A DNA stretch of 64,000 nucleotides from positions 43,507-107,506 of the forward strand of contig WHSR01000008.1 in the NCBI GenBank assembly GCA_009379995.1, read 5' to 3'. The notes under the pieces are model-generated. The model had not been told where the DNA came from and searched no databases. It saw only the letters and a program-made list of their open reading frames with translations. This DNA comes from Streptosporangiales bacterium (GTDB taxonomy: Bacteria; Actinomycetota; Actinomycetes; Streptosporangiales; WHSR01). Shown piece after piece: positions 1 through 64,000 of the stretch (position 1 is its first letter; the number at the start of each line of letters is the position of its first letter). A program made the translations under genes and the position numbers.

Positions 1-1
1 C

Positions 2-685
2 GCCGCCCAGCAGGCGGCACACGAGGCCACGATCGCGGCGCTGTGCCAGGCAGTGGAGACCAAGGACTACTACACCCGTGGGCACAGCGAACGGGTCTCG
101 CGGGCATCGGTGATGATCGCCCGGGAGATCGGCGTACGCGGCGGCCGGCTGGAGGCGATCCGCTTCGCCGGGATGCTGCACGACGTCGGCAAGCTCGGCG
201 TGCCCACCAAGGTGCTGCAGAAGTCCGGATCCCTCACCGAGGAGGAGTTCGCGGCCATCCAGCTCCACCCCATGCGCGGACTGGAGATCGTCCGGGAGAT
301 CGGGTTCCTGGACGAGGCCCTCGCCGGCATCATGCACCACCACGAGCGGATGGACGGTCGCGGCTACCCGATGGGCCTGGTGGGCGACGAGATCCCGGAG
401 TTCGCCCGGGTGATCGCGGTTGCCGACGCCTTCGACTCGATGACCTCGACGCGGTCGTACCGGGACGCCCGGACCGTCGATCAGGCGATCGAGGAGCTCC
501 GCCGGTGGTCCGGTAGGCAGTTCGACCCGGAGGTGGTCGACGCGTTCATCAAGGCCGTCGAACGGCACGGATGGCAGCGTCCCGAGCCGGAGCCTCGCCT
601 GCCCGCCGGCGCGCTGGAGACGGCCCAGCACGACCACGACGACCCGAGCGTTCCGCTGCGGGTGACCGGCGACGGTGACAAGTGA
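2..685 (+). CDS. HD-GYP domain phosphohydrolase, 5' end outside window
   Basis: The reading frame is open from the left edge, so the N-terminus is missing; a GTG at 53 lies inside the domain and is not the real start. The visible part is an HD-GYP domain: the helix with GHSERV (about nt 80-97), the metal-binding HDVGK (nt 180-194), a histidine-rich HHHERMDGRGYP segment (nt 336-371) and ADAFDSMTSTRSYR. HD-GYP proteins usually hydrolyse cyclic di-GMP, with two or three metals bound by these His/Asp residues, all of which are present. A short Pro/Glu/Asp-rich tail follows. The stop overlaps the start of the next gene (GTGA), so the two are translationally coupled. The sensor part upstream cannot be seen. 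Confidence 0.85.
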   Translation, partial: AAQQAAHEATIAALCQAVETKDYYTRGHSERVSRASVMIAREIGVRGGRLEAIRFAGMLHDVGKLGVPTKVLQKSGSLTEEEFAAIQLHPMRGLEIVREIGFLDEALAGIMHHHERMDGRGYPMGLVGDEIPEFARVIAVADAFDSMTSTRSYRDARTVDQAIEELRRWSGRQFDPEVVDAFIKAVERHGWQRPEPEPRLPAGALETAQHDHDDPSVPLRVTGDGDK

Positions 686-1968
686 GCAACACCGCAAATC
701 CGGAACGCGGTGGCTGGCACGGGTTCGAGAGCGGACAGGCCCTGCTCGCCGCGGCGGCCGGCCTGCTGGCGGCGGCGGTGGTCGCGCAGACCGCGGCGGC
801 CGGCCTCACCCAACCCCGCGTCGCCGTCGCCTTCGGGCTGCTCGTCGCGCTCGGCGAGCTCGTCCGGATCTCCCTGCCGGGTGGTCGGGAGAGCGCCCCG
901 ATCGCCGCCGCCGGTGCCATCGGCTACGCCCTGCTGCTCAGCGTCGGCGGCGTGCCGGCCGGCCACGGTGCGGTCCAGGTCATCGCCGTGACCGCGATCG
1001 GGATGATCGTCGGTGCGCTGCCGCACGTGGCGGTCGGACGCTCACCGCGGCTGGACAGCATGGCCAGGCGGCTGTTCGCCGTGACGGCGGTGGCGCTCTG
1101 CTTCCGGCCGCTGGCTTCGTGGCTGCCCACCGTGGAGCGCCAGGTGTGGGTGATCCTCGTCGTCATGCTGGCGCTGTTGGCCCTCGCCGGTCTCGTCGAC
1201 ATCCTCATCGCGTCGATGGTCCGTACCGCCTCGCTGCACATCCGGTTCCTGACCGCGCTGCGGGACGAGCTGCGCGCCCAGACCGCCCTGGGCGTCGCGG
1301 CGGGTGCGACAGCCGTGCTCATCGCGCTCGCGACGCACGCCATGGGCATCATGGCGCTGCTGGTGTTCACGGCGCCGCTGCTCGTCACCCAGGTCGCCTT
1401 CCGGCGGTACGCCGGCATCCGGGCCACGTACCTGCAGACCATCCGGGCTCTTTCCCGGGTCACCGAGGTCGGTGGGTACGTGGAGAGCGGGCACTCCCGA
1501 CGGGTGAGCGCCCTGGCCGTCGGGGTCGGCCGGGAGCTAGGGATGAGCGAGCCCGACCGGCTGATGCTCGAGTACGCGGCGCTCATGCACGACATCGGGC
1601 AGCTCTCGCTGCGCGATCCCATCCCCGGCGGGGCCACCGTGCTCGCCGCGGCCGAGCAGCGGCGGCGCATCGCCGAGTACGGTGCCGAGGTGATCCGCCG
1701 GACCGGCGTCCTCGACCACGTGGTCGAGATCGTCCGCCGGCAGGCCGATCCGTACTGCCCGGATGGTGTGGACACGACGCTGCCGCTCGCCAGCCGGATC
1801 ATCAAGGCGGCGGGGGCCTACGACGACCTCGTCGGCAGCTCGGCCGACCGGGACCGGCAGGCGGCCGCGCTGGAGCGGCTGCGACTGGACACCGTGGAGT
1901 ACGACCCGGCGGTCGTGGAGGCGCTTTCCCGGGTAGTGGAGCGGTTCGCGGCCGCGTCCTCCCTATGA
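682..1968 (+). CDS. Membrane protein with degenerate HD-GYP-like domain
   Basis: A 428-residue protein starting with the GTG that overlaps the upstream stop. The first ~240 residues hold several hydrophobic segments (roughly 20-55, 75-110, 130-175, 205-235), so the N-terminal half is membrane-embedded. Residues about 250-420 form an HD domain related to the upstream protein: GHSRRV and MHDIGQ keep the first His and the HD pair. The region that should read HHERxDGxGYP reads RRQADPYCPDG, so most of the GYP signature and its metal ligands are lost. Phosphodiesterase activity is therefore doubtful; it may act as a cyclic-dinucleotide sensor or as a partner of the intact neighbour. That role is inference. 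Confidence 0.75.
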   Translation: MSNTANPERGGWHGFESGQALLAAAAGLLAAAVVAQTAAAGLTQPRVAVAFGLLVALGELVRISLPGGRESAPIAAAGAIGYALLLSVGGVPAGHGAVQVIAVTAIGMIVGALPHVAVGRSPRLDSMARRLFAVTAVALCFRPLASWLPTVERQVWVILVVMLALLALAGLVDILIASMVRTASLHIRFLTALRDELRAQTALGVAAGATAVLIALATHAMGIMALLVFTAPLLVTQVAFRRYAGIRATYLQTIRALSRVTEVGGYVESGHSRRVSALAVGVGRELGMSEPDRLMLEYAALMHDIGQLSLRDPIPGGATVLAAAEQRRRIAEYGAEVIRRTGVLDHVVEIVRRQADPYCPDGVDTTLPLASRIIKAAGAYDDLVGSSADRDRQAAALERLRLDTVEYDPAVVEALSRVVERFAAASSL

Positions 1969-1975
1969 TGCTGGG

Positions 1976-3316
1976 GTGTTCGAGTCCGTCCTGATCGCCA
2001 ACAGGGGTGAGATCGCCCGTCGGGTGATCCGTACGGCGCAACGCATGGGGCTGAGGGCGATCGCCGTGTACTCGGAGGCGGACGCCAAGGCGCCGTACGT
2101 CCGGGAGGCCGACGATGCCCTTCTCCTCGGCCCCGCCAGTCCCGCCGAGAGCTACCTCGACATGGACCGCGTCCTCGAGGCGGCCGCGACAGCCGGGGCC
2201 GGGGCGGTTCATCCCGGCTACGGGTTCCTCGCGGAGAACTCCGAGTTCGCCCGGCGCGTCGTGGATGCCGGCCTGGTCTGGGTGGGGCCGGCGCCGAGCG
2301 CCATCGAGCGGATGGGCGACAAGATCAACGCGCGGAACCTGATGGCGGACGTCGGCGTGCCGGTCTCGCCGGGCAGCCGGGAGCCAATCGTCTCCGTCGA
2401 GGCGGCGGTCGCGGAGGCACGCCGCATCGGCTACCCGGTGATGGTCAAGGCCGCGGCCGGGGGCGGCGGGATCGGCATGGCGGTCGCCCGCGACGAGGTG
2501 ACGCTGCGCCCGGCCTTCGAGGGCGCGCGCAGCCGGGCGGCGCGGTTCTTCGGCGATTCCGGTGTCCTGCTCGAGCGCTACATCGAGGGCGCACGGCATG
2601 TGGAGGTGCAGATCCTGGGGCTCGCCGACGGCCGCGTCGTCGCGCTGGGCGAGCGCGACTGCTCGGTGCAGCGGCGTCACCAGAAGGTCGCCGAGGAGAC
2701 CCCCTCGCCAGGCGTCTCGCCCGGGCTGCGCGCCCGCATGTTGGACGCGGCGGCACGGGCCGGCGAGGCGATCGAGTACCGGGGCGCGGGCACCGTCGAG
2801 TGCCTCGTCGCGCCGGCCGAGCAGGACTTCGTCTTCATCGAGATGAACACCCGGCTGCAGGTCGAGCACCCGATCACCGAGCTGGTCACCGGCATCGACC
2901 TGGTCGAGCAGCAGCTGCTGATCGCGTCGGGCGAGGAGATCTCCTTCGACCCCACCGCCGCGCCGCCCCGGGGACACGCGCTGGAGCTGCGAATCTACGC
3001 CGAGGATCCGCGGCGCTTCCTGCCCAGCCCCGGCGAGATCACGGCCTGGCGGGAGCCGTCCGGCGACGGCGTCAGGGTGGATGCCGGGTACGACGCGGGC
3101 GACATGGTCACGCCCTACTACGATCCCTTGCTCGCCAAGCTGTGCGTACACGGCGAGGATCGGGTGGAGGCGTTGGAACGCGCTCGGGCGGCGGTGGCGT
3201 CCTTCCGGATCGAGGGGCCGAAGACCAACCTGCCGTTCTTCGACGAACTGTTGGGCGACGCGGAGTTCGTGGGCGGCGACTACGACACCGGCCTGGTTGA
3301 CCGGATGCGTGGCTAA
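1976..3316 (+). CDS. accC: Biotin carboxylase subunit (acyl-CoA carboxylase family)
   Basis: A 446-residue protein, the normal AccC length, starting at a GTG that gives MFESVLIANRGEIARR, the classic N-terminus. It carries the ATP-grasp fold with the glycine-rich KAAAGGGGIGM loop (about residues 159-169), HVEVQ, ERDCSVQRRHQK and the EMNTRLQVEHPITE catalytic segment near residue 288. It carboxylates biotin using ATP and bicarbonate. The C-terminus stops after the carboxylase domain; the biotin carrier is a separate small protein 27 bp downstream, so the pair forms a split enzyme. No carboxyltransferase gene lies in the window, so the acyl-CoA substrate is unknown. Confidence 0.9.
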   Translation: MFESVLIANRGEIARRVIRTAQRMGLRAIAVYSEADAKAPYVREADDALLLGPASPAESYLDMDRVLEAAATAGAGAVHPGYGFLAENSEFARRVVDAGLVWVGPAPSAIERMGDKINARNLMADVGVPVSPGSREPIVSVEAAVAEARRIGYPVMVKAAAGGGGIGMAVARDEVTLRPAFEGARSRAARFFGDSGVLLERYIEGARHVEVQILGLADGRVVALGERDCSVQRRHQKVAEETPSPGVSPGLRARMLDAAARAGEAIEYRGAGTVECLVAPAEQDFVFIEMNTRLQVEHPITELVTGIDLVEQQLLIASGEEISFDPTAAPPRGHALELRIYAEDPRRFLPSPGEITAWREPSGDGVRVDAGYDAGDMVTPYYDPLLAKLCVHGEDRVEALERARAAVASFRIEGPKTNLPFFDELLGDAEFVGGDYDTGLVDRMRG

Positions 3317-3343
3317 CGTACTGACCGAGGAAGGGGACTCGCG

Positions 3344-3556
3344 GTGGCGGAGATCCGCGCGGAGATGGTCGCGAACGTATGGAAGGTTCTGGTCGCGGAG
3401 GGCGACGACGTCTCGGACGGCGACACGCTCGTGATCCTCGAGTCCATGAAGATGGAGATCCCGATCCTCGCGGAGGACGCCGGTACGGTCGGCCAGCTCA
3501 AGGTCGCCGAGGGCGACGTCGTCCAGGAGGGCGACCTCATCGCCGTCATCGAGTAG
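3344..3556 (+). CDS. Small biotin/lipoyl attachment carrier protein
   Basis: A 70-residue protein that is a single biotinyl/lipoyl domain. The ESMKM motif at about residues 33-37 carries the lysine that would be biotinylated, flanked by the two symmetric beta halves (GDDVSDGDTL and GDVVQEGDLI). Length and layout match the free-standing ~71-residue actinobacterial biotinylated protein (TB7.3 type). A GGAAGGGG ribosome site lies just before the GTG start at 3344. It follows the biotin carboxylase on the same strand and is the likely carrier for it. Biotin is more likely than lipoate because of the Met residues around the lysine and the neighbour. Confidence 0.88.
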   Translation: MAEIRAEMVANVWKVLVAEGDDVSDGDTLVILESMKMEIPILAEDAGTVGQLKVAEGDVVQEGDLIAVIE

Positions 3557-3581
3557 CCATCCGACGACGTCGAGCGGCCTC

Positions 3582-3597
3582 GAGGCGTCCACGCCTC
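3582..3597. terminator. Hairpin between convergent genes
   Basis: GAGGCG-TCCA-CGCCTC forms a perfect 6-bp stem with a 4-nt loop, 25 bp after the biotin carrier stop and before the convergent VOC gene. No T-run follows, so terminator function is only inferred from position. Confidence 0.4.
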
Positions 3598-3637
3598 CAT
3601 GGATATCGCCCTGTGGCCGGGGACCTGGAGGGCTTGG

Positions 3638-4093
3638 TCAGGCGTCCGGGATCTCGACGTGTACGGAGCGCGCGGCCATCTCGTCCGGACTGAGGTCGCC
3701 CCGCTCGGTCGTCACCGCCCACCGGTGTCCGAAGGGGTCGCGCAGCACCCCGTAGCGTTCGCCCCAGAACATGTCCTGGACGGGGATCTCCACGGCCGCA
3801 CCCACGTCGATGGCGCGGCGCGCCACCTCGTCGGGGTCGTCGACGAACAGGGTGAGCAGCACCGGGCTGCCGCCCACCGACTCGGCCGAGTGGGCACCGA
3901 ACCCGGGTGTCTCGGCGCTGACGAGGAGCCGACCGTCGCCGAGTCCGAGCTCGACGAAGAGCACGTGTCCGTCGGCCAGCGCGGTGCGGAAGATCTCGTG
4001 GGCTTCGAAGGCACGCGCGTAGAAGGCGACGGCCGCGTCGGCGTCGCGGACGAAGATATGCGGGCAGAGCCCGTGCGGGCGGGTGGTGCTCAC
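3638..4093 (-). CDS. VOC (glyoxalase/bleomycin resistance) family protein
   Basis: A 151-residue protein with the paired beta-alpha-beta-beta-beta modules of the vicinal oxygen chelate superfamily, closest in look to PhnB/YdcE-type members: HIFVRDADAAVAFYARAF near the N-terminus and WGERYGVLRDPFGHRWAV near residues 109-126. The latter is the conserved end of the second module. Substrate cannot be told from sequence. Its start overlaps the stop of the PadR gene (ATGA), so it is the second gene of a two-gene operon and is likely under PadR control. Confidence 0.8.
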   Translation of the reverse strand: MSTTRPHGLCPHIFVRDADAAVAFYARAFEAHEIFRTALADGHVLFVELGLGDGRLLVSAETPGFGAHSAESVGGSPVLLTLFVDDPDEVARRAIDVGAAVEIPVQDMFWGERYGVLRDPFGHRWAVTTERGDLSPDEMAARSVHVEIPDA

Positions 4094-4470
4094 CGTCCTT
4101 GTCCCTCCTCGGGTGCTATGAGGCCACGCTCGACGGCCGCGCGGAGCGTCCGGGCGAGCAGTCGTGCCTCGGTCTCGGCCGCCCTTCGGCCCGCGGGTGT
4201 CAGGCGGTAGTAACGACGACGGGCGTCGTGCGGGGCCGTCGGGTCGTTGCCGCCGACCTCCTCGACGAGGCCGTCGGCGCGGAGACGCTGCAGGGTGCGG
4301 TACAGCGTCCCGGGTCCGAGCCGGACGGTCCCCTCGCTGAGTCGCCCAACGAACCGCATGACGGCGTAGCCGTGTGCCGGGCCTCCGGCGAGCGCGAGGA
4401 GCACTCGGAAACTCGCCGGGGTCATCGGCGGATCCGGCCTGTCCGGCCCGGCTCCGGGTGTAGTATCCAT
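4090..4470 (-). CDS. PadR family transcriptional regulator
   Basis: A 126-residue winged-helix protein. The motif FRVLLALAGGPAHGYAVM (residues about 21-38), followed by LGPGTLYRTLQRLRADGLVEE, is the PadR DNA-binding domain; a short C-terminal helix (ETEARLLARTLRAAVERG) probably dimerises. It is translationally coupled to the VOC gene and divergent from the small membrane protein at 4524. An 8-bp palindrome GATATATC lies just upstream of its start, a plausible autoregulatory operator. Confidence 0.85.
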   Translation of the reverse strand: MDTTPGAGPDRPDPPMTPASFRVLLALAGGPAHGYAVMRFVGRLSEGTVRLGPGTLYRTLQRLRADGLVEEVGGNDPTAPHDARRRYYRLTPAGRRAAETEARLLARTLRAAVERGLIAPEEGQGR

Positions 4471-4474
4471 CGTC

Positions 4475-4482
4475 GATATATC
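4475..4482. promoter_or_regulatory. GATATATC palindrome, possible PadR operator
   Basis: An AT-rich perfect 8-bp palindrome in the 53-bp gap between the divergent PadR gene and the membrane protein gene, 5 bp from the PadR start codon. AT-rich palindromes of this kind are typical PadR targets. The assignment is positional inference. Confidence 0.4.
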
Positions 4483-4523
4483 AACCGTAGATAGTTTTGC
4501 GGAACCGATAGGTAGGGAGAAAT

Positions 4524-4928
4524 ATGATCGCCCGTCTACTCGTGCGAGTCTGGCTGGTACTGGCGGTGGTCATCCCCCTGGGTCTGGCAGCCACCTATTT
4601 TGCCGGTCCGGACGTGTCCGCTCCCGCGGGCCGGACCCTGGCGGACGAGCTCGTGATCGTGGGCGCCAAATGGGTAGCGGTGAGCCTCGCCTTGGGGCTC
4701 GCCCTGGCCCTTGCTGACAATCGCGTGCTCGCCTGGTTGCTTGTCGCCCAGGCCATCACGCACGCCGCCAACGCCGTGGCCGAGGCCGCCGTGGGTTACC
4801 CGTCGGCGATCGTTCCGGCCCTCGTCACGGGGGCGCTGTGTGCCCTGGCGGCCGGATGGCTGTTCCGTCACGCCGAAGAGCCTCCGGTGTTGCGACCAAC
4901 GAGGGTCGGTGTCGCCGTCGGCCAGTGA
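4524..4928 (+). CDS. Small four-helix membrane protein, unknown function
   Basis: A 134-residue protein with about four hydrophobic segments (residues 5-27, 44-64, 67-90, 94-115) and a short polar C-terminus. The ATG has a good ribosome site (AGGGAGA at 4512-4518). It is divergent from padR, with which it shares a 53-bp regulatory gap, so PadR control is plausible. PadR-linked small membrane proteins are often DoxX- or stress-related, but no recognisable motif supports that here. Confidence 0.65.
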   Translation: MIARLLVRVWLVLAVVIPLGLAATYFAGPDVSAPAGRTLADELVIVGAKWVAVSLALGLALALADNRVLAWLLVAQAITHAANAVAEAAVGYPSAIVPALVTGALCALAAGWLFRHAEEPPVLRPTRVGVAVGQ

Positions 4929-4946
4929 ACTGGGGCCGCCCCCTCG

Positions 4947-5660
4947 TCATCTGGTGCGGATGCCGTGCTCGGCGCAGCGGGCCGTCCAGCCGTGCGGGGT
5001 CACCTGGACGGCCATGCGGCGCCGGCAGTACGAGCAGTAGCGGGGCGGCTCCATGAGGCGCGCCCGCCGGCAGGCCGCATGGTCGGCCTCCGTCAGCGTG
5101 CACCCGCAGTGGTCGCAGTACCGGACGTCCTCGCCTTCGGTGGGGACCGCGGTCACGAGGTCGAGAGCGTAGGCCAGCAGGGTGATCGAGGGGACCGGCG
5201 ACCAGTCCCGCTCGGGGGTGCGGCGGAAGCCCAGCCGCTCGTACAGCCGGTGCGCCGCGCGCATGGTCGGCAACGTGGAAAGCCGCAGCACCGGGCACGC
5301 CGTTCGCACCGCCCGGTCGACGCAGTCGCGCACCAGGGCCTCGCCGACGCCGCGCCCCCGCGCCCGGGGAGCCACCGCGAGCATCCGGAAGTCGGCCTCA
5401 CCCGAGACGGCGAGCTCCGCGTACCGGGTGCCGCCGGGGCAGTAGGTGACGGTGCCGAGCACCCTTTCGCCGTCCGCGGCCACCAACAGCTCGGCGTGGC
5501 GCGCCCGGGCCGCCGCGTCACGCAGCTCGTGTACGTACGTGGAGTCCTTCGTGAGCAACCCGTCCGCGACGTAGGCCTCGACGGTGAGCTCGCCGACCGT
5601 CTCGTGCTCGGCGCGGCGGGCCGACCGCACGACGAAGACCGGTGAAGCGTGATTGTTCAA
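4947..5660 (-). CDS. GNAT acetyltransferase with fused BsaP-like zinc-ribbon tail
   Basis: A 237-residue two-part protein. Residues about 10-165 are a GNAT N-acetyltransferase: MLAVAPRARGRGVGEALV is the acetyl-CoA binding motif A and AAHRLYERLGFRR is motif B. Residues about 175-237 are a separate Cys-rich module: CDHCGC, a further Cys, PPRYCSYCRRRM, then VQVTPHGW and CAEHG. This tail looks like the small actinobacterial BsaP family that assists biotin synthase, which normally occurs as a free ~60-80 residue protein beside bioB; I recognise it by pattern only. The junction is in one uninterrupted frame. No bioB is in the window, but a biotin carboxylase and carrier lie 1.4 kb away. Confidence 0.72.
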   Translation of the reverse strand: MNNHASPVFVVRSARRAEHETVGELTVEAYVADGLLTKDSTYVHELRDAAARARHAELLVAADGERVLGTVTYCPGGTRYAELAVSGEADFRMLAVAPRARGRGVGEALVRDCVDRAVRTACPVLRLSTLPTMRAAHRLYERLGFRRTPERDWSPVPSITLLAYALDLVTAVPTEGEDVRYCDHCGCTLTEADHAACRRARLMEPPRYCSYCRRRMAVQVTPHGWTARCAEHGIRTR

Positions 5661-5726
5661 GTCCTGCGATATCCCTCGTGATTTGCGGTGATGGACCAGC
5701 AGCCATTTTGTACTACCGCGCGGACC

Positions 5727-6884
5727 CTAGTCCGTGGTGAGGTGGTCCTGGTAGGCACCGAGGGTGCCTCGGCCGGGCTTGGTGCGCCATCCCCAGGGCC
5801 AGCGGCTGCCTCGGGTCGCCCAGGACTGTGACGCGGTGGCGCCGCGCAGGTTGATCCGGCCCGAGGTGCCCGTGAACACCGTCAAGCCGTAGAACGTCGC
5901 CCCGTCGAAGACGGCGACGCCGCGGAAGACCGTTCTAGCGAATCCGGCGTAACCGTGGAAATACGCTCCCGAGAACACGGCATCGCCGTGGAAGGTCGCC
6001 TCTTTGAAATCGACCCCGCGGAACACGTCGCCCCGGTAGCTGTCGCCGGAGAAGCTCGCGTCGTCGAAGCGGGCATGGCCGAGGAAGACAGCCTTGCCGA
6101 ACGTGGTGCCGGGACCGAATTTCGTTCCGACGAACCGCGCGTCGCCGCCGAAGGTGGCCCCAGTCAGCACGCCCGTCACCCGGCACCCGGAAAGGTCGAG
6201 GTCCTCCAGGCAGGCGCCGGTCAGATCGAGCCTCGTGCCGGACCGGCGGAGTTGACCGGCCAAGATGCGCTGCGCCGCCCTCCGTGCGCGCCGTTCCGGC
6301 TCGCTCCCCACGTCGCCCAGTGTCCGCAGGTACCCGCAGATCGCGTCCACTGCTGGCCCCCGGAGCCTCTGATGGGTCTGCGCCAGGCGTTCGATCTCCG
6401 CGAGGGCATCGATCCGCTTTGAGGCGTCGCCGGCGTGTAGCAGTTCACGGGCCTTCCCGAGCGATGCGTCGATGCGCCGTTCGGCTGCGGCGCGCGCGTG
6501 TTCGGCGCGCGATGCACGGACTTCTGGGAGGACGATCGGCAGGACGATGCTCCCCAGGAAACCGGGCAACAGGCCGGTGGCGAACGACAGCGCCGACATC
6601 GGAATCGCGACGGCGACGAGCACCAGCTCGACGCCCAGCACGACAGCCCACCAGGGGATCGCCCGAAACGCCGCGCTGCGCTGGGACGCGGCCACGAGCA
6701 CCAGCGCCAGCGTTGGCAACGTCAGGCCACCGAGGAACACGGGAAGGAAGGCGCTGCGTGGAATGTGCGGCCAGTCGGTCAGGAACTCCCTGGCCACCAC
6801 CGCGGCTGTCACGCTGGCCATCGTCGTCACCGGAACCATCGCGTGACGACAGATGGCCCGAACCCTGTCCGCCCGACGACCCAT
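5727..6884 (-). CDS. Membrane protein with C-terminal pentapeptide-type repeats
   Basis: A 385-residue protein. The ATG at 6884 is chosen over an upstream in-frame one because it has a GGAGG site and sits 10 bp after the HAD stop; the longer frame runs antisense-like through the HAD gene. Residues ~15-105 contain three hydrophobic stretches, a charged linker (RIDASLGKARELLHAG...) follows, and residues ~220-370 are semi-regular A(D/V)F-type repeats (ATFGGDARF, AVFLGHARF, ASFSGDSY, TVFRGVAVF), i.e. a pentapeptide-repeat beta-helix. Such proteins are commonly of unknown function. It is the last gene of the ThDP enzyme/HAD operon. Confidence 0.75.
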   Translation of the reverse strand: MGRRADRVRAICRHAMVPVTTMASVTAAVVAREFLTDWPHIPRSAFLPVFLGGLTLPTLALVLVAASQRSAAFRAIPWWAVVLGVELVLVAVAIPMSALSFATGLLPGFLGSIVLPIVLPEVRASRAEHARAAAERRIDASLGKARELLHAGDASKRIDALAEIERLAQTHQRLRGPAVDAICGYLRTLGDVGSEPERRARRAAQRILAGQLRRSGTRLDLTGACLEDLDLSGCRVTGVLTGATFGGDARFVGTKFGPGTTFGKAVFLGHARFDDASFSGDSYRGDVFRGVDFKEATFHGDAVFSGAYFHGYAGFARTVFRGVAVFDGATFYGLTVFTGTSGRINLRGATASQSWATRGSRWPWGWRTKPGRGTLGAYQDHLTTD

Positions 6885-6894
6885 CAGTCCTCCA

Positions 6895-7617
6895 TCAGTC
6901 CTCCACCAGTCGCAACACCGCGTCGAGGCCGCGGCGGCGAGCGGTCGCTCCGGTGGCCGGCAGGATGTAGGCGCGCATCCCCAGCGCGGCGCCGCCGCCG
7001 TCGCTTCCCGGGGTGTCGCCGACCACCAGTACCTGGCGTGGATCCACGCCGAGTTCCTCGCAGGCGTACCCGAACAGCCGGGGGTCCGGCTTCGTCGCCC
7101 CGTGTTCGTACGACAGGGCGAAGACATCGACGAGTTCGCGGAGCCGGTGGTATTCGAAGGTCTCCCGGATGTCCCAGGCGATGTCGCTGACCACGGCGAC
7201 CGGCAGCCCGCGCCGGTGCAGCTCCTCCAGCACCGGCCGGGTGTCGTCGTACGGCACCCAGCACCTGGGCGAGGTCAGGTAGTCGTACATCGGCTCGGCC
7301 AACGGGGCGAGCCCCTCCACCGCGCGGATCCAGGCCAGGCCGGCCGCCCGGTGGACCTCCGTCGACAGGTCCCGGGCATGCTGGGCGCGGGCCACCTCGC
7401 GCAGAGCCCAGGCGGCCTCCAGCTCGGCCACCAGCCGGGCGACCGTCTCGTCGTCGAGGTCCGCGCCGTGCTCCTGGGCCACGGCGCGGATCCACTCCGC
7501 GTCGTCGATCGTGTGGAACAGGGTGCCGGAGAAGTCGAAGAGCACCGCCTTGACCGGCTGCGGCTCGATGTCGGTGGGCGTGGACAGGCCGCGTGCGACG
7601 ATCCCCGCGATGCGCAT
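6895..7617 (-). CDS. HAD-superfamily hydrolase
   Basis: A 240-residue phosphatase-like protein. All four HAD motifs are visible: LFDFSGTLF (nucleophile Asp), VVSDIAWD (Ser/Thr position), TKPDPRLF (Lys) and LVVGDTPGSDGGGA (acidic pair). A helical cap lies between motifs 1 and 2. The ATG at 7617 follows the ThDP enzyme stop by 4 bp, so the two are in one operon; the longer frame into that gene is not needed. The substrate is unknown. Note the first motif has Ser where many HADs have Asp or Gly (DFSGT), a common variant in HAD-IA subfamilies. Confidence 0.82.
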   Translation of the reverse strand: MRIAGIVARGLSTPTDIEPQPVKAVLFDFSGTLFHTIDDAEWIRAVAQEHGADLDDETVARLVAELEAAWALREVARAQHARDLSTEVHRAAGLAWIRAVEGLAPLAEPMYDYLTSPRCWVPYDDTRPVLEELHRRGLPVAVVSDIAWDIRETFEYHRLRELVDVFALSYEHGATKPDPRLFGYACEELGVDPRQVLVVGDTPGSDGGGAALGMRAYILPATGATARRRGLDAVLRLVED

Positions 7618-7621
7618 GGGC

Positions 7622-9301
7622 TCAGATCCCCGTCGTCGTCCTCGGGTAGGCGACATCGGGATCGGTAGCGATGTTGACTAGGTACGGCACACCTGCCCCG
7701 AAGGCGCGTCGCAGGGCCGGCCCGATGTCGGCCGGCTTCGTCACCAGCTCGCCGGCCCCGCCCAGCGCGCGGGCCACCCCGTCGTAGCGGCACTGGGGCT
7801 GCAGCTCGGCCGCGACGTCGTAGCCGTACACCGCCCGCATCGGATGCTTCTCCAGCCCCCAAATGCCGTTGTTGCCGCAGATCATCACGACCGGCAGCCG
7901 GTGCCGGACCAGGGTGTCCACGTCCATCAGCGACAGGCCCGCGGCGCCGTCCCCGAGCAGCAGCACCACCTGAGCCGACGGCCGGCAGAGCCGGGCCGCC
8001 GCCGCGTAGCCGAGCCCGGTGCCGAGGCAGCCGTACGGGCCTGGGTCGAGCCAGCAGCCGGGACGCTTCGGCTCGACGTACCTGCCGGCGAACGACACGA
8101 AGTCGCCGCCGTCGCCGATCACCACCGCGTCCTCGTCGAGCAGCGGGATCAGCTCGCCGTAGATCCGGGCCGGGTGGATCGGGTCGGCGTCGCTCGCGAG
8201 CAGCTCGCGGTCCCGGTCGGCCGCCGCCTTCGCGGCCTCCCGCAGCTCCTTCAGCCACGCACCGCGGGAGCCGCCCGGCGCGGAAGCCCGGCCCGACCGC
8301 CGGGCCGCCTCGACGAGCCCGGTGAGGGCCAGGGTGAGGTCGCCGGCGACCGCGGCGTGCAGCTCGGCGTGGCGGGCGACGCTTTCCGGCGCGTCGGCGA
8401 CGTGTACCACCCTTGCCCTGGGCGCGCCGTCCCGGCCGCCGAACTCCCCGTAGCCGAGCCGGAAGTCCAGCGGCGCCCCGACCACTACCACCAGGTCGGC
8501 CCGGCCGAACGCGACCGAGCGGGCCCGGGTGACCAGCAGCTCGTGGCCGGCCGGCAGGATGCCACGGCCCATGCCGTTGCTGATCACCGGAAGCGCCAGC
8601 TCCTCGGCGGCGTCGCGGGCGGCGTCGGCCGCCCCGTCCATCCACACCTCCGAGCCGAGCACCAGCACCGGCCGCTCGGCGGCGGCGAGCAGCTCGGCGG
8701 CCCGGGCCAGTGCGTCGGGGTCGGGCGCGCGGCGGGCCGCCCCGCCGTCCGGGGGCCCGGACAGGTCGGCCTCGGCGGTGCCGAAGAGCTGCTCGATCGG
8801 TACGTCAAGGAACACCGGCCCGCGGCGCGGGGTCGCGGCGAGCCGCAGACCTTCGTCGACGGCGCCGGCGATGCCGGCGGTCTCCGCGACCGTGGCCGCG
8901 TGTTTGGTGATCGGGGCGAGCATCGGCGGGTGGTCGAGCTCCTGCAGGCTTCCGGCGCCCCAGCGGTACTGCGGCGCCCGGCCGCCCAGCACCAGCACCG
9001 GCGAACCGCTGAAATGCGCGGTGGCGACAGCGCTCATGCCGTTGGTCACCCCGGGGCCCGCGGTGAGCACGGCGAGCCCGGGGGTACGGGTGAGCTTGGC
9101 GGTGGCCTCCGCGGCGAAGACGGCTGTCTGCTCGTGTCGGACGTCCACCAGCCGCATCGGTGGGTCGGCCTTGACGGCGCCGTCGTACAGCGGGAACACG
9201 TGCCCGCCGGACAAGGTGAACATCGTCTCGATGCCGTACCGGCGGGCGGCCGCCACGGCCAGCTCGCCGCCGTGTCCCTCGATTCGCTGCCCCGCGCTCA
9301 C
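7622..9301 (-). CDS. Thiamine diphosphate-dependent enzyme, acetolactate synthase-like
   Basis: A 559-residue protein of the ThDP decarboxylase/ligase family. The N-terminal pyrimidine-binding domain has RHEQTAVFAAEA with the catalytic Glu near residue 57 and LTAGPGVTNGM. The central domain runs to about residue 340. The C-terminal domain has the ThDP/Mg motif GDGAAGLSLMDVDTLVRH...GNN (about residues 447-475). No regulatory IlvN subunit lies nearby, and the partner genes are a HAD hydrolase and a membrane protein, so it is probably not the anabolic acetolactate synthase; oxalyl-CoA decarboxylase, benzoylformate decarboxylase-like and related activities are alternatives. Confidence 0.8.
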   Translation of the reverse strand: MSAGQRIEGHGGELAVAAARRYGIETMFTLSGGHVFPLYDGAVKADPPMRLVDVRHEQTAVFAAEATAKLTRTPGLAVLTAGPGVTNGMSAVATAHFSGSPVLVLGGRAPQYRWGAGSLQELDHPPMLAPITKHAATVAETAGIAGAVDEGLRLAATPRRGPVFLDVPIEQLFGTAEADLSGPPDGGAARRAPDPDALARAAELLAAAERPVLVLGSEVWMDGAADAARDAAEELALPVISNGMGRGILPAGHELLVTRARSVAFGRADLVVVVGAPLDFRLGYGEFGGRDGAPRARVVHVADAPESVARHAELHAAVAGDLTLALTGLVEAARRSGRASAPGGSRGAWLKELREAAKAAADRDRELLASDADPIHPARIYGELIPLLDEDAVVIGDGGDFVSFAGRYVEPKRPGCWLDPGPYGCLGTGLGYAAAARLCRPSAQVVLLLGDGAAGLSLMDVDTLVRHRLPVVMICGNNGIWGLEKHPMRAVYGYDVAAELQPQCRYDGVARALGGAGELVTKPADIGPALRRAFGAGVPYLVNIATDPDVAYPRTTTGI

Positions 9302-9359
9302 GGCACCTCTCTTCCCCTTTCCGCGTCCAGCCCGAAGCTACCGGACGGCGCGGATTCCT

Positions 9360-9375
9360 GGTGACCTTGGTCACC
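9360..9375. promoter_or_regulatory. Perfect palindrome GGTGACC-TT-GGTCACC, possible operator
   Basis: Two 7-bp arms separated by TT, in the 93-bp gap between the divergent ThDP-enzyme and nitrile hydratase genes, 19 bp upstream of the first nitrile hydratase start codon. The symmetry and site suit a dimeric repressor controlling one or both directions. No regulator gene for it is adjacent. Confidence 0.5.
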
Positions 9376-9394
9376 GGGGCGGGGTAGACGTACC

Positions 9395-9676
9395 GTGTCT
9401 CCCGTGAGCAGAGTGCACGACGTCGGCGGGCAGACCGGTTTCGGCCCGGTCTCGCCCGACCTGGACGACAACCAGCCGTTCCACGCCGACTGGGAGGCGC
9501 GGGTCTTCGCGCTCAACACCGCGCTGCGGCGGCGCGGCGTGTTCAACCTCGACGAGATGCGGGACGCCATCGAGCGGATCCCGCCGGAGCAGTACCTGGC
9601 GGCCTCGTACTACGAGCGGTGGCTGCTTGCGGTCGAGATGCTGCTCAGGGAGAAGGGGCTGCTCGCCGATGGGTGA
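9395..9676 (+). CDS. Nitrile hydratase beta-chain N-terminal half (separate subunit)
   Basis: A 93-residue protein matching only the N-terminal helical half of nitrile hydratase beta subunits: VHDVGGQTGFGPV at the start, FHADWEARVFALNTALRRRG, and the ASYYERWL segment near residue 70. It ends where normal beta chains (about 200-230 residues) continue into the SH3-like half, which here is encoded by the next gene overlapping by 8 bp. A GTG at 9404 is an alternative start. The same split is known in thiocyanate hydrolase (SCNase) and toyocamycin nitrile hydratase. It could be confused with an NHase activator, which resembles this half, but the GGxxGFGPV signature favours a structural subunit. 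Confidence 0.82.
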   Translation: MSPVSRVHDVGGQTGFGPVSPDLDDNQPFHADWEARVFALNTALRRRGVFNLDEMRDAIERIPPEQYLAASYYERWLLAVEMLLREKGLLADG

Positions 9677-9959
9677 GGCGCGCTTCGTCGCGGGCGACAA
9701 GGTACGGACCCATACCGTCGACCCGCCCCACCACACCCGGCTGCCGCGGTACATCCGTGGCCAGGTCGGCGAGGTGGTGGAGCCGGAGGGCGCCTGGCCG
9801 CTGCCGGACGACCGCGCCCGGGATCTGCCGGAGTCCCGGGTGGAGACCGTTTACGCCGTCCGGTTTGCCGCCCGTGACCTGTGGGGCGAGGGAACCCACA
9901 GCGTCACGGTCGACCTGTGGGAGTCGTACCTGGAACCGGCGGGGGAGGATGACACATGA
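9669..9959 (+). CDS. Nitrile hydratase beta-chain C-terminal SH3-like half (separate subunit)
   Basis: A 96-residue protein beginning at the ATG inside the end of the upstream gene. It has FVAGDKVRTHTVDPPHHTRLPRY, the SH3-like start of the C-terminal NHase beta domain with the conserved HTR...PRY, then GQVGEVV and a VYAVRF...DLW ending typical of the family. It carries no helical half, so it must pair with the preceding product to make a full beta equivalent. Its stop overlaps the start of the alpha gene (ATGA). All three genes are therefore tightly coupled. Confidence 0.85.
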   Translation: MGEARFVAGDKVRTHTVDPPHHTRLPRYIRGQVGEVVEPEGAWPLPDDRARDLPESRVETVYAVRFAARDLWGEGTHSVTVDLWESYLEPAGEDDT

Positions 9960-10546
9960 GCGAGGACCATGCGAGCACGGCGATCGCGGCGCGGGTGCGC
10001 CGGCTGGAGGAGCGGCTGGTCGACGCGGGAGTGGTGAGCGACGCCGAGCTGGACACGATCCTGAACCGGTTCCTGGCGAAGGCGTCCCCATTGAACGGCG
10101 CGCGGATCGTCGCCCGGGCCTGGGTGGACGAGGGCTTCCGGGAGCGACTGCTCGACGACGCCAACTCCGCCATCAAGGAACTCGGGCTGTCCCTGGGCGG
10201 CGACCACGCGGAGCTGCGGCTCAGGGTCGTCGCCAACACGCAGACCCTGCACAACGTGATCGTGTGCACGCTCTGCTCGTGCTACCCGCTGCAGCTCCTC
10301 GGTCCCTCGCCGAGCTGGTACAAGAGCCTGGCGTACCGCTCCCGCGTCGTCAGGGTGCCCCGGGACGTGCTCGCCGAGTTCGGCCTGCACCTGCCGGACG
10401 ACGTGGAGATCGCCGTGTGGGACTCCAGCGCGGAAAGCCGCTACATGGTGTTGCCGATGCGTCCGCCCGGCACCGAGGACAAGTCCGAGGACGAGCTGGC
10501 TGGCCTGGTCACCCGCGAGGGCCTCATCGGCACCGCCGCCGTCTAG
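9956..10546 (+). CDS. Nitrile hydratase alpha / thiocyanate hydrolase gamma-type subunit
   Basis: A 196-residue metal-binding subunit. The metal claw is VCTLCSCY with Cys at residues 104, 107 and 109 and Ser between the last two; Thr in CTLCSC indicates the cobalt type (iron enzymes have CSLCSC). The next segment, SPSWYKSLAYRSRVVRVPR, is the conserved stretch of the family, and MVLPMRPPGTE near the end is also typical. The segment after the claw reads YPLQLLG rather than the usual PWPVLGLPP-like run, so substrate preference may differ. Gene order (beta halves before alpha) matches cobalt enzymes and SCNase. No separate metallochaperone gene follows. Confidence 0.88.
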   Translation: MSEDHASTAIAARVRRLEERLVDAGVVSDAELDTILNRFLAKASPLNGARIVARAWVDEGFRERLLDDANSAIKELGLSLGGDHAELRLRVVANTQTLHNVIVCTLCSCYPLQLLGPSPSWYKSLAYRSRVVRVPRDVLAEFGLHLPDDVEIAVWDSSAESRYMVLPMRPPGTEDKSEDELAGLVTREGLIGTAAV

Positions 10547-10555
10547 GGAGGCTGG

Positions 10556-11662
10556 TCACCGGCTCTGTGAAGCGGGTCGAGGCGTGTTGGCCCATTCCTC
10601 GAGCTGCTTCACGAAGGTGACGGCGTCGTGCGGCCAGCTGAACAGTTCCTGTGCGGCCCGGTGGCCGCGCCCGCCCATCTCGGTGCGTAGGGCGGGGTCG
10701 TCACGCAGCCGGAGGATGGCCTCGGCTGCGGCGTCCGTGTCCCCGAACGGCACGACGAACCCGCATTCCCGGGCCAGCACGATGCCGGCAGCCACCGGGT
10801 TCGGTGTCGTGACGATGGGGATCCCCCGGGCCATGTATTCGATGATCTTCGTGGGCTGGGAGTGGCGGTAGTTCGCCGCGTCGTGCAGCAGCGAAAGCCC
10901 GGCCAGGGACCCCTCGACCAGCCGCATGGCCTGGTCGTTGGGTACGAACCCGTGCCACCGCAACACGCCGCCGAGGTTGGCGCGGCCGAGCAGCCCCCGG
11001 GTCTCCGGGTCGGCGGTCCCGACGAGCTCGACCACGAGGTCACGCTCGCGCAGCTTGCCGGCGAGGTCGATCATCTCGTGGACACCGCGGACCCGAGAGA
11101 GCTGGCCCACGTAGACCACTCGCGTCTCGCCGGGCGGCGACACCTGGTCGGGTACGTACGTGGAGTTCGGGACGACCGGATGGGGGCGGCGGAACCGTTC
11201 CTGGTACCCCTCCTCGGCGAGCAGCAGGTGGAGCCGGCGCTCGGCGAGCGCCTCCGCGGCCCGCACCAGGGGGCCCAACGCCCTGCGCAGCGGCCGAGGG
11301 ATCCAGTCCTTCGTGACCAGGGCGGCCGCGGTGTCCTCGTGGACGTCCCACGCCACCGGCGGGAGACGACGCGTCAGCGGCAACGTCAGCAGCAGCTCGG
11401 GGTCGTGCAGCAGCATCAGGTCGGCGTCGCCCGCGTGCCGGTTGAGCGCACGCCGGGCCGCGCGGAGCGCGCGGGCCCGGCGGCGATCCGCCGACCGGGG
11501 CAGGTCGACGGGCGTTACCTCGCTCCACGGCGTGACCCGGCAGTCCGTGAACGGCGCCGCGTAGACGACCTCGTGCCCGGCGTCGAGCAGAGCCCTGATC
11601 TGGCGGTGCAGAATGCGAGCGTCCTCGGGGTGATGGACCACCGTACAGACGAGGACGCGCAT
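10556..11662 (-). CDS. Glycosyltransferase, GT4 family
   Basis: A 368-residue GT-B enzyme. The N-terminal domain starts MRVLVCTVVHHPEDARI; the C-terminal nucleotide-sugar domain has VVYVGQLSRVRGVHEMIDLA (about residues 182-201), WHGFVPNDQAMRLVEG, and PTKIIEYMARGIPIVTTP (about residues 269-286) with the family Glu. It is the last gene of a minus-strand operon with the ABC exporter (3 bp downstream of the ATPase stop) and so probably builds the exported glycan. It ends 9 bp from the convergent nitrile hydratase alpha gene. Confidence 0.87.
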   Translation of the reverse strand: MRVLVCTVVHHPEDARILHRQIRALLDAGHEVVYAAPFTDCRVTPWSEVTPVDLPRSADRRRARALRAARRALNRHAGDADLMLLHDPELLLTLPLTRRLPPVAWDVHEDTAAALVTKDWIPRPLRRALGPLVRAAEALAERRLHLLLAEEGYQERFRRPHPVVPNSTYVPDQVSPPGETRVVYVGQLSRVRGVHEMIDLAGKLRERDLVVELVGTADPETRGLLGRANLGGVLRWHGFVPNDQAMRLVEGSLAGLSLLHDAANYRHSQPTKIIEYMARGIPIVTTPNPVAAGIVLARECGFVVPFGDTDAAAEAILRLRDDPALRTEMGGRGHRAAQELFSWPHDAVTFVKQLEEWANTPRPASQSR

Positions 11663-11665
11663 GAC

Positions 11666-12445
11666 CTACTTCCTTCCTTGGCCGAGCCGGCCTTTCCGTC
11701 TGGCCCGTGTGGCCTGCCGGTACGCGTCCAGCACCTCGCCGACGTCGCCCGCCATCCGGATCTGGCCCTGGTCGAGCCACATCGCCCGGTTGCAGCTTCG
11801 CTCGATCTCCGCCAGGTTGTGGCTCACCAAGAGCACCGTCCCCGCCTCGTCGCGGAGCTGACGGATCTTCTCTTCGCTGCGGTCCCGGAACTCGGCGTCG
11901 CCCGTGGCCAGGGCCTCGTCGACGAGCAGGACGCGTCGTGTGGTAGCCGTCGCGATGGCGAAGCGCAGCCGTGCCGCCATGCCGGAGGAGTAGGTCCGCA
12001 TCGGCAGGTTGATGAAGTCGCCGATGTCGGCGAACTCCACGATGTCCTGGTAGCGCTCACGCACCTCCTTCGGGGACAGCCCGAGCGCTAGCCCGCCGAG
12101 GGTCACGTTGCGTTCACCGGAGAGGTCGTTGATCAGCGCCGCGTTGACACCGAGCAGCGCCGGCTGCCCATCCGCGTACACGGCGCCCTTGGCGGGGACC
12201 ACGAGGCCGGCGATGGCGCGCAGCAGCGTGCTCTTGCCGGAGCCGTTGCGGCCGACGACGCCGATGGCCTCGCCCTCGTACCCCACGAAGCTCACCCCGC
12301 GGACGGCTTGGATTCGCCGGGTACCGCGGAGCGGCAGCGCCCGCTTGAGGAACAGCCGTCGTCCCTTGGGTGCGCGCTTGCCGCCGACCAGCACCCGGTA
12401 GGTGACGTGCAGGTCGTCGACGACGAGGGTGGGCGGGCTACTCAC
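11666..12445 (-). CDS. ABC transporter ATPase for polysaccharide/teichoic-type export
   Basis: A 259-residue ATPase with Walker A GRNGSGKST (about residues 63-71), signature TYSSGMAARL and Walker B RVLLVDEAL, followed by the H-loop LVSHN. The long insertion before Walker A (GKRAPKGRRLFLKRALPLRGTRR) and absence of a long Wzt-type carbohydrate-binding C-terminus resemble TagH/RfbE/Wzt exporters. It overlaps the permease gene upstream by 8 bp, so together they form the ABC-2 exporter that flips the lipid-linked glycan across the membrane. Confidence 0.88.
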   Translation of the reverse strand: MSSPPTLVVDDLHVTYRVLVGGKRAPKGRRLFLKRALPLRGTRRIQAVRGVSFVGYEGEAIGVVGRNGSGKSTLLRAIAGLVVPAKGAVYADGQPALLGVNAALINDLSGERNVTLGGLALGLSPKEVRERYQDIVEFADIGDFINLPMRTYSSGMAARLRFAIATATTRRVLLVDEALATGDAEFRDRSEEKIRQLRDEAGTVLLVSHNLAEIERSCNRAMWLDQGQIRMAGDVGEVLDAYRQATRARRKGRLGQGRK

Positions 12446-13475
12446 GGCCGTACCGTTCCTCGGCCTGCCAGAAGAAGAAGTACCCCACGACGAGCGCCAG
12501 CACCGCCCATGCCCCGCCGACGTACCAGGTGAAGGCGTGCGGGGTGAAGTCCCCCAGCACCGCCTGGCGGACCAGGGCGATGTAGGTGTAGATCGGGCTC
12601 AGCTCCACGATCGGCCGCACCGACTCCGGGAACCTGGTGATCTCGTAGAAGATCGCTGACGTGTAGAAGAAGATCCGCATCACGAACGGAAGAAGCTGGG
12701 TGAAGTCCGGTATGTGCGTGGTGATGCGGGCGGTGAAGAAGGCGACCCCGAGGTTGAACACGGCCTGCACGGCCAGCGCCGGGATGACCAGCAGCCAGCT
12801 CCTCGTGATCGGCTCGCCGGTGGCCGCCACGATGACGAACAGCACGGCGATCACCGGCAGCATGCGGAACAGCTGGATGAGCGTCGTGGTGATCGGCAGC
12901 ACGGCCCGGGGGAAGTGCACGGCGCGTACCAGGCCCGCGTTGCCGGTGACCGCCTTGGCGCCCTCGGTGATGGCCCGCGAGGAGAAGGTGAAGATGAACA
13001 CGCCCGACACCACGTACGCCGGCCAGTTGTCCGGCCGCGAGGTGAACAGGATCCCGAACACCGTCGCGTAGACCGCCGCCTGGATCAGCGGGCTGAGGAC
13101 GTTCCACAGCATCCCCAGCCGGTCCTGCTGGTTGCGGGCGATGAAGCGGGAACGCGCCAGCGCCATGGTGAAGTGCCGGCGCTCCCATAGCTGCCGCAGG
13201 TACCTGATCGGCCCCGGGCGTGCCCCGACGCGGCGCAGGCCATGCCGCGCCGCGAACTCGGCGGCCGTGCCCGGAGCCGGAAGGTCCGTGACGTCGCTTG
13301 GCCTGAGGTTGTTGACGCTCGTTTCCACCACGTATCCGCCCGCAGCCTTCGGCTGATCCGCCGCCGACGCGGTTTCGGTCCGTGCTTCGTTTGTGCCCGT
13401 GCGGTCCAGGATCAAGCCTTCCGACGGCGATGCTACTGCCCGTAAGGATGCCGCGCCGACGGATCGTACAGTCAC
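12438..13475 (-). CDS. ABC-2 type polysaccharide export permease
   Basis: A 345-residue protein. The first ~115 residues are polar and variable, with an amphipathic RRHFTMALARSRFIARNQQDRLGMLW segment typical just before helix 1 of Wzm/TagG permeases. Six hydrophobic helices follow (about residues 125-330), ending in a cytoplasmic EERYGRE. The N-terminal extension is longer than in most Wzm/TagG proteins; an internal start further down is possible. It overlaps both neighbours (4 bp with the dehydrogenase, 8 bp with the ATPase), which places it in the glycan operon. Confidence 0.85.
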   Translation of the reverse strand: MTVRSVGAASLRAVASPSEGLILDRTGTNEARTETASAADQPKAAGGYVVETSVNNLRPSDVTDLPAPGTAAEFAARHGLRRVGARPGPIRYLRQLWERRHFTMALARSRFIARNQQDRLGMLWNVLSPLIQAAVYATVFGILFTSRPDNWPAYVVSGVFIFTFSSRAITEGAKAVTGNAGLVRAVHFPRAVLPITTTLIQLFRMLPVIAVLFVIVAATGEPITRSWLLVIPALAVQAVFNLGVAFFTARITTHIPDFTQLLPFVMRIFFYTSAIFYEITRFPESVRPIVELSPIYTYIALVRQAVLGDFTPHAFTWYVGGAWAVLALVVGYFFFWQAEERYGRE

Positions 13476-14728
13476 AGCATCTCAACGCGCTGTCCCTTGA
13501 CTCGCCCCCGCGTATCGAACAGCAGCCGCGCATCGCGGGCCAGCATGTCCGCATCGTAGTCGCTGTGACCCTGCAACAGGATCACCAGATCCGCGGCTGC
13601 CAGTTCGGCGCGTAGATCCACCGCGCGGGCCACCGGTTGGTCGTCGACGATCCATTCGAGCACGTTGGGATCGTGGTAGCGGAGCTCGGCCCCCAGGGCG
13701 TGCAGCCGGCGGGTGATCGGGCGGGCCGGCGACTCGCGTTGGTCGCTGACGTCCGGCTTGTAGGTCACCCCGAGCAGCAGCACTGTGGATCCGCTGACGG
13801 GTTTGCCGTTCCGGTTGAGCAGATCCTGGGCCCGCTGCACAATGTAGGCCGGCATCCGGTGGTTGATCTCTTGGGCGAGCTCGACGAACCGGAACGGATA
13901 CCCCAGTGTGCGCACCTTGTAGGACAGGTAGTTGGGATCGATCGGAATACAGTGACCCCCGACCCCCGGACCCGGGTAGAAGGCCTGGAACCCGAATGGC
14001 TTGGTGCTCGCGCACTCGATGGCGTCCCACAGGTCGATGCCGAGCTCGTGGCAGAAGATCGCCATCTCGTTGACGAGCGCGATGTTGACGTGCCGGTAGG
14101 TGTTTTCCAGCAGCTTGGCCACCTCGGCCTCGCGGGTGCCCTTGGCCTGCACGACCGTGTCCACGAACTTCCCGTAGAAGCTCGCCGCCGTCGCCGCGCA
14201 GCAGGGTGCGTGTCCTCCGACGATCTTCGGGGTGTTGCGAAGTCCGTACACCCGATTCCCCGGGTCGATGCGCTCCGGGGAGAACACCAGGTGAAAGTCG
14301 GTGTCCGCGCTCAGCCCGGACCTCTCCAGGATGGGCCGGACCACCTCCTCCGTGGTACCCGGGTACGTGGTCGACTCCAGGATGACCAGCGTGTTCGGGC
14401 GCAGATGGCGGGCGACGACCTCGGCCGCGCTACGCACCGCGGCCAGATCCGGCCCACCGTCCTGGCTGAGCGGGGTCGGCACACAGATCGCCAGCACCTG
14501 GGCATCGCCGAGAACCGCCTCGTCGCGCGTTGCGACGAAGTCGGCTCCGAGCATCTGCTCGACGTCCTCGTCGGTGACGTCGTCGATGTGAGACCGGCCG
14601 GCGTTCAGTCCGTCGACGACGCGGGGGTCGAGATCGTGGCCGACAACCCGCAGCCCCACGCGCGTCGCTTCGCGAGCGAGGGGCAGACCGACGTAACCGA
14701 GCCCGACGACCGCGAGATCTGTCGGCAC
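13472..14728 (-). CDS. wecC: UDP-N-acetylmannosamine dehydrogenase (nucleotide-sugar dehydrogenase)
   Basis: A 418-residue UDP-sugar 6-dehydrogenase. GLGYVGLPLA at the N-terminus is the NAD-binding loop, ICVPTPL and LESTTYPGTT are conserved dinucleotide-domain segments, and GPGVGGHCIPIDP (about residues 248-260) contains the catalytic Cys. LLGVTYKPDVSDQRESP marks the C-terminal UDP-binding domain. The pattern fits the UDP-ManNAc/GlcNAc dehydrogenase branch rather than UDP-glucose dehydrogenase. A UDP-GlcNAc 2-epimerase (wecB) lies 2 kb away, so the pair would convert UDP-GlcNAc to UDP-ManNAcA. The exact sugar is inference. Confidence 0.82.
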   Translation of the reverse strand: MPTDLAVVGLGYVGLPLAREATRVGLRVVGHDLDPRVVDGLNAGRSHIDDVTDEDVEQMLGADFVATRDEAVLGDAQVLAICVPTPLSQDGGPDLAAVRSAAEVVARHLRPNTLVILESTTYPGTTEEVVRPILERSGLSADTDFHLVFSPERIDPGNRVYGLRNTPKIVGGHAPCCAATAASFYGKFVDTVVQAKGTREAEVAKLLENTYRHVNIALVNEMAIFCHELGIDLWDAIECASTKPFGFQAFYPGPGVGGHCIPIDPNYLSYKVRTLGYPFRFVELAQEINHRMPAYIVQRAQDLLNRNGKPVSGSTVLLLGVTYKPDVSDQRESPARPITRRLHALGAELRYHDPNVLEWIVDDQPVARAVDLRAELAAADLVILLQGHSDYDADMLARDARLLFDTRGRVKGQRVEML

Positions 14729-14767
14729 GGCCCCCTCCTTATGTCCCGATTTCGGTCCCGCTGCTTG

Positions 14768-16621
14768 CTAGACGCCCATGCGGGCGCCCAGGGTTGCGTA
14801 GGCCGTCCGGTAACGTCGCGCATTGGCCCGCCAGGTACGGTGGCGGGCAACCTTGTCCCGCCCGGCTCGGCCCAGGTCACGGCATAGTTCTGGACTGTAG
14901 AGCAGCGATTCCAGCGAGTCAGCAAGGGCATGCGGATCTTCGGGTGAAGTTAACGTGCCGGTCACTCCAGGTTCGACAAGTTCGGCGAGTGCTCTGACAT
15001 CACTGGCGACCACGGGAAGACCGCTGGCCATTGCCTCAACGGGCTTGAGCGGAGTGACAAGGTGACATACCCGGTCGTTGGTGCGCGGCACCGCGAAGAT
15101 GTCCAGGACGGCGTGGTAGCGACGGACGTCGGCGAAGGCCACCCGTCCGGTGAACGTGACGGCGGCGTCCAGCTCGAGTTCGGCCGCGAGCTGCCGCAGG
15201 GCGGCGAGCTCCGGGCCGTCCCCGACGAGCAGCAGCCGCACCGGCGCACCGCGTCGACGCAGCTCGGCGCCGGCCCGAAGCAGCGTGTCGATGCCCTCGT
15301 AACCGTAGAACGTCGACACGGTACCGACCACTGCCGCGTCGTCCGGGATGCCGAGGGCGGCGCGCAGCACGCTCGCATCGGGCAGCGCCTCGAGGAAGAC
15401 GTCGTCGACCGCGTTCGGGACGACGAGGACCTTGTCGGCGGAGATGCCGCGGGCGACGATCTCCCCCGCCATCGCCTCACCGAGGGTCACCACCAGATCG
15501 GCCTCGCGCATGCAGCGGGTCTCCTGGTCACGGGAGAGCGCGTAGTGGTCGCACCCGGGATCCCTGCCGTCCACCCGACTCAGCCACGAGTCCTCGAGGA
15601 AGCCCCGTACCTCGTACACCACCGGGAGGCCGAAGCGGTCCCGAAGGGCCAGCGCGATCTGTGCGTTGACGTGGTTGCTCGCCGCGTGCAGGACGGCTGG
15701 CCGCAGCCCGGCGACCAGGTCGGCCGCGAGTTGGACGCCCCGGGCGAGCGCGGCGTCCGCGGAGGCGGGGATCACGGCCGGCAGCAGCCGGTGGTACGGC
15801 ACGCCGTCGACCTCGACCCGCCGACGCCCGTCGAGAACCCCCTGCGCGACCGGGAAGCCGAGCCGGGTGACGACCTGGGCGTCCAGGCCCGCGGCCCGCT
15901 GGGCGAGGGCGATCTGCTGGGTGCGCACGGTGTAGCCGGCGTTCTTGTACGGCAGCGCGTTGGTCACCAGGTGCAGCACCCGGCCCGGCGCCGGATCCAG
16001 CGGCCGGCGGCGGTCCGGTGCGGACCGCGTCGGCCCCGGGGTGAGGGTGCGGAGTTCACCTTCGATCCCGCGGCGCAGGCGTCCCATCCGCCCCCACCTC
16101 CGTCCGTGATCTTGCAGAAATTCAAATCGGGCGAGTTTGAATTTCTGCAAGATCACGGGCAAGGGGGTATCGCGGAGCATGTCCAGCGCGTCGCGCAGGC
16201 GGCCCTCCCGCCAGGCCAACCGGGCCTGCAGCAGCGGCCGTGCGCGATCGTCAGCGGGGACCCCGGCGAGGGTGCGGGCGGCGACGTCGGGTCGGTCGAC
16301 CGCGAGCGCGAACGCCGTCAGCCGGCGCGCGGCGCGCGGTTCGGGTCGCCCGGCGGCCGCCGATGCCGCGGCCTCCCACTCGCCGCGGTCCCATTGGACG
16401 AGCGCACGGGCGAGCGGCCCGCCGAACCGGGCCAGCACACGCCCGGCCGGCCCCTTCAACCGCCGGGGCACCGACCGGTGCGCCAGCACCGCGGCGCGGA
16501 CAGGATCGCCCGTAAGCTGGTTCCAGGCCACGGACGCGGCGGGCGGGAGAGCCCGGATCACGGCGGTGACCCGGTCGGACACATTGGCCACCGGACCGAA
16601 TCTCCCACCCCTAGGCGTCAT
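14768..16621 (-). CDS. Glycosyltransferase (GT4) with palindromic element translated in frame
   Basis: A 617-residue protein, long for GT4. Residues ~1-150 are a helical, Ala/Arg-rich domain (LARFGGPLARALVQWDRGEWEAAASAAA...); residues ~155-172 (VILQKFK...FEFLQDHG) are encoded by a palindromic repeat that elsewhere is intergenic; the GT-B enzyme occupies ~205-615 (LHLVTNALPYKNAGYTVR, then VGTVSTFYGYEGIDTLL, and LKPVEAMASGLPVVASDV with the family Glu). The repeat fills the linker between the two domains without breaking the frame. It is first in the minus-strand glycan operon, divergent from wecB. Confidence 0.82.
   Translation of the reverse strand: MTPRGGRFGPVANVSDRVTAVIRALPPAASVAWNQLTGDPVRAAVLAHRSVPRRLKGPAGRVLARFGGPLARALVQWDRGEWEAAASAAAGRPEPRAARRLTAFALAVDRPDVAARTLAGVPADDRARPLLQARLAWREGRLRDALDMLRDTPLPVILQKFKLARFEFLQDHGRRWGRMGRLRRGIEGELRTLTPGPTRSAPDRRRPLDPAPGRVLHLVTNALPYKNAGYTVRTQQIALAQRAAGLDAQVVTRLGFPVAQGVLDGRRRVEVDGVPYHRLLPAVIPASADAALARGVQLAADLVAGLRPAVLHAASNHVNAQIALALRDRFGLPVVYEVRGFLEDSWLSRVDGRDPGCDHYALSRDQETRCMREADLVVTLGEAMAGEIVARGISADKVLVVPNAVDDVFLEALPDASVLRAALGIPDDAAVVGTVSTFYGYEGIDTLLRAGAELRRRGAPVRLLLVGDGPELAALRQLAAELELDAAVTFTGRVAFADVRRYHAVLDIFAVPRTNDRVCHLVTPLKPVEAMASGLPVVASDVRALAELVEPGVTGTLTSPEDPHALADSLESLLYSPELCRDLGRAGRDKVARHRTWRANARRYRTAYATLGARMGV
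16104..16158. repeat. Palindromic element A, copy 1 (inside glycosyltransferase gene)
   Basis: Two perfect 23-bp arms (16104-16126 and 16136-16158) around a 9-nt loop; the shared core is GTGATCTTGCAGAA. The same arms recur at 40930-41000 and 53678-53745, and a half arm at 47536-47557. This copy alone lies inside a coding region, where it adds about 18 residues in frame, and it lacks the TTGGTC extension of the other copies. Confidence 0.9.
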
Positions 16622-16624
16622 GAT

Positions 16625-16646
16625 CTGGGATGTTAGTGACTCCCAG
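16625..16646. promoter_or_regulatory. Inverted repeat CTGGGA-N10-TCCCAG between divergent genes
   Basis: Two 6-bp arms in the 47-bp gap between the divergent glycosyltransferase and wecB genes. It could be an operator or a hairpin in either leader. Short arms make chance occurrence possible. Confidence 0.3.
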
Positions 16647-16668
16647 AGCTCAGCACCGAAAGGCAGCG

Positions 16669-17769
16669 ATGCTCGCGCCCATCGTTCACGTTCTCGGCGC
16701 CCGCCCGAATTTCGTCAAGGCGGCGCCGGTGATCGACGCATTGCGGGCCGCTCGGTACCCGCAGTCGGTGGTCCACACCGGCCAGCACTACGACGAGCGT
16801 CTCTCGGACGTCTTCTTCGCCCAGCTGGGTCTGCCGGAGCCCGACGTCAACCTGGGGATCGGCTCGGGGAGCCACGCCGAACAAACGGCAGCGGCGATGG
16901 TGGGGCTGGAGCGGGAGTTCCTCGCGCGCTCTCCCGGACTGGTGGTGGTGTACGGCGACGTGAACTCCACGCTCGCCGCCGCCCTAGTCGCGGCGAAGCT
17001 GCACCTGCCGGTCGCTCACGTCGAGGCGGGGCTGCGCAGCTTCGACGAGACGATGCCGGAGGAGATCAACCGGCGTCTGACCGACCAGCTCTGCGAGCTG
17101 CTCTTCACCACCAGCCCGGAGGCCGTCGGGCACCTGGTGAACGAGGGGGTGGACCTCGCCCGGGTCCACTTCGTCGGCAACCCGATGATCGATACGTTGC
17201 TCGCCAACCTCGACAGGTTCGACACCGAGCGGGTGCGCCGGGACCAGGCGCTGCCGGACCGCTACGCGGTCGCCACCCTGCATCGGCCGGCCAACGTCGA
17301 CGATCCCGAGGTCGCGAGCACCCTGGTGCGAGCGCTGCACGAGGTGGCCGCGTCGGCCGACGTCGTGATCCCGGTGCACCCACGGGGTCGAGCCACCCTG
17401 GAGGCAGCCGGACTGAGCCGCGACCCGCGTGTGCACGTCCGCGAACCGTTGTCGTACGTGGAGTTCGTCGCGCTCGTCCGGGGGGCGGCCGCCGTGATCA
17501 CCGACTCCGGCGGGGTGCAGGAGGAGACGACGGTCCTCGGCGTTCCGTGCCTCACCCTGCGGCCGAACACCGAGCGGCCCATCACCATCAGCCACGGCAC
17601 CAACCGACTGGTCACCTACCAGGAGCTGGTCCCCGCCGCGCGCAAGGCCATCGAAGAACCCCTGACGGAGGCGGACGCGCCCGAGCGGCCGCCTCTGTGG
17701 GACGGCCGCGCCGGCGCCCGCATCGCCTCCGTGATCGCTGCCTGGATGGAGAGGGATGTCCTCCGCTGA
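16669..17769 (+). CDS. wecB: UDP-N-acetylglucosamine 2-epimerase (non-hydrolysing)
   Basis: A 366-residue enzyme. The ATG at 16669 has an AAAGG site 7 bp upstream and gives MLAPIVHVLGARPNFVKAAP, the family N-terminus; an upstream ATG at 16630 is less likely. Key residues: GARPNFVKAAP, VYGDVNSTLAAALVA, HVEAGLRSFDETMPEE, VHPRG, and ITDSGGVQEET with VPCLTLRPNTERP near residue 290. It interconverts UDP-GlcNAc and UDP-ManNAc. With the nearby wecC product it would supply UDP-ManNAcA. The next gene overlaps its end by 14 bp. Confidence 0.9.
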   Translation: MLAPIVHVLGARPNFVKAAPVIDALRAARYPQSVVHTGQHYDERLSDVFFAQLGLPEPDVNLGIGSGSHAEQTAAAMVGLEREFLARSPGLVVVYGDVNSTLAAALVAAKLHLPVAHVEAGLRSFDETMPEEINRRLTDQLCELLFTTSPEAVGHLVNEGVDLARVHFVGNPMIDTLLANLDRFDTERVRRDQALPDRYAVATLHRPANVDDPEVASTLVRALHEVAASADVVIPVHPRGRATLEAAGLSRDPRVHVREPLSYVEFVALVRGAAAVITDSGGVQEETTVLGVPCLTLRPNTERPITISHGTNRLVTYQELVPAARKAIEEPLTEADAPERPPLWDGRAGARIASVIAAWMERDVLR

Positions 17770-18415
17770 ACCGCTGATGACAGCGGCCGAGGCGGCGGCG
17801 TACTGGGATACCAGGCACCGGCGCCAGGACGAGCTGCGCTCCGGCGGCCACATCGGGCTCGACCGGGCGGGCAACGAGATGTTCTACGCCCGCCGGCTGG
17901 GCACGCTGCTCGAGATCATCGGCGACGGCGCGAACCCCGCCGACCCGCTCTTCCTGCTCGACGCGGGCTGCGGCAAGGGCTCCTTCGCGCACGCGCTCGC
18001 CCGCTGCGGCCATCGGGTGGATGCCATCGACGCCAGCCCGAGCGCGATTTCGTCGTGCCGGAGGCGCGCGGAGGAAACCGGCCCGCGGTTCTTCGTCTCG
18101 TCGCTGTCGGCGTGGCGAAGCCCGTTCCTCTACGACGTCGTCTACTCGATCGACGTCCTCTTCCACATCCTCGACGACGCCGAGTGGGAGGCCTCGCTCA
18201 CCAACCTGGCCTCGCTGGTCCGGCTCGCCGGGACCCTGGTGGTCACCGACGAGGGGGAGTTGTCGCGGACGCAGCGAGGCACGTACATCCTGCACAGAGC
18301 CCGGGAGGAGTACTGCCGGGCAGTGGAGCGGCGCGGGCTCGTGCTCCGCGAGTTCCGTCCGTACGGTTTCCGGGAGAACCGGGTCGGCTTCTACGTCTTC
18401 ACGAGGACCCACTGA
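17756..18415 (+). CDS. Class I SAM-dependent methyltransferase
   Basis: A 219-residue protein with the SAM-binding loop LLDAGCGKGSFAHAL (about residues 65-79), an acidic end of strand 2 (VDAIDASPSA) and DVVYSIDVLFHILDDAEWE (about residues 123-141). The N-terminus (AAAYWDTRHRRQDELRSGGH) resembles glycan or small-molecule methyltransferases. It sits between wecB and a large unknown envelope protein, overlapping both, so a sugar of the surface glycan is a likely substrate; that is inference. Confidence 0.82.
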   Translation: MSSAEPLMTAAEAAAYWDTRHRRQDELRSGGHIGLDRAGNEMFYARRLGTLLEIIGDGANPADPLFLLDAGCGKGSFAHALARCGHRVDAIDASPSAISSCRRRAEETGPRFFVSSLSAWRSPFLYDVVYSIDVLFHILDDAEWEASLTNLASLVRLAGTLVVTDEGELSRTQRGTYILHRAREEYCRAVERRGLVLREFRPYGFRENRVGFYVFTRTH

Positions 18416-20712
18416 TGCGGCTGTTGGATCTGCTGCACCCCTATCTGGATGGCGTGCACACGGTCATCGAGGTCAGCACCGACGAGTTCGATCTGGCCGG
18501 CTACCTGCACCTCCCGGAGGGCGTGTCCCACCGGCGCCGCCATCCCGCGGAAGCCGCCGCCGACGAGGTCTTCGGCGCCGGGGTGCTGGTGCTCGCCGTC
18601 TTGGGCCCGGCCCTCGGGCCGGACCAGGGGGCAGAGCCGTGCCGGCGGGTGATCGAGCGGATGCGTCCCGGCGGGCGGGGGCTGATCCTGTTCGGCGACC
18701 AGGCGGCCGAGATGCCCTATCACCTCGTCCTCGACGACCTGGTGGCCGCCGGCTGCCAGGTGCTGCAGGCGGCCACCCTCGATTACGTCCACCTGCGCAG
18801 CGGCATCGCGTTCGCCGCGGTCGAGGAGGTCGTGCCGCCCCGCGACCATTTCGGCCGGCCCACCGTCGCGGGCGAGGAGCCCTGGACCCTGCTCCGGATG
18901 GCGAACGAGTACGTACTCGCCGACCTCGTCGCCAGGGGGATGCGGGCGCGGCTCGCCGATCTCGAGCCCTTCGCGCCGCGGGGTGCCGGAACGGCCGAAG
19001 CTCGGGAGGAGGACGAGGAAGGGCGCGCCGCCTCGGAAGCCGCGACGGTCGCCGCGGCCAGGCAGGAGCGGCAGCGGCTGAAGGCGGCGCTGGCCGAACG
19101 GGAAGCCCAGCTCCGGCGGGCGGAGAGCCGGCTCGCCGCGATCGAGGGCTCGACCAAGCTGCGGATCGGGCAGGTGTTCGTGAACGCCGGCCGCCGTCCG
19201 GTCCGCGGCGCGGTGACGCTGCCGCGTGAGCTGTATCGGCTGTGGCGCCGGCGTGGTGCGGGGTCGGCCGCCCGCCGGCCGGCCGAGCCGGGCACCGCCG
19301 GCAGGGCCGCCGGCCACGGGCCCTTCCTCGGCGCCGAGCCCGTGGTCGGTGCCGAGGAACGCCTGTTGCTGCGGCACACGGCCGCCTCGTTGGGTCCGCG
19401 CGACCGGCTGGTCGTCGCGGGGGTGCTGCGCGAAGAGACCTGCGCGGCGCTCGCCCCCGACGCCGTGGTCGACCCGATGCTTCCGCACGACGCGCTCCTC
19501 GTCCTGGAGCGCACCGAGCCGGACGTGGTGCTGATCGAGGCCGCCGCCGCGCAGGCCTGCGGCCCCTGGGCCTATCTCGGCAACCTAGTCGCCGTCGACA
19601 GGGACCGCCGGCTGGCGGAGCTGATCTCCGCCGCGCACGTGCTCGGCTGCCCCGTCGTGCTGTGGCGCAACGCCCCGGCCAGCGGCGCACCGGGACTTTC
19701 CCGCTTCGAGGAGTTGCCGCCGAGCCGCGGCTTCGACGCGGTGGTCGACGGCGACCTCGGTGTCCAGCTCGCCCAGATGGGTCCCGTCGCCCTGGATCCG
19801 GGCCGGTCACGGGAGCCGGTGTACGTGGGTCCGCGGGACCCGCGGGAGCCGCCAGCGGTACGCCGGCTGCTCGACGAAGTGCTGGCCGGCAGGTACAGCG
19901 ACGCGGGCGTCCGCGTTCTCGAGCCGGTGACCCTCCGGCAGCGGGTCGAGGCGCACCGTGGCCGGGCGGTGTTCCTGGCGTCCCGCCGGCCGCAGGTCCT
20001 CGAGCAGCTGGCGGCCGGCGGCAGGGTGGTCGCCGCCTCCGACCGGCTGCTGGGCGATGACCTGCTGCCCCACGCCACGGCCGTCGCCGACGCCGAGCAC
20101 GCGGTGAAGGAGCTGCACGCCGCTGCCGAGGCGGGGCCACGGGACCCGACCGAGGTACGGGCGGCGCTGCGCCAGCTCTTCCGCGCCCACGCGACGCCGG
20201 TCAGGCTCGGCGAGATGGCCCGCCGGCTCGGGCTCGCCGTCGATCCGCTCGCCGGAAGGCGGGTGGCGGTGCTCGCCGAGATCACCGACGCCGGGCGGGC
20301 CGACCGGTTCGTCGACGCGGTACTCGGCCAGGCGCACCGCCCGGCGGAGGCCGTGGTGCGCGCCCCCGCCGACCTCGGCCGGGCGTGGGACGAGCTGACC
20401 GCGACAGGTGTGCCGGTGCGGGTCGCCGACCGCGGATCGCTGCGGGATCTGGCCGCGGCCGCGCGGTCCCGGTGGGCGATGCCCTGGTCGGCGGACCGCG
20501 ACTACCCGGAGACCTACCTGCTCGATCTGGTCTGCGCGGGGGAGTGCTCCCGGGCCGACGTCGTGGGGCACGCCGACGACGGCGGCGACTACGTGTTCGC
20601 GCCGTCGCTGCGGCCCGCCCTGATCCGCCGTGACCTGCTCGCCGACCTGCCCGCCGACGAGCCGGCCGAGGCGTGGGCGCGACGCGGCTCCCAGCTCTTC
20701 GCGATCCGCTGA
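18415..20712 (+). CDS. Large unknown protein of the glycan cluster with coiled coil
   Basis: A 765-residue protein; the ATG overlaps the preceding stop (TGATG), so a much longer upstream frame is rejected. Residues ~1-165 look like a Rossmann-type, methyltransferase-related fold lacking a clear SAM loop (VLVLAVLGPALG, MRPGGRGLILFGDQ). Residues ~195-250 are a charged coiled coil (EEDEEGRAASEAATVAAARQ). Residues ~300-765 hold alpha/beta segments (DVVLIEAAAAQACGPWAYL, RRVAVLAEITDAGRADRFV) reminiscent of a glycosyltransferase-associated DUF and end before a free GT gene 12 bp on. No signal peptide or membrane segment. Role in envelope glycan synthesis is inferred from location. Confidence 0.6.
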   Translation: MRLLDLLHPYLDGVHTVIEVSTDEFDLAGYLHLPEGVSHRRRHPAEAAADEVFGAGVLVLAVLGPALGPDQGAEPCRRVIERMRPGGRGLILFGDQAAEMPYHLVLDDLVAAGCQVLQAATLDYVHLRSGIAFAAVEEVVPPRDHFGRPTVAGEEPWTLLRMANEYVLADLVARGMRARLADLEPFAPRGAGTAEAREEDEEGRAASEAATVAAARQERQRLKAALAEREAQLRRAESRLAAIEGSTKLRIGQVFVNAGRRPVRGAVTLPRELYRLWRRRGAGSAARRPAEPGTAGRAAGHGPFLGAEPVVGAEERLLLRHTAASLGPRDRLVVAGVLREETCAALAPDAVVDPMLPHDALLVLERTEPDVVLIEAAAAQACGPWAYLGNLVAVDRDRRLAELISAAHVLGCPVVLWRNAPASGAPGLSRFEELPPSRGFDAVVDGDLGVQLAQMGPVALDPGRSREPVYVGPRDPREPPAVRRLLDEVLAGRYSDAGVRVLEPVTLRQRVEAHRGRAVFLASRRPQVLEQLAAGGRVVAASDRLLGDDLLPHATAVADAEHAVKELHAAAEAGPRDPTEVRAALRQLFRAHATPVRLGEMARRLGLAVDPLAGRRVAVLAEITDAGRADRFVDAVLGQAHRPAEAVVRAPADLGRAWDELTATGVPVRVADRGSLRDLAAAARSRWAMPWSADRDYPETYLLDLVCAGECSRADVVGHADDGGDYVFAPSLRPALIRRDLLADLPADEPAEAWARRGSQLFAIR

Positions 20713-20724
20713 AAGGACAACCCG

Positions 20725-22989
20725 GTGGCCCACCGACCACTGCGCGCTCTGGTGTACGGGGATGTGAACCTCAACCTGATCGACGGCTCCGCGATCTGGC
20801 TACAGGGCATCGTCCAGGTGCTGGATCGTCTCGGCTGCGAGGTCAGCCTGTTGCTCAAGTCGCCGGTGCGGACCACCCGGCTGCTGGACCCGCTGATGGC
20901 GCTGCCGGGCGTGACCGTACACCGCCCGTACGAGGAGCGGCTGCTGGACGGGGTCACCGGCACCGGCATGAGCCCGCTGCAGGCGTCCAGGCTGCTGCGG
21001 CTCCTGGACCGGCAGGAACCGTACGATCTGATCGTTCTCCGCGGGCAGCGGATGGTCCACCAGGTCGTCGCGAACGGCGGCATGGAGGGAAGGCTGTGGC
21101 CCTACCTCACCGACATCCCGCAGTCGGTGCCGGAGATGGGCGAGACGGCGCTGACCCAGCTGACCGAGGTGGCCGAGGCATCGCGCGTCCTGCTGTGCCA
21201 GACCGAGGAGCTGCGCTGCTTTCTGGAGGGTTCGGTGCCGGCCGCATGCGGGAAGTGCCTGCTCCTGCCGCCCCTGGTACCGGAGATCGGGGCCGAGCAG
21301 CCCCCGCAACGTAGACCGCCGGAGTCGCGCCCGGTCAAGCTCGTGTACACCGGTAAGTACGCGCCGCACTGGAAGACCTACGAGATGACCTCGCTGCCCG
21401 CGCTGTTGCGGGCGGGCGGGGTGCCGGCGGAGCTGCACATGGTCGGCGACAAGATCCACACCGACCGCGCCGACCCCGACTACGGCAGGCGGATGCTCCA
21501 GGCGCTGCGCTCGGCGCCGGGCGTGGTGTGGCACGGTGGCCACTCCCGCGAGGATGCCATGCAGCTGGCCGCCTCCTGCGACGTCGGGCTGTCGTGGCGG
21601 CATCCGCAACTGGACGCCAGCCTGGAGCTGTCCACGAAGGTGCTGGAGTTCGGCGCGCTGGGGCTGCCGGTCGTCCTCAACCGTACGCCCATGCACGAGG
21701 AACTGCTCGGCGTCGACTATCCGCTCTTCGTTGGCGACTCCCCGGAGGGCGTCGGTGATCCCTCCGGCGCCGTCGTCGAGACGATCGCCACGGCTGTGCG
21801 GTCTCCGCAGACGTACCAGCTGGCCGCCGACCGCTGCCGGGAGGCGGCGCGGCGGTTCACCCTGGACCAGGCGGTGGAGCGGATGCGCACCCACATCGAC
21901 CGGGTGTTCCCGTCGGCTCGGGCGCTTGCCGAGCGGTCCGCCCCGCTGCGGGTCGGGGTTGCCGGGCACGATCTCAAGTTCTTCAGCCGGCTGCTCGACT
22001 ACCTGCGCGCGCTGCCGGGCGTCGAGGTGCGCCTCGACCAGTGGGAATCGCTCGGCAGCCACGACCCGGTGGCCAGCCGGGAGCTGCTGAAGTGGGCCGA
22101 CGTCATCGTCTGCGAGTGGTGTGGCCCGGTCGCCGTGTGGTACAGCCGGCACAAGCGGAACGACCAGCGGCTCATCGTACGGTTGCACCGGTTCGAGCTG
22201 TACGCGTCGTGGCCGTCGAGGGTGGACATCGACGCGGTGGACCAGGTCGTCTGCGTGAGCCCGCACTACGCCCGGCTCACCCGCGAGCGCACCGGATGGC
22301 CGGCCGACAAGATCGTCGTCGTGCCCAACTGGGTGGACGCCGAGGCCTACGACCGGTCCAAGCTCACCGGTGCCCAGTTCCACCTCGGGCTGATCGGTAT
22401 CACCCCGTCGCGCAAGCGGCCCGACCTCGCCCTCGACGTGCTGGAGGAGTTGCGCCGCCGCGACCCCAGGTTCCACCTCTTCGCCAAGACCAAGATGACC
22501 TGGGACTACTGGTGGATGTGGAACAAGGCCGAGGAGCGCGAGCACTGCGACGAGATGCTGGCCCGGGTGCAGCGTTCACCGATGCTGCGCGGCGCCGTGG
22601 TCTTCGATCCGTTCGGCCCGGACGTGGCCGCCTGGCTGCGCCGCATCGGTTTCGTGCTGTCCACCAGCGACGACGAGAGCTTCCACCTGGCGCCCGCCGA
22701 GGGCATGGCCTCCGGCGCGGTGCCCGTGCTGCGGAACTGGCCGGGGGTGGAGACGATCTACGACACGCGCTGGGTGCACCGTGACCCCGCGGAGATGGCG
22801 GAGGCGATCCACGCGATCGTGCGCGAAGGGCGCTGGGACGACGAGCGCGCGCTCGCCAAGGAGCAGGCACGGGAGGCGTACGACCTCGGCCGGGTGGGTG
22901 AGATGTTCACCCGCCTGCTCACCGAGAACCTGCCGCCGAGATCTATGTTGTGGGGGTCCGAACCGGACAAAATGGCCCCCACAACATAG
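20725..22989 (+). CDS. Double-domain glycosyltransferase (two GT4-like halves)
   Basis: A 754-residue cytoplasmic protein; GTG start with AAAGGAC 6 bp upstream. The first half (residues ~1-395) has a GT-B nucleotide-sugar region: LVYTGKYAPHWKTYEM, WHGGHSREDAMQLAASCDVGLSWR, STKVLEFGALGLPVVLN. The second half (~400-740) repeats the design: LRVGVAGHDLKFFSRLLDYL, VCVSPHYARL, VVVPNWVDAEAY, GLIGITPSRKRPDLALDVL and SDDESFHLAPAEGMASGAVPV with the family Glu. The last ~16 residues (RSMLWGSEPDKMAPTT) and the stop are encoded by a long palindrome, so the native C-terminus seems replaced. Confidence 0.82.
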   Translation: MAHRPLRALVYGDVNLNLIDGSAIWLQGIVQVLDRLGCEVSLLLKSPVRTTRLLDPLMALPGVTVHRPYEERLLDGVTGTGMSPLQASRLLRLLDRQEPYDLIVLRGQRMVHQVVANGGMEGRLWPYLTDIPQSVPEMGETALTQLTEVAEASRVLLCQTEELRCFLEGSVPAACGKCLLLPPLVPEIGAEQPPQRRPPESRPVKLVYTGKYAPHWKTYEMTSLPALLRAGGVPAELHMVGDKIHTDRADPDYGRRMLQALRSAPGVVWHGGHSREDAMQLAASCDVGLSWRHPQLDASLELSTKVLEFGALGLPVVLNRTPMHEELLGVDYPLFVGDSPEGVGDPSGAVVETIATAVRSPQTYQLAADRCREAARRFTLDQAVERMRTHIDRVFPSARALAERSAPLRVGVAGHDLKFFSRLLDYLRALPGVEVRLDQWESLGSHDPVASRELLKWADVIVCEWCGPVAVWYSRHKRNDQRLIVRLHRFELYASWPSRVDIDAVDQVVCVSPHYARLTRERTGWPADKIVVVPNWVDAEAYDRSKLTGAQFHLGLIGITPSRKRPDLALDVLEELRRRDPRFHLFAKTKMTWDYWWMWNKAEEREHCDEMLARVQRSPMLRGAVVFDPFGPDVAAWLRRIGFVLSTSDDESFHLAPAEGMASGAVPVLRNWPGVETIYDTRWVHRDPAEMAEAIHAIVREGRWDDERALAKEQAREAYDLGRVGEMFTRLLTENLPPRSMLWGSEPDKMAPTT

Positions 22990-22999
22990 ATCTCGGCGG
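22933..22999. repeat. Palindromic element B between convergent genes
   Basis: Perfect 24-bp arms (22933-22956 and 22976-22999) around a 19-nt loop that itself contains TCCG-AA-CCGGA. The right arm holds the stop codon of the upstream glycosyltransferase; the convergent LCP gene ends at 23008. Sequence is unrelated to element A. It is well placed to be a bidirectional terminator, though no T-run is seen. Confidence 0.88.
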
Positions 23000-23007
23000 T
23001 GGGGCCT

Positions 23008-24432
23008 CTAGCGCTTGACGCAGACGTCGTCGGCGGCCGTGATGGTATCCACCGGGGAGGACGGGGCAGCGGAGCCTCCGGCGCCGGACCCGCCGCTGAG
23101 CCCTTCCCAGTCGCCTCCGATCACCAACTCGACGGCCCCGGCCGTCCCGGCCCCCGGCGCGACCTGTGCGTTGTTGACCGCCGCGGCCACGGCCTGCGCC
23201 TCCCGCTCGGCCCCGGGAGCGTGGCGCACCAAGGTCCGGGCCGCGGGATCCGGTGTGTTGCCTACCTTGCCCACGCGGAAACCCAGAGCCTCGAGCTTGT
23301 CGGCGGTTCGGCCCGCCAGGCCGGCGGTCTCGGTTCCGTTGAAAACGTTCACCTGTACCTGGTCCGGCGGCATCGCCGGAGCCGCGGACCCGGGGTCGGG
23401 CCGTGAGGAGGACAGGCCGGTGTCCTTCTTGATCGCCTGGAACAGCTCGTCGGCGGCCGGCTGGGTCCATACCAGGCGGTTGGGGTCGGAGGGCGCTGCT
23501 CCGGCGGGTACCGTAACGAATGCCACCTCGCCGGTGTCGATGCCCTTGACGCTGTCGGCGATTCCCTTGAGGCCGGCCAGCCCCAACTCGCGGTCGGTGG
23601 TGACCGACTGGGTGGCGGCGTCGAGGAATCGGTACAGCCGCGGTGGGTCGAAGAGGAGCCGGGTGCTGGTGGCCTTCTTGATCACCGCGGCCATGAACCT
23701 CTGCTGCCGCTTGATCCGCTCCAGATCCGAGCCGTCGCCGAGACCGTACCGCAGGCGGACGTACGCCAGCGCCTGATCGCCGTCCACGACGTGGCGGCCG
23801 GCCGGCAGGGTCAGGCGGGCCTTCGAGTCGTTGACTGCCTCGGGCAGACAGATCTCCACCCCACCCAGCGCGTCGATCATGTGCTTGAAGCCGGAGAAGT
23901 CGATCTGCGCGAAGTGGTCGATGCGCACGCCGGTGAGGGACTCGATCGTGCGCCAGGAACACGCGGGCCCGCCGCGGCTGAACGCCTCATTGAGCAGCCC
24001 GGTACGCGGCGCGATGACCGAGCCGTCTTCGGCCTGACAAGGTGGGATCTCGACAAGCGAGTCGCGCGGGAAGCTCACCATCATCGCCTTGTCGCGGCTC
24101 GCCGACAGATGCAGCAGGATCAGCGTGTCGGAGCGTGCCCCCTCGACGTTCTGGCCGTAGCGGCCGTCCTCGCCGGCGCGGCTATCGGAGCCGATGAGCA
24201 GGATGTTCTCCGCCTCGGTCGCCTCGGCCGGCCGGTCGCCGAGCTTGTCCAGCACCTCGTGCTGGCCCATGTTGCCGGAAAGCTTGCGGTAGAAGCCGTA
24301 GGCTGTCAGGCTCCCGGCCACCAGTACGGCCGCCATCACGACGGACAGCCAGCCCAGTACCCGCCAGAGCGGCCGCCCGTGGTGCGGGTCGGCCGGCGCC
24401 TGGACTCCTGGTCTGCCCTTCTGAATGCTCAC
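23008..24432 (-). CDS. LytR-CpsA-Psr (LCP) family glycopolymer ligase with LytR_C domain
   Basis: A 474-residue protein. The GTG at 24432 overlaps the upstream stop (GTGA) and is preferred over an ATG 33 bp earlier. A short basic cytoplasmic N-terminus is followed by one membrane helix (about residues 25-48), then the extracellular LCP domain: LLIGSDSRAGE, RSDTLILLHL, MVSFPRDSLVEIP, HFAQIDFSGFKHMIDALGGVEICLP, and YVRLRYGLGDGSDLERIKRQQRF. Residues ~365-450 match a LytR C-terminal domain (VNVFNGTETAGLAGRTADKL...GFRVG). LCP enzymes transfer lipid-linked glycopolymers to peptidoglycan, which fits the surrounding glycan genes. Confidence 0.88.
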   Translation of the reverse strand: MSIQKGRPGVQAPADPHHGRPLWRVLGWLSVVMAAVLVAGSLTAYGFYRKLSGNMGQHEVLDKLGDRPAEATEAENILLIGSDSRAGEDGRYGQNVEGARSDTLILLHLSASRDKAMMVSFPRDSLVEIPPCQAEDGSVIAPRTGLLNEAFSRGGPACSWRTIESLTGVRIDHFAQIDFSGFKHMIDALGGVEICLPEAVNDSKARLTLPAGRHVVDGDQALAYVRLRYGLGDGSDLERIKRQQRFMAAVIKKATSTRLLFDPPRLYRFLDAATQSVTTDRELGLAGLKGIADSVKGIDTGEVAFVTVPAGAAPSDPNRLVWTQPAADELFQAIKKDTGLSSSRPDPGSAAPAMPPDQVQVNVFNGTETAGLAGRTADKLEALGFRVGKVGNTPDPAARTLVRHAPGAEREAQAVAAAVNNAQVAPGAGTAGAVELVIGGDWEGLSGGSGAGGSAAPSSPVDTITAADDVCVKR

Positions 24433-25256
24433 TCGACTTCTGAGGGTGTTGGTAGGCTTCGGCAACCGAGGCCCGTTGCGGGGATCCCGGCAACGGCGGT
24501 GACGCGCTCCGTCGTTACGCGGCGAACGAGCAGGTCCTCCGGCATGTCTCCGTCGCGACTCAGCACAACGGAAGCACCCACCGCGAGCGGCGCGAGCAGC
24601 GATGCCAGCACACCGAAGGCCGTGTCGAACCCCACGGCCGACAGTACTCGCTCGGAGGCGGTGAGATCCCAGCGTTTCGCAGCCGCGCGTGCCTGCGCAC
24701 AGAGATCGGCGCCGGACAGCTCGGGCCCGCCCAGCCGCAGCGCGGGCGCCGCCGGATCCACCGGAGCGTAGGGCAGGAAGCGGTCACCCTGACCGCGAAC
24801 CTCGGTCGCGTAGTCGATGACGCCCGGCGGGACCTCCGGCAGCGGTGCGCCCAGCGGGTGGAGGGAGAGCGCCACGGTCTCCCTCGCCCCGAGCTCCAGC
24901 GCGGCGTCGAGGGCGTCCGGCCCGGCGGCGACGATGTCGACGTCGGTGCCGGGCACGTCGGCGCCGCGCTCGTCGGTGTACCGGGCGGGACAGGCGACGA
25001 GACCGACCGACCAGCACGCGACCAGCCAGACGGCGGTCTGCCAGTGCAGCGGCAGCAGCAGCACAACCCGATCCCCCGGATCCGCCGCCAGCTCGTCGAC
25101 GAGGAGGTTCGCCGTCTTGGCCACCCAGTTGTCGAAGGTGGCGAACGACAACTCCACCCGCTCCGCTTCAGTCTCGCCGTAGAAGGTGACGAACGGCCGG
25201 GCCGCGTCGGCGGCGAGCGCGGCCTTCAACAGCCCGGCCGGAGTCTCGTCGCTCAT
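24429..25256 (-). CDS. TIGR03089-type protein (AMP-binding enzyme relative)
   Basis: A 275-residue protein that starts at the ATG after a short gap and resembles the N-terminal part of acyl-CoA synthetases: FDNWVAKTANLLVDELAADPGDRVVLLLPLHWQ and ACWSVGLVACPARY. It lacks the P-loop-like YTSGTTG and the C-terminal adenylating domain, so it is not a complete AMP ligase. Actinobacteria carry this short family beside the LCP gene and the nucleotidyltransferase region. Its function is unknown. The stop overlaps the LCP start, so the two are co-translated. Confidence 0.75.
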   Translation of the reverse strand: MSDETPAGLLKAALAADAARPFVTFYGETEAERVELSFATFDNWVAKTANLLVDELAADPGDRVVLLLPLHWQTAVWLVACWSVGLVACPARYTDERGADVPGTDVDIVAAGPDALDAALELGARETVALSLHPLGAPLPEVPPGVIDYATEVRGQGDRFLPYAPVDPAAPALRLGGPELSGADLCAQARAAAKRWDLTASERVLSAVGFDTAFGVLASLLAPLAVGASVVLSRDGDMPEDLLVRRVTTERVTAVAGIPATGLGCRSLPTPSEVE

Positions 25257-25554
25257 GAAAGGCGACTCTAGTGCCCTCGCTCCGGAACGTTCATGAACCG
25301 GTGGCCGAGCGCCCGGGTACGAATCCGCTCCTCGGCACACTTAACAGTTCCGCACCCATCGGGCCGAACATCGCCTACCTTGGTCTGGCGAGGTACGGCG
25401 GAACGGCGGACCGACGCCCCCGCCGTGCTCACCCCGCCGATGCATGCGACGGCGCGTGTGATGGCACACGGGTGCTGCTGGCGGGCGTAGGCTGCCAAGT
25501 GAGGGCGTGAAGTTCACGACGGCAGATCCATGACGCGAGAGAGTGAGAGATAAC
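25257..25554. other. 298-bp intergenic region between divergent genes
   Basis: No convincing gene is seen in this gap; short frames on both strands lack family features. It contains a 10-bp palindrome GTTCATGAAC (25289-25298) near the minus-strand start and purine-rich DNA before the plus-strand start. It presumably holds promoters for the TIGR03089/LCP operon and the glycosyltransferase/nucleotidyltransferase operon. Confidence 0.5.
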
Positions 25555-26682
25555 GTGGCGCCTCGGGTGCTCGTTGACGCCACGGCGGTCCCGGCCGAGC
25601 GTGGGCCGCTGGGGCGATATGTCGATGGCCTGGTCGTCGCCCTCGCCAACGCGGACGCCGACCTGGCGGTCGCCTGCCAGCGTTCCGACGAGGAGCGTTA
25701 CACGCTCCTGGTGCCGAGTGCGCGTGTCGTACCCGGACCGACAGCTATCGCCCACCGTCCGGCGCGGCTCGCCTGGGAGCAGACCGGGCTGCCGCTGGTG
25801 GCCCAGCAGGTGGAGGCGCAGGTCATCCACTCGCCGTACTACTCGATGCCGCTGCGTGCCGCGCAGCCGACAGTGGTGACGATCCATGACCTCACCTGCT
25901 TCAACGAGCCTGAACTCGCTGGCCCGGTCAAGGCGACCTTTCTGAAGTCGGCGACCCGAACCGCTGTGCGGCGGGCCGCCCGGATCGTCGTGCCGTCCAA
26001 GGCCACCCGCGACGAGCTCGTCCGGCTGCTGCACGCCGATCCGACCCGTATCGACGTGGCGTACCACGGCGTCGACAACACGCTGTTCCATCGCCCGACC
26101 GAGGAGGAGCGCCGGCGGGTGTCGGACCGGCTCGGCCTGCACGGCTACCCGTACCTCGCCTTCCTCGGCGCCCTCGAGCCGCGGAAGAACGTACCCAACC
26201 TCATCCACGGCTGGGTGTCGGCCGTGCGCGACCTGCCGGAGCCTCCCGCGCTCGTGCTCGCCGGCAGCCGCGGCTACGACGACGAGGTCGAGGCCGTCGT
26301 CAGGGGCGTGCCCCCACACCTGCGACTGGTACGGCCGGGATATCTGCGGTTCGGTGACCTGCCGGGGTTCCTCGGCGGCGCACTGGCGGTGGCGTTCGCC
26401 AGCCGCGGCGAGGGTTTCGGATTGCCGGTGCTGGAGGCGATGGCCTGCGGCGCACCGGTGCTGACCACCCATCGCACCTCGTTGCCCGAGGTCGGCGGCG
26501 AGGCGGTCGCCTACACCGAACCCGACGCGGAGAGCATCGCCGCCGCGCTGCGTGGCCTGCTGGAAGATCCGGAACGCCGGCGTGCCCTCGGCGACGCCGG
26601 GCACGCCAGAGCCCGCGAGTTCACCTGGTCGGCGTCCGCCGAGGCGCACCTGGCCTGCTACCAGCGAGCCGCCGAGCAGTGA
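25555..26682 (+). CDS. Glycosyltransferase, GT4 family (mannosyltransferase-like)
   Basis: A 375-residue GT-B enzyme; GTG 25555 is preferred, GTG 25543 also fits. N-terminal RVLVDATAVPAERGPLGRYV has the acceptor-domain glycine loop. C-terminal features: VAYHGVDNTLF, YLAFLGALEPRKNVPNLI (about residues 200-217), LRFGDLPGFLGGALAVAFASRGEGFGLPVLEAMACGAPVLTT with the EX7E pattern. The family includes many mannosyltransferases using GDP-mannose, and the next gene, 7 bp on, is a GDP-mannose pyrophosphorylase-like enzyme, so mannose is the likely donor sugar. Confidence 0.86.
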   Translation: MAPRVLVDATAVPAERGPLGRYVDGLVVALANADADLAVACQRSDEERYTLLVPSARVVPGPTAIAHRPARLAWEQTGLPLVAQQVEAQVIHSPYYSMPLRAAQPTVVTIHDLTCFNEPELAGPVKATFLKSATRTAVRRAARIVVPSKATRDELVRLLHADPTRIDVAYHGVDNTLFHRPTEEERRRVSDRLGLHGYPYLAFLGALEPRKNVPNLIHGWVSAVRDLPEPPALVLAGSRGYDDEVEAVVRGVPPHLRLVRPGYLRFGDLPGFLGGALAVAFASRGEGFGLPVLEAMACGAPVLTTHRTSLPEVGGEAVAYTEPDAESIAAALRGLLEDPERRRALGDAGHARAREFTWSASAEAHLACYQRAAEQ

Positions 26683-26689
26683 ACCCCCG

Positions 26690-27778
26690 GTGAACCCCCC
26701 CAACAAGCTGGAAGCGATCGTCCTGGTCGGCGGCCGGGGCACCAGGCTGCGGCCGCTCACCGTCACCGTTCCCAAGCCGATGCTGCCCACGGCCGGGGTG
26801 CCGTTTCTGGCGCACCTGTTCGCCCGCGCCCGCGCGGCCGGGGTAACCCGCATCGTCCTCGCGACCTGCTACCGATCCGAGACCTTCGAGGAGTCCTTCG
26901 GAGACGGCGCCGGACTCGGCCTCGAGCTGGAGTATGTCCGGGAGGACGAGCCCCTCGGCACCGGCGGGGGCATCCGCAACGCCGCTTCCTGGCTACGCAG
27001 CGGGCCGGACGAGCCGGTGTTGGTGCTCAACGGCGACATCCTGTCCGGCCACGACCTGGGCGCGCAGCTGGCGCTGCACCTTTCGTCGGACGCGGACGTG
27101 ACCCTGCACCTGACCGAGGTGCCCGAGCCCGGGCGTTTCGGCTGCGTGCCGACCGAGCCGTCCGGCAGGGTCGCGGCGTTCCTCGAGAAGACACAGCGCC
27201 CGGTCACCAACCGGATCAACGCCGGCTGCTACATCTTCCGGCGGTCCGTGCTGTCGGAGATCCCGGCGGGGCGGGCCGTCTCGGCGGAGCGGGAGACGTT
27301 CCCGGCGCTGATCGAACGGGGCGCGCGTCTCATGGCGTACGCCGACGACGCGTACTGGCTCGACGTGGGCACGCCGTCGACGTTCGTGCGGGGCTCCTGC
27401 GACCTGGTGCTCGGATGCCTGGAGTCTCCGGCCCTGCCGGGCCGGCCCGGCGAGGCGCTGCTGCTCCCAGGGTCGTCGGTCGCTCCGGACGCCGTCGTGT
27501 GCGGCGGTTCCGCTGTCGGCCAGGGTTCGGTCGTCGGGCCGGGCGCCCGGGTGGAGGGAAGCGTCGTCTTCGACGACGTCGAAGTGGGACCGGGTGCTCG
27601 GGTGCGCGGCTCGGCGCTGGCCCGGGGAGCCCGCGTCGGCGACGAGACGGTGCTGGACGGCGCGGTCGTGGGGGAGGGCTCCGTCATCGGTCCGGGCAAC
27701 GAGCTGCGGCACGGCGCCCGCGTCTGGCCGGACGTGACGCTACCCGCCGGCGCGATCCGCTTCTCGAGCGACCTCTGA
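26690..27778 (+). CDS. manC: Sugar-1-phosphate nucleotidyltransferase (GDP-mannose pyrophosphorylase-like)
   Basis: A 362-residue enzyme from a GTG 7 bp after the glycosyltransferase stop; the longer frame over that gene is rejected. The N-terminus AIVLVGGRGTRLRPLT...PKPMLP is the nucleotide-binding signature. LGTGGGIRNA, VLNGDIL (metal Asp), and DVGTP near residue 225 complete the catalytic domain. Residues ~255-350 are hexapeptide left-handed beta-helix repeats (GSAVGQGSVVGPGARVEGSVV), typical of mannose-1-phosphate guanylyltransferases. With the phosphomannomutase and SIS isomerase at 42-45 kb it would complete GDP-mannose synthesis. Glucose- or heptose-specific relatives cannot be excluded. 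Confidence 0.82.
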   Translation: MNPPNKLEAIVLVGGRGTRLRPLTVTVPKPMLPTAGVPFLAHLFARARAAGVTRIVLATCYRSETFEESFGDGAGLGLELEYVREDEPLGTGGGIRNAASWLRSGPDEPVLVLNGDILSGHDLGAQLALHLSSDADVTLHLTEVPEPGRFGCVPTEPSGRVAAFLEKTQRPVTNRINAGCYIFRRSVLSEIPAGRAVSAERETFPALIERGARLMAYADDAYWLDVGTPSTFVRGSCDLVLGCLESPALPGRPGEALLLPGSSVAPDAVVCGGSAVGQGSVVGPGARVEGSVVFDDVEVGPGARVRGSALARGARVGDETVLDGAVVGEGSVIGPGNELRHGARVWPDVTLPAGAIRFSSDL

Positions 27779-27800
27779 CTTCTCGGGCAGACTGAGGGCT

Positions 27801-28724
27801 GTGATGGTCCGCACGTGGCGGCCGCCGTGGCCGCTCAGCGTACGTCTCACCCTCGCCGCGCACCGCAGGGGCACGGGGGACCCTACGCACCGGGTGGCAG
27901 CTGACGGCGCCCTCTGGCGTGCATCCCGCACCCCGTGCGGGCCGGGCACCGTGCGGATCGCCGTGCGGCCGGCGGAGGGCGCGGTGCACGCGACGGCGTG
28001 GGGCCCAGGCGCCGAGTGGCTGCTGGCCGCGTTGCCGGCCCTACTCGGTGCCGAGGACGACGACTCCGGGTTCGCGCCGGCCCATCCGAGCCTGCATACC
28101 GCCCATGCGCGGCTGCGGGGCCTGCGCATCGGCCGTACCGACCGGGTCCTCGAGGCTCTCCTCCCCGCCGTACTCGAGCAGAAGGTAGTCGGCCGGGAGG
28201 CGTGGCGGGCGTGGCGGTGGCTGCTGCGCCGGTACGGCGAGCCCGCGCCGGGGCCCGCGGGCGGGCCCGCGCCGGGGCCCGTACCCGAGGGGATGTACGT
28301 GATCCCGCCTCCGCGGGTGTGGCGGCAGATCCCGTCGTGGGACTGGCATCGGGCCGGCGTCGAGGCGGTCCGCGCCCGCACGATCGCGGGTGCCGCCCTG
28401 GTCGCGGACCGGCTCGAGGGCCTACCTTCCGCCGAGGCCGACAGGCGCCTGCGCACCCTCCCCGGCGTCGGCGCGTGGACCTCGGCGGAGGTACGGCAGC
28501 GCGCCCACGGAGACGCCGACGCCGTCTCGGTCGGCGACTACCACCTGCCCGGCATCGTGGGGTGGGCACTCACCGGCCGCAAGGTCGACGACGCCGGCAT
28601 GCTGGAGCTGCTCGTCCCGTACGCCGGGCACCGGCACCGGGTCACCCGCCTGCTGGAGTTGTCCGGGATGGGGCCGCCCCGCCGGGGCCCCCGGATGGCC
28701 CCTCGGGATTATCGGGCGATCTGA
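27801..28724 (+). CDS. DNA-3-methyladenine glycosylase-like protein (HhH-GPD)
   Basis: A 307-residue protein with a poorly conserved N-terminal ~100 residues and an HhH-GPD domain after it: VLEALLPAVLEQKVVGREAWRAWRWLLRRYG, then the helix-hairpin-helix LRTLPGVGAWTSAEVRQRAHGD (about residues 221-242) and SVGDYHLPG, whose Asp is the catalytic residue. This is the AlkA-type base-excision glycosylase pattern. A Pro/Gly repeat (PAPGPAGGPAPGPVPEG, about residues 148-164) is an insert encoded by a 24-bp tandem repeat. Start may be GTG 27801 or the ATG 3 bp later. Confidence 0.8.
   Translation: MMVRTWRPPWPLSVRLTLAAHRRGTGDPTHRVAADGALWRASRTPCGPGTVRIAVRPAEGAVHATAWGPGAEWLLAALPALLGAEDDDSGFAPAHPSLHTAHARLRGLRIGRTDRVLEALLPAVLEQKVVGREAWRAWRWLLRRYGEPAPGPAGGPAPGPVPEGMYVIPPPRVWRQIPSWDWHRAGVEAVRARTIAGAALVADRLEGLPSAEADRRLRTLPGVGAWTSAEVRQRAHGDADAVSVGDYHLPGIVGWALTGRKVDDAGMLELLVPYAGHRHRVTRLLELSGMGPPRRGPRMAPRDYRAI
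28241..28281 (+). repeat. Two 17-bp direct repeats within DNA glycosylase gene
   Basis: A GC-only 17-bp unit occurs at 28241-28257 and 28265-28281, a 24-bp period that keeps frame and encodes two PAPGP units in a flexible loop. It looks like a recent in-frame slippage duplication. Confidence 0.8.
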
Positions 28725-28742
28725 CGGCGTAAGGTGCCAAAC

Positions 28743-31418
28743 ATGACCGCGAGCGACGCGCGCGAGCCATCGGCGAACACCGCGAATCACGGCACCCGGC
28801 GAGCGGACGGGGAAGCTGGCAAAGCCAACACGGTGGTGCCCAGTGACTCCGCGATCCGCCGTGCCCTGCGGAGGGCCCGCGACGGGGTGACCCTCGATCC
28901 GACCGAGGCCGAGGTGCTGCTGCACGCCCGCGGGGAGCGGCTCGACGACCTGTTGGCGAGCGCGTCCCGGGTGCGCGACGCGGGCCTCGACGCCGCGGGA
29001 CGACCGGGTGTCGTCACCTACAGTCGCAAGGTCTTCATCCCGCTCACCCGGTTGTGCCGGGACCGCTGCGGCTACTGCACGTTCGCCACCGTTCCCGGCC
29101 GGCTGCCGGCGCCGTACCTCTCGCCCGACGAGGTGCTCGACATCGCGACCCGCGGCGCCGAGCTCGGCTGCAAGGAGGCGCTGTTCACGCTTGGCGACCG
29201 GCCGGAGGACCGGTGGCGGCAGGCCCGGGAGTGGCTCGACGCCCACGGCTACGACGACACGCTGTCCTACGTCCGGGCGATGGCCATCCGGGTGCTGGAG
29301 GAGACGGGGTTGCTGCCGCACCTCAACCCGGGCGTCCTCACCTGGCAGGACTTCCAGCGACTCAAGCCGGTCGCGCCGTCGATGGGGATGATGCTGGAGA
29401 CGACCGCGCGGCGGCTGTTCGCCGAGCCGGGCGGCCCGCATTACGGCAGCCCGGACAAGGACCCCGGGGTCCGGCTCCGGGTGCTGGAGGACGCCGGGCG
29501 CACCGCCGTGCCGTTCACCACCGGGATTCTGATCGGCATCGGGGAGACGCCGGCCGAGCGGGCCGAGTCGTTGTTCGCGATCCGGCGGGTCGCCCGGGAG
29601 TACGGCGGCATCCAGGAGGTCATCGTCCAGAACTTCCGGGCCAAGCCGGACACGAAGATGCGCGGGATGCCGGACGCCGACCTGGACGATCTGGCCGCCA
29701 CCGTGGCGGTGGCGCGCCTCGTCCTCGGCCCCGGCCTGCGCATCCAAGCCCCGCCGAACCTGGTGGACGAGCAGTACGCGCTGCTGCTGCGGGCCGGCAT
29801 CGACGACTGGGGCGGCGTCTCACCGCTCACCCCGGACCACGTCAACCCGGAGCGGCCGTGGCCGCAGATCGACGAGCTGGCCGAGCACACCGCGCGGTCC
29901 GGGTTCCGGCTCGCCGAGCGACTCACCATCTACCCGCGCTACGTCCGCGCCGGCGAGCCCTGGCTCGACCCGCGTCTGGGCCCCCACGTGGCGGCCCTGG
30001 CCGACCCGGATACCGGACTGGCCCGCGAGGACGTACGGCCGCGCGGGATCGACTGGCAGGAGCCGGACGGCGGGTTCCCGACGACCGCGGACGGCGCCGG
30101 CCGGACCGACCTGCACGTCGCCATCGACACGGCCGGCCGGACCGACGACCGGCGCACCGACTTCGACTCGGTGTACGGCGACTGGGCGGAGATCGAGCGC
30201 CGTCTGGACCGCCGGGCGCCGGAGCGGCTGGACACCGACGTCGCGGCGGCGCTGCGGCACGCTGCGGACGATCCGGCCGGGATCGGTGACGACGAGGCCC
30301 TCGCCCTCCTGGCCGCCGACGGTCCGGAGCTGGAGGCGCTCGCGGCGCTCGCGGACGACCTCCGCCGCGACACCGTCGGCGACGCGGTCACCTACGTGGT
30401 GACCCGCAACATCAACTTCACCAACGTCTGCTACACCGGCTGCCGGTTCTGCGCGTTCGCCCAGCGCCGTACCGACGCGGACGCGTACACGCTGTCGCTG
30501 GAGCAGGTCGGCGACCGGGTGGAGGAGGCCTGGGCGGCCGGAGCCACCGAGGTGTGCATGCAGGGCGGCATCCATCCCGACCTTCCGGGTACCGCGTACT
30601 TCGACCTCGCCGCCGAGGTGAAGCGGCGCTGCCCGGACATCCACATGCACGCGTTCTCCCCGATGGAGGTGTCGAACGGGGCCGCGCGCACCGGCCTGTC
30701 GATCCGCGACTGGCTGGTACGGGCGCGCGAGGCCGGCGTGGACTCGCTGCCCGGCACCGCCGCCGAGATCCTGGACGACGACGTCCGCTGGGTGCTGACC
30801 AAGGGCAAGCTGCCGGCCGACGCCTGGATCGAGGTCGTCACCACCGCGCACTCGCTGGGCATCCCGACGACCTCCACGATGATGTACGGGCACGTCGACA
30901 CGCCCCGGCACTGGGTGGCGCACCTGCGGCTGCTGGCCCGGATCCAGGGCGAGACCGGCGGCTTCACCGAGTTCGTGCTGCTGCCGTTCGTCCACCAGAG
31001 CGCGCCGATCTACCTGGCCGGCCTGGCCCGGCCCGGTCCGACGGCCCGGGAGAACCGCGCGCTGCACGCGGTCGCCAGGCTGCTCCTGCACGGCCGGATC
31101 GACAACGTGCAGTGCTCCTGGGTGAAGCTCCCGGCCGAGCTGTGCCAGCAGGTCCTCCGGGGCGGCGTCAACGACCTCGGCGGGACGCTCATGGAGGAGA
31201 CGATCAGCCGGATGGCCGGATCGCAGCACGGCTCGTACAAGACCATCTCCGAGCTCGAGGCGATGATCACCGAGATCGGCAGGCCGGCGCGGCAGCGGGC
31301 GACGACGTACGAGGATGTGCCGTCGGAACGCCGCGCGGCGGCCCTGACCTCCGATGGCGTGTGCGGCAGCGTCCGCGGCGGGCGCCTCTCGCTCCCCGTC
31401 CTCGGCTCGAGGCCGTGA
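28743..31418 (+). CDS. fbiC: FO synthase, fused CofG/CofH radical SAM enzyme
   Basis: An 891-residue protein; ATG 28743 with AAGG upstream is chosen over one 9 bp earlier. It makes the deazaflavin FO, the chromophore of cofactor F420, from tyrosine and a ribityl pyrimidine. Two radical SAM halves: the CofG half has [10 protein letters not shown] (about residue 105) and the CofH half has [10 protein letters not shown] (about residue 563), both CX3CX2C clusters. The order and length match actinobacterial FbiC (about 850-890 residues). A variable linker near residues 440-480 ([17 protein letters not shown]...) joins them. The gene lies within 1 kb of fbiB and fbiA. Confidence 0.95.
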
Positions 31419-31420
31419 GG

Positions 31421-31984
31421 TCAGCGGCGGCGTTTCAGCAGCGTCGCGGGCTCGAGGCTCCCGCTGAGCGGTTCGGGGAGCGCGAGCGTCTCGCCCGGCC
31501 CCGCGTGCGCGTGCTCGGTGTAGGTGCTCCCCGCGAGTTCGTACAGCCTGAGCACGGGCGGCTCGGGCGTCATCGGCTCGACCTGCAGGTACCACCGAAT
31601 GCCCGCGGTCGCGTACAGGTGGGACTTGAGCACCCGGTCCATGCTCGCGGTTGACGGCGAAACCACCTCGGCCACCAGCAGGATGTCGCCGGGATGGAAC
31701 ATCGTGACCTCGCCCCCGCGGGTGGTGACGACGAGATCGGGGATGAGGATCCTGCCCGGCCCCACGCGGAGATTGACCTCGTGGATGACCTCGAACTCGT
31801 CGGGCGCCGCGTCCTCCAGCAGGTTTGCCAGCCGTCGATCGAGCTGCTGGTGGTCACTGGCCGGCGCCGCGGACACGACCAGGCTCCCGTCCACCAGCTC
31901 GATGCGCTCGCCGGTCGTCTCCCCGAGCGCGAGGTAACCCTCCTCGGTCCACGGGCCGGCGTGTCCAACGGTCATAGTGCTCAT
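31421..31984 (-). CDS. Uma2 family endonuclease-like protein (DUF820)
   Basis: A 187-residue protein of the Uma2/DUF820 family with a PD-(D/E)XK nuclease-like core: ERIELVDGSLVVSAAP (N-terminal Glu), ILIPDLVVT (Asp) and ILLVAEVVSPST (E-x-V). The family is abundant in actinobacteria and cyanobacteria and its biological role is unknown. It is wedged between fbiC (stop 2 bp away, convergent) and fbiB on the same strand but 105 bp from it. It is likely a stand-alone insertion in the F420 locus. Confidence 0.82.
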   Translation of the reverse strand: MSTMTVGHAGPWTEEGYLALGETTGERIELVDGSLVVSAAPASDHQQLDRRLANLLEDAAPDEFEVIHEVNLRVGPGRILIPDLVVTTRGGEVTMFHPGDILLVAEVVSPSTASMDRVLKSHLYATAGIRWYLQVEPMTPEPPVLRLYELAGSTYTEHAHAGPGETLALPEPLSGSLEPATLLKRRR

Positions 31985-32089
31985 TGTTCCTCCCCATGGA
32001 CCGGGAAGCTACGGTTTCGTACGCGCGTCGCGCCGACGCGCCGAACCCATCTGTGGATGACTCGGTTTCTCCGGCGCGCTGTGGACGAC

Positions 32090-33367
32090 TCAGCGGGTGA
32101 GCACGAAGGCGTCGAGGTCACGGGGCGGGCGTTCGGCCTGCGGCGTCGCCGGATGCCCGACCGCGACGGCGCCCATCGGGTCCCAGTCGTCCGGCAGGGC
32201 AAGGATGTCGCGTACCACGTCGGGGCAGAACATCGTGCTCGACACCCAGCAGGACCCGAGACCCTCGACGGCCAGCGCGACCAGCAGGTTCTGTACGGCG
32301 GCGCCGATGGCTACCACGAACATCTCGCGCTCGGCCCGGCGCCGCCGCTCGTCGGGGTACGCATGCGCACCGTCCGCCACCAGGCACGGGACCACGAGGT
32401 ACGGCGCCTGCCGCAGCACGTCGCCGCGGCGGACGCGGGCGGCGATGCGTTCCTCGGTCAGCCCGTCCCGTCGCAGGTCGTCGATCCAGGCGTGGAGCAT
32501 CGCGTCCAGCAGCCGCTTTCGCGCGTCCGCCGACTCGACGAGCACGAACCGCCACGGGGTGGTGTGGTGCGGCGCCGGTGCTGTCACCGCGGCGGCGGCC
32601 GCGCGCATCACCGCGTCCCGGTCGACCGGGGCGTCGGCGAACTCCCGGATCGTACGCCGGGCGGTCAGCACGTCGCGCGAGCCGTACCGGAACATGTCCT
32701 CGGCGGGCGGGCGCAGCATCGCCCGTACCCCCGGCCCGTCGTCGTCCCGCACCAGGTGGGCGAGTCCGCGGACCACCGCGACCGGCACCCCGGCCAGCTT
32801 GCCCCGGACGAGTTCGCTACCGGCCGCTACCTCGTCGGCGAGCGCGGTGACCGTGACGTCGAGCCGGTTGCCGTAGCCGTCGTGGCGCCCGCGCAGGTCG
32901 TCGAGCGGATCCAGCCCGGCGATCCCGATGGCCATGTCGACAAGCCCCTGCCGCCAGGGCCGGCCGGAGGTGTCGGACACGAGCACACCGACCGAGACGC
33001 CCAGGCGTTCGCGCAGGCCGCGCCGGATCCGGCCGGCGGAGGCGTCCGGATCCTCGGGCAGCAGCACGACGGTGCCCGGCGCGGCGTTGGACGCGTCCAC
33101 CCCGGCCGCGGCGATGACGAAACCGTGGTGGGTCTCCACGATGCGCGTCGATCCCCGTCGCGCCACCACCCGGACGGTCTCGGCGTCGATCGCCTCCTCG
33201 CGGTCGGCCGCGCGGAGGATGCGTCCCTCGGCCTTGCTCACGATCTTCGAGGTCACCACGAGGATGTCGCCGTCACGCAGGCCCGGCTCGGCCGATGCGA
33301 TCAGCGTGGCCGGGTCGTCGCCCGACCGGACCTCCGGGATCCCCCCGACACCCCACATCTCGATCAT
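32090..33367 (-). CDS. fbiB: F420 gamma-glutamyl ligase / dehydro-F420 reductase
   Basis: A 425-residue bifunctional protein whose ATG overlaps the fbiA stop. Residues ~1-240 are the CofE-type ligase ([78 protein letters not shown]) that adds glutamates to F420-0. Residues ~250-425 are an FMN-binding nitroreductase-type domain ([40 protein letters not shown]) that reduces the dehydro precursor in actinobacteria. The upstream frame running into fbiA is an overlap artefact and was removed. Confidence 0.93.
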
Positions 33368-34335
33368 GTCAGCTCCGTCGCCAGCTCCAACGCCGCGCGG
33401 GCGATGGCCGCGGCGCTGTCCACGTCCCGCATGTACAGCGGACGGATACGGACCTCGATGCCCTCCGCCGTCGTCCCGGCGTCGATCTCGTCGACGAGCC
33501 AGCCGTCCAGCAGTCTCCGGCCGTAGTGCTCGGCGACCGCCCCGGCGGTGGTCCGCACGCCGATCGCGGCGAGGCACGCGTCGGCCATGCCGCGCACCGG
33601 GGCGCCGCCGATGATCGGGGAGACACCGACGACGGTCTTCCCCTCGATCGCCGGCCGGATCCCGGGAACCTGCAGGATCGTGCCGATGCTCACCACCGGG
33701 TTGGACGGCGGGAACAGCACGACGTCAGCGGACTCGATGGCGTCCAGTACTCCCGGCGCGGGCTTGGCGTCCTCCGCCCCTACCGCGACGATCTCGACGG
33801 CCGGCACCTGGGCATGCAGCCGTACCCACCACTCCTGGAAGTGGATCGCCCGGCGGCCGGCGTCGTCGTCCACGATGACGTGCGTCTCCACCCGATCGTC
33901 GGTCATCGGCAGCAGCCGGACCCCCGCGCCGCCCGGGCCGCCCCGCCCGTCGTCCGGCCGGTCCAGCCACCGGGCGCACAGCGCCTCGGTGACCGCGGAC
34001 AGCGGGTAGCCGGCATCGAGCATCTGGGTGCGGACGATGTGCGTCGCGAAGTCGCGGTCGCCGAGGGTGAACCACTGCGGCCGAACGTCGTAGGCAGCGA
34101 GCTCCTCGCGCACCGAGAAGGTCTCGTTCGCCCGGCCCCACCCCTGTTCCTCGTTGATGCCGCCGCCGAGGGTGTACATGACGGTGTCGAGGTCCGGGCA
34201 AACACGCAGGCCAAAGAGGGTGATGTCGTCGCCGGTGTTGCCGATCACGGCGATATCGGCGTCCGGGGCCGCTCGGAGGAGGCCGCGCAGGAACCGGGCG
34301 CCTCCGATGCCGCCGGCGAGCACGACGATGCGCAT
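33364..34335 (-). CDS. fbiA: 2-phospho-L-lactate / phosphoenolpyruvate transferase
   Basis: A 323-residue CofD-family enzyme. ATG 34335 gives [19 protein letters not shown], the typical start with the glycine-rich GGIGGA loop. Further signatures: [29 protein letters not shown], RGWGRxNETF-like [37 protein letters not shown] and [17 protein letters not shown]. It joins the activated phospho-acid to FO to give (dehydro)F420-0. It forms a coupled operon with fbiB. The guanylyltransferase that makes its substrate (FbiD/CofC) is not in the window. Confidence 0.95.
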
Positions 34336-34453
34336 GTCACCAGTCTTCCAGGCCCCTGGTTCCTCTTTGGGACATCCCCGTTTGCTGTTACCGGTACGCT
34401 CCGGCACGGTAGTGGTACCGAGTTCCCCAGCGCTCTTCCGCACAGGGGGTTAT

Positions 34454-35509
34454 GTGAAGATCAAAGAAAGCACGGGGCGGCTGCGGGAGCCTGCGGCGTG
34501 GGTGTTCGTCGCGGTGGCGTACGTGGGCATGCTCAGCGGCCTCGTCAGCGTTTTCGTGCCCGGCGGCTCGTCGGACGGCCTCGCCGAGCGCGCGTACTTC
34601 GGGGTCGGCAGCTTCCTGAGTTCGCTCGACATCCTGTTGTTGGCGGTCGCGGTGTTGCTCGTCGCGATCGTGGGCGAGCACACCAAGAACGCCCGGCTCG
34701 TCACCATCATGGCCGTGGTGGGCACCGGTCTGTTGGCGCTCCTCGGCTTCATCATCTTGATCCTGGGGCTGACGTACTCGGGCTTCCAGGGCTCGATCGG
34801 CACGGTCGACAGGATCGAGCAATTCCTGACCTACCTGCCGGCCCTGCTGATCGCCGGTATCGCGATAGTGTTCCAGCTGCGGGTACTGGGCTCGGACGAG
34901 CTGAGGCCGCCGCCCAAGCCGCAGCCGCAGGCCGCCTACGGGGGCTACGGTTACCCGCAGCCGGGCCAGCAGTACCCCGGCTACGGTTACGGCCAGCAGC
35001 AGTGGTACGGGCAGCAGTACCAGCAGCAGTATCCGCAGCAGTATCAGCAGGGTCAGGGGTATCCGCAGTACCCGCAGACGTACGGAGCCCAGCCGCCCTA
35101 CCAGGGCCAGGAGCAGCCACAGCAGGGCTACGGCCAGCCGGGTTACGAACAGCCGAGCTACGGGCAGCCGGGCTACGAACAGCAGCAGGCGGGCTACGGC
35201 GGCACGACGCAGCAGTATCAGCCCTACGAGCAGCAGCAGTACCAGTCGTACGAGCAGCAGGCGGGTGCGCAGCCCTACGGCGCTCAGCCTCAGCCGGGCG
35301 CGGGCTACGGTGGCCAGACCCCGCAGCCCTACGAGCAACCGTACGAGCAACCGTACGAGCAACCGTACGAGCAGCAGGCGGAAACCCAGCCGGACCAGGA
35401 GCGGCGTTCCGACGAAGAGGAGCAGGGAGCCGGCCGGGAGACGCCCCAGCCGTATCAGCACGGGCCGAACCAGCAGGGCTGGTACGGCGGCCAGCAGCCG
35501 CCGCAGTAA
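34454..35509 (+). CDS. Membrane protein with long Gln/Tyr/Pro-rich tail
   Basis: A 351-residue protein; GTG 34454 with AGGGGG upstream is preferred over the longer frame crossing the fbiA promoter. Residues 1-150 hold four hydrophobic helices (about 14-36, 50-76, 84-106, 125-145). Residues ~150-351 are low complexity, made of QQQY, YGQPGYEQ and YEQP units, including three exact 12-bp DNA copies at 35330-35365. Gln/Tyr-rich cytoplasmic tails of this type occur on actinobacterial envelope proteins of unknown role and may mediate clustering. It is followed by a strong hairpin and lies beside the F420 genes and whiB. Confidence 0.75.
   Translation: MKIKESTGRLREPAAWVFVAVAYVGMLSGLVSVFVPGGSSDGLAERAYFGVGSFLSSLDILLLAVAVLLVAIVGEHTKNARLVTIMAVVGTGLLALLGFIILILGLTYSGFQGSIGTVDRIEQFLTYLPALLIAGIAIVFQLRVLGSDELRPPPKPQPQAAYGGYGYPQPGQQYPGYGYGQQQWYGQQYQQQYPQQYQQGQGYPQYPQTYGAQPPYQGQEQPQQGYGQPGYEQPSYGQPGYEQQQAGYGGTTQQYQPYEQQQYQSYEQQAGAQPYGAQPQPGAGYGGQTPQPYEQPYEQPYEQPYEQQAETQPDQERRSDEEEQGAGRETPQPYQHGPNQQGWYGGQQPPQ
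35330..35365 (+). repeat. 12-bp tandem repeat encoding YEQP
   Basis: Three identical copies of TACGAGCAACCG followed by a partial fourth, coding for YEQP repeats in the tail of the membrane protein. Identity at synonymous sites points to recent expansion by slippage. Confidence 0.85.
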
Positions 35510-35517
35510 GCACCGGG

Positions 35518-35555
35518 GTGTCGCCCGTCGCGTGGGGTGGGCGCACGGGCGACAC
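35518..35555. terminator. Strong 11-bp stem-loop after membrane protein gene
   Basis: GTGTCGCCCGT (35518-35528) pairs perfectly with ACGGGCGACAC (35545-35555) around a 16-nt loop, 8 bp after the stop at 35509. It is a likely terminator and separates this gene from the whiB promoter. No T-run follows, as is usual in GC-rich actinomycetes. Confidence 0.65.
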
Positions 35556-35620
35556 GCCGACACCGAGTGTGTCGACGTATGTCGGCTCCGTTACCGGGGG
35601 CCCAATATCACCTCTCGGGG

Positions 35621-35650
35621 TTGACGGACGATAGGACACGCGCGTGTAAT
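35621..35650 (+). promoter_or_regulatory. Putative whiB promoter (TTGACG-N18-TGTAAT)
   Basis: A good housekeeping-type -35 (35621-35626) and -10 (35645-35650) with 18-bp spacing, in an unusually AT-rich stretch about 88 bp upstream of the whiB GTG. This predicts a leader of about 80 nt. Assignment is by consensus only. Confidence 0.5.
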
Positions 35651-35737
35651 TTCAACTGTGTTGTTTTGGTCGTCCGGGGTTGTGGAACGCCTATACCAGG
35701 CCAACCCAGGAGGACTCGAGGGGGAGGAGGTGCGCCC

Positions 35738-35998
35738 GTGAGCGAGAGCTTCGCCCTGTTCTTCGCGCACGAGCTGGAGAACATGAGCTGGCAGGAGCGC
35801 GCCCTGTGCGCGCAGACCGATCCGGAAGCGTTCTTTCCGGAGAAGGGTGGCTCGACCCGCGAGGCGAAGAAGGTGTGCCGGTCCTGCGAGGTGCGGACCG
35901 AGTGCCTGGAGTACGCCCTCGCACATGACGAGCGTTTCGGCATCTGGGGTGGGCTTTCCGAGCGGGAGAGACGCCGAATCAAGCGCAAGGCCGGGTGA
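35738..35998 (+). CDS. whiB: WhiB-family iron-sulfur transcription factor
   Basis: An 86-residue protein from a GTG 7 bp after a GGGGGAGGAGG site. Four Cys ligands are placed as C-X29-C-X2-C-X5-C (ALCAQ; VCRSCEVRTEC), followed by GIWGG and the basic ERERRRIKRKAG tail that contacts DNA. It should bind a [4Fe-4S] cluster and associate with the principal sigma factor. The FFPEKGGSTREAKKVC and LEYALAHDERFGIWGGLSERERRR stretches, plus the flanking fbiA/manC and GT2/manB genes, match the WhiB/WhiB2 (WhmD) ortholog involved in sporulation septation or cell division. Confidence 0.92.
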   Translation: MSESFALFFAHELENMSWQERALCAQTDPEAFFPEKGGSTREAKKVCRSCEVRTECLEYALAHDERFGIWGGLSERERRRIKRKAG

Positions 35999-36105
35999 GC
36001 GGGCCGGACTTGCCGGACGGATATGGCGAATCGCCCGGGTCAGTGGCTCCGGCTGGCGTATCGTTGTCAGCCGTACTGAGGTAGGGCGCGGTCCGGCACG
36101 GCTCC

Positions 36106-39100
36106 ATGGATCCGCGCCGGGCCGTTCGCCTTCATCGACATCCACGTGGAACGTTGTCGCCTGATCTTGCCTATGGACGCCACGTCGTCACGGCGGTACT
36201 AGTTGCCCACGACGGGAAGCGCTGGCTGCCGGAGACGCTCGACTTGCTGCTCCGACAGACCCGGCCTGTCCAGCGCATCGTCGCCGTCGACAACGGCAGC
36301 CGGGACGGCAGTGAGTCCTTGCTCGTCGAAGCGATCGGTCGGCAGAACGTGGTGTCCTTGCCCCGTGACACCGGGTACGGCGCCGCCGTCGCCGAGGCGT
36401 TGCGCAATCGGGCGGCCAACACCGCCCAGACCGGCCCGCTCGACATCAGCCGGAGCGAGACCGAGGAATGGGTGTGGCTGCTGCATGACGACTCCGCGCC
36501 AGCACCCGACGCCCTCGAACGGCTGCTGAAGGCCGCCGAGGAGGACCAGTTCGCCGCGGTCCTCGGCCCCAAGCTCCTCGACTGGCACGACCGCCGGCGT
36601 CTCGTCGAGATCGGCGTGGCGATCGACGGCGCCGGCCGCCGGGAGACCGGTCTGGAGGTCCGCGAGGTGGACCAGGGGCAGCACGACGATGTGCGCGAGG
36701 CGCTGGCGGTGAGTACCGCGGGCATGCTCGTACGCCGCGATGTCTGGACCACCCTCGGCGGGCTGGATCCGGACCTTCCGCTGTTCCGCGACGACGTCGA
36801 CTTCGGATGGCGGGTGAACGGGGCCGGGCACAAGGTGCTCGCCGTCGCCGACGCCGTCATGTGGCACGCGGAGGCATCCGCGCGCAGGCGGCGGCGCATC
36901 GCGGCCACCGGCAACCATCCGCGCCGCGTCGACCGGCGCAACGCGATGTTCGTCCTGTTCGCGAACCTGCCGGCCCGCCCGCTGCTGTGGGTGGCGATCC
37001 GTAACTTCTTCGGCTCGCTGCTGCGTACCGCCGTCTTCCTGCTCGCCAAGCAGCCCGCCAACGCACTCGACGAGGTGGCCGCCCTGGCCTCGGTTTTCGG
37101 CAGCCCCGGGCGGCTACGGCGGGCGCGGAAGCGGCGCGCCCGCGGCCGGCGCCGCAACTACCACAGCATCCGCCGGCTGATGCCCCCCCGCGGCCAGCAG
37201 CTTCGCCGCCTCGGCGAAACGGTGGGTGGCCTGCTCTCCGGGGCCGGGCCGGTCGACTCGGCGGGCCGCCACCACGCGGTGGTGAGCGGTTCCTTCCTTG
37301 AGGAGGACGACGACGCGCTCCTGGTCGAGGACGGGGCGTGGCGGCGGTTCCTCACCCAGCCGGGGGTCCTGCTCTGCTTCGCCTTGGTCGCCGTCACGGC
37401 CGTCGCCGCGCGTGGGTTGATCGGCGGCGGCCAGCTCGGCGGCGGTGCGCTGCCGCCGGTGGCCGGCGGGGCCAGCGACCTGTGGGCGCAGTACGCGGCG
37501 TCCTGGCACGCGGTCGGGATCGGCGGCGACGTGAGCGCCTCCCCGTACGTCCTCGTGCTGGCCATGCTGTCCACCGTGCTGCTGGGCAAGGTGTGGCTGG
37601 CGGTGGATCTCCTGCTGTTCGGCTGCGTGCCGCTCGCGGCGGCGACCGCCTACCTGGCCGTCCGCCGGGTCACGTCCTACGTGCCGATGCAGCTGTCGGT
37701 GGCCGCCGCGTACGCCCTGCTACCCACCGCCCTCGGCGCGATCGCGACCGGCCGGCTGGGCACGGCCGTGGTGACCGCGCTCCTGCCGCTCATCGGGATG
37801 ACCCTCGTCGACGTGCTCCGCCGGCCTCGTCGCCGGGCGGCGCGGGCCGCCTGGGTGGCCGGACTGCTCCTCGCCATCGCCACGGCGTTCGCCCCGTTGA
37901 CGTGGGCGCTCGCGCTCGTCCTCGGCTTCGCCGCGGGCCGCTGGCGTCCGTCCCGGCGGATGTACATAGCCGTCGCGCTCGTCACCCCGATGGTGCTGCT
38001 GCTTCCGTGGAGCCTCCGGCTGCTGCGCCACCCGTCGCTGTTTCTCATCGAGGCCGGGCTGCACCGGCCCGAGCTGGTGGAACGCAGTCTCGACCCGCTC
38101 GCGATCCTGTCGCTCCAGCCCGGTGGCCCGGGCATGCCCCTCGTGTGGCCGTCCGTGGCCATCCTCGCCGCCGGCGTGGCGGCGCTGGCGATCGCCGTCC
38201 GGCGCACCCTTGTGCTCGCCGCGTGGGCCGTCGCCCTCCTCGGGCTGGTGGTCGCGGTGGTCATCACCGGCGTCGAGGTGGCCGCGCCCGGTGAGCAATC
38301 CGCGCCGCCCTGGCCGGGGATTCCGTTGGCGGTGGCGGCTGCCGGGATACTGGTCGCCGCCGCCGCGGGCGGTGAGCGGCTCCGCGAGCTCGTCGGGGCG
38401 GCGGGCTGGCGGCGTGCCGCGGGCCGGGGTCTCGTCCTCGCCGCGGCGGTCGTGCCCGCCCTGGCCGCCGCCGGCTGGGTGGTGGGTGCCGTGCCCGGGC
38501 CGCTCAACCGCGACAGCCACGACGTGCTGCCAGCCTTCGTCGCGGCATCGAGCAACAACGGCGCGCGGGCCCGTACGCTCGTCGTGCACAGAGAGGCGGA
38601 TGGCCACATCGCGTACTCCGTGCTGCGCGGCCGATCGGCAGTGCCCGGCGAGTCCGAGCTCCCTCCGCCGGAGTCGGTACGGAACCGGTTCGACGCCATC
38701 GTCGCCGGGCTGACCTCGGGACGCGGCGGGGACGAGGCCGACAAGCTCGCCTCGTTCGCGGTGCGGTACGTACTGCTGCCCGCGCCGCTGGACAACGACC
38801 TGGTGCAGACACTCAACGGGGTGCCGGGGCTGGAACGCATCAGCGTCACCGAGGGCGCGGCGCTGTGGCGGGTGACCACACCGACCGCCCGGCTGCGGTT
38901 GGCGTCCGGTCAGGAGTCCGCGCCGCTGCCGTCCGGCCAGGTCTCGGCGTGGCCGGAGATACCCGAGGGTTCCGAGGGCCGGATGCTGGTGCTCGCCGAG
39001 CCGTTCGACAGCGGCTGGCGGGCCAGCATCGACGGGCAGCAGCTACCTGCCCGCGTCGTCGGCGGGTGGGCCCAGGGTTTCGAGGTACCCGCGTCGGGCG

Positions 39101-39342
39101 GCCGGCTGGAGCTCGGGCACACGTCGCTGCGGAGCCTGTGGCTGGTCTGCCAGGGTCTGCTGGTCTTCATCGTGCTGGTCCTGGCCCTGCCCGGGGTACG
39201 GGACGAGGAACGCGATGAGGGGATCGAGCGGCGGGAGCGCCGCCGCGGCCGGGGGCACACCGGGCGGCGCGCGCGTGGCCACCGCGCCCGGGAGACCGGG
39301 CAGCAGGAGAGGGTCCCCGAGAAGGTAGGTGGCGGCCCGTGA
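36106..39342 (+). CDS. Very large membrane glycosyltransferase (GT2 domain plus TM region)
   Basis: A 1078-residue protein. Residues ~27-300 are a GT2 (GT-A) domain: TAVLVAHDGKRWLPETLDLLL, VDNGSRDGS, WLLHDDSAPAPDAL (DxD-like), and FRDDVDFGWRVN. A basic segment (RKRRARGRRRNYHSIRR) precedes about ten hydrophobic helices between ~420 and 770. Residues ~800-1010 appear extracytoplasmic, and the protein ends with a helix and an Arg-rich cytoplasmic tail. The true start is uncertain: ATG 36106 lies before the domain and no clear ribosome site exists. The family sits at this conserved locus with whiB and DUF5719 and likely makes or exports a cell-wall glycan. Its stop overlaps the next start. Confidence 0.8.
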   Translation: MDPRRAVRLHRHPRGTLSPDLAYGRHVVTAVLVAHDGKRWLPETLDLLLRQTRPVQRIVAVDNGSRDGSESLLVEAIGRQNVVSLPRDTGYGAAVAEALRNRAANTAQTGPLDISRSETEEWVWLLHDDSAPAPDALERLLKAAEEDQFAAVLGPKLLDWHDRRRLVEIGVAIDGAGRRETGLEVREVDQGQHDDVREALAVSTAGMLVRRDVWTTLGGLDPDLPLFRDDVDFGWRVNGAGHKVLAVADAVMWHAEASARRRRRIAATGNHPRRVDRRNAMFVLFANLPARPLLWVAIRNFFGSLLRTAVFLLAKQPANALDEVAALASVFGSPGRLRRARKRRARGRRRNYHSIRRLMPPRGQQLRRLGETVGGLLSGAGPVDSAGRHHAVVSGSFLEEDDDALLVEDGAWRRFLTQPGVLLCFALVAVTAVAARGLIGGGQLGGGALPPVAGGASDLWAQYAASWHAVGIGGDVSASPYVLVLAMLSTVLLGKVWLAVDLLLFGCVPLAAATAYLAVRRVTSYVPMQLSVAAAYALLPTALGAIATGRLGTAVVTALLPLIGMTLVDVLRRPRRRAARAAWVAGLLLAIATAFAPLTWALALVLGFAAGRWRPSRRMYIAVALVTPMVLLLPWSLRLLRHPSLFLIEAGLHRPELVERSLDPLAILSLQPGGPGMPLVWPSVAILAAGVAALAIAVRRTLVLAAWAVALLGLVVAVVITGVEVAAPGEQSAPPWPGIPLAVAAAGILVAAAAGGERLRELVGAAGWRRAAGRGLVLAAAVVPALAAAGWVVGAVPGPLNRDSHDVLPAFVAASSNNGARARTLVVHREADGHIAYSVLRGRSAVPGESELPPPESVRNRFDAIVAGLTSGRGGDEADKLASFAVRYVLLPAPLDNDLVQTLNGVPGLERISVTEGAALWRVTTPTARLRLASGQESAPLPSGQVSAWPEIPEGSEGRMLVLAEPFDSGWRASIDGQQLPARVVGGWAQGFEVPASGGRLELGHTSLRSLWLVCQGLLVFIVLVLALPGVRDEERDEGIERRERRRGRGHTGRRARGHRARETGQQERVPEKVGGGP

Positions 39343-40925
39343 GCGACCCACGCGAGCCGTCTGTGGGTGACCAGACCGTGAGCGACGCACCCGCGCCGTC
39401 GCCGGGCCGGCGGTCGCGCCGGGCGCAGAGGAGCGCGCAGCGCGGGTCCGTGCGCGGCTATCTGGAACATCGGTACGCGCCGCTGGCCGCCGTCGTCACC
39501 GCGCTCGCGGTGGTGTGGGGGCTTGCGCACGTCACCCGTCCCGAGCCTGCGCGCGCCGGTCAGGACGCCGGCACACAGCGGGCTCCGGTGGAGACGAACC
39601 TCATGGCGTGTCCCGACCCGAGTTCCTCGCCGGGCGAGCGCACCCGCGTCGGGGTCGCGACCTCGTCCCAGAGCCGCGGGCCGGGACGCGCCGAGATCCG
39701 GCCGGCGGGCGGTCAACAGGGAGCGAACCCGGTAGGCGTCGTTCGGCGGCCGGGCACCGCCTGGTACGGGACCCATACCGGGGGGACCGGACCGCTGTCC
39801 GTCCGGGCGGACGGCTCCCTGGCGGCGGGGCTGGAGGTGGAGCAGACCACGAAGGGCAGCGGCGACGGTCCGGGGCTCGCCGGAATCCGGTGTGCGCCGC
39901 CCGGGATGGACTTCTGGTTCGTCGGCTTGGGCCAGGCGGCGGGTGCGAACGGCCGCCTCTACCTGACCAACCTCGACGAGACCACCGCCACGGTCGACGT
40001 CGACGCCTACACGTCCGAGGGAACCGTGGATCCGCTGGACGGGCGCAGCATCACCGTCCAGCCGCACAGCCAGCAGACCGTTCCGGTGCGGGAGCTGGCA
40101 CCGAACACCGGCCTCGTCGCCCTGAGCGTTCGGACGATCATCGGTCGGGTCTCGGCGGCGGTTCGTACCCAGAACCAGGACCCCACCGGGGTGGACTGGC
40201 TGCCGGTCGCCGGTGCGCCGTCGACCGAGCAGGTCATCCCCGGGCTGCCGCCGGGGACCGCCGACCAGCAGCTGTTGCTCGCTGCGCCCGGCGCGCAGAA
40301 TGCCTCGGTCACCGTACACGTCGTGACGAAGGGCGGGACGTACGTGCCGGAGGGACGGCGCAGCGTGCAGGTACCCGCGGGTTCGGCGCTGGGCGTCGAC
40401 CTCGGGGGAGCGCTGTCCGGCAAGGCCGCCGCGGTGCGGCTGACCTCGGACGTACCGATCACCGGCGGTGCCTTCGTCGCCGGGGATGCCGGGGCCGGCG
40501 GCTCGGACGTCGGCTACGCCGCGGCCACCCCCGCCCTGGACGACGCAGCAGTTGTCGCCGACAACCGTGCAGGTGACGGGAGGAAGACCTCGCTGCTGCT
40601 GTCCGCCCCGGAGGAGGACGCCCAGGTCCGCATCTCCACGCTGACCTCCAGGGGCAAAACCCAAGCGTCCAGTGAGCTGCGCATCCCCGGCGGCCGCACC
40701 GTCTCGGCGAACGTCCGGGGTCCGGAGGGGAGCCAGGACGGCTTCGCCGTTGTGGTGGAACCGCAGGCGGACTCGGGCCCGGTGTACGGTGCCCGGCTAC
40801 AGACCGAGAACGTCACTGGTGGACGGATGTTCACCCTGCTCCCGCTGGTGACGGCCCGGACCTGGGTCACAGTGCCCGACGTGAGCGACTCGCTTTCCTC
40901 GGTCCTCGCTCCCTCTCGGCGGTGA
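39339..40925 (+). CDS. DUF5719 family protein, membrane-anchored extracellular
   Basis: A 528-residue protein with a basic cytoplasmic N-terminus (RRSRRAQRSAQRGSVRGYLEHRY), one membrane helix at about residues 47-65 and a long Gly/Ala/Thr-rich extracellular part made of beta-rich segments (LYLTNLDETTATVDVDAYTSEG, VTVHVVTKGGTYVPEG). It lacks catalytic signatures. It starts inside the GT2 stop (GTGA), so the two genes are coupled and probably act together in the envelope. It is followed by palindromic element A. Confidence 0.82.
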   Translation: MSDPREPSVGDQTVSDAPAPSPGRRSRRAQRSAQRGSVRGYLEHRYAPLAAVVTALAVVWGLAHVTRPEPARAGQDAGTQRAPVETNLMACPDPSSSPGERTRVGVATSSQSRGPGRAEIRPAGGQQGANPVGVVRRPGTAWYGTHTGGTGPLSVRADGSLAAGLEVEQTTKGSGDGPGLAGIRCAPPGMDFWFVGLGQAAGANGRLYLTNLDETTATVDVDAYTSEGTVDPLDGRSITVQPHSQQTVPVRELAPNTGLVALSVRTIIGRVSAAVRTQNQDPTGVDWLPVAGAPSTEQVIPGLPPGTADQQLLLAAPGAQNASVTVHVVTKGGTYVPEGRRSVQVPAGSALGVDLGGALSGKAAAVRLTSDVPITGGAFVAGDAGAGGSDVGYAAATPALDDAAVVADNRAGDGRKTSLLLSAPEEDAQVRISTLTSRGKTQASSELRIPGGRTVSANVRGPEGSQDGFAVVVEPQADSGPVYGARLQTENVTGGRMFTLLPLVTARTWVTVPDVSDSLSSVLAPSRR

Positions 40926-40929
40926 GCCT

Positions 40930-41000
40930 TTTCTTGGTCGTGATCTTGCAGAAATTTGAACCGGCCGGAGTTGAATTTCTGCAAGATCACGACCAAGAAA
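40930..41000. repeat. Palindromic element A, copy 2, between convergent genes
   Basis: Perfect 27-bp arms (40930-40956 and 40974-41000) around a 17-nt loop holding CCGGCCGG. The core matches copies 1 and 3, with a TTCTTGGTC extension outward. It lies between the stop of the DUF5719 gene and the stop of the convergent zincin-family gene, where it could end transcription from both sides. Confidence 0.92.
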
Positions 41001-41005
41001 GGCCC

Positions 41006-41479
41006 TCAGTCGTCGCCCTCGGCGTAGTGCGGGTCGACGGTCTCCGGCTCCAGGCCGAGCAGCTGGGCGACTTCCTCGACCACAACGTCGTGCACGAGGG
41101 CGCCCAGGTCCTCGCCGTCGGTCGCCCGCGCCTCCAGGGGCCTGCGGTAGAGGACGATCCGGGGAGGACGGCCCCGGGCCGGCGGCATCAGCCGGCTCAG
41201 CGGTACCGGATCCGGCTCCCATGCCGTCGTCCGCCGCTCTCCGGGTGGCACCTCTTCCACCGCGAACTCGACGCCGGCGAGCTCGCGGGCCCAACGCCCT
41301 TCCAGCCGCTCGACCGCGTCGAGCACGAGGTCGTCGAAGCGTTGGGATCGGGTACGGACGAGCGGCACGTGGGGTGGCGCGAGCGGGCCGCGAAGCCCTC
41401 GGCCATGCCGGTCACGGCGGCGGGTGCGGCGCCCGGGCGAGGACGGGCCGGGCACCCGATCGGACGGCAGCGGGCGCAC
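41006..41479 (-). CDS. Metallopeptidase-family (zincin-like) protein lacking HExxH
   Basis: About 157 residues if GTG 41479 is used (GTG 41455 is an alternative). The conserved block reads RFDDLVLDAVERLEGRWARELAGVEFAVEEVPP, then RIVLYRRPLEARATDGEDLGALVHDVVVEEVAQLLGLEPETVDPHY. The family is annotated as metallopeptidase, but the expected HExxH zinc motif is replaced by VHDVVVEEVAQ, so peptidase activity is doubtful. It is divergent from the DUF3499 gene and belongs to the conserved whiB-manB neighbourhood. Confidence 0.72.
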   Translation of the reverse strand: MRPLPSDRVPGPSSPGRRTRRRDRHGRGLRGPLAPPHVPLVRTRSQRFDDLVLDAVERLEGRWARELAGVEFAVEEVPPGERRTTAWEPDPVPLSRLMPPARGRPPRIVLYRRPLEARATDGEDLGALVHDVVVEEVAQLLGLEPETVDPHYAEGDD

Positions 41480-41585
41480 ACATCGAGCGTAGCCAAGCGT
41501 GGGGTTGTCCCGCGATGCGCGACACGATTCGCCATATGTACCGGGGTGGTGGCATTGAGCGCCGGGACTGAGTACGGTCCCGGCT

Positions 41586-41945
41586 GTGAGTCCCGTCCGC
41601 CGCTGTTCCCGTACCGCATGCAAGCGGCAGGCGGTCTGCACGCTCACGTATGTCTACGCCGACTCCACAGCGGTGCTGGGCCCGCTGGCGACGCACGTCG
41701 AGCCGCACAGCTACGACCTGTGCGCGGAACACGCCGACCGGCTGACCGCTCCGCTCGGCTGGGAGATGGTGCGGCTTCCCGGCGAGCAGGCCGAGCCGAG
41801 CAGCGACGATCTGGAGGCTCTGGCCAATGCCGTACGGGAGGCGGCCAAGCCGTCGCGGCGGGGCGAACCGGTTGGCCAGGGCATCGAGGTCGGTCGGCGC
41901 GGACACCTGCGGGTGCTGCGCTCCAGGCCGCGTCAGGACCGCTGA
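41586..41945 (+). CDS. DUF3499 family small zinc-binding-like protein
   Basis: A 119-residue protein from a GTG start giving the family N-terminus VSPVRRCSRTACKRQAVCTLTYVYADS. Cys residues (CSRTACKRQAVC) and CAEHAD near residue 46 could bind zinc. The family is restricted to actinobacteria and always lies beside the phosphomannomutase gene; function unknown. The C-terminal ~40 residues are basic and probably disordered. Confidence 0.82.
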   Translation: MSPVRRCSRTACKRQAVCTLTYVYADSTAVLGPLATHVEPHSYDLCAEHADRLTAPLGWEMVRLPGEQAEPSSDDLEALANAVREAAKPSRRGEPVGQGIEVGRRGHLRVLRSRPRQDR

Positions 41946-42023
41946 CCGGGATCGGGTGGAGCTGCCGTCCGCGGGGTAGGCTGCCAGCGGCACTACCCGG
42001 CTCACCCGAAGTACGGAGCATCA

Positions 42024-43400
42024 GTGCGCGATCTCGCCAGGATCTTCAAGGCCTACGACGTCCGGGGCGTGGTACCTGATGAGTTCGACGAGGTGGTGGC
42101 GCACGATGCCGGCGCGGCGTTCGCCCGGCTGACCGAGGCGTCGGCCGTGGTCGTCGCACGCGACATGCGCGCCTCGTCCGGGCCGCTTGCGAGGGCGTTC
42201 GCCCGCGGCGTGACCGGTCAGGGCGTCGACGTCGTCGACGCCGGTCTGAGCTCCACCGACATGCTGTACTACGCCAGCGGGTCGCTCGACCTGCCCGGCG
42301 CGATGTTCACCGCGAGCCACAACCCGCCGGAGTACAACGGACTCAAGCTCTGCCGGTCGGGTGCGAAGCCGGTGGGCAGCGACAGCGGTCTCGCCGAGAT
42401 CCGGGCGATGATCGAGCGGGGGGTGCCGGAGCACGCCGACGGGACCGGGGTGATCACCGAGCGTGACCTGCTGTCCGGGTACGCGGACCACCTGAAGAAG
42501 CTGGTCGACTTGTCCGGGATCCGGCGTCTCAAGGTGGTCGTGGACGCCGGCAACGGCATGGCCGGGCACACCGTCCCCTCCGTGTTCGACGGGCTTCCGA
42601 TCGATCTGGTGTCGCTGTACTTCGAGCTCGACGGCACGTTCCCACACCACGAGGCCAACCCCATCGAGCCGGAGAACCTGCGGGACCTGCAACGCGCCGT
42701 GCGTGAGTCGAACGCCGACGCCGGCCTCGCCTTCGACGGGGATGCCGACCGTTGCTTCGTGGTCGACGAGCGCGGGGAGGTGGTGTCCCCTTCGGTGCTC
42801 ACCGCGCTGATCGCGGTACGGGAGCTGGCGAAGGAGCGTCGTGCCGGAGGCGCGCAGGACCAAGGGCCGTCGATCATCCACAACCTGATCACCTCCCGGG
42901 CGGTGTCCGAGATCGTCCGGGAGCACGGCGGCGTCCCGGTGCGTACCCGGGTCGGTCACTCGTTCATCAAGGCCACGATGGCCGAAACCGGCGCCGTCTT
43001 CGGCGGCGAACACTCGGGGCACTTCTACTTCCGCGACTTCTGGTTCGCGGACTCCGGCATGCTTGCCGCGCTGCACCTGCTCGCCGCGCTCGGCGGGCAG
43101 GAGCGCCCGCTGTCCCAGCTGCTCGCCGAGTACGGCCGCTACTGTGCTTCGGGCGAGATCAACAGCGAGGTGGCCGACCAGTCCGCGACGATGGCCAAGG
43201 TGCGTTCGGTGTTCGCCGGACGCCAGGGCGTCTCGCTGGACGAGCTCGACGGGCTCACCGTCAGTAGCGATACTTGGTGGTTTAACCTGCGGCCGTCCAA
43301 CACCGAGCCGCTGCTCCGGCTCAACGTCGAGGCCGCGGACAAGCAGACCATGGCGAGCGTGCGGGATGAGGTCCTGTCGACAGTAGGTTCGTCCACCTGA
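42024..43400 (+). CDS. manB: Phosphomannomutase / phosphoglucomutase
   Basis: A 458-residue enzyme of the alpha-D-phosphohexomutase family. GTG start with GGAG 6 bp upstream. Signatures: IFKAYDVRGVVPDE at the N-terminus, FTASHNPPEYNGLK with the phosphoserine (about residue 98), FDGDADRCF metal loop (about residue 238), GEHSGHFYFRDFW sugar loop (about residue 329), and RPSNTEPLLRLNVEA phosphate-binding end. It interconverts mannose-6-phosphate and mannose-1-phosphate, linking the SIS isomerase downstream to the nucleotidyltransferase at 26.7 kb. Confidence 0.93.
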   Translation: MRDLARIFKAYDVRGVVPDEFDEVVAHDAGAAFARLTEASAVVVARDMRASSGPLARAFARGVTGQGVDVVDAGLSSTDMLYYASGSLDLPGAMFTASHNPPEYNGLKLCRSGAKPVGSDSGLAEIRAMIERGVPEHADGTGVITERDLLSGYADHLKKLVDLSGIRRLKVVVDAGNGMAGHTVPSVFDGLPIDLVSLYFELDGTFPHHEANPIEPENLRDLQRAVRESNADAGLAFDGDADRCFVVDERGEVVSPSVLTALIAVRELAKERRAGGAQDQGPSIIHNLITSRAVSEIVREHGGVPVRTRVGHSFIKATMAETGAVFGGEHSGHFYFRDFWFADSGMLAALHLLAALGGQERPLSQLLAEYGRYCASGEINSEVADQSATMAKVRSVFAGRQGVSLDELDGLTVSSDTWWFNLRPSNTEPLLRLNVEAADKQTMASVRDEVLSTVGSST

Positions 43401-43413
43401 CCTGGAGGCCGTC

Positions 43414-43638
43414 GTGAACCTGGACTCCTCGTTGCTCGAGATCCTCGCCTGTCCCCAGTGCAAGTCACCGCTGCGGGCCGACGAGCGGACCGAGGAGTTG
43501 ATATGCACCCGGGAGCCCTGCGGGCTCGCCTACCCGGTACGTGACGACATCCCGGTGCTGCTTGTCGACGAGGCGCGCCGGCCCGGGGAGACCCGGCACG
43601 CCGAGTCCGCCGGGGAATCCCCCACGGCGGAACGCTGA
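43414..43638 (+). CDS. Trm112 family zinc-ribbon protein
   Basis: A 74-residue protein: SLLEILACPQCKSPL, then CTREPCGLAYPVRDDIPVLLVDEAR. The two Cys pairs form a zinc ribbon of the UPF0434/Trm112 family, which activates methyltransferases in other organisms; the bacterial partner is not known. GTG start with GGAGG 6 bp upstream. It lies between manB and the SIS isomerase in one operon. Confidence 0.9.
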   Translation: MNLDSSLLEILACPQCKSPLRADERTEELICTREPCGLAYPVRDDIPVLLVDEARRPGETRHAESAGESPTAER

Positions 43639-43647
43639 TCGCGGCCG

Positions 43648-44781
43648 ATGGATCTCGATCCGTCCCGTCTCGACGACCTGGCCGCCCTGGAGGCCCTCGA
43701 CCGGTCCGACATGCTGCGGCAGGTCGCGAGCTCGGCCGCCCAGGTGCGCGAGGGAGTGCTGGAGGCGCAGGATGCGGGGCTCGCCGCCCTCGCCGAGGGG
43801 GGCCGGCCACGTTCGGTGGTGGTCACCGGCATGGGTGGTTCCGGGATCGCCGGTGACGTGCTCGCCGCCGTGTGCGGCCCGGGTTGCCCGGTGCCGGTCC
43901 TTACCGTCCGCTCGTACAACCTGCCCGGGTGGGCGGGCGTGGCCGACCTGGTCATCGCCGTCTCGTGTTCCGGCTCCACCGAGGAAACACTGGCCTGCGC
44001 CACCGAGGCGGTACGCCGCGGCTGTCGCCTCCTCGCCGTCGGCGCGCGGGGCTCCCCGCTCGCGGAGCTCGCCGAACGGGCGCGTGCGCCGTTCGTCCGG
44101 GTGCGGTCGGCGGGGCAGCCCCGGTCGACCCTGTGGGCGCTCTCGGTGCCGCTTGTCGCCGCGGCGCATCGGCTCGGGCTGGTCTCGGCGCCGGACGAGG
44201 CGTTCGAGGCCGCGGCCGCGCGGCTGGAGGACATCAGCCTGCAATGCCGTCCGTCGAGCGAATCGTTCGTCAACCCGGCCAAGGAGCTAGCCCTAGGGCT
44301 TGCGGGCGCGTTGCCCCTGGTGTGGGGCTCCTCGGATCTGGCCGGCACCGCCGCGTACCGGTTCTCCTGCCAGCTTGCCGAGAACGCCAAGTACCCCTCG
44401 GTCTTCGGCGCGCTTCCCGAGGCCAACCACAACCAGGTAGTGGCCTTCGACGGGCCGTTCGCGCAGGCCGGCGGCGAGGAGGACTTCTTCCGCGACCGGG
44501 TGGAGGAGCCGCTCGGCAGAACCGCCCTGCGACTCGTGGTGCTGCGCGACACCGAGGAACACCCGCAGGTGGCGAAGCGCCGGGAGGTATCCGGAGAGTT
44601 GGCGGCCTCCCGCGGCGCCGCGGTGAGCGAGGTCGCCGCGACCGGGACCCACCCGCTGGAGCGGCTGGCCAGCCTGGTCGGTGTCCTCGATTACGTGAGC
44701 GTCTACCTGGCCCTCCTGTACGGTATCGACCCCAGTCCGGTGGCAGCCATCGAGGAGCTCAAGGCGAGGATTGCGGAATGA
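43648..44781 (+). CDS. SIS-domain phosphoglucose/phosphomannose isomerase
   Basis: A 377-residue protein with two SIS domains. GMGGSGIAGDVLAAV (about residues 58-72) and VSCSGSTEETLACATEA (about residues 111-127) bind the phosphosugar. The C-terminal PMI-like part has LPEANHNQVVAF (about residue 261), with the catalytic Glu and His of bifunctional phosphoglucose/phosphomannose isomerases. It would make mannose-6-phosphate from fructose-6-phosphate for the adjacent phosphomannomutase. Its stop overlaps the CDF transporter start. Confidence 0.9.
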   Translation: MDLDPSRLDDLAALEALDRSDMLRQVASSAAQVREGVLEAQDAGLAALAEGGRPRSVVVTGMGGSGIAGDVLAAVCGPGCPVPVLTVRSYNLPGWAGVADLVIAVSCSGSTEETLACATEAVRRGCRLLAVGARGSPLAELAERARAPFVRVRSAGQPRSTLWALSVPLVAAAHRLGLVSAPDEAFEAAAARLEDISLQCRPSSESFVNPAKELALGLAGALPLVWGSSDLAGTAAYRFSCQLAENAKYPSVFGALPEANHNQVVAFDGPFAQAGGEEDFFRDRVEEPLGRTALRLVVLRDTEEHPQVAKRREVSGELAASRGAAVSEVAATGTHPLERLASLVGVLDYVSVYLALLYGIDPSPVAAIEELKARIAE

Positions 44782-45716
44782 GTGCTGGAGGCGGGACCAG
44801 GGCGATCATCGCCGCGTTGCTGGCGAACCTCGGGATCGCGGTGAGCAAGTTCGTCGCCTTCCTGTTCACCGGCTCGTCATCGATGCTGGCCGAGTCCGTC
44901 CACTCGGTCGCCGACACCAGCAACCAGGGCCTGCTGCTGTTGGGCCGCAGGCGCGCCCAGCGGGAGGTGACCGCCCAGCACCCGTTCGGGTACGGCCGTG
45001 AGCGGTACTTCTATGCCTTCGTCGTTGCCGTGGTGCTGTTCACCGTCGGCTCGGTGTTCTCCTTCTACGAGGGCTGGCACAAGATCAGCGATCCGCATCC
45101 GATCGAGGCGCCTGCCTGGGCCTTCGGGGTGCTGACGGTGGCGATCGTCCTGGAGGCGTTCTCGTTCCGTACCGCGATCGTCGAGTCCAACCACGTGCGT
45201 GGAGGTCTGTCCTGGGTGGCCTTCGTGCGTCGGGCCAAGGCGCCGGAGTTGCCAGTCGTGCTCCTGGAGGACCTGGCCGCGCTGTTGGGGCTGATCTTCG
45301 CGCTGCTGGGCGTCACGCTGTCCGTGGTCACCCACAGCGCAGTGTGGGACGGCATCGGCACGATGGCGATCGGAGCGCTGCTCGGCATCGTCGCCATCGT
45401 CCTGGCGATCGAGACCAAGAGCCTGCTCATCGGGGAGAGCGCGGGACGCGAAACCGAACGCAGGATCGTCGCCGCCCTGCAGGACGTAACGGAGGTGGAT
45501 CGGGTCATTCACCTGAAGACGCTGCACCTCGGACCGGAGGAGCTGCTGGTGGCCGCAAAGATCGCGGTCAGCCACGGGGACTCCGCCGCGGAGATCGCTC
45601 GCGGCATCGACGTCGCCGAGGAACGGATCCGGTCAGCCGTGCCGATCGCACGGGTGATCTACCTGGAGCCCGACCTCTACCGGGAGCATCAGGAGGAGCC
45701 GCAGCCGAGCGCCTAG
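44778..45716 (+). CDS. Cation diffusion facilitator family transporter
   Basis: A 312-residue membrane protein; the ATG overlaps the upstream stop (ATGA). Six helices in residues ~8-215. The first metal site is AESVHSVADTSNQ (H and D four apart); the second site reads LLEDLAALLGL, an ED variant rather than HD, seen in one branch of the family. GYGRERYFYAFVVAVVLF is the usual loop to helix 3. A cytoplasmic domain of ~90 residues follows (ETERRIVAALQDVTEVDRV). It likely exports zinc, iron or manganese. Confidence 0.87.
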   Translation: MSAGGGTRAIIAALLANLGIAVSKFVAFLFTGSSSMLAESVHSVADTSNQGLLLLGRRRAQREVTAQHPFGYGRERYFYAFVVAVVLFTVGSVFSFYEGWHKISDPHPIEAPAWAFGVLTVAIVLEAFSFRTAIVESNHVRGGLSWVAFVRRAKAPELPVVLLEDLAALLGLIFALLGVTLSVVTHSAVWDGIGTMAIGALLGIVAIVLAIETKSLLIGESAGRETERRIVAALQDVTEVDRVIHLKTLHLGPEELLVAAKIAVSHGDSAAEIARGIDVAEERIRSAVPIARVIYLEPDLYREHQEEPQPSA

Positions 45717-45792
45717 CGGCCCGCGGTCTCGGGCGACAATGGTGCGGCGGCCCGACGCGGGCGAGGAGTGCGCCGAGAGCGAGGAAGTCCCG

Positions 45793-46953
45793 ATGATGCG
45801 AGAGGTTTTCCACAACGCGTCCGCCTCCGCGTCATCGGTCGAGGCCGCAGGGTTCCCCGAGATGCCGACCCGAGAGCCGCTCGCCTTCCACCAGCGGTTG
45901 CCGGGCTACCGGCCATCGCCGCTCGTCGACGCTCCCGGCCTGGCCGAGATCCTCGGCGTCGCCCAGGTCTCGATCAAGGACGAGTCGTCGCGGTTCGGGC
46001 TGCCCGCGTTCAAGGTTCTCGGCGCATGCTGGGCGGTATATCGGGCCCTCCAGCAGATCGTCGTCGAGCGGCTCGGCGTGCAACCCTCCGACGACTGGAC
46101 CGACATCGCGGAGCTCCGCGCCGTGCTGGCGCCGCTGCGCCCGATGACGCTCACCGCCGTCACCGCCGGCAACCACGGCCGGGCCGTCGCGCGGGTCGCC
46201 CGCTGGCTCGACTTCGACGCACGGATCCTGGTGCCGGCCGGAACGGCGCCGGCACGCATCGCTGCCATCGAGGAGGAGGGTGCCTCCGTCGTCGTGGTGG
46301 ACGGCACGTACGACGACGCAGTCGAGCGGCTCGCCGGGGAGGCCGATGAGCGCACCCTGCTGATCTCCGACACCGCCTGGCCCGGGTACGAGCAGATCCC
46401 GCGCTGGGTGATCGAGGGATACTCCACGATCTTCTGGGAGATCGACGATGTGATGGAGGGCTGGCCCGACCTCGTGATCGTTCCGGTGGGGGTGGGTGCG
46501 CTCGCGGCCGCGGCGGTACGGCACTACAGGCGGTTGGGCGGCGAGCGGACGCCGGTGCTCGTCGGAGTCGAGTCGCTGCACGCGGCCTGCGTGCTCGAAT
46601 CGCTGCGCGCGGGCGGGATCGTCACGGTACCGGGTCCGCACGATTCGATCATGGCGGGCCTCAACGCGGGAACGCCGTCGCTGGTCGCCTGGCCGTACCT
46701 GTCCCAAGGGCTGGACGCCGTGGTGGCGATCGAGGACGACAGGGCGCGCGAGGGGATGCGTGCCCTCGCCAGGGTGGGTGTCGTCGCCGGCGAGACCGGG
46801 GCCGCCGCGCTGGGTGCCCTGATCGAGCTGATCAAGGGAGGCGAGGGGTTCCCGATCGACCCGGGCGCCCGGGTGCTGTTGCTGTCAACGGAGGGCGTCA
46901 CCGACCGTGAGGCCTACGAGCTCATCGTCGGCGAACCCCCTGTTGGGTCATGA
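45793..46953 (+). CDS. dpaL: Diaminopropionate ammonia-lyase-like PLP enzyme
   Basis: A 386-residue fold-type II PLP enzyme. ATG 45793 has GAGGA 9 bp upstream. SSRFGLPAFKVLGA (about residues 68-81) holds the PLP lysine in the arrangement of diaminopropionate ammonia-lyase; AVTAGNHGRAVARVA (about residues 119-133) is the phosphate/substrate loop, and VPVGVGALAAAAVRHY is the glycine-rich loop. It should degrade 2,3-diaminopropionate, though broader threonine/serine dehydratase activity is possible. It overlaps the convergent DUF6069 gene by 6 bp. Confidence 0.82.
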   Translation: MMREVFHNASASASSVEAAGFPEMPTREPLAFHQRLPGYRPSPLVDAPGLAEILGVAQVSIKDESSRFGLPAFKVLGACWAVYRALQQIVVERLGVQPSDDWTDIAELRAVLAPLRPMTLTAVTAGNHGRAVARVARWLDFDARILVPAGTAPARIAAIEEEGASVVVVDGTYDDAVERLAGEADERTLLISDTAWPGYEQIPRWVIEGYSTIFWEIDDVMEGWPDLVIVPVGVGALAAAAVRHYRRLGGERTPVLVGVESLHAACVLESLRAGGIVTVPGPHDSIMAGLNAGTPSLVAWPYLSQGLDAVVAIEDDRAREGMRALARVGVVAGETGAAALGALIELIKGGEGFPIDPGARVLLLSTEGVTDREAYELIVGEPPVGS

Positions 46954-47409
46954 CCATTGCCTCTGCCGTACCGCCGTCCTGGCGACGCCGGACAGCAGCG
47001 AGATCACGGCCAGGCCGACCAGCAGGTTGATCGCGGCGGTCACCACCTCCGCCTCCAGTGGAGCGCTCCGCCCGAAGGGAATGAGCGCACCGGCCGCCGT
47101 CATCAGGCCGACGATCCAGGTGAAGAACTGGACCGGCCGCGGGGTGGCAAGCAGCAGCATCTGCAGCAGCGCGGTGGAGAACAACGCGAACAGCGCGGCC
47201 AGTCCCGCGTAGACGGGGGTGGTCTCGTCACCCAGGTATCCCGCGCCCTCGGGAGCCAGCACCGGGATGTCCAGTATCCCCCGGGCGATGAGCACACCGA
47301 CGAAGACGACCAGCGCCGCCACCACGGCGGTCGCGATACCGCCGGCCCACAGACGTCCGGCGTTGACCTCGGGAGACCGGTCCGGTTCGGGGTACATGGG
47401 CTGCGTCAT
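46948..47409 (-). CDS. DUF6069 family four-helix membrane protein
   Basis: A 153-residue protein with a polar N-terminus (MTQPMYPEPDRSPEVNAGRLW) and four hydrophobic helices (about residues 23-45, 63-88, 92-115, 122-142). The pattern matches DUF6069, an actinobacterial membrane family of unknown function. Its start overlaps the end of a short upstream remnant (47406), suggesting it was once second in a coupled pair whose first gene is now mostly missing. Confidence 0.75.
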   Translation of the reverse strand: MTQPMYPEPDRSPEVNAGRLWAGGIATAVVAALVVFVGVLIARGILDIPVLAPEGAGYLGDETTPVYAGLAALFALFSTALLQMLLLATPRPVQFFTWIVGLMTAAGALIPFGRSAPLEAEVVTAAINLLVGLAVISLLSGVARTAVRQRQWS

Positions 47410-47534
47410 GGCACATTCCCCCTCGTGAGCCGTCTACCCGGCATTTCCGGTACGAAACTTTGCCCGGACGCGGCCGTGGCCAGCGCCAGCACCGCCGTCC
47501 CTGCGGTCAGCGCACCGGCGATCGCGGCGACGGC
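47406..47534 (-). pseudogene. 3' remnant of a small membrane or secreted protein gene
   Basis: About 43 codons in frame ending 4 bp into the DUF6069 start: a hydrophobic run (VAAIAGALTAGTAVLALATA) then SGQSFVPEMPGRRLTRGNVP. No start codon or ribosome site precedes it, and the frame runs upstream into a half copy of palindromic element A and the end of the large NTPase gene. The overlap with the DUF6069 start is the kind seen in coupled operons, so this looks like the tail of a gene truncated by rearrangement at the element. Confidence 0.5.
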
Positions 47535-47535
47535 G

Positions 47536-47557
47536 GCAAGATCACGGCCAAGGGGGG
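47536..47557. repeat. Half copy of palindromic element A
   Basis: One arm only: GCAAGATCACGGCCAAGGGG matches the right arm of copy 3 at 19 of 20 positions. No partner arm is present. It lies directly after the stop of the large NTPase gene and at the break of the truncated gene on its other side. Confidence 0.75.
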
Positions 47558-47562
47558 CACGA

Positions 47563-50500
47563 TCACTCCGGGCAGGGGATCTCCTGCGGGGGTGTCGCGA
47601 CGGCTGTCGGGTCCTCACCGAGCTGGCCGCAGGTGCCAAGCCACCGAGCCTTCCCGTACTCGTCGGCGCGCATCAGCATGACCGCCTTGTCCAGCGGATC
47701 GCCGTCCGGGTCCGACCCGAAGTCGATCACCCCTCCGACGCCCGCCACCAGGTTGGTACCGGTCGTCAGCCTGATACCTCGCCACACCGCGAAGGCGTCG
47801 ATCTCGTCCGCGTCCGGTATCCGGATCAGCGTGTAGGTGAGCACGCTGGTCGCGTCGTACGCGAGCGCGGCCTGCTCGCTCGGCGCCGTCCCCTGCTGCG
47901 CCGCCGAGGCGCCGATGCCGCGGAGGTACGACCGATAGGCACCGTAGAAGCGCGGCCCCCGTCCCGCCTGCCAGGCGTCCGGTGTGGCCATTGTCGTGTA
48001 GTAGAGCGGGTTGCGGATCTCCGGCAGCGGCTGCGGGAAGGGCGGAAGGGACAGCAGGGCCAGGTCCTGCCCGCCCATGATGGCGACGTCCGGGTTGCAC
48101 GGCGCGTCGACGGTCGCGTTCAGCACCGTGTCCATGTGGTCGGCCCGGCCGGCGTAGAAGATCACGTCGGGGTCCTGCAGGCAGGCCCGGGAGACACGGT
48201 TGGCCAGTGTGTTGGTGACGTCGGGTCTGGAGGCGTCGTATGTCAGCCGTCCCGGCCACCGCAAGGTGTGCTTGCCGTCTTCGAACTCCTCCTCGAAGTC
48301 CCTCGCGAGGCTGCGGCTGTAGGTGTCGGTGGGGTCCTCGACGATGATCGCCGTGGTCGCGTCCAGCTCCTCCTTGGCGTAGGCGGCGGAAACGGCCGCC
48401 TGCCGGCGGTTCGGTACGCCGACCCGGAAGAAGTGGTCCGAGACGTTTCGGAAGGCGTCACCGGACGCGGTGGAGGCGATGGTCGGCAGCCCGGCCCGGC
48501 CGAGGATCCGGACGGCCTGCAGCGTCTCGCCGGTGCCGCTGCCGAGACCCAGGACCGCGACGATCGTGCGATCGCGCCTCGCCGCGCGCACAAGCTGCTG
48601 CGCTACATCGGCCGCGTGCTCGCCGGCGGTCCCGACGTTGGCGACCAGAACCCGCAGCATCGGGACGTGGCCCTCGTTGTTGTAGCGCTGCTGCGCCAGG
48701 TAGACGCCTTCCAGCTCGCTGCGTCCGGCGCTGGCCTCCTTGTTGGAGCCGTCGCCGGGCGCGGTCAGCGTGGTCATCACCACGGCGGTGAGGTACGGCC
48801 GTCCGGTCTCCGCGGACTGCCGCAGCACCTGCTCGTTCTGGTCGGCGATGCGGTTCTGTACGTCTTCGGTCGCCGGTTTGGCGAACACGTAGTCGTTGCC
48901 GTCGGTGATCCCCACGCACGGGCCGCTTCCGTTCCCGCCGGCGTGCCGGACGTGCAGTCCGTCGTTGACGGTCCTGTCGGTGACCACTGTCCACACGTCG
49001 AGCGGGCCGGCCGGGCCGCACGTCTCGACCGAGTACATGCGGTACGCACCCAGGTACAGGAGCAGCGGGGCGAGCAGGACGAATACCGCCGCTGCCCGCC
49101 ACAGCGCGCGGTGTGAGGTGCGGCGCGGGACGGGAAACGACTCGCTCTCGTCAGCACGGACGAGCGGGCGTTGCCCGTCCCCCGGCGGCGCGGCATCACG
49201 GGGCGGCTCCAGCGGGCGGATGAGCCGCACCGAGCGATCCGCCGGGGTGTACCGGCCGGCCGTGCGCTCTCCGGCCTCCACCTCGCTGAGATCCTCGGCC
49301 AGGCGCTCCAGCAGCTCGACAGACCACGGCGCGTCCGAGATAGGCGAGTACAGTTCCCCCGCGCGGTCGAGCAGGATGCCCAGCGGACTCTCGGCGCGGC
49401 GCCGCAGGAAGAAACGGCGGGAGCGGCGCGGTGACGAGGGTGCCCTGGCCACGGCGAGAAGCTCACCGCGCCAGGCCGGGTCGTCCGGATTTACCCGGGC
49501 CTCCAGCGCGCGCAGCACTGGCTGCACCTGGCCCCGCGCGAGCTCGTGGTAGAGCCGATCCACCATCGCCTCGGGACGCTCCTCGGCGACGACGGCGAAG
49601 TGGTCGTCCAGCCGGGCATGGATCCTCGAGTGGGACAGCGGCCCGTCGCGGTCGTCCCCCGCGGCGAGCTCGCGGATCAGCAGGTCCCGCAGCAGCGGGT
49701 GCATCACCAGCCGTCCGTCGCTGGCCACCTCGGTGAACGCGTGGCGGGCGAGCTCGTCCCAGACCTCCGCTGCCGATGTCCGCCCGCTGTCGTCGTCCGA
49801 GAGGCCGAGCGCCGCGCGCAGGGTCGGTGCGTCGAGGGCGCGAGGTGCCGCGCACGCGACGAGTATTCCGCGGTCCAGCCGCCTCCTCACCGGCTCGATG
49901 AAGCACTGCACCAGGTGGCTGCCGATCGACTCGCCAGACGACGGGTCATGCGCCCCGGACGGCAGCGGCTCGTCCATGAGGCGGCGGACGCCCAATCGCG
50001 GCGCACCCGGGCGGCGGCCGGCGAGCGCCTGGGTGACCAGATGGACGGCCAGTGGGTGCCCGTGCGTCGCCTGGAAGACCTCCTCGGCCAGGACCTCCCG
50101 CGACTCCGTCGATGGGCGGGGCCGCGGCGGCAGCACCAGTCGTCTGGTCTGCTCCCGGGTCAACGGAGGAAGGTCGATCCTGAGGAAGAGGCTCCCGATC
50201 GGGTAGTTCCGCTGGTCGCGGAAGCGGTGCAGGGCGTTCCGCCAGGAGGCGAGCACTTCGGCCGCGGTACCGGCCGGGTCGCCCGAGCCGGACGAGACCG
50301 GGAAAGGGCGCCCGGCGTGGCTCCACCACTGCTCGCCCGTGGCGATGAGCAGCAAGGGGTCACGGCTTCCGTTCGCCCGCTGCTCGGCCAGCATCTCCAG
50401 CAGGCGGAAGCCCTGGCCGTTCGGCAGCCGGTCGATGTCGTCGACCAGGGCCACGCAGTACGTGGTCCGCAGCCGGGCGAGCGATGTCCTGTCCGGGTCG

Positions 50501-51216
50501 AAGGCGGCCCGCAGGTCGTCGAGGAACGCGGAGAGCAGGAGCTCGTCGAGGAGGGCGGCGTCCTGCGGGTCGCCGGTGTTGGCGAGCGCGCAGACCCTGC
50601 GGATGACGTCGCTGAAGTGCCGGCCTTCCGGCAGTTCGATCGCGTGTTGGCCTTGCTCGTACCAGAGAAAGCCGGTGTTGCGGTTGCGGCCCCACAGGAT
50701 CCTCCGGAGGACGGAGGGTCGGGTGAGTACGGCCGGGAGCAGCAGATTCACCAGCAAGTGCGCGGCGGCGACGAAGATGTTCTCGCGACCGGCGTCGCCC
50801 GGGACACGGAAGCGGCGGTTCAGCAGCGTCCTCAGCTGCTTCCTGATGCTCTCCAGATCCGGGTGTGCGCCGAGCTTCGGCGCGATCTCGCGCATCCACC
50901 GGCACAGCTCGTAGCGCGGGAAAGGGATCAGGCCGCACTGCGGGTTGCGGTCCGAGGCCAGCTCCTCCTGGAGGGAATCCAGCAGCTCGGGCAGGGAACT
51001 CGGCCCGCTCTCTGGGTTCACCCGCACTCGGGCGCAGGTGAGCGGGTCTTTGCCGCGGGAGTAGAGGTAGTCGAGCAGGCGGGTCTTGCCGCTGCCGCTC
51101 GGGCCGTAGACGACGACGATCGGGAGCGGCTCGGTGCCGGCCCGGTCAGCCAGGTAGAGCCGCTCGAAAAGGGCAACCGGGACGGGTCGATCGACGAAAA
51201 TCCCACGCTGATCCAA
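47563..51216 (-). CDS. NTPase - transmembrane - periplasmic-binding-protein fusion
   Basis: A 1217-residue protein. The TTG at 51216 follows a GGGGAGGGG site and is preferred; the frame extends upstream but overlaps the MerR gene. Residues ~25-400 are a P-loop NTPase: VVVYGPSGSGKTRLL (Walker A, 38-45), CVALVDDIDRL (Walker B, about 250-258), LLLIATG (sensor). Residues ~400-600 are helical with a winged-helix-like RLVMHPLLRDLLIREL. One membrane helix lies at about 705-725 (AAAVFVLLAPLLLYLGAY). Residues ~730-1217 match type I periplasmic binding proteins of ABC uptake (SELEGVYLAQQRYN, VAVLGLGSGTGETLQAV, AIIVEDPTDTYSRSLARDF, QAALAYDATSVLTYTLI). It looks like a one-component membrane receptor. Confidence 0.8.
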   Translation of the reverse strand: MDQRGIFVDRPVPVALFERLYLADRAGTEPLPIVVVYGPSGSGKTRLLDYLYSRGKDPLTCARVRVNPESGPSSLPELLDSLQEELASDRNPQCGLIPFPRYELCRWMREIAPKLGAHPDLESIRKQLRTLLNRRFRVPGDAGRENIFVAAAHLLVNLLLPAVLTRPSVLRRILWGRNRNTGFLWYEQGQHAIELPEGRHFSDVIRRVCALANTGDPQDAALLDELLLSAFLDDLRAAFDPDRTSLARLRTTYCVALVDDIDRLPNGQGFRLLEMLAEQRANGSRDPLLLIATGEQWWSHAGRPFPVSSGSGDPAGTAAEVLASWRNALHRFRDQRNYPIGSLFLRIDLPPLTREQTRRLVLPPRPRPSTESREVLAEEVFQATHGHPLAVHLVTQALAGRRPGAPRLGVRRLMDEPLPSGAHDPSSGESIGSHLVQCFIEPVRRRLDRGILVACAAPRALDAPTLRAALGLSDDDSGRTSAAEVWDELARHAFTEVASDGRLVMHPLLRDLLIRELAAGDDRDGPLSHSRIHARLDDHFAVVAEERPEAMVDRLYHELARGQVQPVLRALEARVNPDDPAWRGELLAVARAPSSPRRSRRFFLRRRAESPLGILLDRAGELYSPISDAPWSVELLERLAEDLSEVEAGERTAGRYTPADRSVRLIRPLEPPRDAAPPGDGQRPLVRADESESFPVPRRTSHRALWRAAAVFVLLAPLLLYLGAYRMYSVETCGPAGPLDVWTVVTDRTVNDGLHVRHAGGNGSGPCVGITDGNDYVFAKPATEDVQNRIADQNEQVLRQSAETGRPYLTAVVMTTLTAPGDGSNKEASAGRSELEGVYLAQQRYNNEGHVPMLRVLVANVGTAGEHAADVAQQLVRAARRDRTIVAVLGLGSGTGETLQAVRILGRAGLPTIASTASGDAFRNVSDHFFRVGVPNRRQAAVSAAYAKEELDATTAIIVEDPTDTYSRSLARDFEEEFEDGKHTLRWPGRLTYDASRPDVTNTLANRVSRACLQDPDVIFYAGRADHMDTVLNATVDAPCNPDVAIMGGQDLALLSLPPFPQPLPEIRNPLYYTTMATPDAWQAGRGPRFYGAYRSYLRGIGASAAQQGTAPSEQAALAYDATSVLTYTLIRIPDADEIDAFAVWRGIRLTTGTNLVAGVGGVIDFGSDPDGDPLDKAVMLMRADEYGKARWLGTCGQLGEDPTAVATPPQEIPCPE

Positions 51217-51272
51217 CGTCTTGCCCCTCCCCGCTTGCGATGCCCGGCCGTCCCCCGCCCATCGCCGATGCC

Positions 51273-51689
51273 TTAGAGTAATCGACCGGATACCGTCCCT
51301 TTTGGCCTCCTCGGTCGCATGCCGGATACGAAACGGGATACGTCCGGTCTCTCCTCCCGCGCCGCGAGCAGTCGTAGCGCCTTTTCCTTCTCGAAGTCGA
51401 GCGCCCTGGCCAGTGGGGGACCCAGTCTGCCCACGCGCTCCCCGAGTTCGCGCACGGCGGCCTGGACCTCCGGCTCGCACAGCACCCGCAGCCCGAACGC
51501 GAGCTCGGCGGGGCTGATGTCGTAGCGCCTCTCCACGGCCAGGGCAAGGGCCACCGCGTGCAGCTCGGCGTCGCCGAAGCGGCGGTGACCTCCTCCTTCC
51601 TTGGTGGGCGGCAGCAGGCCGAGCCTTTCCCGGTAACGCAGCATGCGCGGCGACGTGCCGAGCCGCCTCGCCGCCTCCGTGATCCGCAT
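51273..51689 (-). CDS. MerR family transcriptional regulator
   Basis: A 138-residue protein with the MerR winged helix: [25 protein letters not shown] (residues 2-26) and [17 protein letters not shown]. No metal-binding Cys follow, so it is not a metal sensor; the C-terminal ~60 residues are helical and Arg/Glu-rich. It is 56 bp upstream of the large NTPase/PBP gene on the same strand and divergent from ahcY. A palindrome in the gap is its likely operator. Confidence 0.85.
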
Positions 51690-51698
51690 GGGTCAATA

Positions 51699-51716
51699 CT
51701 GACAAATCTGTGTCAG
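51699..51716. promoter_or_regulatory. Palindrome CTGACA-AATCTG-TGTCAG, likely MerR-type operator
   Basis: Perfect 6-bp arms with a 6-bp spacer, 10 bp upstream of the MerR start and 53 bp upstream of the ahcY start. MerR-family dimers bind such dyads in divergent promoters, so it may couple the receptor gene, its regulator and ahcY. Confidence 0.55.
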
Positions 51717-51769
51717 AAATGGCAGTTGTAGCGTGCATTTCGTTGCCGTGGGCACCTAGACTCCCGCGC

Positions 51770-53041
51770 ATGACCGATCTCCCTCGACACGACATCGCCG
51801 ACCCCAACCTGGCCGCCCGCGGCCGCAGCCGCATCGAGTGGGCCGACCGGCAGATGCCGGTGCTGAGCCAGATCCGCGAGCGGTTCGCCCGCGAGCAATC
51901 GTTCAGCGGACTACGGCTGGCCGCCTGCATGCACGTCACCACAGAGACCGCGAACCTGGTCCGTACGCTCCAGGCGGGCGGCGCGGAGGTCGCGCTGTGC
52001 GCCTCCAACCCGCTGTCCACCCAGGACGACGCGGCCGCCTCGCTGGTACACGACTTTGGCGTCAGCGTCTTCGCCCGCCGTGGGGTGGACCGCGACGGCT
52101 ACTACGCCCACATCAACTCCGCGCTCGACATCGGGCCGGACTTCGTCTTCGACGACGGCTGTGACCTCGTCAACACGCTGCACACCGAGCGCAAGGAGCT
52201 GCTCGACGGCATCAAGGGCGGGTGCGAGGAGACCACTACCGGCGTCATCCGGCTTCGCCAGATGGCCAAGGACGGTGCGTTGCTCTTCCCGATGGTCGCG
52301 GTCAACGACACCGACACCAAGCACATGTTCGACAACCGGTACGGCACCGGCCAGTCGACGATGGACGCGGTCTTCCGGGCCACGAACCTGCTGCTGGCCG
52401 GCAGGACGGTCGTGGTCGCCGGCTTCGGGTACTGCGGCAAGGGTGTTTCCGACCGTGCCCGAGGGATGGGCGCCAGCGTGATCGTCACGGAGGTCGACCC
52501 GACCCGCGCCCTCGACGCGCTCATGCAGGGCTTCCGGGTGATGCCGATGGGCGAGGCCGCCCGGCTCGCGGACCTGTTCGTCACCGTCACCGGGAACCGT
52601 GACGTGCTTCGCGAGGAGCACCTGCTCGCCATGAAGGACGGCGCGATCCTGGCCAACTCCGGACACTTCGACATCGAGATCGACGTAAAGGCGCTCGAGC
52701 AGTTGACCGCCGAGAAGAGGACCGGCGTTCGTCACCAGGTCGACGAATACCGGCTGAACGACGGCCGGCGGCTGTACCTCATCGCCGAGGGGCGGCTGGC
52801 GAACCTCGGGGCGGCCGAGGGGCACCCGGCGGCCGTCATGGACATGTCGTTCGCCGACCAGGCGCTCACCTGCGAGTGGTTGGCCAGGACCCACCAAGAA
52901 CTGCAGTCCGGTGTCTACGACGTACCCGAGATCATCGACAAGGAAGTCGCGAAGCTCAAGCTCGCCTCGATGGGCGTGACCATCGACGCGCTCACCCCGG
53001 CACAGGAGGAGTACCTGAACTCCTGGGAGCACGGCTCCTGA
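51770..53041 (+). CDS. ahcY: S-adenosylhomocysteinase
   Basis: A 423-residue NAD-dependent enzyme; ATG 51770 gives [18 protein letters not shown]. Conserved parts: [86 protein letters not shown] (NAD loop), [12 protein letters not shown] and [13 protein letters not shown]. It lacks the ~40-residue insertion found in longer bacterial forms. It hydrolyses S-adenosylhomocysteine to homocysteine and adenosine, relieving product inhibition of methyltransferases. The gap to the next gene is 28 bp. Confidence 0.95.
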
Positions 53042-53069
53042 GCCAGCGGCGTCCCACCATGGGGTTCAC

Positions 53070-53690
53070 GTGCCACGGGGCGTGTACGTCCACCTCGAGG
53101 ACGGGGTCCGGGAGCACTTCCAATGCGCTCCCGGACCCGCCGGATGGCGGTACGTAGCGGAGCTTTCCGTCCCTGACGCTCCCGACGGTGCGGCCGGCAC
53201 CGCCGGCGCGATCGACCTCACCGTCGACAGCCGGTGGCGGCAGATCCGGTTGGTGATGCGCTCCGGTGGCTGGCTCGCCCGGGGCGGGGTCGCCGGCCAC
53301 GAGGTGCTCTGGCTGCGCGCACGGGAAGAGACCGGCACGGAGACCGCCGAGCACGCGGAACGTGCCGCCGGCTTCGTCGGCCGCTCACCGGCGTTCCTGG
53401 TCGCGGTCGCCCGGATGCTGGAGCTCGAACCGGGCACGGGTTCGGACGTCCGGCTGGTCCGGCTGGCCGAGCCGGCCCTCGCCGCGTTGACGGTGCGGGA
53501 GCGGTGGGTTCTCGCCGAGACCACCGTGCACCAGACGGACATCGAGCCGTTGCGGGTCGAGCGGTACGAGGTGGCCGACCTCGCGACCGGTGAGGGACGG
53601 ACCATCCACCTCGCCGGCGATGTCGTGCTGGCCGCGCCGGGTATCGAGCTCGACGACCTCGACAATCCGCCGCACTTCCCTTGGTCGTGA
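53070..53690 (+). CDS. Conserved hypothetical protein, beta-rich
   Basis: A 206-residue protein of no recognised function. GTG 53070 gives PRGVYVHLEDGVREHFQCAP. It is soluble, with no signal peptide or membrane segment; segments such as DSRWRQIRLVMRSGGWLARGGV and HQTDIEPLRVERYEVADL suggest a single beta-barrel-like domain, perhaps related to lipid- or glycolipid-binding families, but this is a guess. It lies between ahcY and RDD/SpoIIM genes. Its stop codon (53688-53690) is inside the left arm of palindromic element A, so the C-terminus (FPWS) is element-encoded. Confidence 0.6.
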   Translation: MPRGVYVHLEDGVREHFQCAPGPAGWRYVAELSVPDAPDGAAGTAGAIDLTVDSRWRQIRLVMRSGGWLARGGVAGHEVLWLRAREETGTETAEHAERAAGFVGRSPAFLVAVARMLELEPGTGSDVRLVRLAEPALAALTVRERWVLAETTVHQTDIEPLRVERYEVADLATGEGRTIHLAGDVVLAAPGIELDDLDNPPHFPWS

Positions 53691-53745
53691 TCTTGCAGAA
53701 TTTCATTCGACCCCAGTTGAATTTCTGCAAGATCACGACCAAGGG
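53678..53745. repeat. Palindromic element A, copy 3, between convergent genes
   Basis: Perfect 23-bp arms (53678-53700 and 53723-53745) around a 22-nt loop whose edges still pair partly. It overlaps the stop of the hypothetical gene and lies 8 bp from the stop of the convergent RDD gene. Outward extension is CCCTTGGTC. Confidence 0.92.
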
Positions 53746-53753
53746 GGAGGGGA

Positions 53754-54593
53754 TCAGGAAGGCGGGGCGAAGCCTCCGGGGGCCGGGGGAGTCTGCGGCG
53801 GGGGAGCGGCATGCGGCCGCGGGGCCTCCGGCAATCCGACGGGCGCGAACCGGGCGTGCAGTCGTTGTGCCTCCCGGCGGCGTCGTTCGGCCAGCACCGC
53901 CGAGAGGTAGGCGAGCGGATGGGTGTGCGGGGGAGGGGCGGGGCTGACGTGCAGGGCCACCGTGGTGGCGATCCGGCGTCCCATCTCGTCGCGCACCTCG
54001 GGGGCGAGCTCGGCGTAGCGGGCGATGTACTGGCGGGCCGTCAGCGCGACGTCGTCCGGCAGGCCCGCCAGCTCGAGGCCGATCGCCCAGTTGGCCAGCG
54101 CCGGGGGCATCGACGGGAGCGGGCCGCCTCGTACCGGCACCCGTTCCCGGATCACCAGGGTCCCGGCGAAGACGTCGCCGAGCCGTCTGCCCTGGCGGGA
54201 GAGCAGCGACGCGATGATCGCGACGGATCCGAAAAGGAGCCAGATCTCGACGAACGCCGCGAGCGCCCGGAACAGCGCCTGGCGGAACCGCTCCGGCCCA
54301 CCGTCCTCGCTCACCACCCGCAGGCCGAGCGCCGCCTTGCCGGGCGTGCGGCCCCGCCACAGCGACTCACACAGCACGGGGTAGCCGACGATGACCCCCA
54401 CGTCCACCACCAACGAGATGGCGGCCAGCAGCGCCGGATCGGCCACCACCGAGGCGCCCACGATCAGGAAGGCCAGGAGAAAGAGCATCGTGACCTGGAT
54501 CATCAGGTCGATGGCGAACGCGAGCACGCGGCTGGCGAGCCGGGCCGCCTGCACGTCAAGGACGACTGCCTCGCCCGTCACCACGTCGGCCAC
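53754..54593 (-). CDS. RDD family membrane protein
   Basis: A 279-residue protein. The RDD domain spans residues ~10-150: RLASRVLAFAIDLMIQ (Arg and Asp in helix 1), RGRTPGKAALGLRVV and RRLGDVFAGTLVI, with three to four hydrophobic helices. The C-terminal ~130 residues are cytoplasmic, helical and end in a Pro-rich tail. RDD proteins are small transporters or assembly factors of mostly unknown role. It is divergent from the SpoIIM-like gene, a frequent pairing in actinobacteria. Confidence 0.85.
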   Translation of the reverse strand: MADVVTGEAVVLDVQAARLASRVLAFAIDLMIQVTMLFLLAFLIVGASVVADPALLAAISLVVDVGVIVGYPVLCESLWRGRTPGKAALGLRVVSEDGGPERFRQALFRALAAFVEIWLLFGSVAIIASLLSRQGRRLGDVFAGTLVIRERVPVRGGPLPSMPPALANWAIGLELAGLPDDVALTARQYIARYAELAPEVRDEMGRRIATTVALHVSPAPPPHTHPLAYLSAVLAERRRREAQRLHARFAPVGLPEAPRPHAAPPPQTPPAPGGFAPPS

Positions 54594-54646
54594 GGCGCTC
54601 CCTTCCTCTGCCGTCCTCGCCTAGAGGTAGAGGTTAGTCTCGGCCC

Positions 54647-55642
54647 GTGGATGTGGACGCCTTCGTGGCCGCGCACCGGGGCGAGTGGGGTCGGCTGGAA
54701 GCACTGGTGAGCCGGCAGGACAGGCTGTCCGGCGAGGAGGTCGACGAGCTGGTCGAGCTGTATCAGCGGGCCGCGACCCACCTGTCGATGGTCCGTTCCA
54801 GCGTCCCCGATCCCGCGCTCGTCGGCCGGCTGTCCTCGCTTGTGGCGAGGGCCCGTTCCGCGGTCACCGGGGCGCGCACCCCGGCGTGGCGCGATGCCGC
54901 GCGGTTCCTCGCTGTCACGTTTCCCGCCATCGTCTACCGGGTGCGGTGGTGGTGGCTCGGCGCGACTGTGGCATCGTGCGCGCTCGCCGCGGCGTTCGGG
55001 ATCTGGGTCGCACTGAGCCCGGAGGTGCAGGCGACGATTGGGGCTCCGGCCGAGATCAGGCAGCTGGTGGAGCATGACTTCGAGGACTACTACTCGGCGA
55101 ACCCGGCGGCCTCGTTCGCGTTCCAGGTGTGGACGAACAACGTCTGGGTGGCGGCGATCTCTTTGGCGTTCGGCATCCTGCTGGGCATCCCGACCGGGTA
55201 CGTGCTGTTCCTCAACGCCGTCAACGTAGGGGTCGCGGGTGGGCTCATGTTCGCCTACGGGAAGGGCGCGATCTTCTTCGGACTGATCCTTCCGCACGGT
55301 CTGCTCGAGCTCACCGCGGTGTTCCTGGCCGCCGGGACCGGGCTGCGTCTGGGCTGGACAGTCATCGACCCGGGACCACGGCGGCGCGGACGAGCGGTGG
55401 CCGAGGAGGGACGGGCCGCGGTCGCGGTCGCGATCGGCCTCGTTCTCGTCCTGGCGATCTCGGGGGCGATCGAGGCAGCGGTGACGCCCTCCGGGCTGCC
55501 GACCGCGGTCCGGGTAGGTGTGGGTGTGCTGGCGACGGTGATTTTCCTCGGGTACGTACTCGTACTCGGCCGCCGGGCGGTGCGGGCCGGAGAGACAGGT
55601 GATGTCCCTCACGGGCCCGACACCGCTCCGGAGGCCGGGTGA
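54647..55642 (+). CDS. SpoIIM-like (stage II sporulation protein M) membrane protein
   Basis: A 331-residue protein from GTG 54647. Residues ~1-95 are a soluble helical N-terminal region (VDAFVAAHRGEWGRLEALV...), followed by about six hydrophobic helices. FAFQVWTNNVWVAAISLAFGILLGIPTGYVLFLNAVNVG (about residues 155-193) with GLILPHGLLELTAVFLAAGTGLRLG is the core of the SpoIIM/DUF95 family. In spore formers it acts in engulfment; in actinomycetes the role is not established. Divergent from the RDD gene. Confidence 0.85.
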   Translation: MDVDAFVAAHRGEWGRLEALVSRQDRLSGEEVDELVELYQRAATHLSMVRSSVPDPALVGRLSSLVARARSAVTGARTPAWRDAARFLAVTFPAIVYRVRWWWLGATVASCALAAAFGIWVALSPEVQATIGAPAEIRQLVEHDFEDYYSANPAASFAFQVWTNNVWVAAISLAFGILLGIPTGYVLFLNAVNVGVAGGLMFAYGKGAIFFGLILPHGLLELTAVFLAAGTGLRLGWTVIDPGPRRRGRAVAEEGRAAVAVAIGLVLVLAISGAIEAAVTPSGLPTAVRVGVGVLATVIFLGYVLVLGRRAVRAGETGDVPHGPDTAPEAG

Positions 55643-55681
55643 GGCCTATACGACCCCGATGTGGTCTGTGGCCCTCCGGGA

Positions 55682-55708
55682 GTGGTCTGACCTTCGGGGT
55701 CTGACCAC
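55682..55708. terminator. Interrupted stem-loop between convergent genes
   Basis: GTGGTC (55682-55687) pairs with GACCAC (55703-55708), and ACC with GGT around a TTCGG loop inside. The 9-bp GGTCTGACC is also directly repeated. It sits between the SpoIIM-like and DUF397 stops and may be a bidirectional terminator. Confidence 0.4.
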
Positions 55709-55719
55709 CTTCTCGGTTA

Positions 55720-55926
55720 TCAGGACCTGTCGAAGTCCCCGCGCTTCACGCTGGCGACGAACGAGCTCCAGTCGCGCCGCGCGAACTGCAGGGCAGGACC
55801 ATTTCGGTCCTTGCTGTCGCGGACCGCGACCGTACCCGGTACGATCGCGACCTCGACACACGCATTCTGGGGGCCGCTGCGGCTGCTCTTACGCCATACG
55901 GCATCCACCAATGTAAGAGTAGGCAT
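55720..55926 (-). CDS. DUF397 domain protein
   Basis: A 68-residue protein consisting of one DUF397 domain: VWRKSSRSGPQNACVEVA, VAVRDSKDRNGPALQF and WSSFVASVKRG. Such proteins always accompany an XRE/DUF5753 regulator in actinomycetes, as here (55 bp downstream of it on the same strand), and are thought to form a regulatory pair like Scr1/Scr2 in Streptomyces. Confidence 0.92.
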   Translation of the reverse strand: MPTLTLVDAVWRKSSRSGPQNACVEVAIVPGTVAVRDSKDRNGPALQFARRDWSSFVASVKRGDFDRS

Positions 55927-55981
55927 TCCCTCTTCCGCCTTTCGCTGGTCGCTGCCTACTACCTTGTGTTGGATCGCCTGC

Positions 55982-56845
55982 CTAGAGCGCCTTCGCTATC
56001 GCGGCGATCATCTCCACCGAGTCGCCGGTGGACAGTGCCGAAGCATTCAAGTGTGTGTACATCCGGTCGTATTCGACCACCTCCTCTGGGCTCTCCACGA
56101 AAAGCGCGCTCTTCCAGTGCTCCAGGTAGACCACGTCCGGGTCGCTGGCCTCCGAGAAGCCGAGGACCGTGAACGATCCGTCGACGGCCGGGTGCGCGCC
56201 GGTGGAGTAGGGCAGGATCTGGATCTCCACGTTCTCCAGGTCGGCGAACTCTAGTAGCCGCTCGAGCTGCAGCCGCATGACCTCCCGCCCGCCTACCACC
56301 CGGCACAGCACGGCCTCGTCCAGGATCGCCCAGATCTTCGGGCCCTCCGGCCGGAAGAGCCGCTCCTGGCGGATCAGGCGCGCGTCGACCCGGCGCTCGA
56401 TCTCCTCGGCGTCCTTGACCAGGCCCGCGCGGGCAACGTGTCGCGCGTAGTCCTCGGTCTGCATGAGTCCGGGCACGACCTGGGCGTGGTAGGTGCGGAT
56501 CTCCGAGGCCTCGGCCTCTAGGCCGACGAAGACCTGAAGCCAGTCTTGAAGCACATCCCCATACTGACGCCACCAGCCGCGCTGCCGGGCCTCCCGGGCG
56601 AGCTGGATCAGGCCTTCGCGTTCGGACTCGCCGGTGATGCCGTACACGTCCAGCAGGTCGCGTACGTCCCGCGGCGGCAGGCGGACGAACTGGGCGCTCT
56701 CGATGCGGGTCATCTTCGAGGGCGACCACTCCAGCCGCCGTGCCACCTCATCACGGGTAAGGCCGGACTCCTCGCGAAGCTTCCGCATCAACGCGGCGAG
56801 CCGTCGGCGTCGCAGCGTAGGACTGGGACCAGGATCGCTGGCCAT
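55982..56845 (-). CDS. XRE family regulator with DUF5753 domain
   Basis: A 287-residue protein. Residues ~10-70 form the helix-turn-helix (LAALMRKLREESGLTRDEVARRLEWSPSKMTRIES). Residues ~105-280 are DUF5753: IRTYHAQVVPGLMQTEDYAR, RRVDARLIRQERL and VDGSFTVLGF. These proteins bind their own promoter and work with a DUF397 partner, often controlling development or secondary metabolism. The 211-bp gap upstream separates it from a divergent 86-residue gene and an anti-sigma-like ATPase. Confidence 0.9.
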   Translation of the reverse strand: MASDPGPSPTLRRRRLAALMRKLREESGLTRDEVARRLEWSPSKMTRIESAQFVRLPPRDVRDLLDVYGITGESEREGLIQLAREARQRGWWRQYGDVLQDWLQVFVGLEAEASEIRTYHAQVVPGLMQTEDYARHVARAGLVKDAEEIERRVDARLIRQERLFRPEGPKIWAILDEAVLCRVVGGREVMRLQLERLLEFADLENVEIQILPYSTGAHPAVDGSFTVLGFSEASDPDVVYLEHWKSALFVESPEEVVEYDRMYTHLNASALSTGDSVEMIAAIAKAL

Positions 56846-56913
56846 GTCTCATACTCCCTTCTCAGCGATCAAGGCTCAGTCTGGCGACGCCGATCGCACC
56901 TGGACAAGCCCCA

Positions 56914-56941
56914 TTTTCTCCCTTCTTTCTCCCCTCTTTCT
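56914..56941 (+). other. 28-nt homopyrimidine tract
   Basis: An uninterrupted run of C and T between the divergent XRE and small-protein genes, with imperfect repeats of the type CCTTCTTTCT. Such tracts can form unusual DNA structures or be slippage-prone. No function shown. Confidence 0.6.
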
Positions 56942-57057
56942 ATCATAGACCTTGCGAGTGTGCAGGTTCAGGGGCATCATATCTGGTACTGGCCAGGTCG
57001 GGGGCGCCCGGTGCCAGACCTTCCAGCCAAGCCGACGACTACCCGGAGTTCGATCAG

Positions 57058-57318
57058 GTGCCTACCGAAAGCGGCTCGCGCCGCGCCTACCTTGCCAGGC
57101 TCGCGGGCGCCTTGGAGGTGCAAGGGCTCGCGGCCTGGATGACGGGGCGTGACGAGGCAGTGCTGCTGCGCGTCATCAACCCGTCCAGCCGGCGTTCAGT
57201 CCACGTCGCGTGCCTGCCCTGCGGCGAGGGACCCTGGCTCTACCTGTGGTCCCGCGGGGGACAGGCCACCGTCGAGGATCCAGCGGCGGCGACTCGGATC
57301 GCGGAGGTCCTGTCGTGA
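57058..57318 (+). CDS. Small protein coupled to anti-sigma-like ATPase
   Basis: An 86-residue protein from GTG 57058: RRAYLARLAGALEVQGLAAWMTG at the N-terminus and SVHVACLPCGEGPWLYLWSRGG in the middle, ending near the ATPase start (GTGA overlap). Small proteins of this look are regularly found next to XRE/DUF397/HATPase genes in actinomycetes. No catalytic motif is seen; function unknown. Confidence 0.7.
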   Translation: MPTESGSRRAYLARLAGALEVQGLAAWMTGRDEAVLLRVINPSSRRSVHVACLPCGEGPWLYLWSRGGQATVEDPAAATRIAEVLS

Positions 57319-57767
57319 CCGCGAGCATGGACGTCGGCCACTTCGACGGCACTCCCGACCAGATCCCCGCGGCGCGGAGATTCGTCCGAGATGCCATGGG
57401 GGGCGAGCACCCCTGCCGCGACGAGGCCGTGTTACTGGCGAGCGAGATCGCGACCAACGCCGTCCAGCACACGGCGACCGGCCGGCGCTCCGACGGGGGT
57501 ACCGGCGCCTTCACGGTCGTTGTGGTCCACGACGACGGATGGGTGTACGTGCAGGTTATCGACGAGGGGGCGGTGACCATCCCGTGCACCTGCGGCGCGC
57601 GGCTGGACGGCGAGAACGGGCGAGGCGTCGCTCTCATCAGGGAGTTGGCCTGGCAGTGGGGGTACGCAAGCCGCCGACTCGGCGACCGGGAACACGGCGT
57701 TGTGTGGTTCGTTCTCGGTCGACCGCACGATAACCAGCTCAATGGACAGCCGCGGCCCCGGAGTTGA
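57315..57767 (+). CDS. ATP-binding protein of anti-sigma/GHKL (RsbW-like) family
   Basis: A 150-residue protein with the GHKL ATPase fold: PAARRFVRDAMGG, LLASEIATNAVQHTATG (N-box, about residues 41-57), VIDEGAV (G1 box) and NGRGVALIRELAWQWGY (G2 box). The size and motifs match the stand-alone HATPase_c_2 proteins related to RsbW/SpoIIAB. It is likely a kinase or anti-sigma-type switch linked to the XRE regulator. Confidence 0.85.
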   Translation: MTASMDVGHFDGTPDQIPAARRFVRDAMGGEHPCRDEAVLLASEIATNAVQHTATGRRSDGGTGAFTVVVVHDDGWVYVQVIDEGAVTIPCTCGARLDGENGRGVALIRELAWQWGYASRRLGDREHGVVWFVLGRPHDNQLNGQPRPRS

Positions 57768-57772
57768 GCCAC

Positions 57773-57800
57773 CCGCGCCGCATCCCTCCCGACGGCGCGG
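57773..57800. terminator. 8-bp GC stem-loop between convergent genes
   Basis: CCGCGCCG (57773-57780) pairs with CGGCGCGG (57793-57800) around a 12-nt loop, 6 bp after the ATPase stop and before the convergent secreted-protein gene. Probable terminator by position. Confidence 0.45.
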
Positions 57801-57835
57801 TTGGGGGGGAGGTCGCTCCTCTGGGGCCGCGGCCC

Positions 57836-59059
57836 TTATCTCGCCGCTGCGCTCGCCTCTCTCGTCGGCAGCACCACGAGAGAGGCGTCGCCGCGCGCGT
57901 CGGGCAGGTCGACCCGGCTGTAGGAGAGGTGCCCCTCGCCGGCCCCCCAGGTGACGACGGCGTCGCCGAGGCCGTCGAAGGTGCCGAGCATCACCAGCCG
58001 GCCGTCGGTGGTCCACGCCATGCTCGTCCGCTTCAGGTCGGTGTAGGTCGGCATCTGCGGCAGCTGAAGCCAACGGCGGGCCTCGGTGTCGAGTACCCAA
58101 ACGTCCATGAGCTGTCCCGGCCCGTGCGACGGGTCGACGAACTCGACGGCGAGGAAGCGTCCCGTCGGGTCCTCGGCGGCCTCGCCCGTCCAGGCCAGCC
58201 TGCTCGGCCAGGGGAGCAGGTCCCGCGTACCGCTGAGCAGGTCCATGAGGGCGAATCGGCCGTACTCACCGGCTACCGGCGGCTCGCTCCCCGCCCCACT
58301 TTCGGTCAGGGTGACGTGCTCGGTCATCGCCTCTATCGGCGGGTAGCGACCGACGGCCTCCCCGGTCTCGGGGTCGAGCAGTGCGCTGTCCGGAGGCTGG
58401 TAGCCGTCGGCCGGCAGGTCCACCAGGATCCCGGCGGGTGTCTCCTTGCGGAGCTGGGCGCGACAGTCGATCGGCCTGGCCGGATGGCGCAGCACGCCGT
58501 CCAGACCCATCTCGCTCAGCGTGCACCGATCGTCGCCGGCGTGGGCGAGCATCCACACGCCCTGCCCGTCCAGCGACGGCGCGACACTCCACGCGGAGCC
58601 GAGAGGCACGGCAGTCCTGCCTTGCAGGACGAAGGCGCGGCCGGTGGGCCGGCAGCCGTCGCACGTCCGGCTGCTGATGATCACGGAGTTGTTGCCGACC
58701 CGAAGCACATGGTGCAGCTGCCCGTCGCCGTGCGGAAGACCGACGATGGGTGTCGTCCTGCCGCTGTCCACGTCGAGGAGCACCGGGAGATCGGCGGCGA
58801 CCATGAGGCGCAGCCCGGTGCCCACCGACTGCGGTGCGCCGTCCAGCATCCCCCGGCCCGTCGCACCCACGGCAACCGCCTCGGCCTTTCCGGTGGGTGA
58901 CGCGGGTACGACGCTCGGCGGCCCGGGTGAGACTCCGCTGCCGAACGCTGCGGTGGAAAAGGTAGCGACGGTGATCAGGACGGTCAGCAGCACGATCCCC
59001 CAGAAGCCAACCCCCCGCCGGGACGTACCCCGAGGGGGCCAGGAGATCGTGTCCCGCAT
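57836..59059 (-). CDS. Membrane-anchored extracellular beta-propeller-like protein
   Basis: A 407-residue protein with a basic N-terminus and one hydrophobic segment (GFWGIVLLTVLITVATFSTAAF, about residues 18-39) that is a signal anchor. The rest is extracellular and consists of repeated beta segments of about 40-50 residues (LPVLLDVDSGRTTPI, SALLDPETGEAVG, WVLDTEARRWLQLP, MAWTTDGRLVMLG) resembling WD40/YVTN-like propeller blades. Four Cys (CDGC; CTL; CRA) may form disulfides. Function unknown. Confidence 0.65.
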   Translation of the reverse strand: MRDTISWPPRGTSRRGVGFWGIVLLTVLITVATFSTAAFGSGVSPGPPSVVPASPTGKAEAVAVGATGRGMLDGAPQSVGTGLRLMVAADLPVLLDVDSGRTTPIVGLPHGDGQLHHVLRVGNNSVIISSRTCDGCRPTGRAFVLQGRTAVPLGSAWSVAPSLDGQGVWMLAHAGDDRCTLSEMGLDGVLRHPARPIDCRAQLRKETPAGILVDLPADGYQPPDSALLDPETGEAVGRYPPIEAMTEHVTLTESGAGSEPPVAGEYGRFALMDLLSGTRDLLPWPSRLAWTGEAAEDPTGRFLAVEFVDPSHGPGQLMDVWVLDTEARRWLQLPQMPTYTDLKRTSMAWTTDGRLVMLGTFDGLGDAVVTWGAGEGHLSYSRVDLPDARGDASLVVLPTREASAAAR

Positions 59060-59100
59060 GGCGCCCTCCGATCCGTTGTCCGGTACGTACCCGCTTGTGC

Positions 59101-59116
59101 CGGTGTCACTACACCG
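59101..59116. promoter_or_regulatory. Inverted repeat CGGTGT-CACT-ACACCG
   Basis: Perfect 6-bp arms, 42 bp upstream of the secreted-protein start. Possible operator or leader hairpin for that gene. Confidence 0.3.
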
Positions 59117-59166
59117 ACACGCCCGACCGAGTTCCTGAGGACGAGCGGAGAGCTCGCGAGCCGCCG

Positions 59167-59199
59167 CCGATGAGTTTTCGGGGGCTGCCCGGTACGTAC
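59167..59199 (+). promoter_or_regulatory. Shared 33-bp motif, copy 1, upstream of MFS gene
   Basis: CCGATGAGTTTTCG then CCCGGT and GTAC, matched at 27 of 33 positions by 60654-60686 upstream of the ECF sigma gene. It ends 50 bp before the MFS start codon, nearly the same as the other copy (52 bp). Two conserved blocks at promoter spacing suggest an ECF sigma promoter. Confidence 0.6.
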
Positions 59200-59249
59200 A
59201 GACGCGCGCGTGCGCGAGTCCCAGATCCGATGTGCGGCCAGGAGGTCAC

Positions 59250-60721
59250 GTGGGTTCCAACGGACGGCAAGTGTCTTCGACGTCGGGGCAGCGGTGGGCC
59301 CTTGGCCTGACTTCGGTGGCGTCGCTGATGGTCTCGCTGGACATGCTGGTGGTGATAACCGCCTTGAGCACGATCCGGGTGGATCTGGGCGCCTCGACCG
59401 GGGAGCTGGAGTGGACGGTCAACGCCTACACCCTGAGTTTCGGCGTGCTGTTGATGACGAATGCGGCCCTCGGCGACCGCTTCGGGCGTCGGCGTCTGTT
59501 CGCCGCCGGGCTCGGGCTGTTCACCGTGGCGTCGGCGGGCTGTGCGCTGGCGCCGGGGATCGGCTGGCTGATCGTGGCGCGTGCGGTACAGGGCGCCGGG
59601 GCGGCGATGGTGCTGCCGCTGGCGGTGGCACTGCTCAGTGCGGCGTTCCCGGCTGAGCGGCGGGCCAAGGCTCTGGGGCTGTTCAGCGGCGTAACCGGAC
59701 TGGCCACGCTCGGCGGCCCGCTGGTCGGTGGCGCGGTCGTCCAGGGGCTGGCGTGGCAGTGGATCTTCTGGCTCAACGTCCCGATAGGGCTGCTTGTCAT
59801 CCCGTTGGTCCTCGGCCGCATCGATGAGAGTTCCGGAGCCGGCACCGGCCTGGACCTCGGTGGCCTCGTGCTCGTGACGGGTGGCGCGCTCGGGCTGGTC
59901 TGGGGGCTGGTGCGGGTGAACGTGGCCGGCTGGGGGAGCCTCGAGGTCATCGCTTCGCTGGTGGCCGGGGCGCTGCTGATGGTGGCGTTCGTGGCCTGGG
60001 AGCTGCAGGCCGGCCGATGCTGCCGATGCGGTTCTTCCGCTCCCGCCCCTTCTCCTCAGGCAACGCGGCGGGCTTCTTGCTGTTCGGGTCGATGGTCGGC
60101 GCGATGTTCCTCCTTGCGCAGTTCCTCCAGACCACGCTGCACTACGGACCGCTGGGCGCCGGGCTTCGCCTGGTCCCCTGCACCGCCACCTTGGCTGTGG
60201 TCGCGCCGATTGCCGGTGCGCTGGTCAACCGGGTCGGCGAGCGGCCGCTTGTCGTCGGCGGGCTGCTGTTGCAGGCGGTCGGCTTCGGCTGGATCGCCCT
60301 GATCGCCCGGCCCGGCCTCGCCTACCCCGTGATGGTGGTGCCGCCGATCCTGGCTGGCTGTGGTGCATCGATGGCCATTCCGGCAGCGCAGAACTCCGTC
60401 CTGGGCTCCGTACCACGCGACGCGGTCGGCAAGGCGTCCGGCGCCTTCAACACGCTGCGTCAGCTCGGCAACACGTTCGGGGTCGCGATCCTCGCCGCGG
60501 TGTTCGCCAATGCCGGCGGCTACGTCTCCGCCCGGGCGTTCAGCGACGGGTTCGTCCCGGCGACCGGCGTCGCCGCCGGGCTGGCGTTCGCGGGTGCGAT
60601 CGCCGGTCTGTGGACGCCTGGCCGGCGCGGCGCGGAACCCGAGCGACGCATCACCGATGAGTTTTCGCCGGCCTCCCGGTTTGTACCGGTGACGGCGTCC
60701 ACGCGAGGACCGTCCGCGTGA
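59250..60721 (+). pseudogene. MFS drug transporter (DHA2/EmrB-type), frameshifted
   Basis: GTG 59250 follows an AGGAGG site. The first frame codes for helices 1-8 (LTSVASLMVSLDMLVVITALSTI, WTVNAYTLSFGVLLMTNAALGDRFGRRR, RAVQGAGAAMVLPLAVALL, WQWIFWLNVPIGLL) and then loses similarity after VAWELQAG at about 60010. The second frame resumes with MLPMRFFRSRPFSSGNAAGFLLFG and runs through the remaining helices to 60721. A one-base loss in GGCCGGCCG near 60003-60016 would join them into about 490 residues, the normal length. It is either a true mutation or a sequencing error. It would be a multidrug efflux pump. Confidence 0.85.
60654..60686 (+). promoter_or_regulatory. Shared 33-bp motif, copy 2, upstream of ECF sigma gene
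   Basis: Same CCGATGAGTTTTCG and CCCGGT..GTAC blocks as at 59167, lying within the 3' end of the MFS gene and 52 bp before the sigma start at 60739. A sigma-dependent autoregulatory promoter would look like this. Confidence 0.6.
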
Positions 60722-60738
60722 AGATCGAAGGAGCGGCG

Positions 60739-61770
60739 ATGGTGGTAATGACACAGGAGGGTGCGGCGATGTCGGGCAGCGACGATTTCGCGGGCCTGAC
60801 CGAGCCGTTCCGGCGTGAATTGCTGGTGTACTGCTATCGAATGCTCGGATCGGTGCACGAGGCCGAGGATCTGGTGCAGGAGACCCTTCTGCGGGCATGG
60901 CGCTCCTACGCCAGGTTCGACCCCTGCCGGGCGTCGCTACGCACTTGGCTGTATCGGATCGCTACCCACACGTGCCTGACCGCGCTCGAACATCGCGGCC
61001 GTCGGCCGTTGCCCTCCGGACTCGTCGGACCGAGCGACAACGCGGAAGTGGCCCTGGATCGTCGGGCGGAGGTCGCCTGGCTGCAGCCCATACCCGATGC
61101 GCTGTTCGCCGCGGTGCCAGGTGATCCGGCCACGATCGTCGGGTCTCGAAACAGCATCCGGCTGGCGTTCATCGCCGCACTGCAGCACTTGCCGGCCCGG
61201 CAGCGCGCGGTGCTGATCCTGCGGGACGTGCTGGCATGGCGGGCGGGGGAGGTCGCGTCGCTGCTCGACACCACCACCACGGCGGTCAACAGCGCGCTGC
61301 AACGTGCCCGAACCCAGCTCGCGCAGGTGGCCCCGGTCGAGGACGAGGTCGCCGAGCCCACCGATGCGGACCAGCGCGAGCTGCTCGAACGGTACGTGGC
61401 GGCCTTCGTCAACGCCGACATGACCGCCCTCATGCGGCTGCTGCGCGAGGACGTCGTCGTGGAGATGCCGCCCATCCTGACCTGGTTCGCCGGCCGTGAG
61501 ACCGTCGGACGCTTCCTCGCGCCTCGGATCTCGCCGGTTCATGACGCCTGGCGGATGCTCCCTACCGGCGCCAATGCCCAACCCGCGGCCGCGTCGTACC
61601 TGCGCGGTGACAACAGTGTCCACAGCGCACACTCCCTGCAGGTGTTCACCATGACCGGCGCGAGCATCGCCCGGATCACGGCGTTTCAGGACCCGGGCCT
61701 GTTCGCGACGTTCGGCCAGCCGCTGACCCTCCCTTCTTCCGGCGCTGCGGCGTCGATCCCACGGCAATGA
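60739..61770 (+). CDS. ECF sigma factor with C-terminal SnoaL-like domain (SigG/SigJ type)
   Basis: A 343-residue sigma factor. ATG 60739 has GAAGGAG 5 bp upstream; ATG 60769 with AGGAGG is an alternative. Region 2 is ELLVYCYRMLGSVHEAEDLVQETLLRAWRSY, region 4 is ALQHLPARQRAVLILRDVLAWRAGEVASLLDTTTTAVNSALQRARTQL. Residues ~215-330 form a SnoaL/NTF2-like domain (ELLERYVAAFVNADMTALMRLLREDVVVEMPP). No anti-sigma gene is nearby; in this class the extra domain controls activity. It overlaps the next gene (ATGA). Confidence 0.9.
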   Translation: MVVMTQEGAAMSGSDDFAGLTEPFRRELLVYCYRMLGSVHEAEDLVQETLLRAWRSYARFDPCRASLRTWLYRIATHTCLTALEHRGRRPLPSGLVGPSDNAEVALDRRAEVAWLQPIPDALFAAVPGDPATIVGSRNSIRLAFIAALQHLPARQRAVLILRDVLAWRAGEVASLLDTTTTAVNSALQRARTQLAQVAPVEDEVAEPTDADQRELLERYVAAFVNADMTALMRLLREDVVVEMPPILTWFAGRETVGRFLAPRISPVHDAWRMLPTGANAQPAAASYLRGDNSVHSAHSLQVFTMTGASIARITAFQDPGLFATFGQPLTLPSSGAAASIPRQ

Positions 61771-62381
61771 CCGAAACAGGCGAAACGGCACGGCAGACCG
61801 ACGGGGTCGGGCTGCTGGAACGAGCGATCGGCTACGCCTTCCCTGCCGTCGAGGCGGTCACGCCGGAGTGCCTGGCCTGTCCGACGCCGTGCCGGAGCTG
61901 GGATCTGCGGATGCTGCTGCACCACGTCAACGACTCCCTCGCCGCGCTGTACGAGGGCATGGACACCGGCCGCGTCGGCCTTGGGTTGGCGGCGGATGAC
62001 GACGGCGATCCGACGACCGACCCCGCCCAGACCTTCCGCGAGCGTGCGGCCCGGCTCCTCGGGGCATGGACCGGCGTGGAACGCCACGAGCCTCTGATCG
62101 CTATCGCCGATCTGTCCCTGACCAAAAGCATCGTGACCGGTGCCGGCGCCATCGAAATCGCCGTGCACGGATGGGACATCTCTCAGGCCTGTGGGCATCA
62201 CCGGCCGCTCCCGTACGAGCTGGCCGTCGACCTGTTGAAGATCTGTCCGCTGGTCGTCCCGGACAACGCTCGCCACTCCCTATTCGCGGCCCCGATCACC
62301 ATGTCGGCGTTCGCCTGCCCCAGCGACCGGCTCGTCGCCTTCCTCGGCCGGGATCCCAGTGCGTACGGGCGATGTGTATAG
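61767..62381 (+). CDS. TIGR03086-type (mycothiol-dependent/DinB-like) protein
   Basis: A 204-residue four-helix-bundle protein: LLERAIGYAFPAVEAVTPECLACPTPCRSWDLRMLLHHVNDS, then AIEIAVHGWDISQACG, whose His residues (LLHH and VHGWD) form the metal site of the DinB/MDMPI superfamily. Such proteins may be mycothiol-dependent isomerases or stress proteins. It is coupled to the ECF sigma gene, a common pairing, and may be a target or helper of it. Confidence 0.8.
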   Translation: MTETGETARQTDGVGLLERAIGYAFPAVEAVTPECLACPTPCRSWDLRMLLHHVNDSLAALYEGMDTGRVGLGLAADDDGDPTTDPAQTFRERAARLLGAWTGVERHEPLIAIADLSLTKSIVTGAGAIEIAVHGWDISQACGHHRPLPYELAVDLLKICPLVVPDNARHSLFAAPITMSAFACPSDRLVAFLGRDPSAYGRCV

Positions 62382-62404
62382 CGTAACGCGCTCGCCTCCG
62401 TGGT

Positions 62405-62420
62405 TCGATAGCATGTTCGA
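62405..62420 (+). promoter_or_regulatory. LexA-like SOS box upstream of HNH endonuclease gene
   Basis: TCGATA-GCAT-GTTCGA matches the actinobacterial LexA consensus TCGAAC-N4-GTTCGA with two mismatches in the left half and a perfect right half, 50 bp before the start codon. Related 13E12/DUF222 genes in Mycobacterium are known LexA targets. Confidence 0.6.
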
Positions 62421-62470
62421 GCAAAGGTCGCGTGACCGCGTCGGCCCGGCTGGAAGGGAGGTGCCTGGTC

Positions 62471-63850
62471 ATGACCGTGCAGATCAGCGCCGCGCCTCCA
62501 CCGGAGCCGGCTCCCGACCTGGCCGACCTGCGCCCGGGTCCGGAGCTGGCCACCGCGCTGGCCGGCCGGGATCTCGCAGGGGTCGTTGACGACGAGCTGG
62601 TCGACCTGATGCGGGGGTATCGGCGGCTGACGTCGTGGGCGTAGGCTGCCGAGTTGGCCGCGGTCGCCGAGTTGGCGCGTCGCCGGGAGGCGGAATCCCA
62701 TCACCTGCCGTTCCAGGCACGGAGCACCGAGCACGGACCGATCGACATGGTGGTCGACGAGGTGGCGTTGACGCTGACGCTGACCATCGCCTCGGCCGGC
62801 AACTGGGTGGGGTTGGCGGAGGACCTGGCCGCCCGGCTGCTCGACACCGGCCAGGCGCTGGCCGAGGGCCGTATCGACCTGCCCCGGGCGCGGGTGATCA
62901 GCGACGGGGCGGCCGGCTTGGACGACGGGCTGGCTCGTCGCATCGAGGAGTATGCGCTGCAGAAGGCCGAACGGCAAACGACCGGGCAGCTGCGGGAGCG
63001 GATCCGACGGCAGGTGCGGAAGCTCGACGCTGAGGCGGCCGAGCGACGCCGCCGTAAGGCCGAGCAGGAGCGGCGGGTGGACCTGTCGGAGACCCCGGCC
63101 GGCACCGCGCAGCTGGCCGGCTACGATCTGCCTCCCGACGCGGCGTCCGCGGCCTTCAACAGGATCTCCGCCATCGCTCACGCTCTCGCTGCTGACGGCG
63201 ATCAACGCAGGATCGACCAGCTGCGCGCCGACGTGTTCTTGGCTCTGCTGCGTGGCCGGCCGCTGCCCAACGTTGACCAGGCACCCGACCCGAGCAGCCC
63301 CACGCCCGCCGCACCCGAACCTGTCGGCGGCCCGGACGAGTCGGCGGTCGCAGCGGCGATGCCTACCGGCACGGTCGCCGATCAGATCGCCAACACCATC
63401 GCCGACACGATCGCAGGCATACTCGGCAAGCAGCCCTGTCGCGGCGCCGCGGCGCTCGTCGCAGCAGCGGCCCAGCGGATGGCCGACGCGATCGCTGACC
63501 TAAGGCTGCGCTGGTGCGACGCAATCACCCGTCCCGGCAATCACAACGAGAATGGGCACGGGCACGACGGGTACCGGCCACCGGAAAGAATGCGCCGCCT
63601 GGTGCAGACCCGGGACGGTCGGTGCGCCTTTCCGACCTGTCGCCGCCCAGCGAAGCATTGCGACCTTGACCACACAATTCCATTCCACAAAGGCGGCACC
63701 ACCTGCCCATGTAATTTGGCTCCGCTATGCAGGCGGCACCATCAGGTCAAACAACACCACCGATGGCGTGTGCTACAGCCCTGGCCTGGCGTCATCGTGT
63801 GGATAACCCCAGCAGGCAAATGGCACATCACTCGCCCCGACCGAGAATAA
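62471..63850 (+). pseudogene. DUF222 / 13E12-type HNH endonuclease with internal amber stop
   Basis: ATG 62471 follows an AGGGAGG site. The frame runs VQISAAPPPEPAPDLADL...DELVDLMRGYRRLTSWA, hits TAG at 62642-62644, then continues in the same frame with AAELAAVAELARRREAESHHLP to the end. The family normally has Q at that spot, so a single CAG-to-TAG change is the simplest cause. Downstream is the DUF222 region, then the HNH motif CAFPTCRRPAKHCDLDHTIPFHKGG...CRRHHQVKQHH (about residues 380-425). Total 459 codons. The last 250 bp are less GC-rich than the region. Readthrough or reinitiation at 62654 would give a shortened protein. Confidence 0.85.
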
Positions 63851-63861
63851 GTCCCTCGTAA

Positions 63862-64000
63862 CTAGTGTTCTGAGTCGTTAATTCGGCGGCAGTACGCGGC
63901 GAGGGTGTCGAGGATTTCGTCGGCGGTCTTGGCCCAGATGAACGGCTTGGGGTTGTTGTTCCATTTGCCGATCCAGTTGCGCACGTCTGCTTCCAGTTCG
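63862..64000 (-). mobile_element. 3' end of IS630-family transposase, cut by window edge
   Basis: The last ~45 codons of a transposase read ELEADVRNWIGKWNNNPKP, FIWAKTADEILDTLAAYCRR, INDSEH, then TAG at 63862-63864. The WN-NP-PFxWxKTADEILxxL pattern is the conserved C-terminus of IS630-type DDE transposases. The rest lies beyond the right edge. The stop is 11 bp from the end of the convergent HNH gene. Confidence 0.85.

Follow-up and report, generated by a model that had tools for sequence, protein, structure and literature searches.

A predicted membrane receptor joining a STAND-type NTPase to a type I binding protein in a Streptosporangiales bacterium

The window (the whole stretch of 64,000 nucleotides of Streptosporangiales DNA that was analysed) carries a long minus-strand gene whose product combines a NOD-type NTPase, one membrane helix and a type I binding protein. 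The initial annotation had proposed a one-protein frame at 47563-51216 and named no strand; the frame stands, with 1217 codons from 51216 to 47563 and no internal stop, and belongs to the minus strand; a plus-strand reading of 47563-51216 from its first base meets two stops. Its TTG start is supported because six relatives share the same first residue and a GGGGAGGGG stretch lies 7 bases upstream. G+C content by codon position (0.72/0.54/0.86, measured on a 1485-codon, upstream-extended form of the frame) is coding-like. The domain layout is not an assembly accident, since A1 contains six other full-length proteins with the same order, and frame, motifs and models agree on one chain in which a membrane helix links a P-loop NTPase to a type I binding protein, as originally described. 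The gene and its features are as follows.

47563..51216, minus strand: whole gene (1217 aa from a TTG start), encoding a NOD-type NTPase joined by a single membrane helix to a type I binding protein
49432..51216, minus strand: predicted NOD core, with P-loop domain, helical domain, winged helix and further helices (residues 1-595, from the model and the span of its fold matches)
51082..51105, minus strand: Walker A, GPSGSGKT (residues 38-45, from sequence)
50722..50778, minus strand: second hydrophobic stretch, between Walker A and Walker B (residues 147-165)
50431..50457, minus strand: Walker B, CVALVDDID (residues 254-262, from sequence)
50047..50061, minus strand: GHPLA motif (residues 386-390, from alignment)
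49684..49701, minus strand: HPLLRD motif at the winged-helix end (residues 506-511, from alignment and model)
49051..49107, minus strand: membrane helix core (residues 704-722, from hydrophobicity and model)
47629..48867, minus strand: predicted type I periplasmic binding protein fold (residues 784-1196, from model and sequence search)

By fold and motifs, the inner half, at first called STAND/AAA-like, can be classified more precisely as a NOD of STAND type, with putative switch behaviour. A structure model of the N-terminal part (m855505f1530d; pLDDT 80.0, pTM 0.82) predicts a nucleotide fold in this half, as anticipated, and the N-terminal ~600 residues as modelled match STAND NOD cores (NLR resistosomes, CED-4, Apaf-1), with fold alignments that end at residue 559 for NRC4, 595 for CED-4 and 673 for Apaf-1. 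Walker A and Walker B (VDDID at 258-262) are where the initial annotation had put them, at 38-45 and near 255. These motifs, the model strands and a Pfam match to AAA_22 (residues 33-136, E 2e-8) identify the alpha/beta nucleotide-binding domain with P-loop and Walker B that characterizes STAND proteins; the helical domain and winged helix expected after it are predicted by the model (elements at 431-519, in agreement with the winged-helix segment noted earlier), and a GxP-type motif and an MHD-type position complete the set. The former is GHPLA, which we take to be the GxP-type motif of STAND proteins, present in 11/11 fused rows (GxP in all 11); HPLLRD presumably occupies the place of the MHD motif, and HPLLR is found in 11/11 fused rows. 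Among split rows, the P of GxP is kept in 25/27 and the H of HPLLR in 6/27. We found no effector domain in the window protein and no convincing match to PADLOC anti-phage defence profiles (best E 0.028, P-loop region only).

The hydrophobic stretch at 147-165 (KD mean 2.15) has low confidence (pLDDT) in both models; it is present in the NTPase domain of the fused clade and was not picked up in most split NTPases. KAP NTPases also have a hydrophobic stretch between Walker A and Walker B, but the window protein has only one such stretch, and no KAP family match is found among its Pfam matches up to E 1.

In the model, the C-terminal part resembles leucine-binding LivK and the ectodomains of mGlu receptors, and the type I binding protein recognized earlier corresponds to a predicted fold at about 784-1196, a fold typical of the substrate-binding proteins of ABC importers. 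In a PDB sequence search, residues 825-979 matched a binding protein for branched-chain amino acids. Pfam recognized only one of the two halves for which the initial annotation had looked to HMM searches, giving AAA_22 for the NTPase and no binding-protein family from the window sequence alone; in one chain of a relative (P0030), AAA_16, Peripla_BP_6 and ANF_receptor all score above the Pfam cut-off. The N-terminal secretion or lipid-anchor layout of importer binding proteins is absent, and the binding domain instead follows an internal helix after 700 residues of NTPase. Lying C-terminal to the NOD, this domain would act as the sensor.

A hydrophobic helix at 704-722, in sequence and model alike, matches the membrane helix first placed near 715. 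K/R residues are in excess on the NTPase side of the helix in 25/26 proteins, a count that excludes ten of the 25 split binding proteins described below; the exception is P0030, for which the script chose a stretch at residue 463, inside its NTPase. Six conserved cysteines lie on the side of the helix opposite to the NTPase. The K/R bias and these cysteines point to an N-terminus inside the cell.

Protein searches recovered at least six full-length relatives (48-62% identity; the closest are P0004-P0009), and later searches added P0030 and P0033, as well as the shorter P0012 and P0031; about 8000 candidates sharing most words were scored, so that relative counts are lower bounds. Scans of genome_contigs gave no relatives. 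The whole profile matches in 36/61 genomes (the window's own and 60 of its order), and, the window gene aside, none of these matches starts before profile position 705, which places them all in the part that holds the membrane helix and binding protein. At the level of the class, 71/394 genomes match the whole profile at E 1e-20, and at least 22/394 match the NTPase half at E 1e-15 in a search that scored at most two candidates per genome. The 23 NTPase matches comprise the window gene, one fused relative (G346, L055), two fused genes with a worn-down N-terminus, 18 separate genes and one further match (G076:C128).

The separate genes have a consistent arrangement. In 18/18 cases (E 1e-15 matches), a membrane-anchored binding-protein gene lies directly downstream of the NTPase gene on the same strand. 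Among 14 loci with a mostly stand-alone binding-protein frame (L105-L118), an upstream NTPase is clear in seven, a fragment in one and absent from six; the seven bring the total to 25 split pairs, with the NTPase gene first in 25/25. The survey of genomes suggested at the outset found the same fusion in relatives and the two halves also as adjoining separate genes in the same order. This occurrence of the halves as adjacent genes in other actinomycetes is the strongest new evidence, and it strengthens the one-protein receptor reading, each of the 25 pairs having the membrane-bound binding-protein gene after that of the NTPase.

Individual loci vary around this arrangement. At L028:8565-12012 a single NTPase gene is followed by two consecutive binding-protein genes, and at L105:9285-12506 a NACHT protein with an NNH1 domain is encoded directly upstream of one split pair. 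L110-L114 have a binding-protein gene and no recognizable NTPase gene within the stretch fetched, and a gene of 655-666 aa lies just downstream of the binding-protein gene in L110, L112, L113 and L114. We rejected a reversed order in L110-L114 (NTPase downstream), as the two genes scanned (L110, L114) are M3 peptidases.

Trees of each half place ten fused rows on one side of a branch (support 100/99 and 99/97), and the split rows likewise fall on one side of a branch in both (L094, with its wrong frame start, was omitted from the trees of the binding-protein half). The view that fusion arose once held on the first trees, with these 10 fused rows, and was dropped when a further NTPase/binding-protein fusion appeared (L185:525-4010, G058:C181). 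L185 groups within the split forms on either tree, which requires a minimum of two fusion or fission events; the tree method is a quick one, however, and in the NTPase tree L185 sits on a long branch. Depending on where the root lies, the changes may be a pair of fusions or a fission plus a fusion. The Walker A of L185 has R instead of K.

Taken together, these features suggest that the gene probably encodes a single-pass membrane receptor, in which a small molecule bound outside changes a predicted STAND/NLR-type switch inside. The predicted inner fold resembles an immune switch and the predicted outer fold an amino-acid catcher, and therefore an outside compound likely flips the inside switch. 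The one-protein reading is supported; the receptor role itself we infer. STAND switches are described as ADP/ATP-driven, with assembly, in the relevant part of PMC6468293. By analogy, the predicted outer flytrap would catch an amino acid or similar compound, binding outside would lead to ADP-for-ATP exchange at the inner NOD, and the NODs might then assemble into a ring at the membrane, as STANDs assemble in the same part of that source (PMC6468293). The NOD would then recruit a separate output partner, a step proposed because the protein has no effector domain that we could find.

Many relatives lack the P-loop of the NTPase. Fused forms that are short and have neither Walker motifs nor a winged helix are frequent in the family, and the second copy in the window's own genome (C14, P0011) is one of them; in the first 20 relative loci, a convincing Walker A was found in 0/21 binding-protein frames, 3/21 of which are stand-alone binding proteins. 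The Walker A lysine is replaced in 8/38 NTPase rows, so nucleotide binding rather than turnover may matter. Such losses would fit an inner half that is a nucleotide-binding scaffold, with the outer part binding a ligand and signalling via clustering and the NTPase heading to a P-loop-less form. We consider this unlikely for the window protein, which retains K44, both Walker B acids, GHPLA and HPLLRD, and the ten fused tree rows, a well-supported group, keep both Walker B acids, GHPLA and HPLLR throughout. It is also rather improbable that the outer domain binds no small molecule and anchors the protein to the cell wall or to a partner protein while the NOD senses inside, like classical STANDs; no ligand is known, and the helical stretch at 529-666 could sense inside the cell. 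Least credible, indeed very improbable, is the reading in which the protein serves an ABC importer encoded at another locus, as its tethered substrate-binding component, and the NTPase is accessory: P0008 and P0009 are annotated at source as 'ABC transporter substrate-binding protein' and the genome has 45 BPD_transp_2 matches, but 0/45 lie on the window's contig (C147; this family covers LivH/M only), in keeping with the original remark that no ABC permease is nearby, no permease is found among 20 nearest-neighbour genes scanned with Pfam, and the inner half matches STAND-type, not ABC, ATPases.

The MerR gene at 51273-51689 does precede the receptor gene on the same strand, as the initial annotation stated, and a MerR match (E 1e-10) is found in 37/41 genomes, the window's own included. 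In 8/8 relatives fetched around this match, PGM, SIS, MerR and SahH genes occur in the same order with no match to either receptor half; MerR and SahH are unlikely partners because this core block exists without the receptor, and MerR was set aside as partner or output on the same grounds. The window's SahH (51710-53041) is 38-40% identical to the SahH at the same place in 8/8 fetched relatives, and SIS, PGM and SpoIIM of the block show 48-73% identity where matched; by sequence, the window SahH is possibly a replacement of the block's usual one. The 20 nearest-neighbour genes scanned with Pfam are diverse, and clustering of the neighbours of 34 loci gave no shared third gene, the largest group spanning at most 8 loci. 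A PALP enzyme is encoded close to the window gene, and another close to the fused relative L055; this candidate was rejected, as the two PALPs are dissimilar and a search of 69 loci found no further occurrence of either. A DrrA-type ABC ATPase is encoded near L101.

STAND/NLR switches are known to sense things inside the cell, and the sensors of known STANDs are repeats in the same compartment as the NOD. The window protein is like STAND NTPases (MalT, PH0952, Apaf-1, CED-4 and plant NLRs) in its P-loop, helical domain, winged helix and following helices, its GHPLA and HPLLRD motifs and a putative sensor C-terminal to the NOD, and differs in the predicted extracellular position of this sensor, on the far side of a membrane helix, and in having no N-terminal effector that we could find. 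STAND sensors named in the part of PMC6468293 concerned are LRR, WD40 and TPR. STAND switches themselves are already known; what is new here is a STAND switch with a sensor predicted outside the cell.

Other actinobacterial systems share parts of this design. Passages of Kaur et al. 2020 (PMC7159879) mention actinobacterial caspase proteins that carry membrane helices followed by an extracellular PBP, part of the two-gene EACC1 system, in which the PBP is one of up to 50 variable domains; the same passages mention an inactive iSTAND in other systems, and a NOD joined to a PBP is absent from those that are relevant. The window protein resembles this caspase arrangement as an actinobacterial single chain with a predicted extracellular PBP after the membrane segment. 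However, the inner part of that system is a caspase and its partner gene EACC1, whereas the window protein has no caspase match among its Pfam matches up to E 1 and has MerR upstream. The GlnH-GlnX-PknG relay of Corynebacterium, as outlined in the pertinent section of PMC9769921, consists of three separate proteins with a kinase output, GlnX having four membrane segments. It is likewise actinobacterial, with an outside binding protein that controls an inside signalling enzyme, but the window protein is a single chain. In the parts of the open-access literature reached with the terms used, no recognized STAND NTPase joined to a periplasmic binding protein appears.

Other counterparts carry a binding protein of the same profile family after a helix (P0026, P0027, L156, L171 and L173); these differ in that a kinase or TIR replaces the NOD. 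When 43 fused frames were scanned with Pfam, six matched TIR_2, six DUF4062 and four Pkinase; these shares are not prevalences, as the set consists of long binding-protein frames that were available, with L062 and L064 added once their domains were known. These TIR, kinase and DUF4062 swaps make the membrane helix and binding protein look like one exchangeable sensor unit. One possibility, which we put forward tentatively, is a family of outward mGlu/LivJ-type flytrap receptors with a swappable inner immune-type module (NLR-type NOD, TIR, kinase, TIR plus kinase, or DUF4062), in whose NOD arm flytrap closure nucleates a NOD ring. Formed on the inner face of the membrane, this ring would resemble a resistosome with an extracellular trigger, such as compounds that dying kin or competitors release. 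If the receptor reading is true, it would extend the STAND/NLR switch to transmembrane signalling, with bacteria having something akin to an NLR crossed with the ectodomain of a glutamate receptor. The conserved pairing and repeated fusion or fission lead to a concrete prediction, that an outside ligand alters the inside nucleotide state, and the TIR and kinase swaps suggest a wider actinomycete receptor toolkit.

Among the kinase forms, P0026 and P0027 are protein relatives, and L174 and L181 have kinase matches. NCBIfam and PADLOC searches gave little: P0026 matched kinase and LivK-type profiles, P0032 and P0034 had weak P-loop matches, and nothing else was useful. A DUF4062-type domain is fused to the helix and binding-protein module in L157, L158, L159, L164, L179 and L064, and TIR is joined to a binding protein in one chain with no kinase match in L171, L173, L180 and L182 (helix confirmed in L171, L173 and L180). 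Finally, TIR, Ser/Thr kinase, membrane helix and binding protein occur in one chain, a Toll-receptor-like layout, in L062:5540-9037 and in L156:665-3601, the latter with 978 aa, TIR at 14-130, kinase at 190-427 and the membrane helix near 492.
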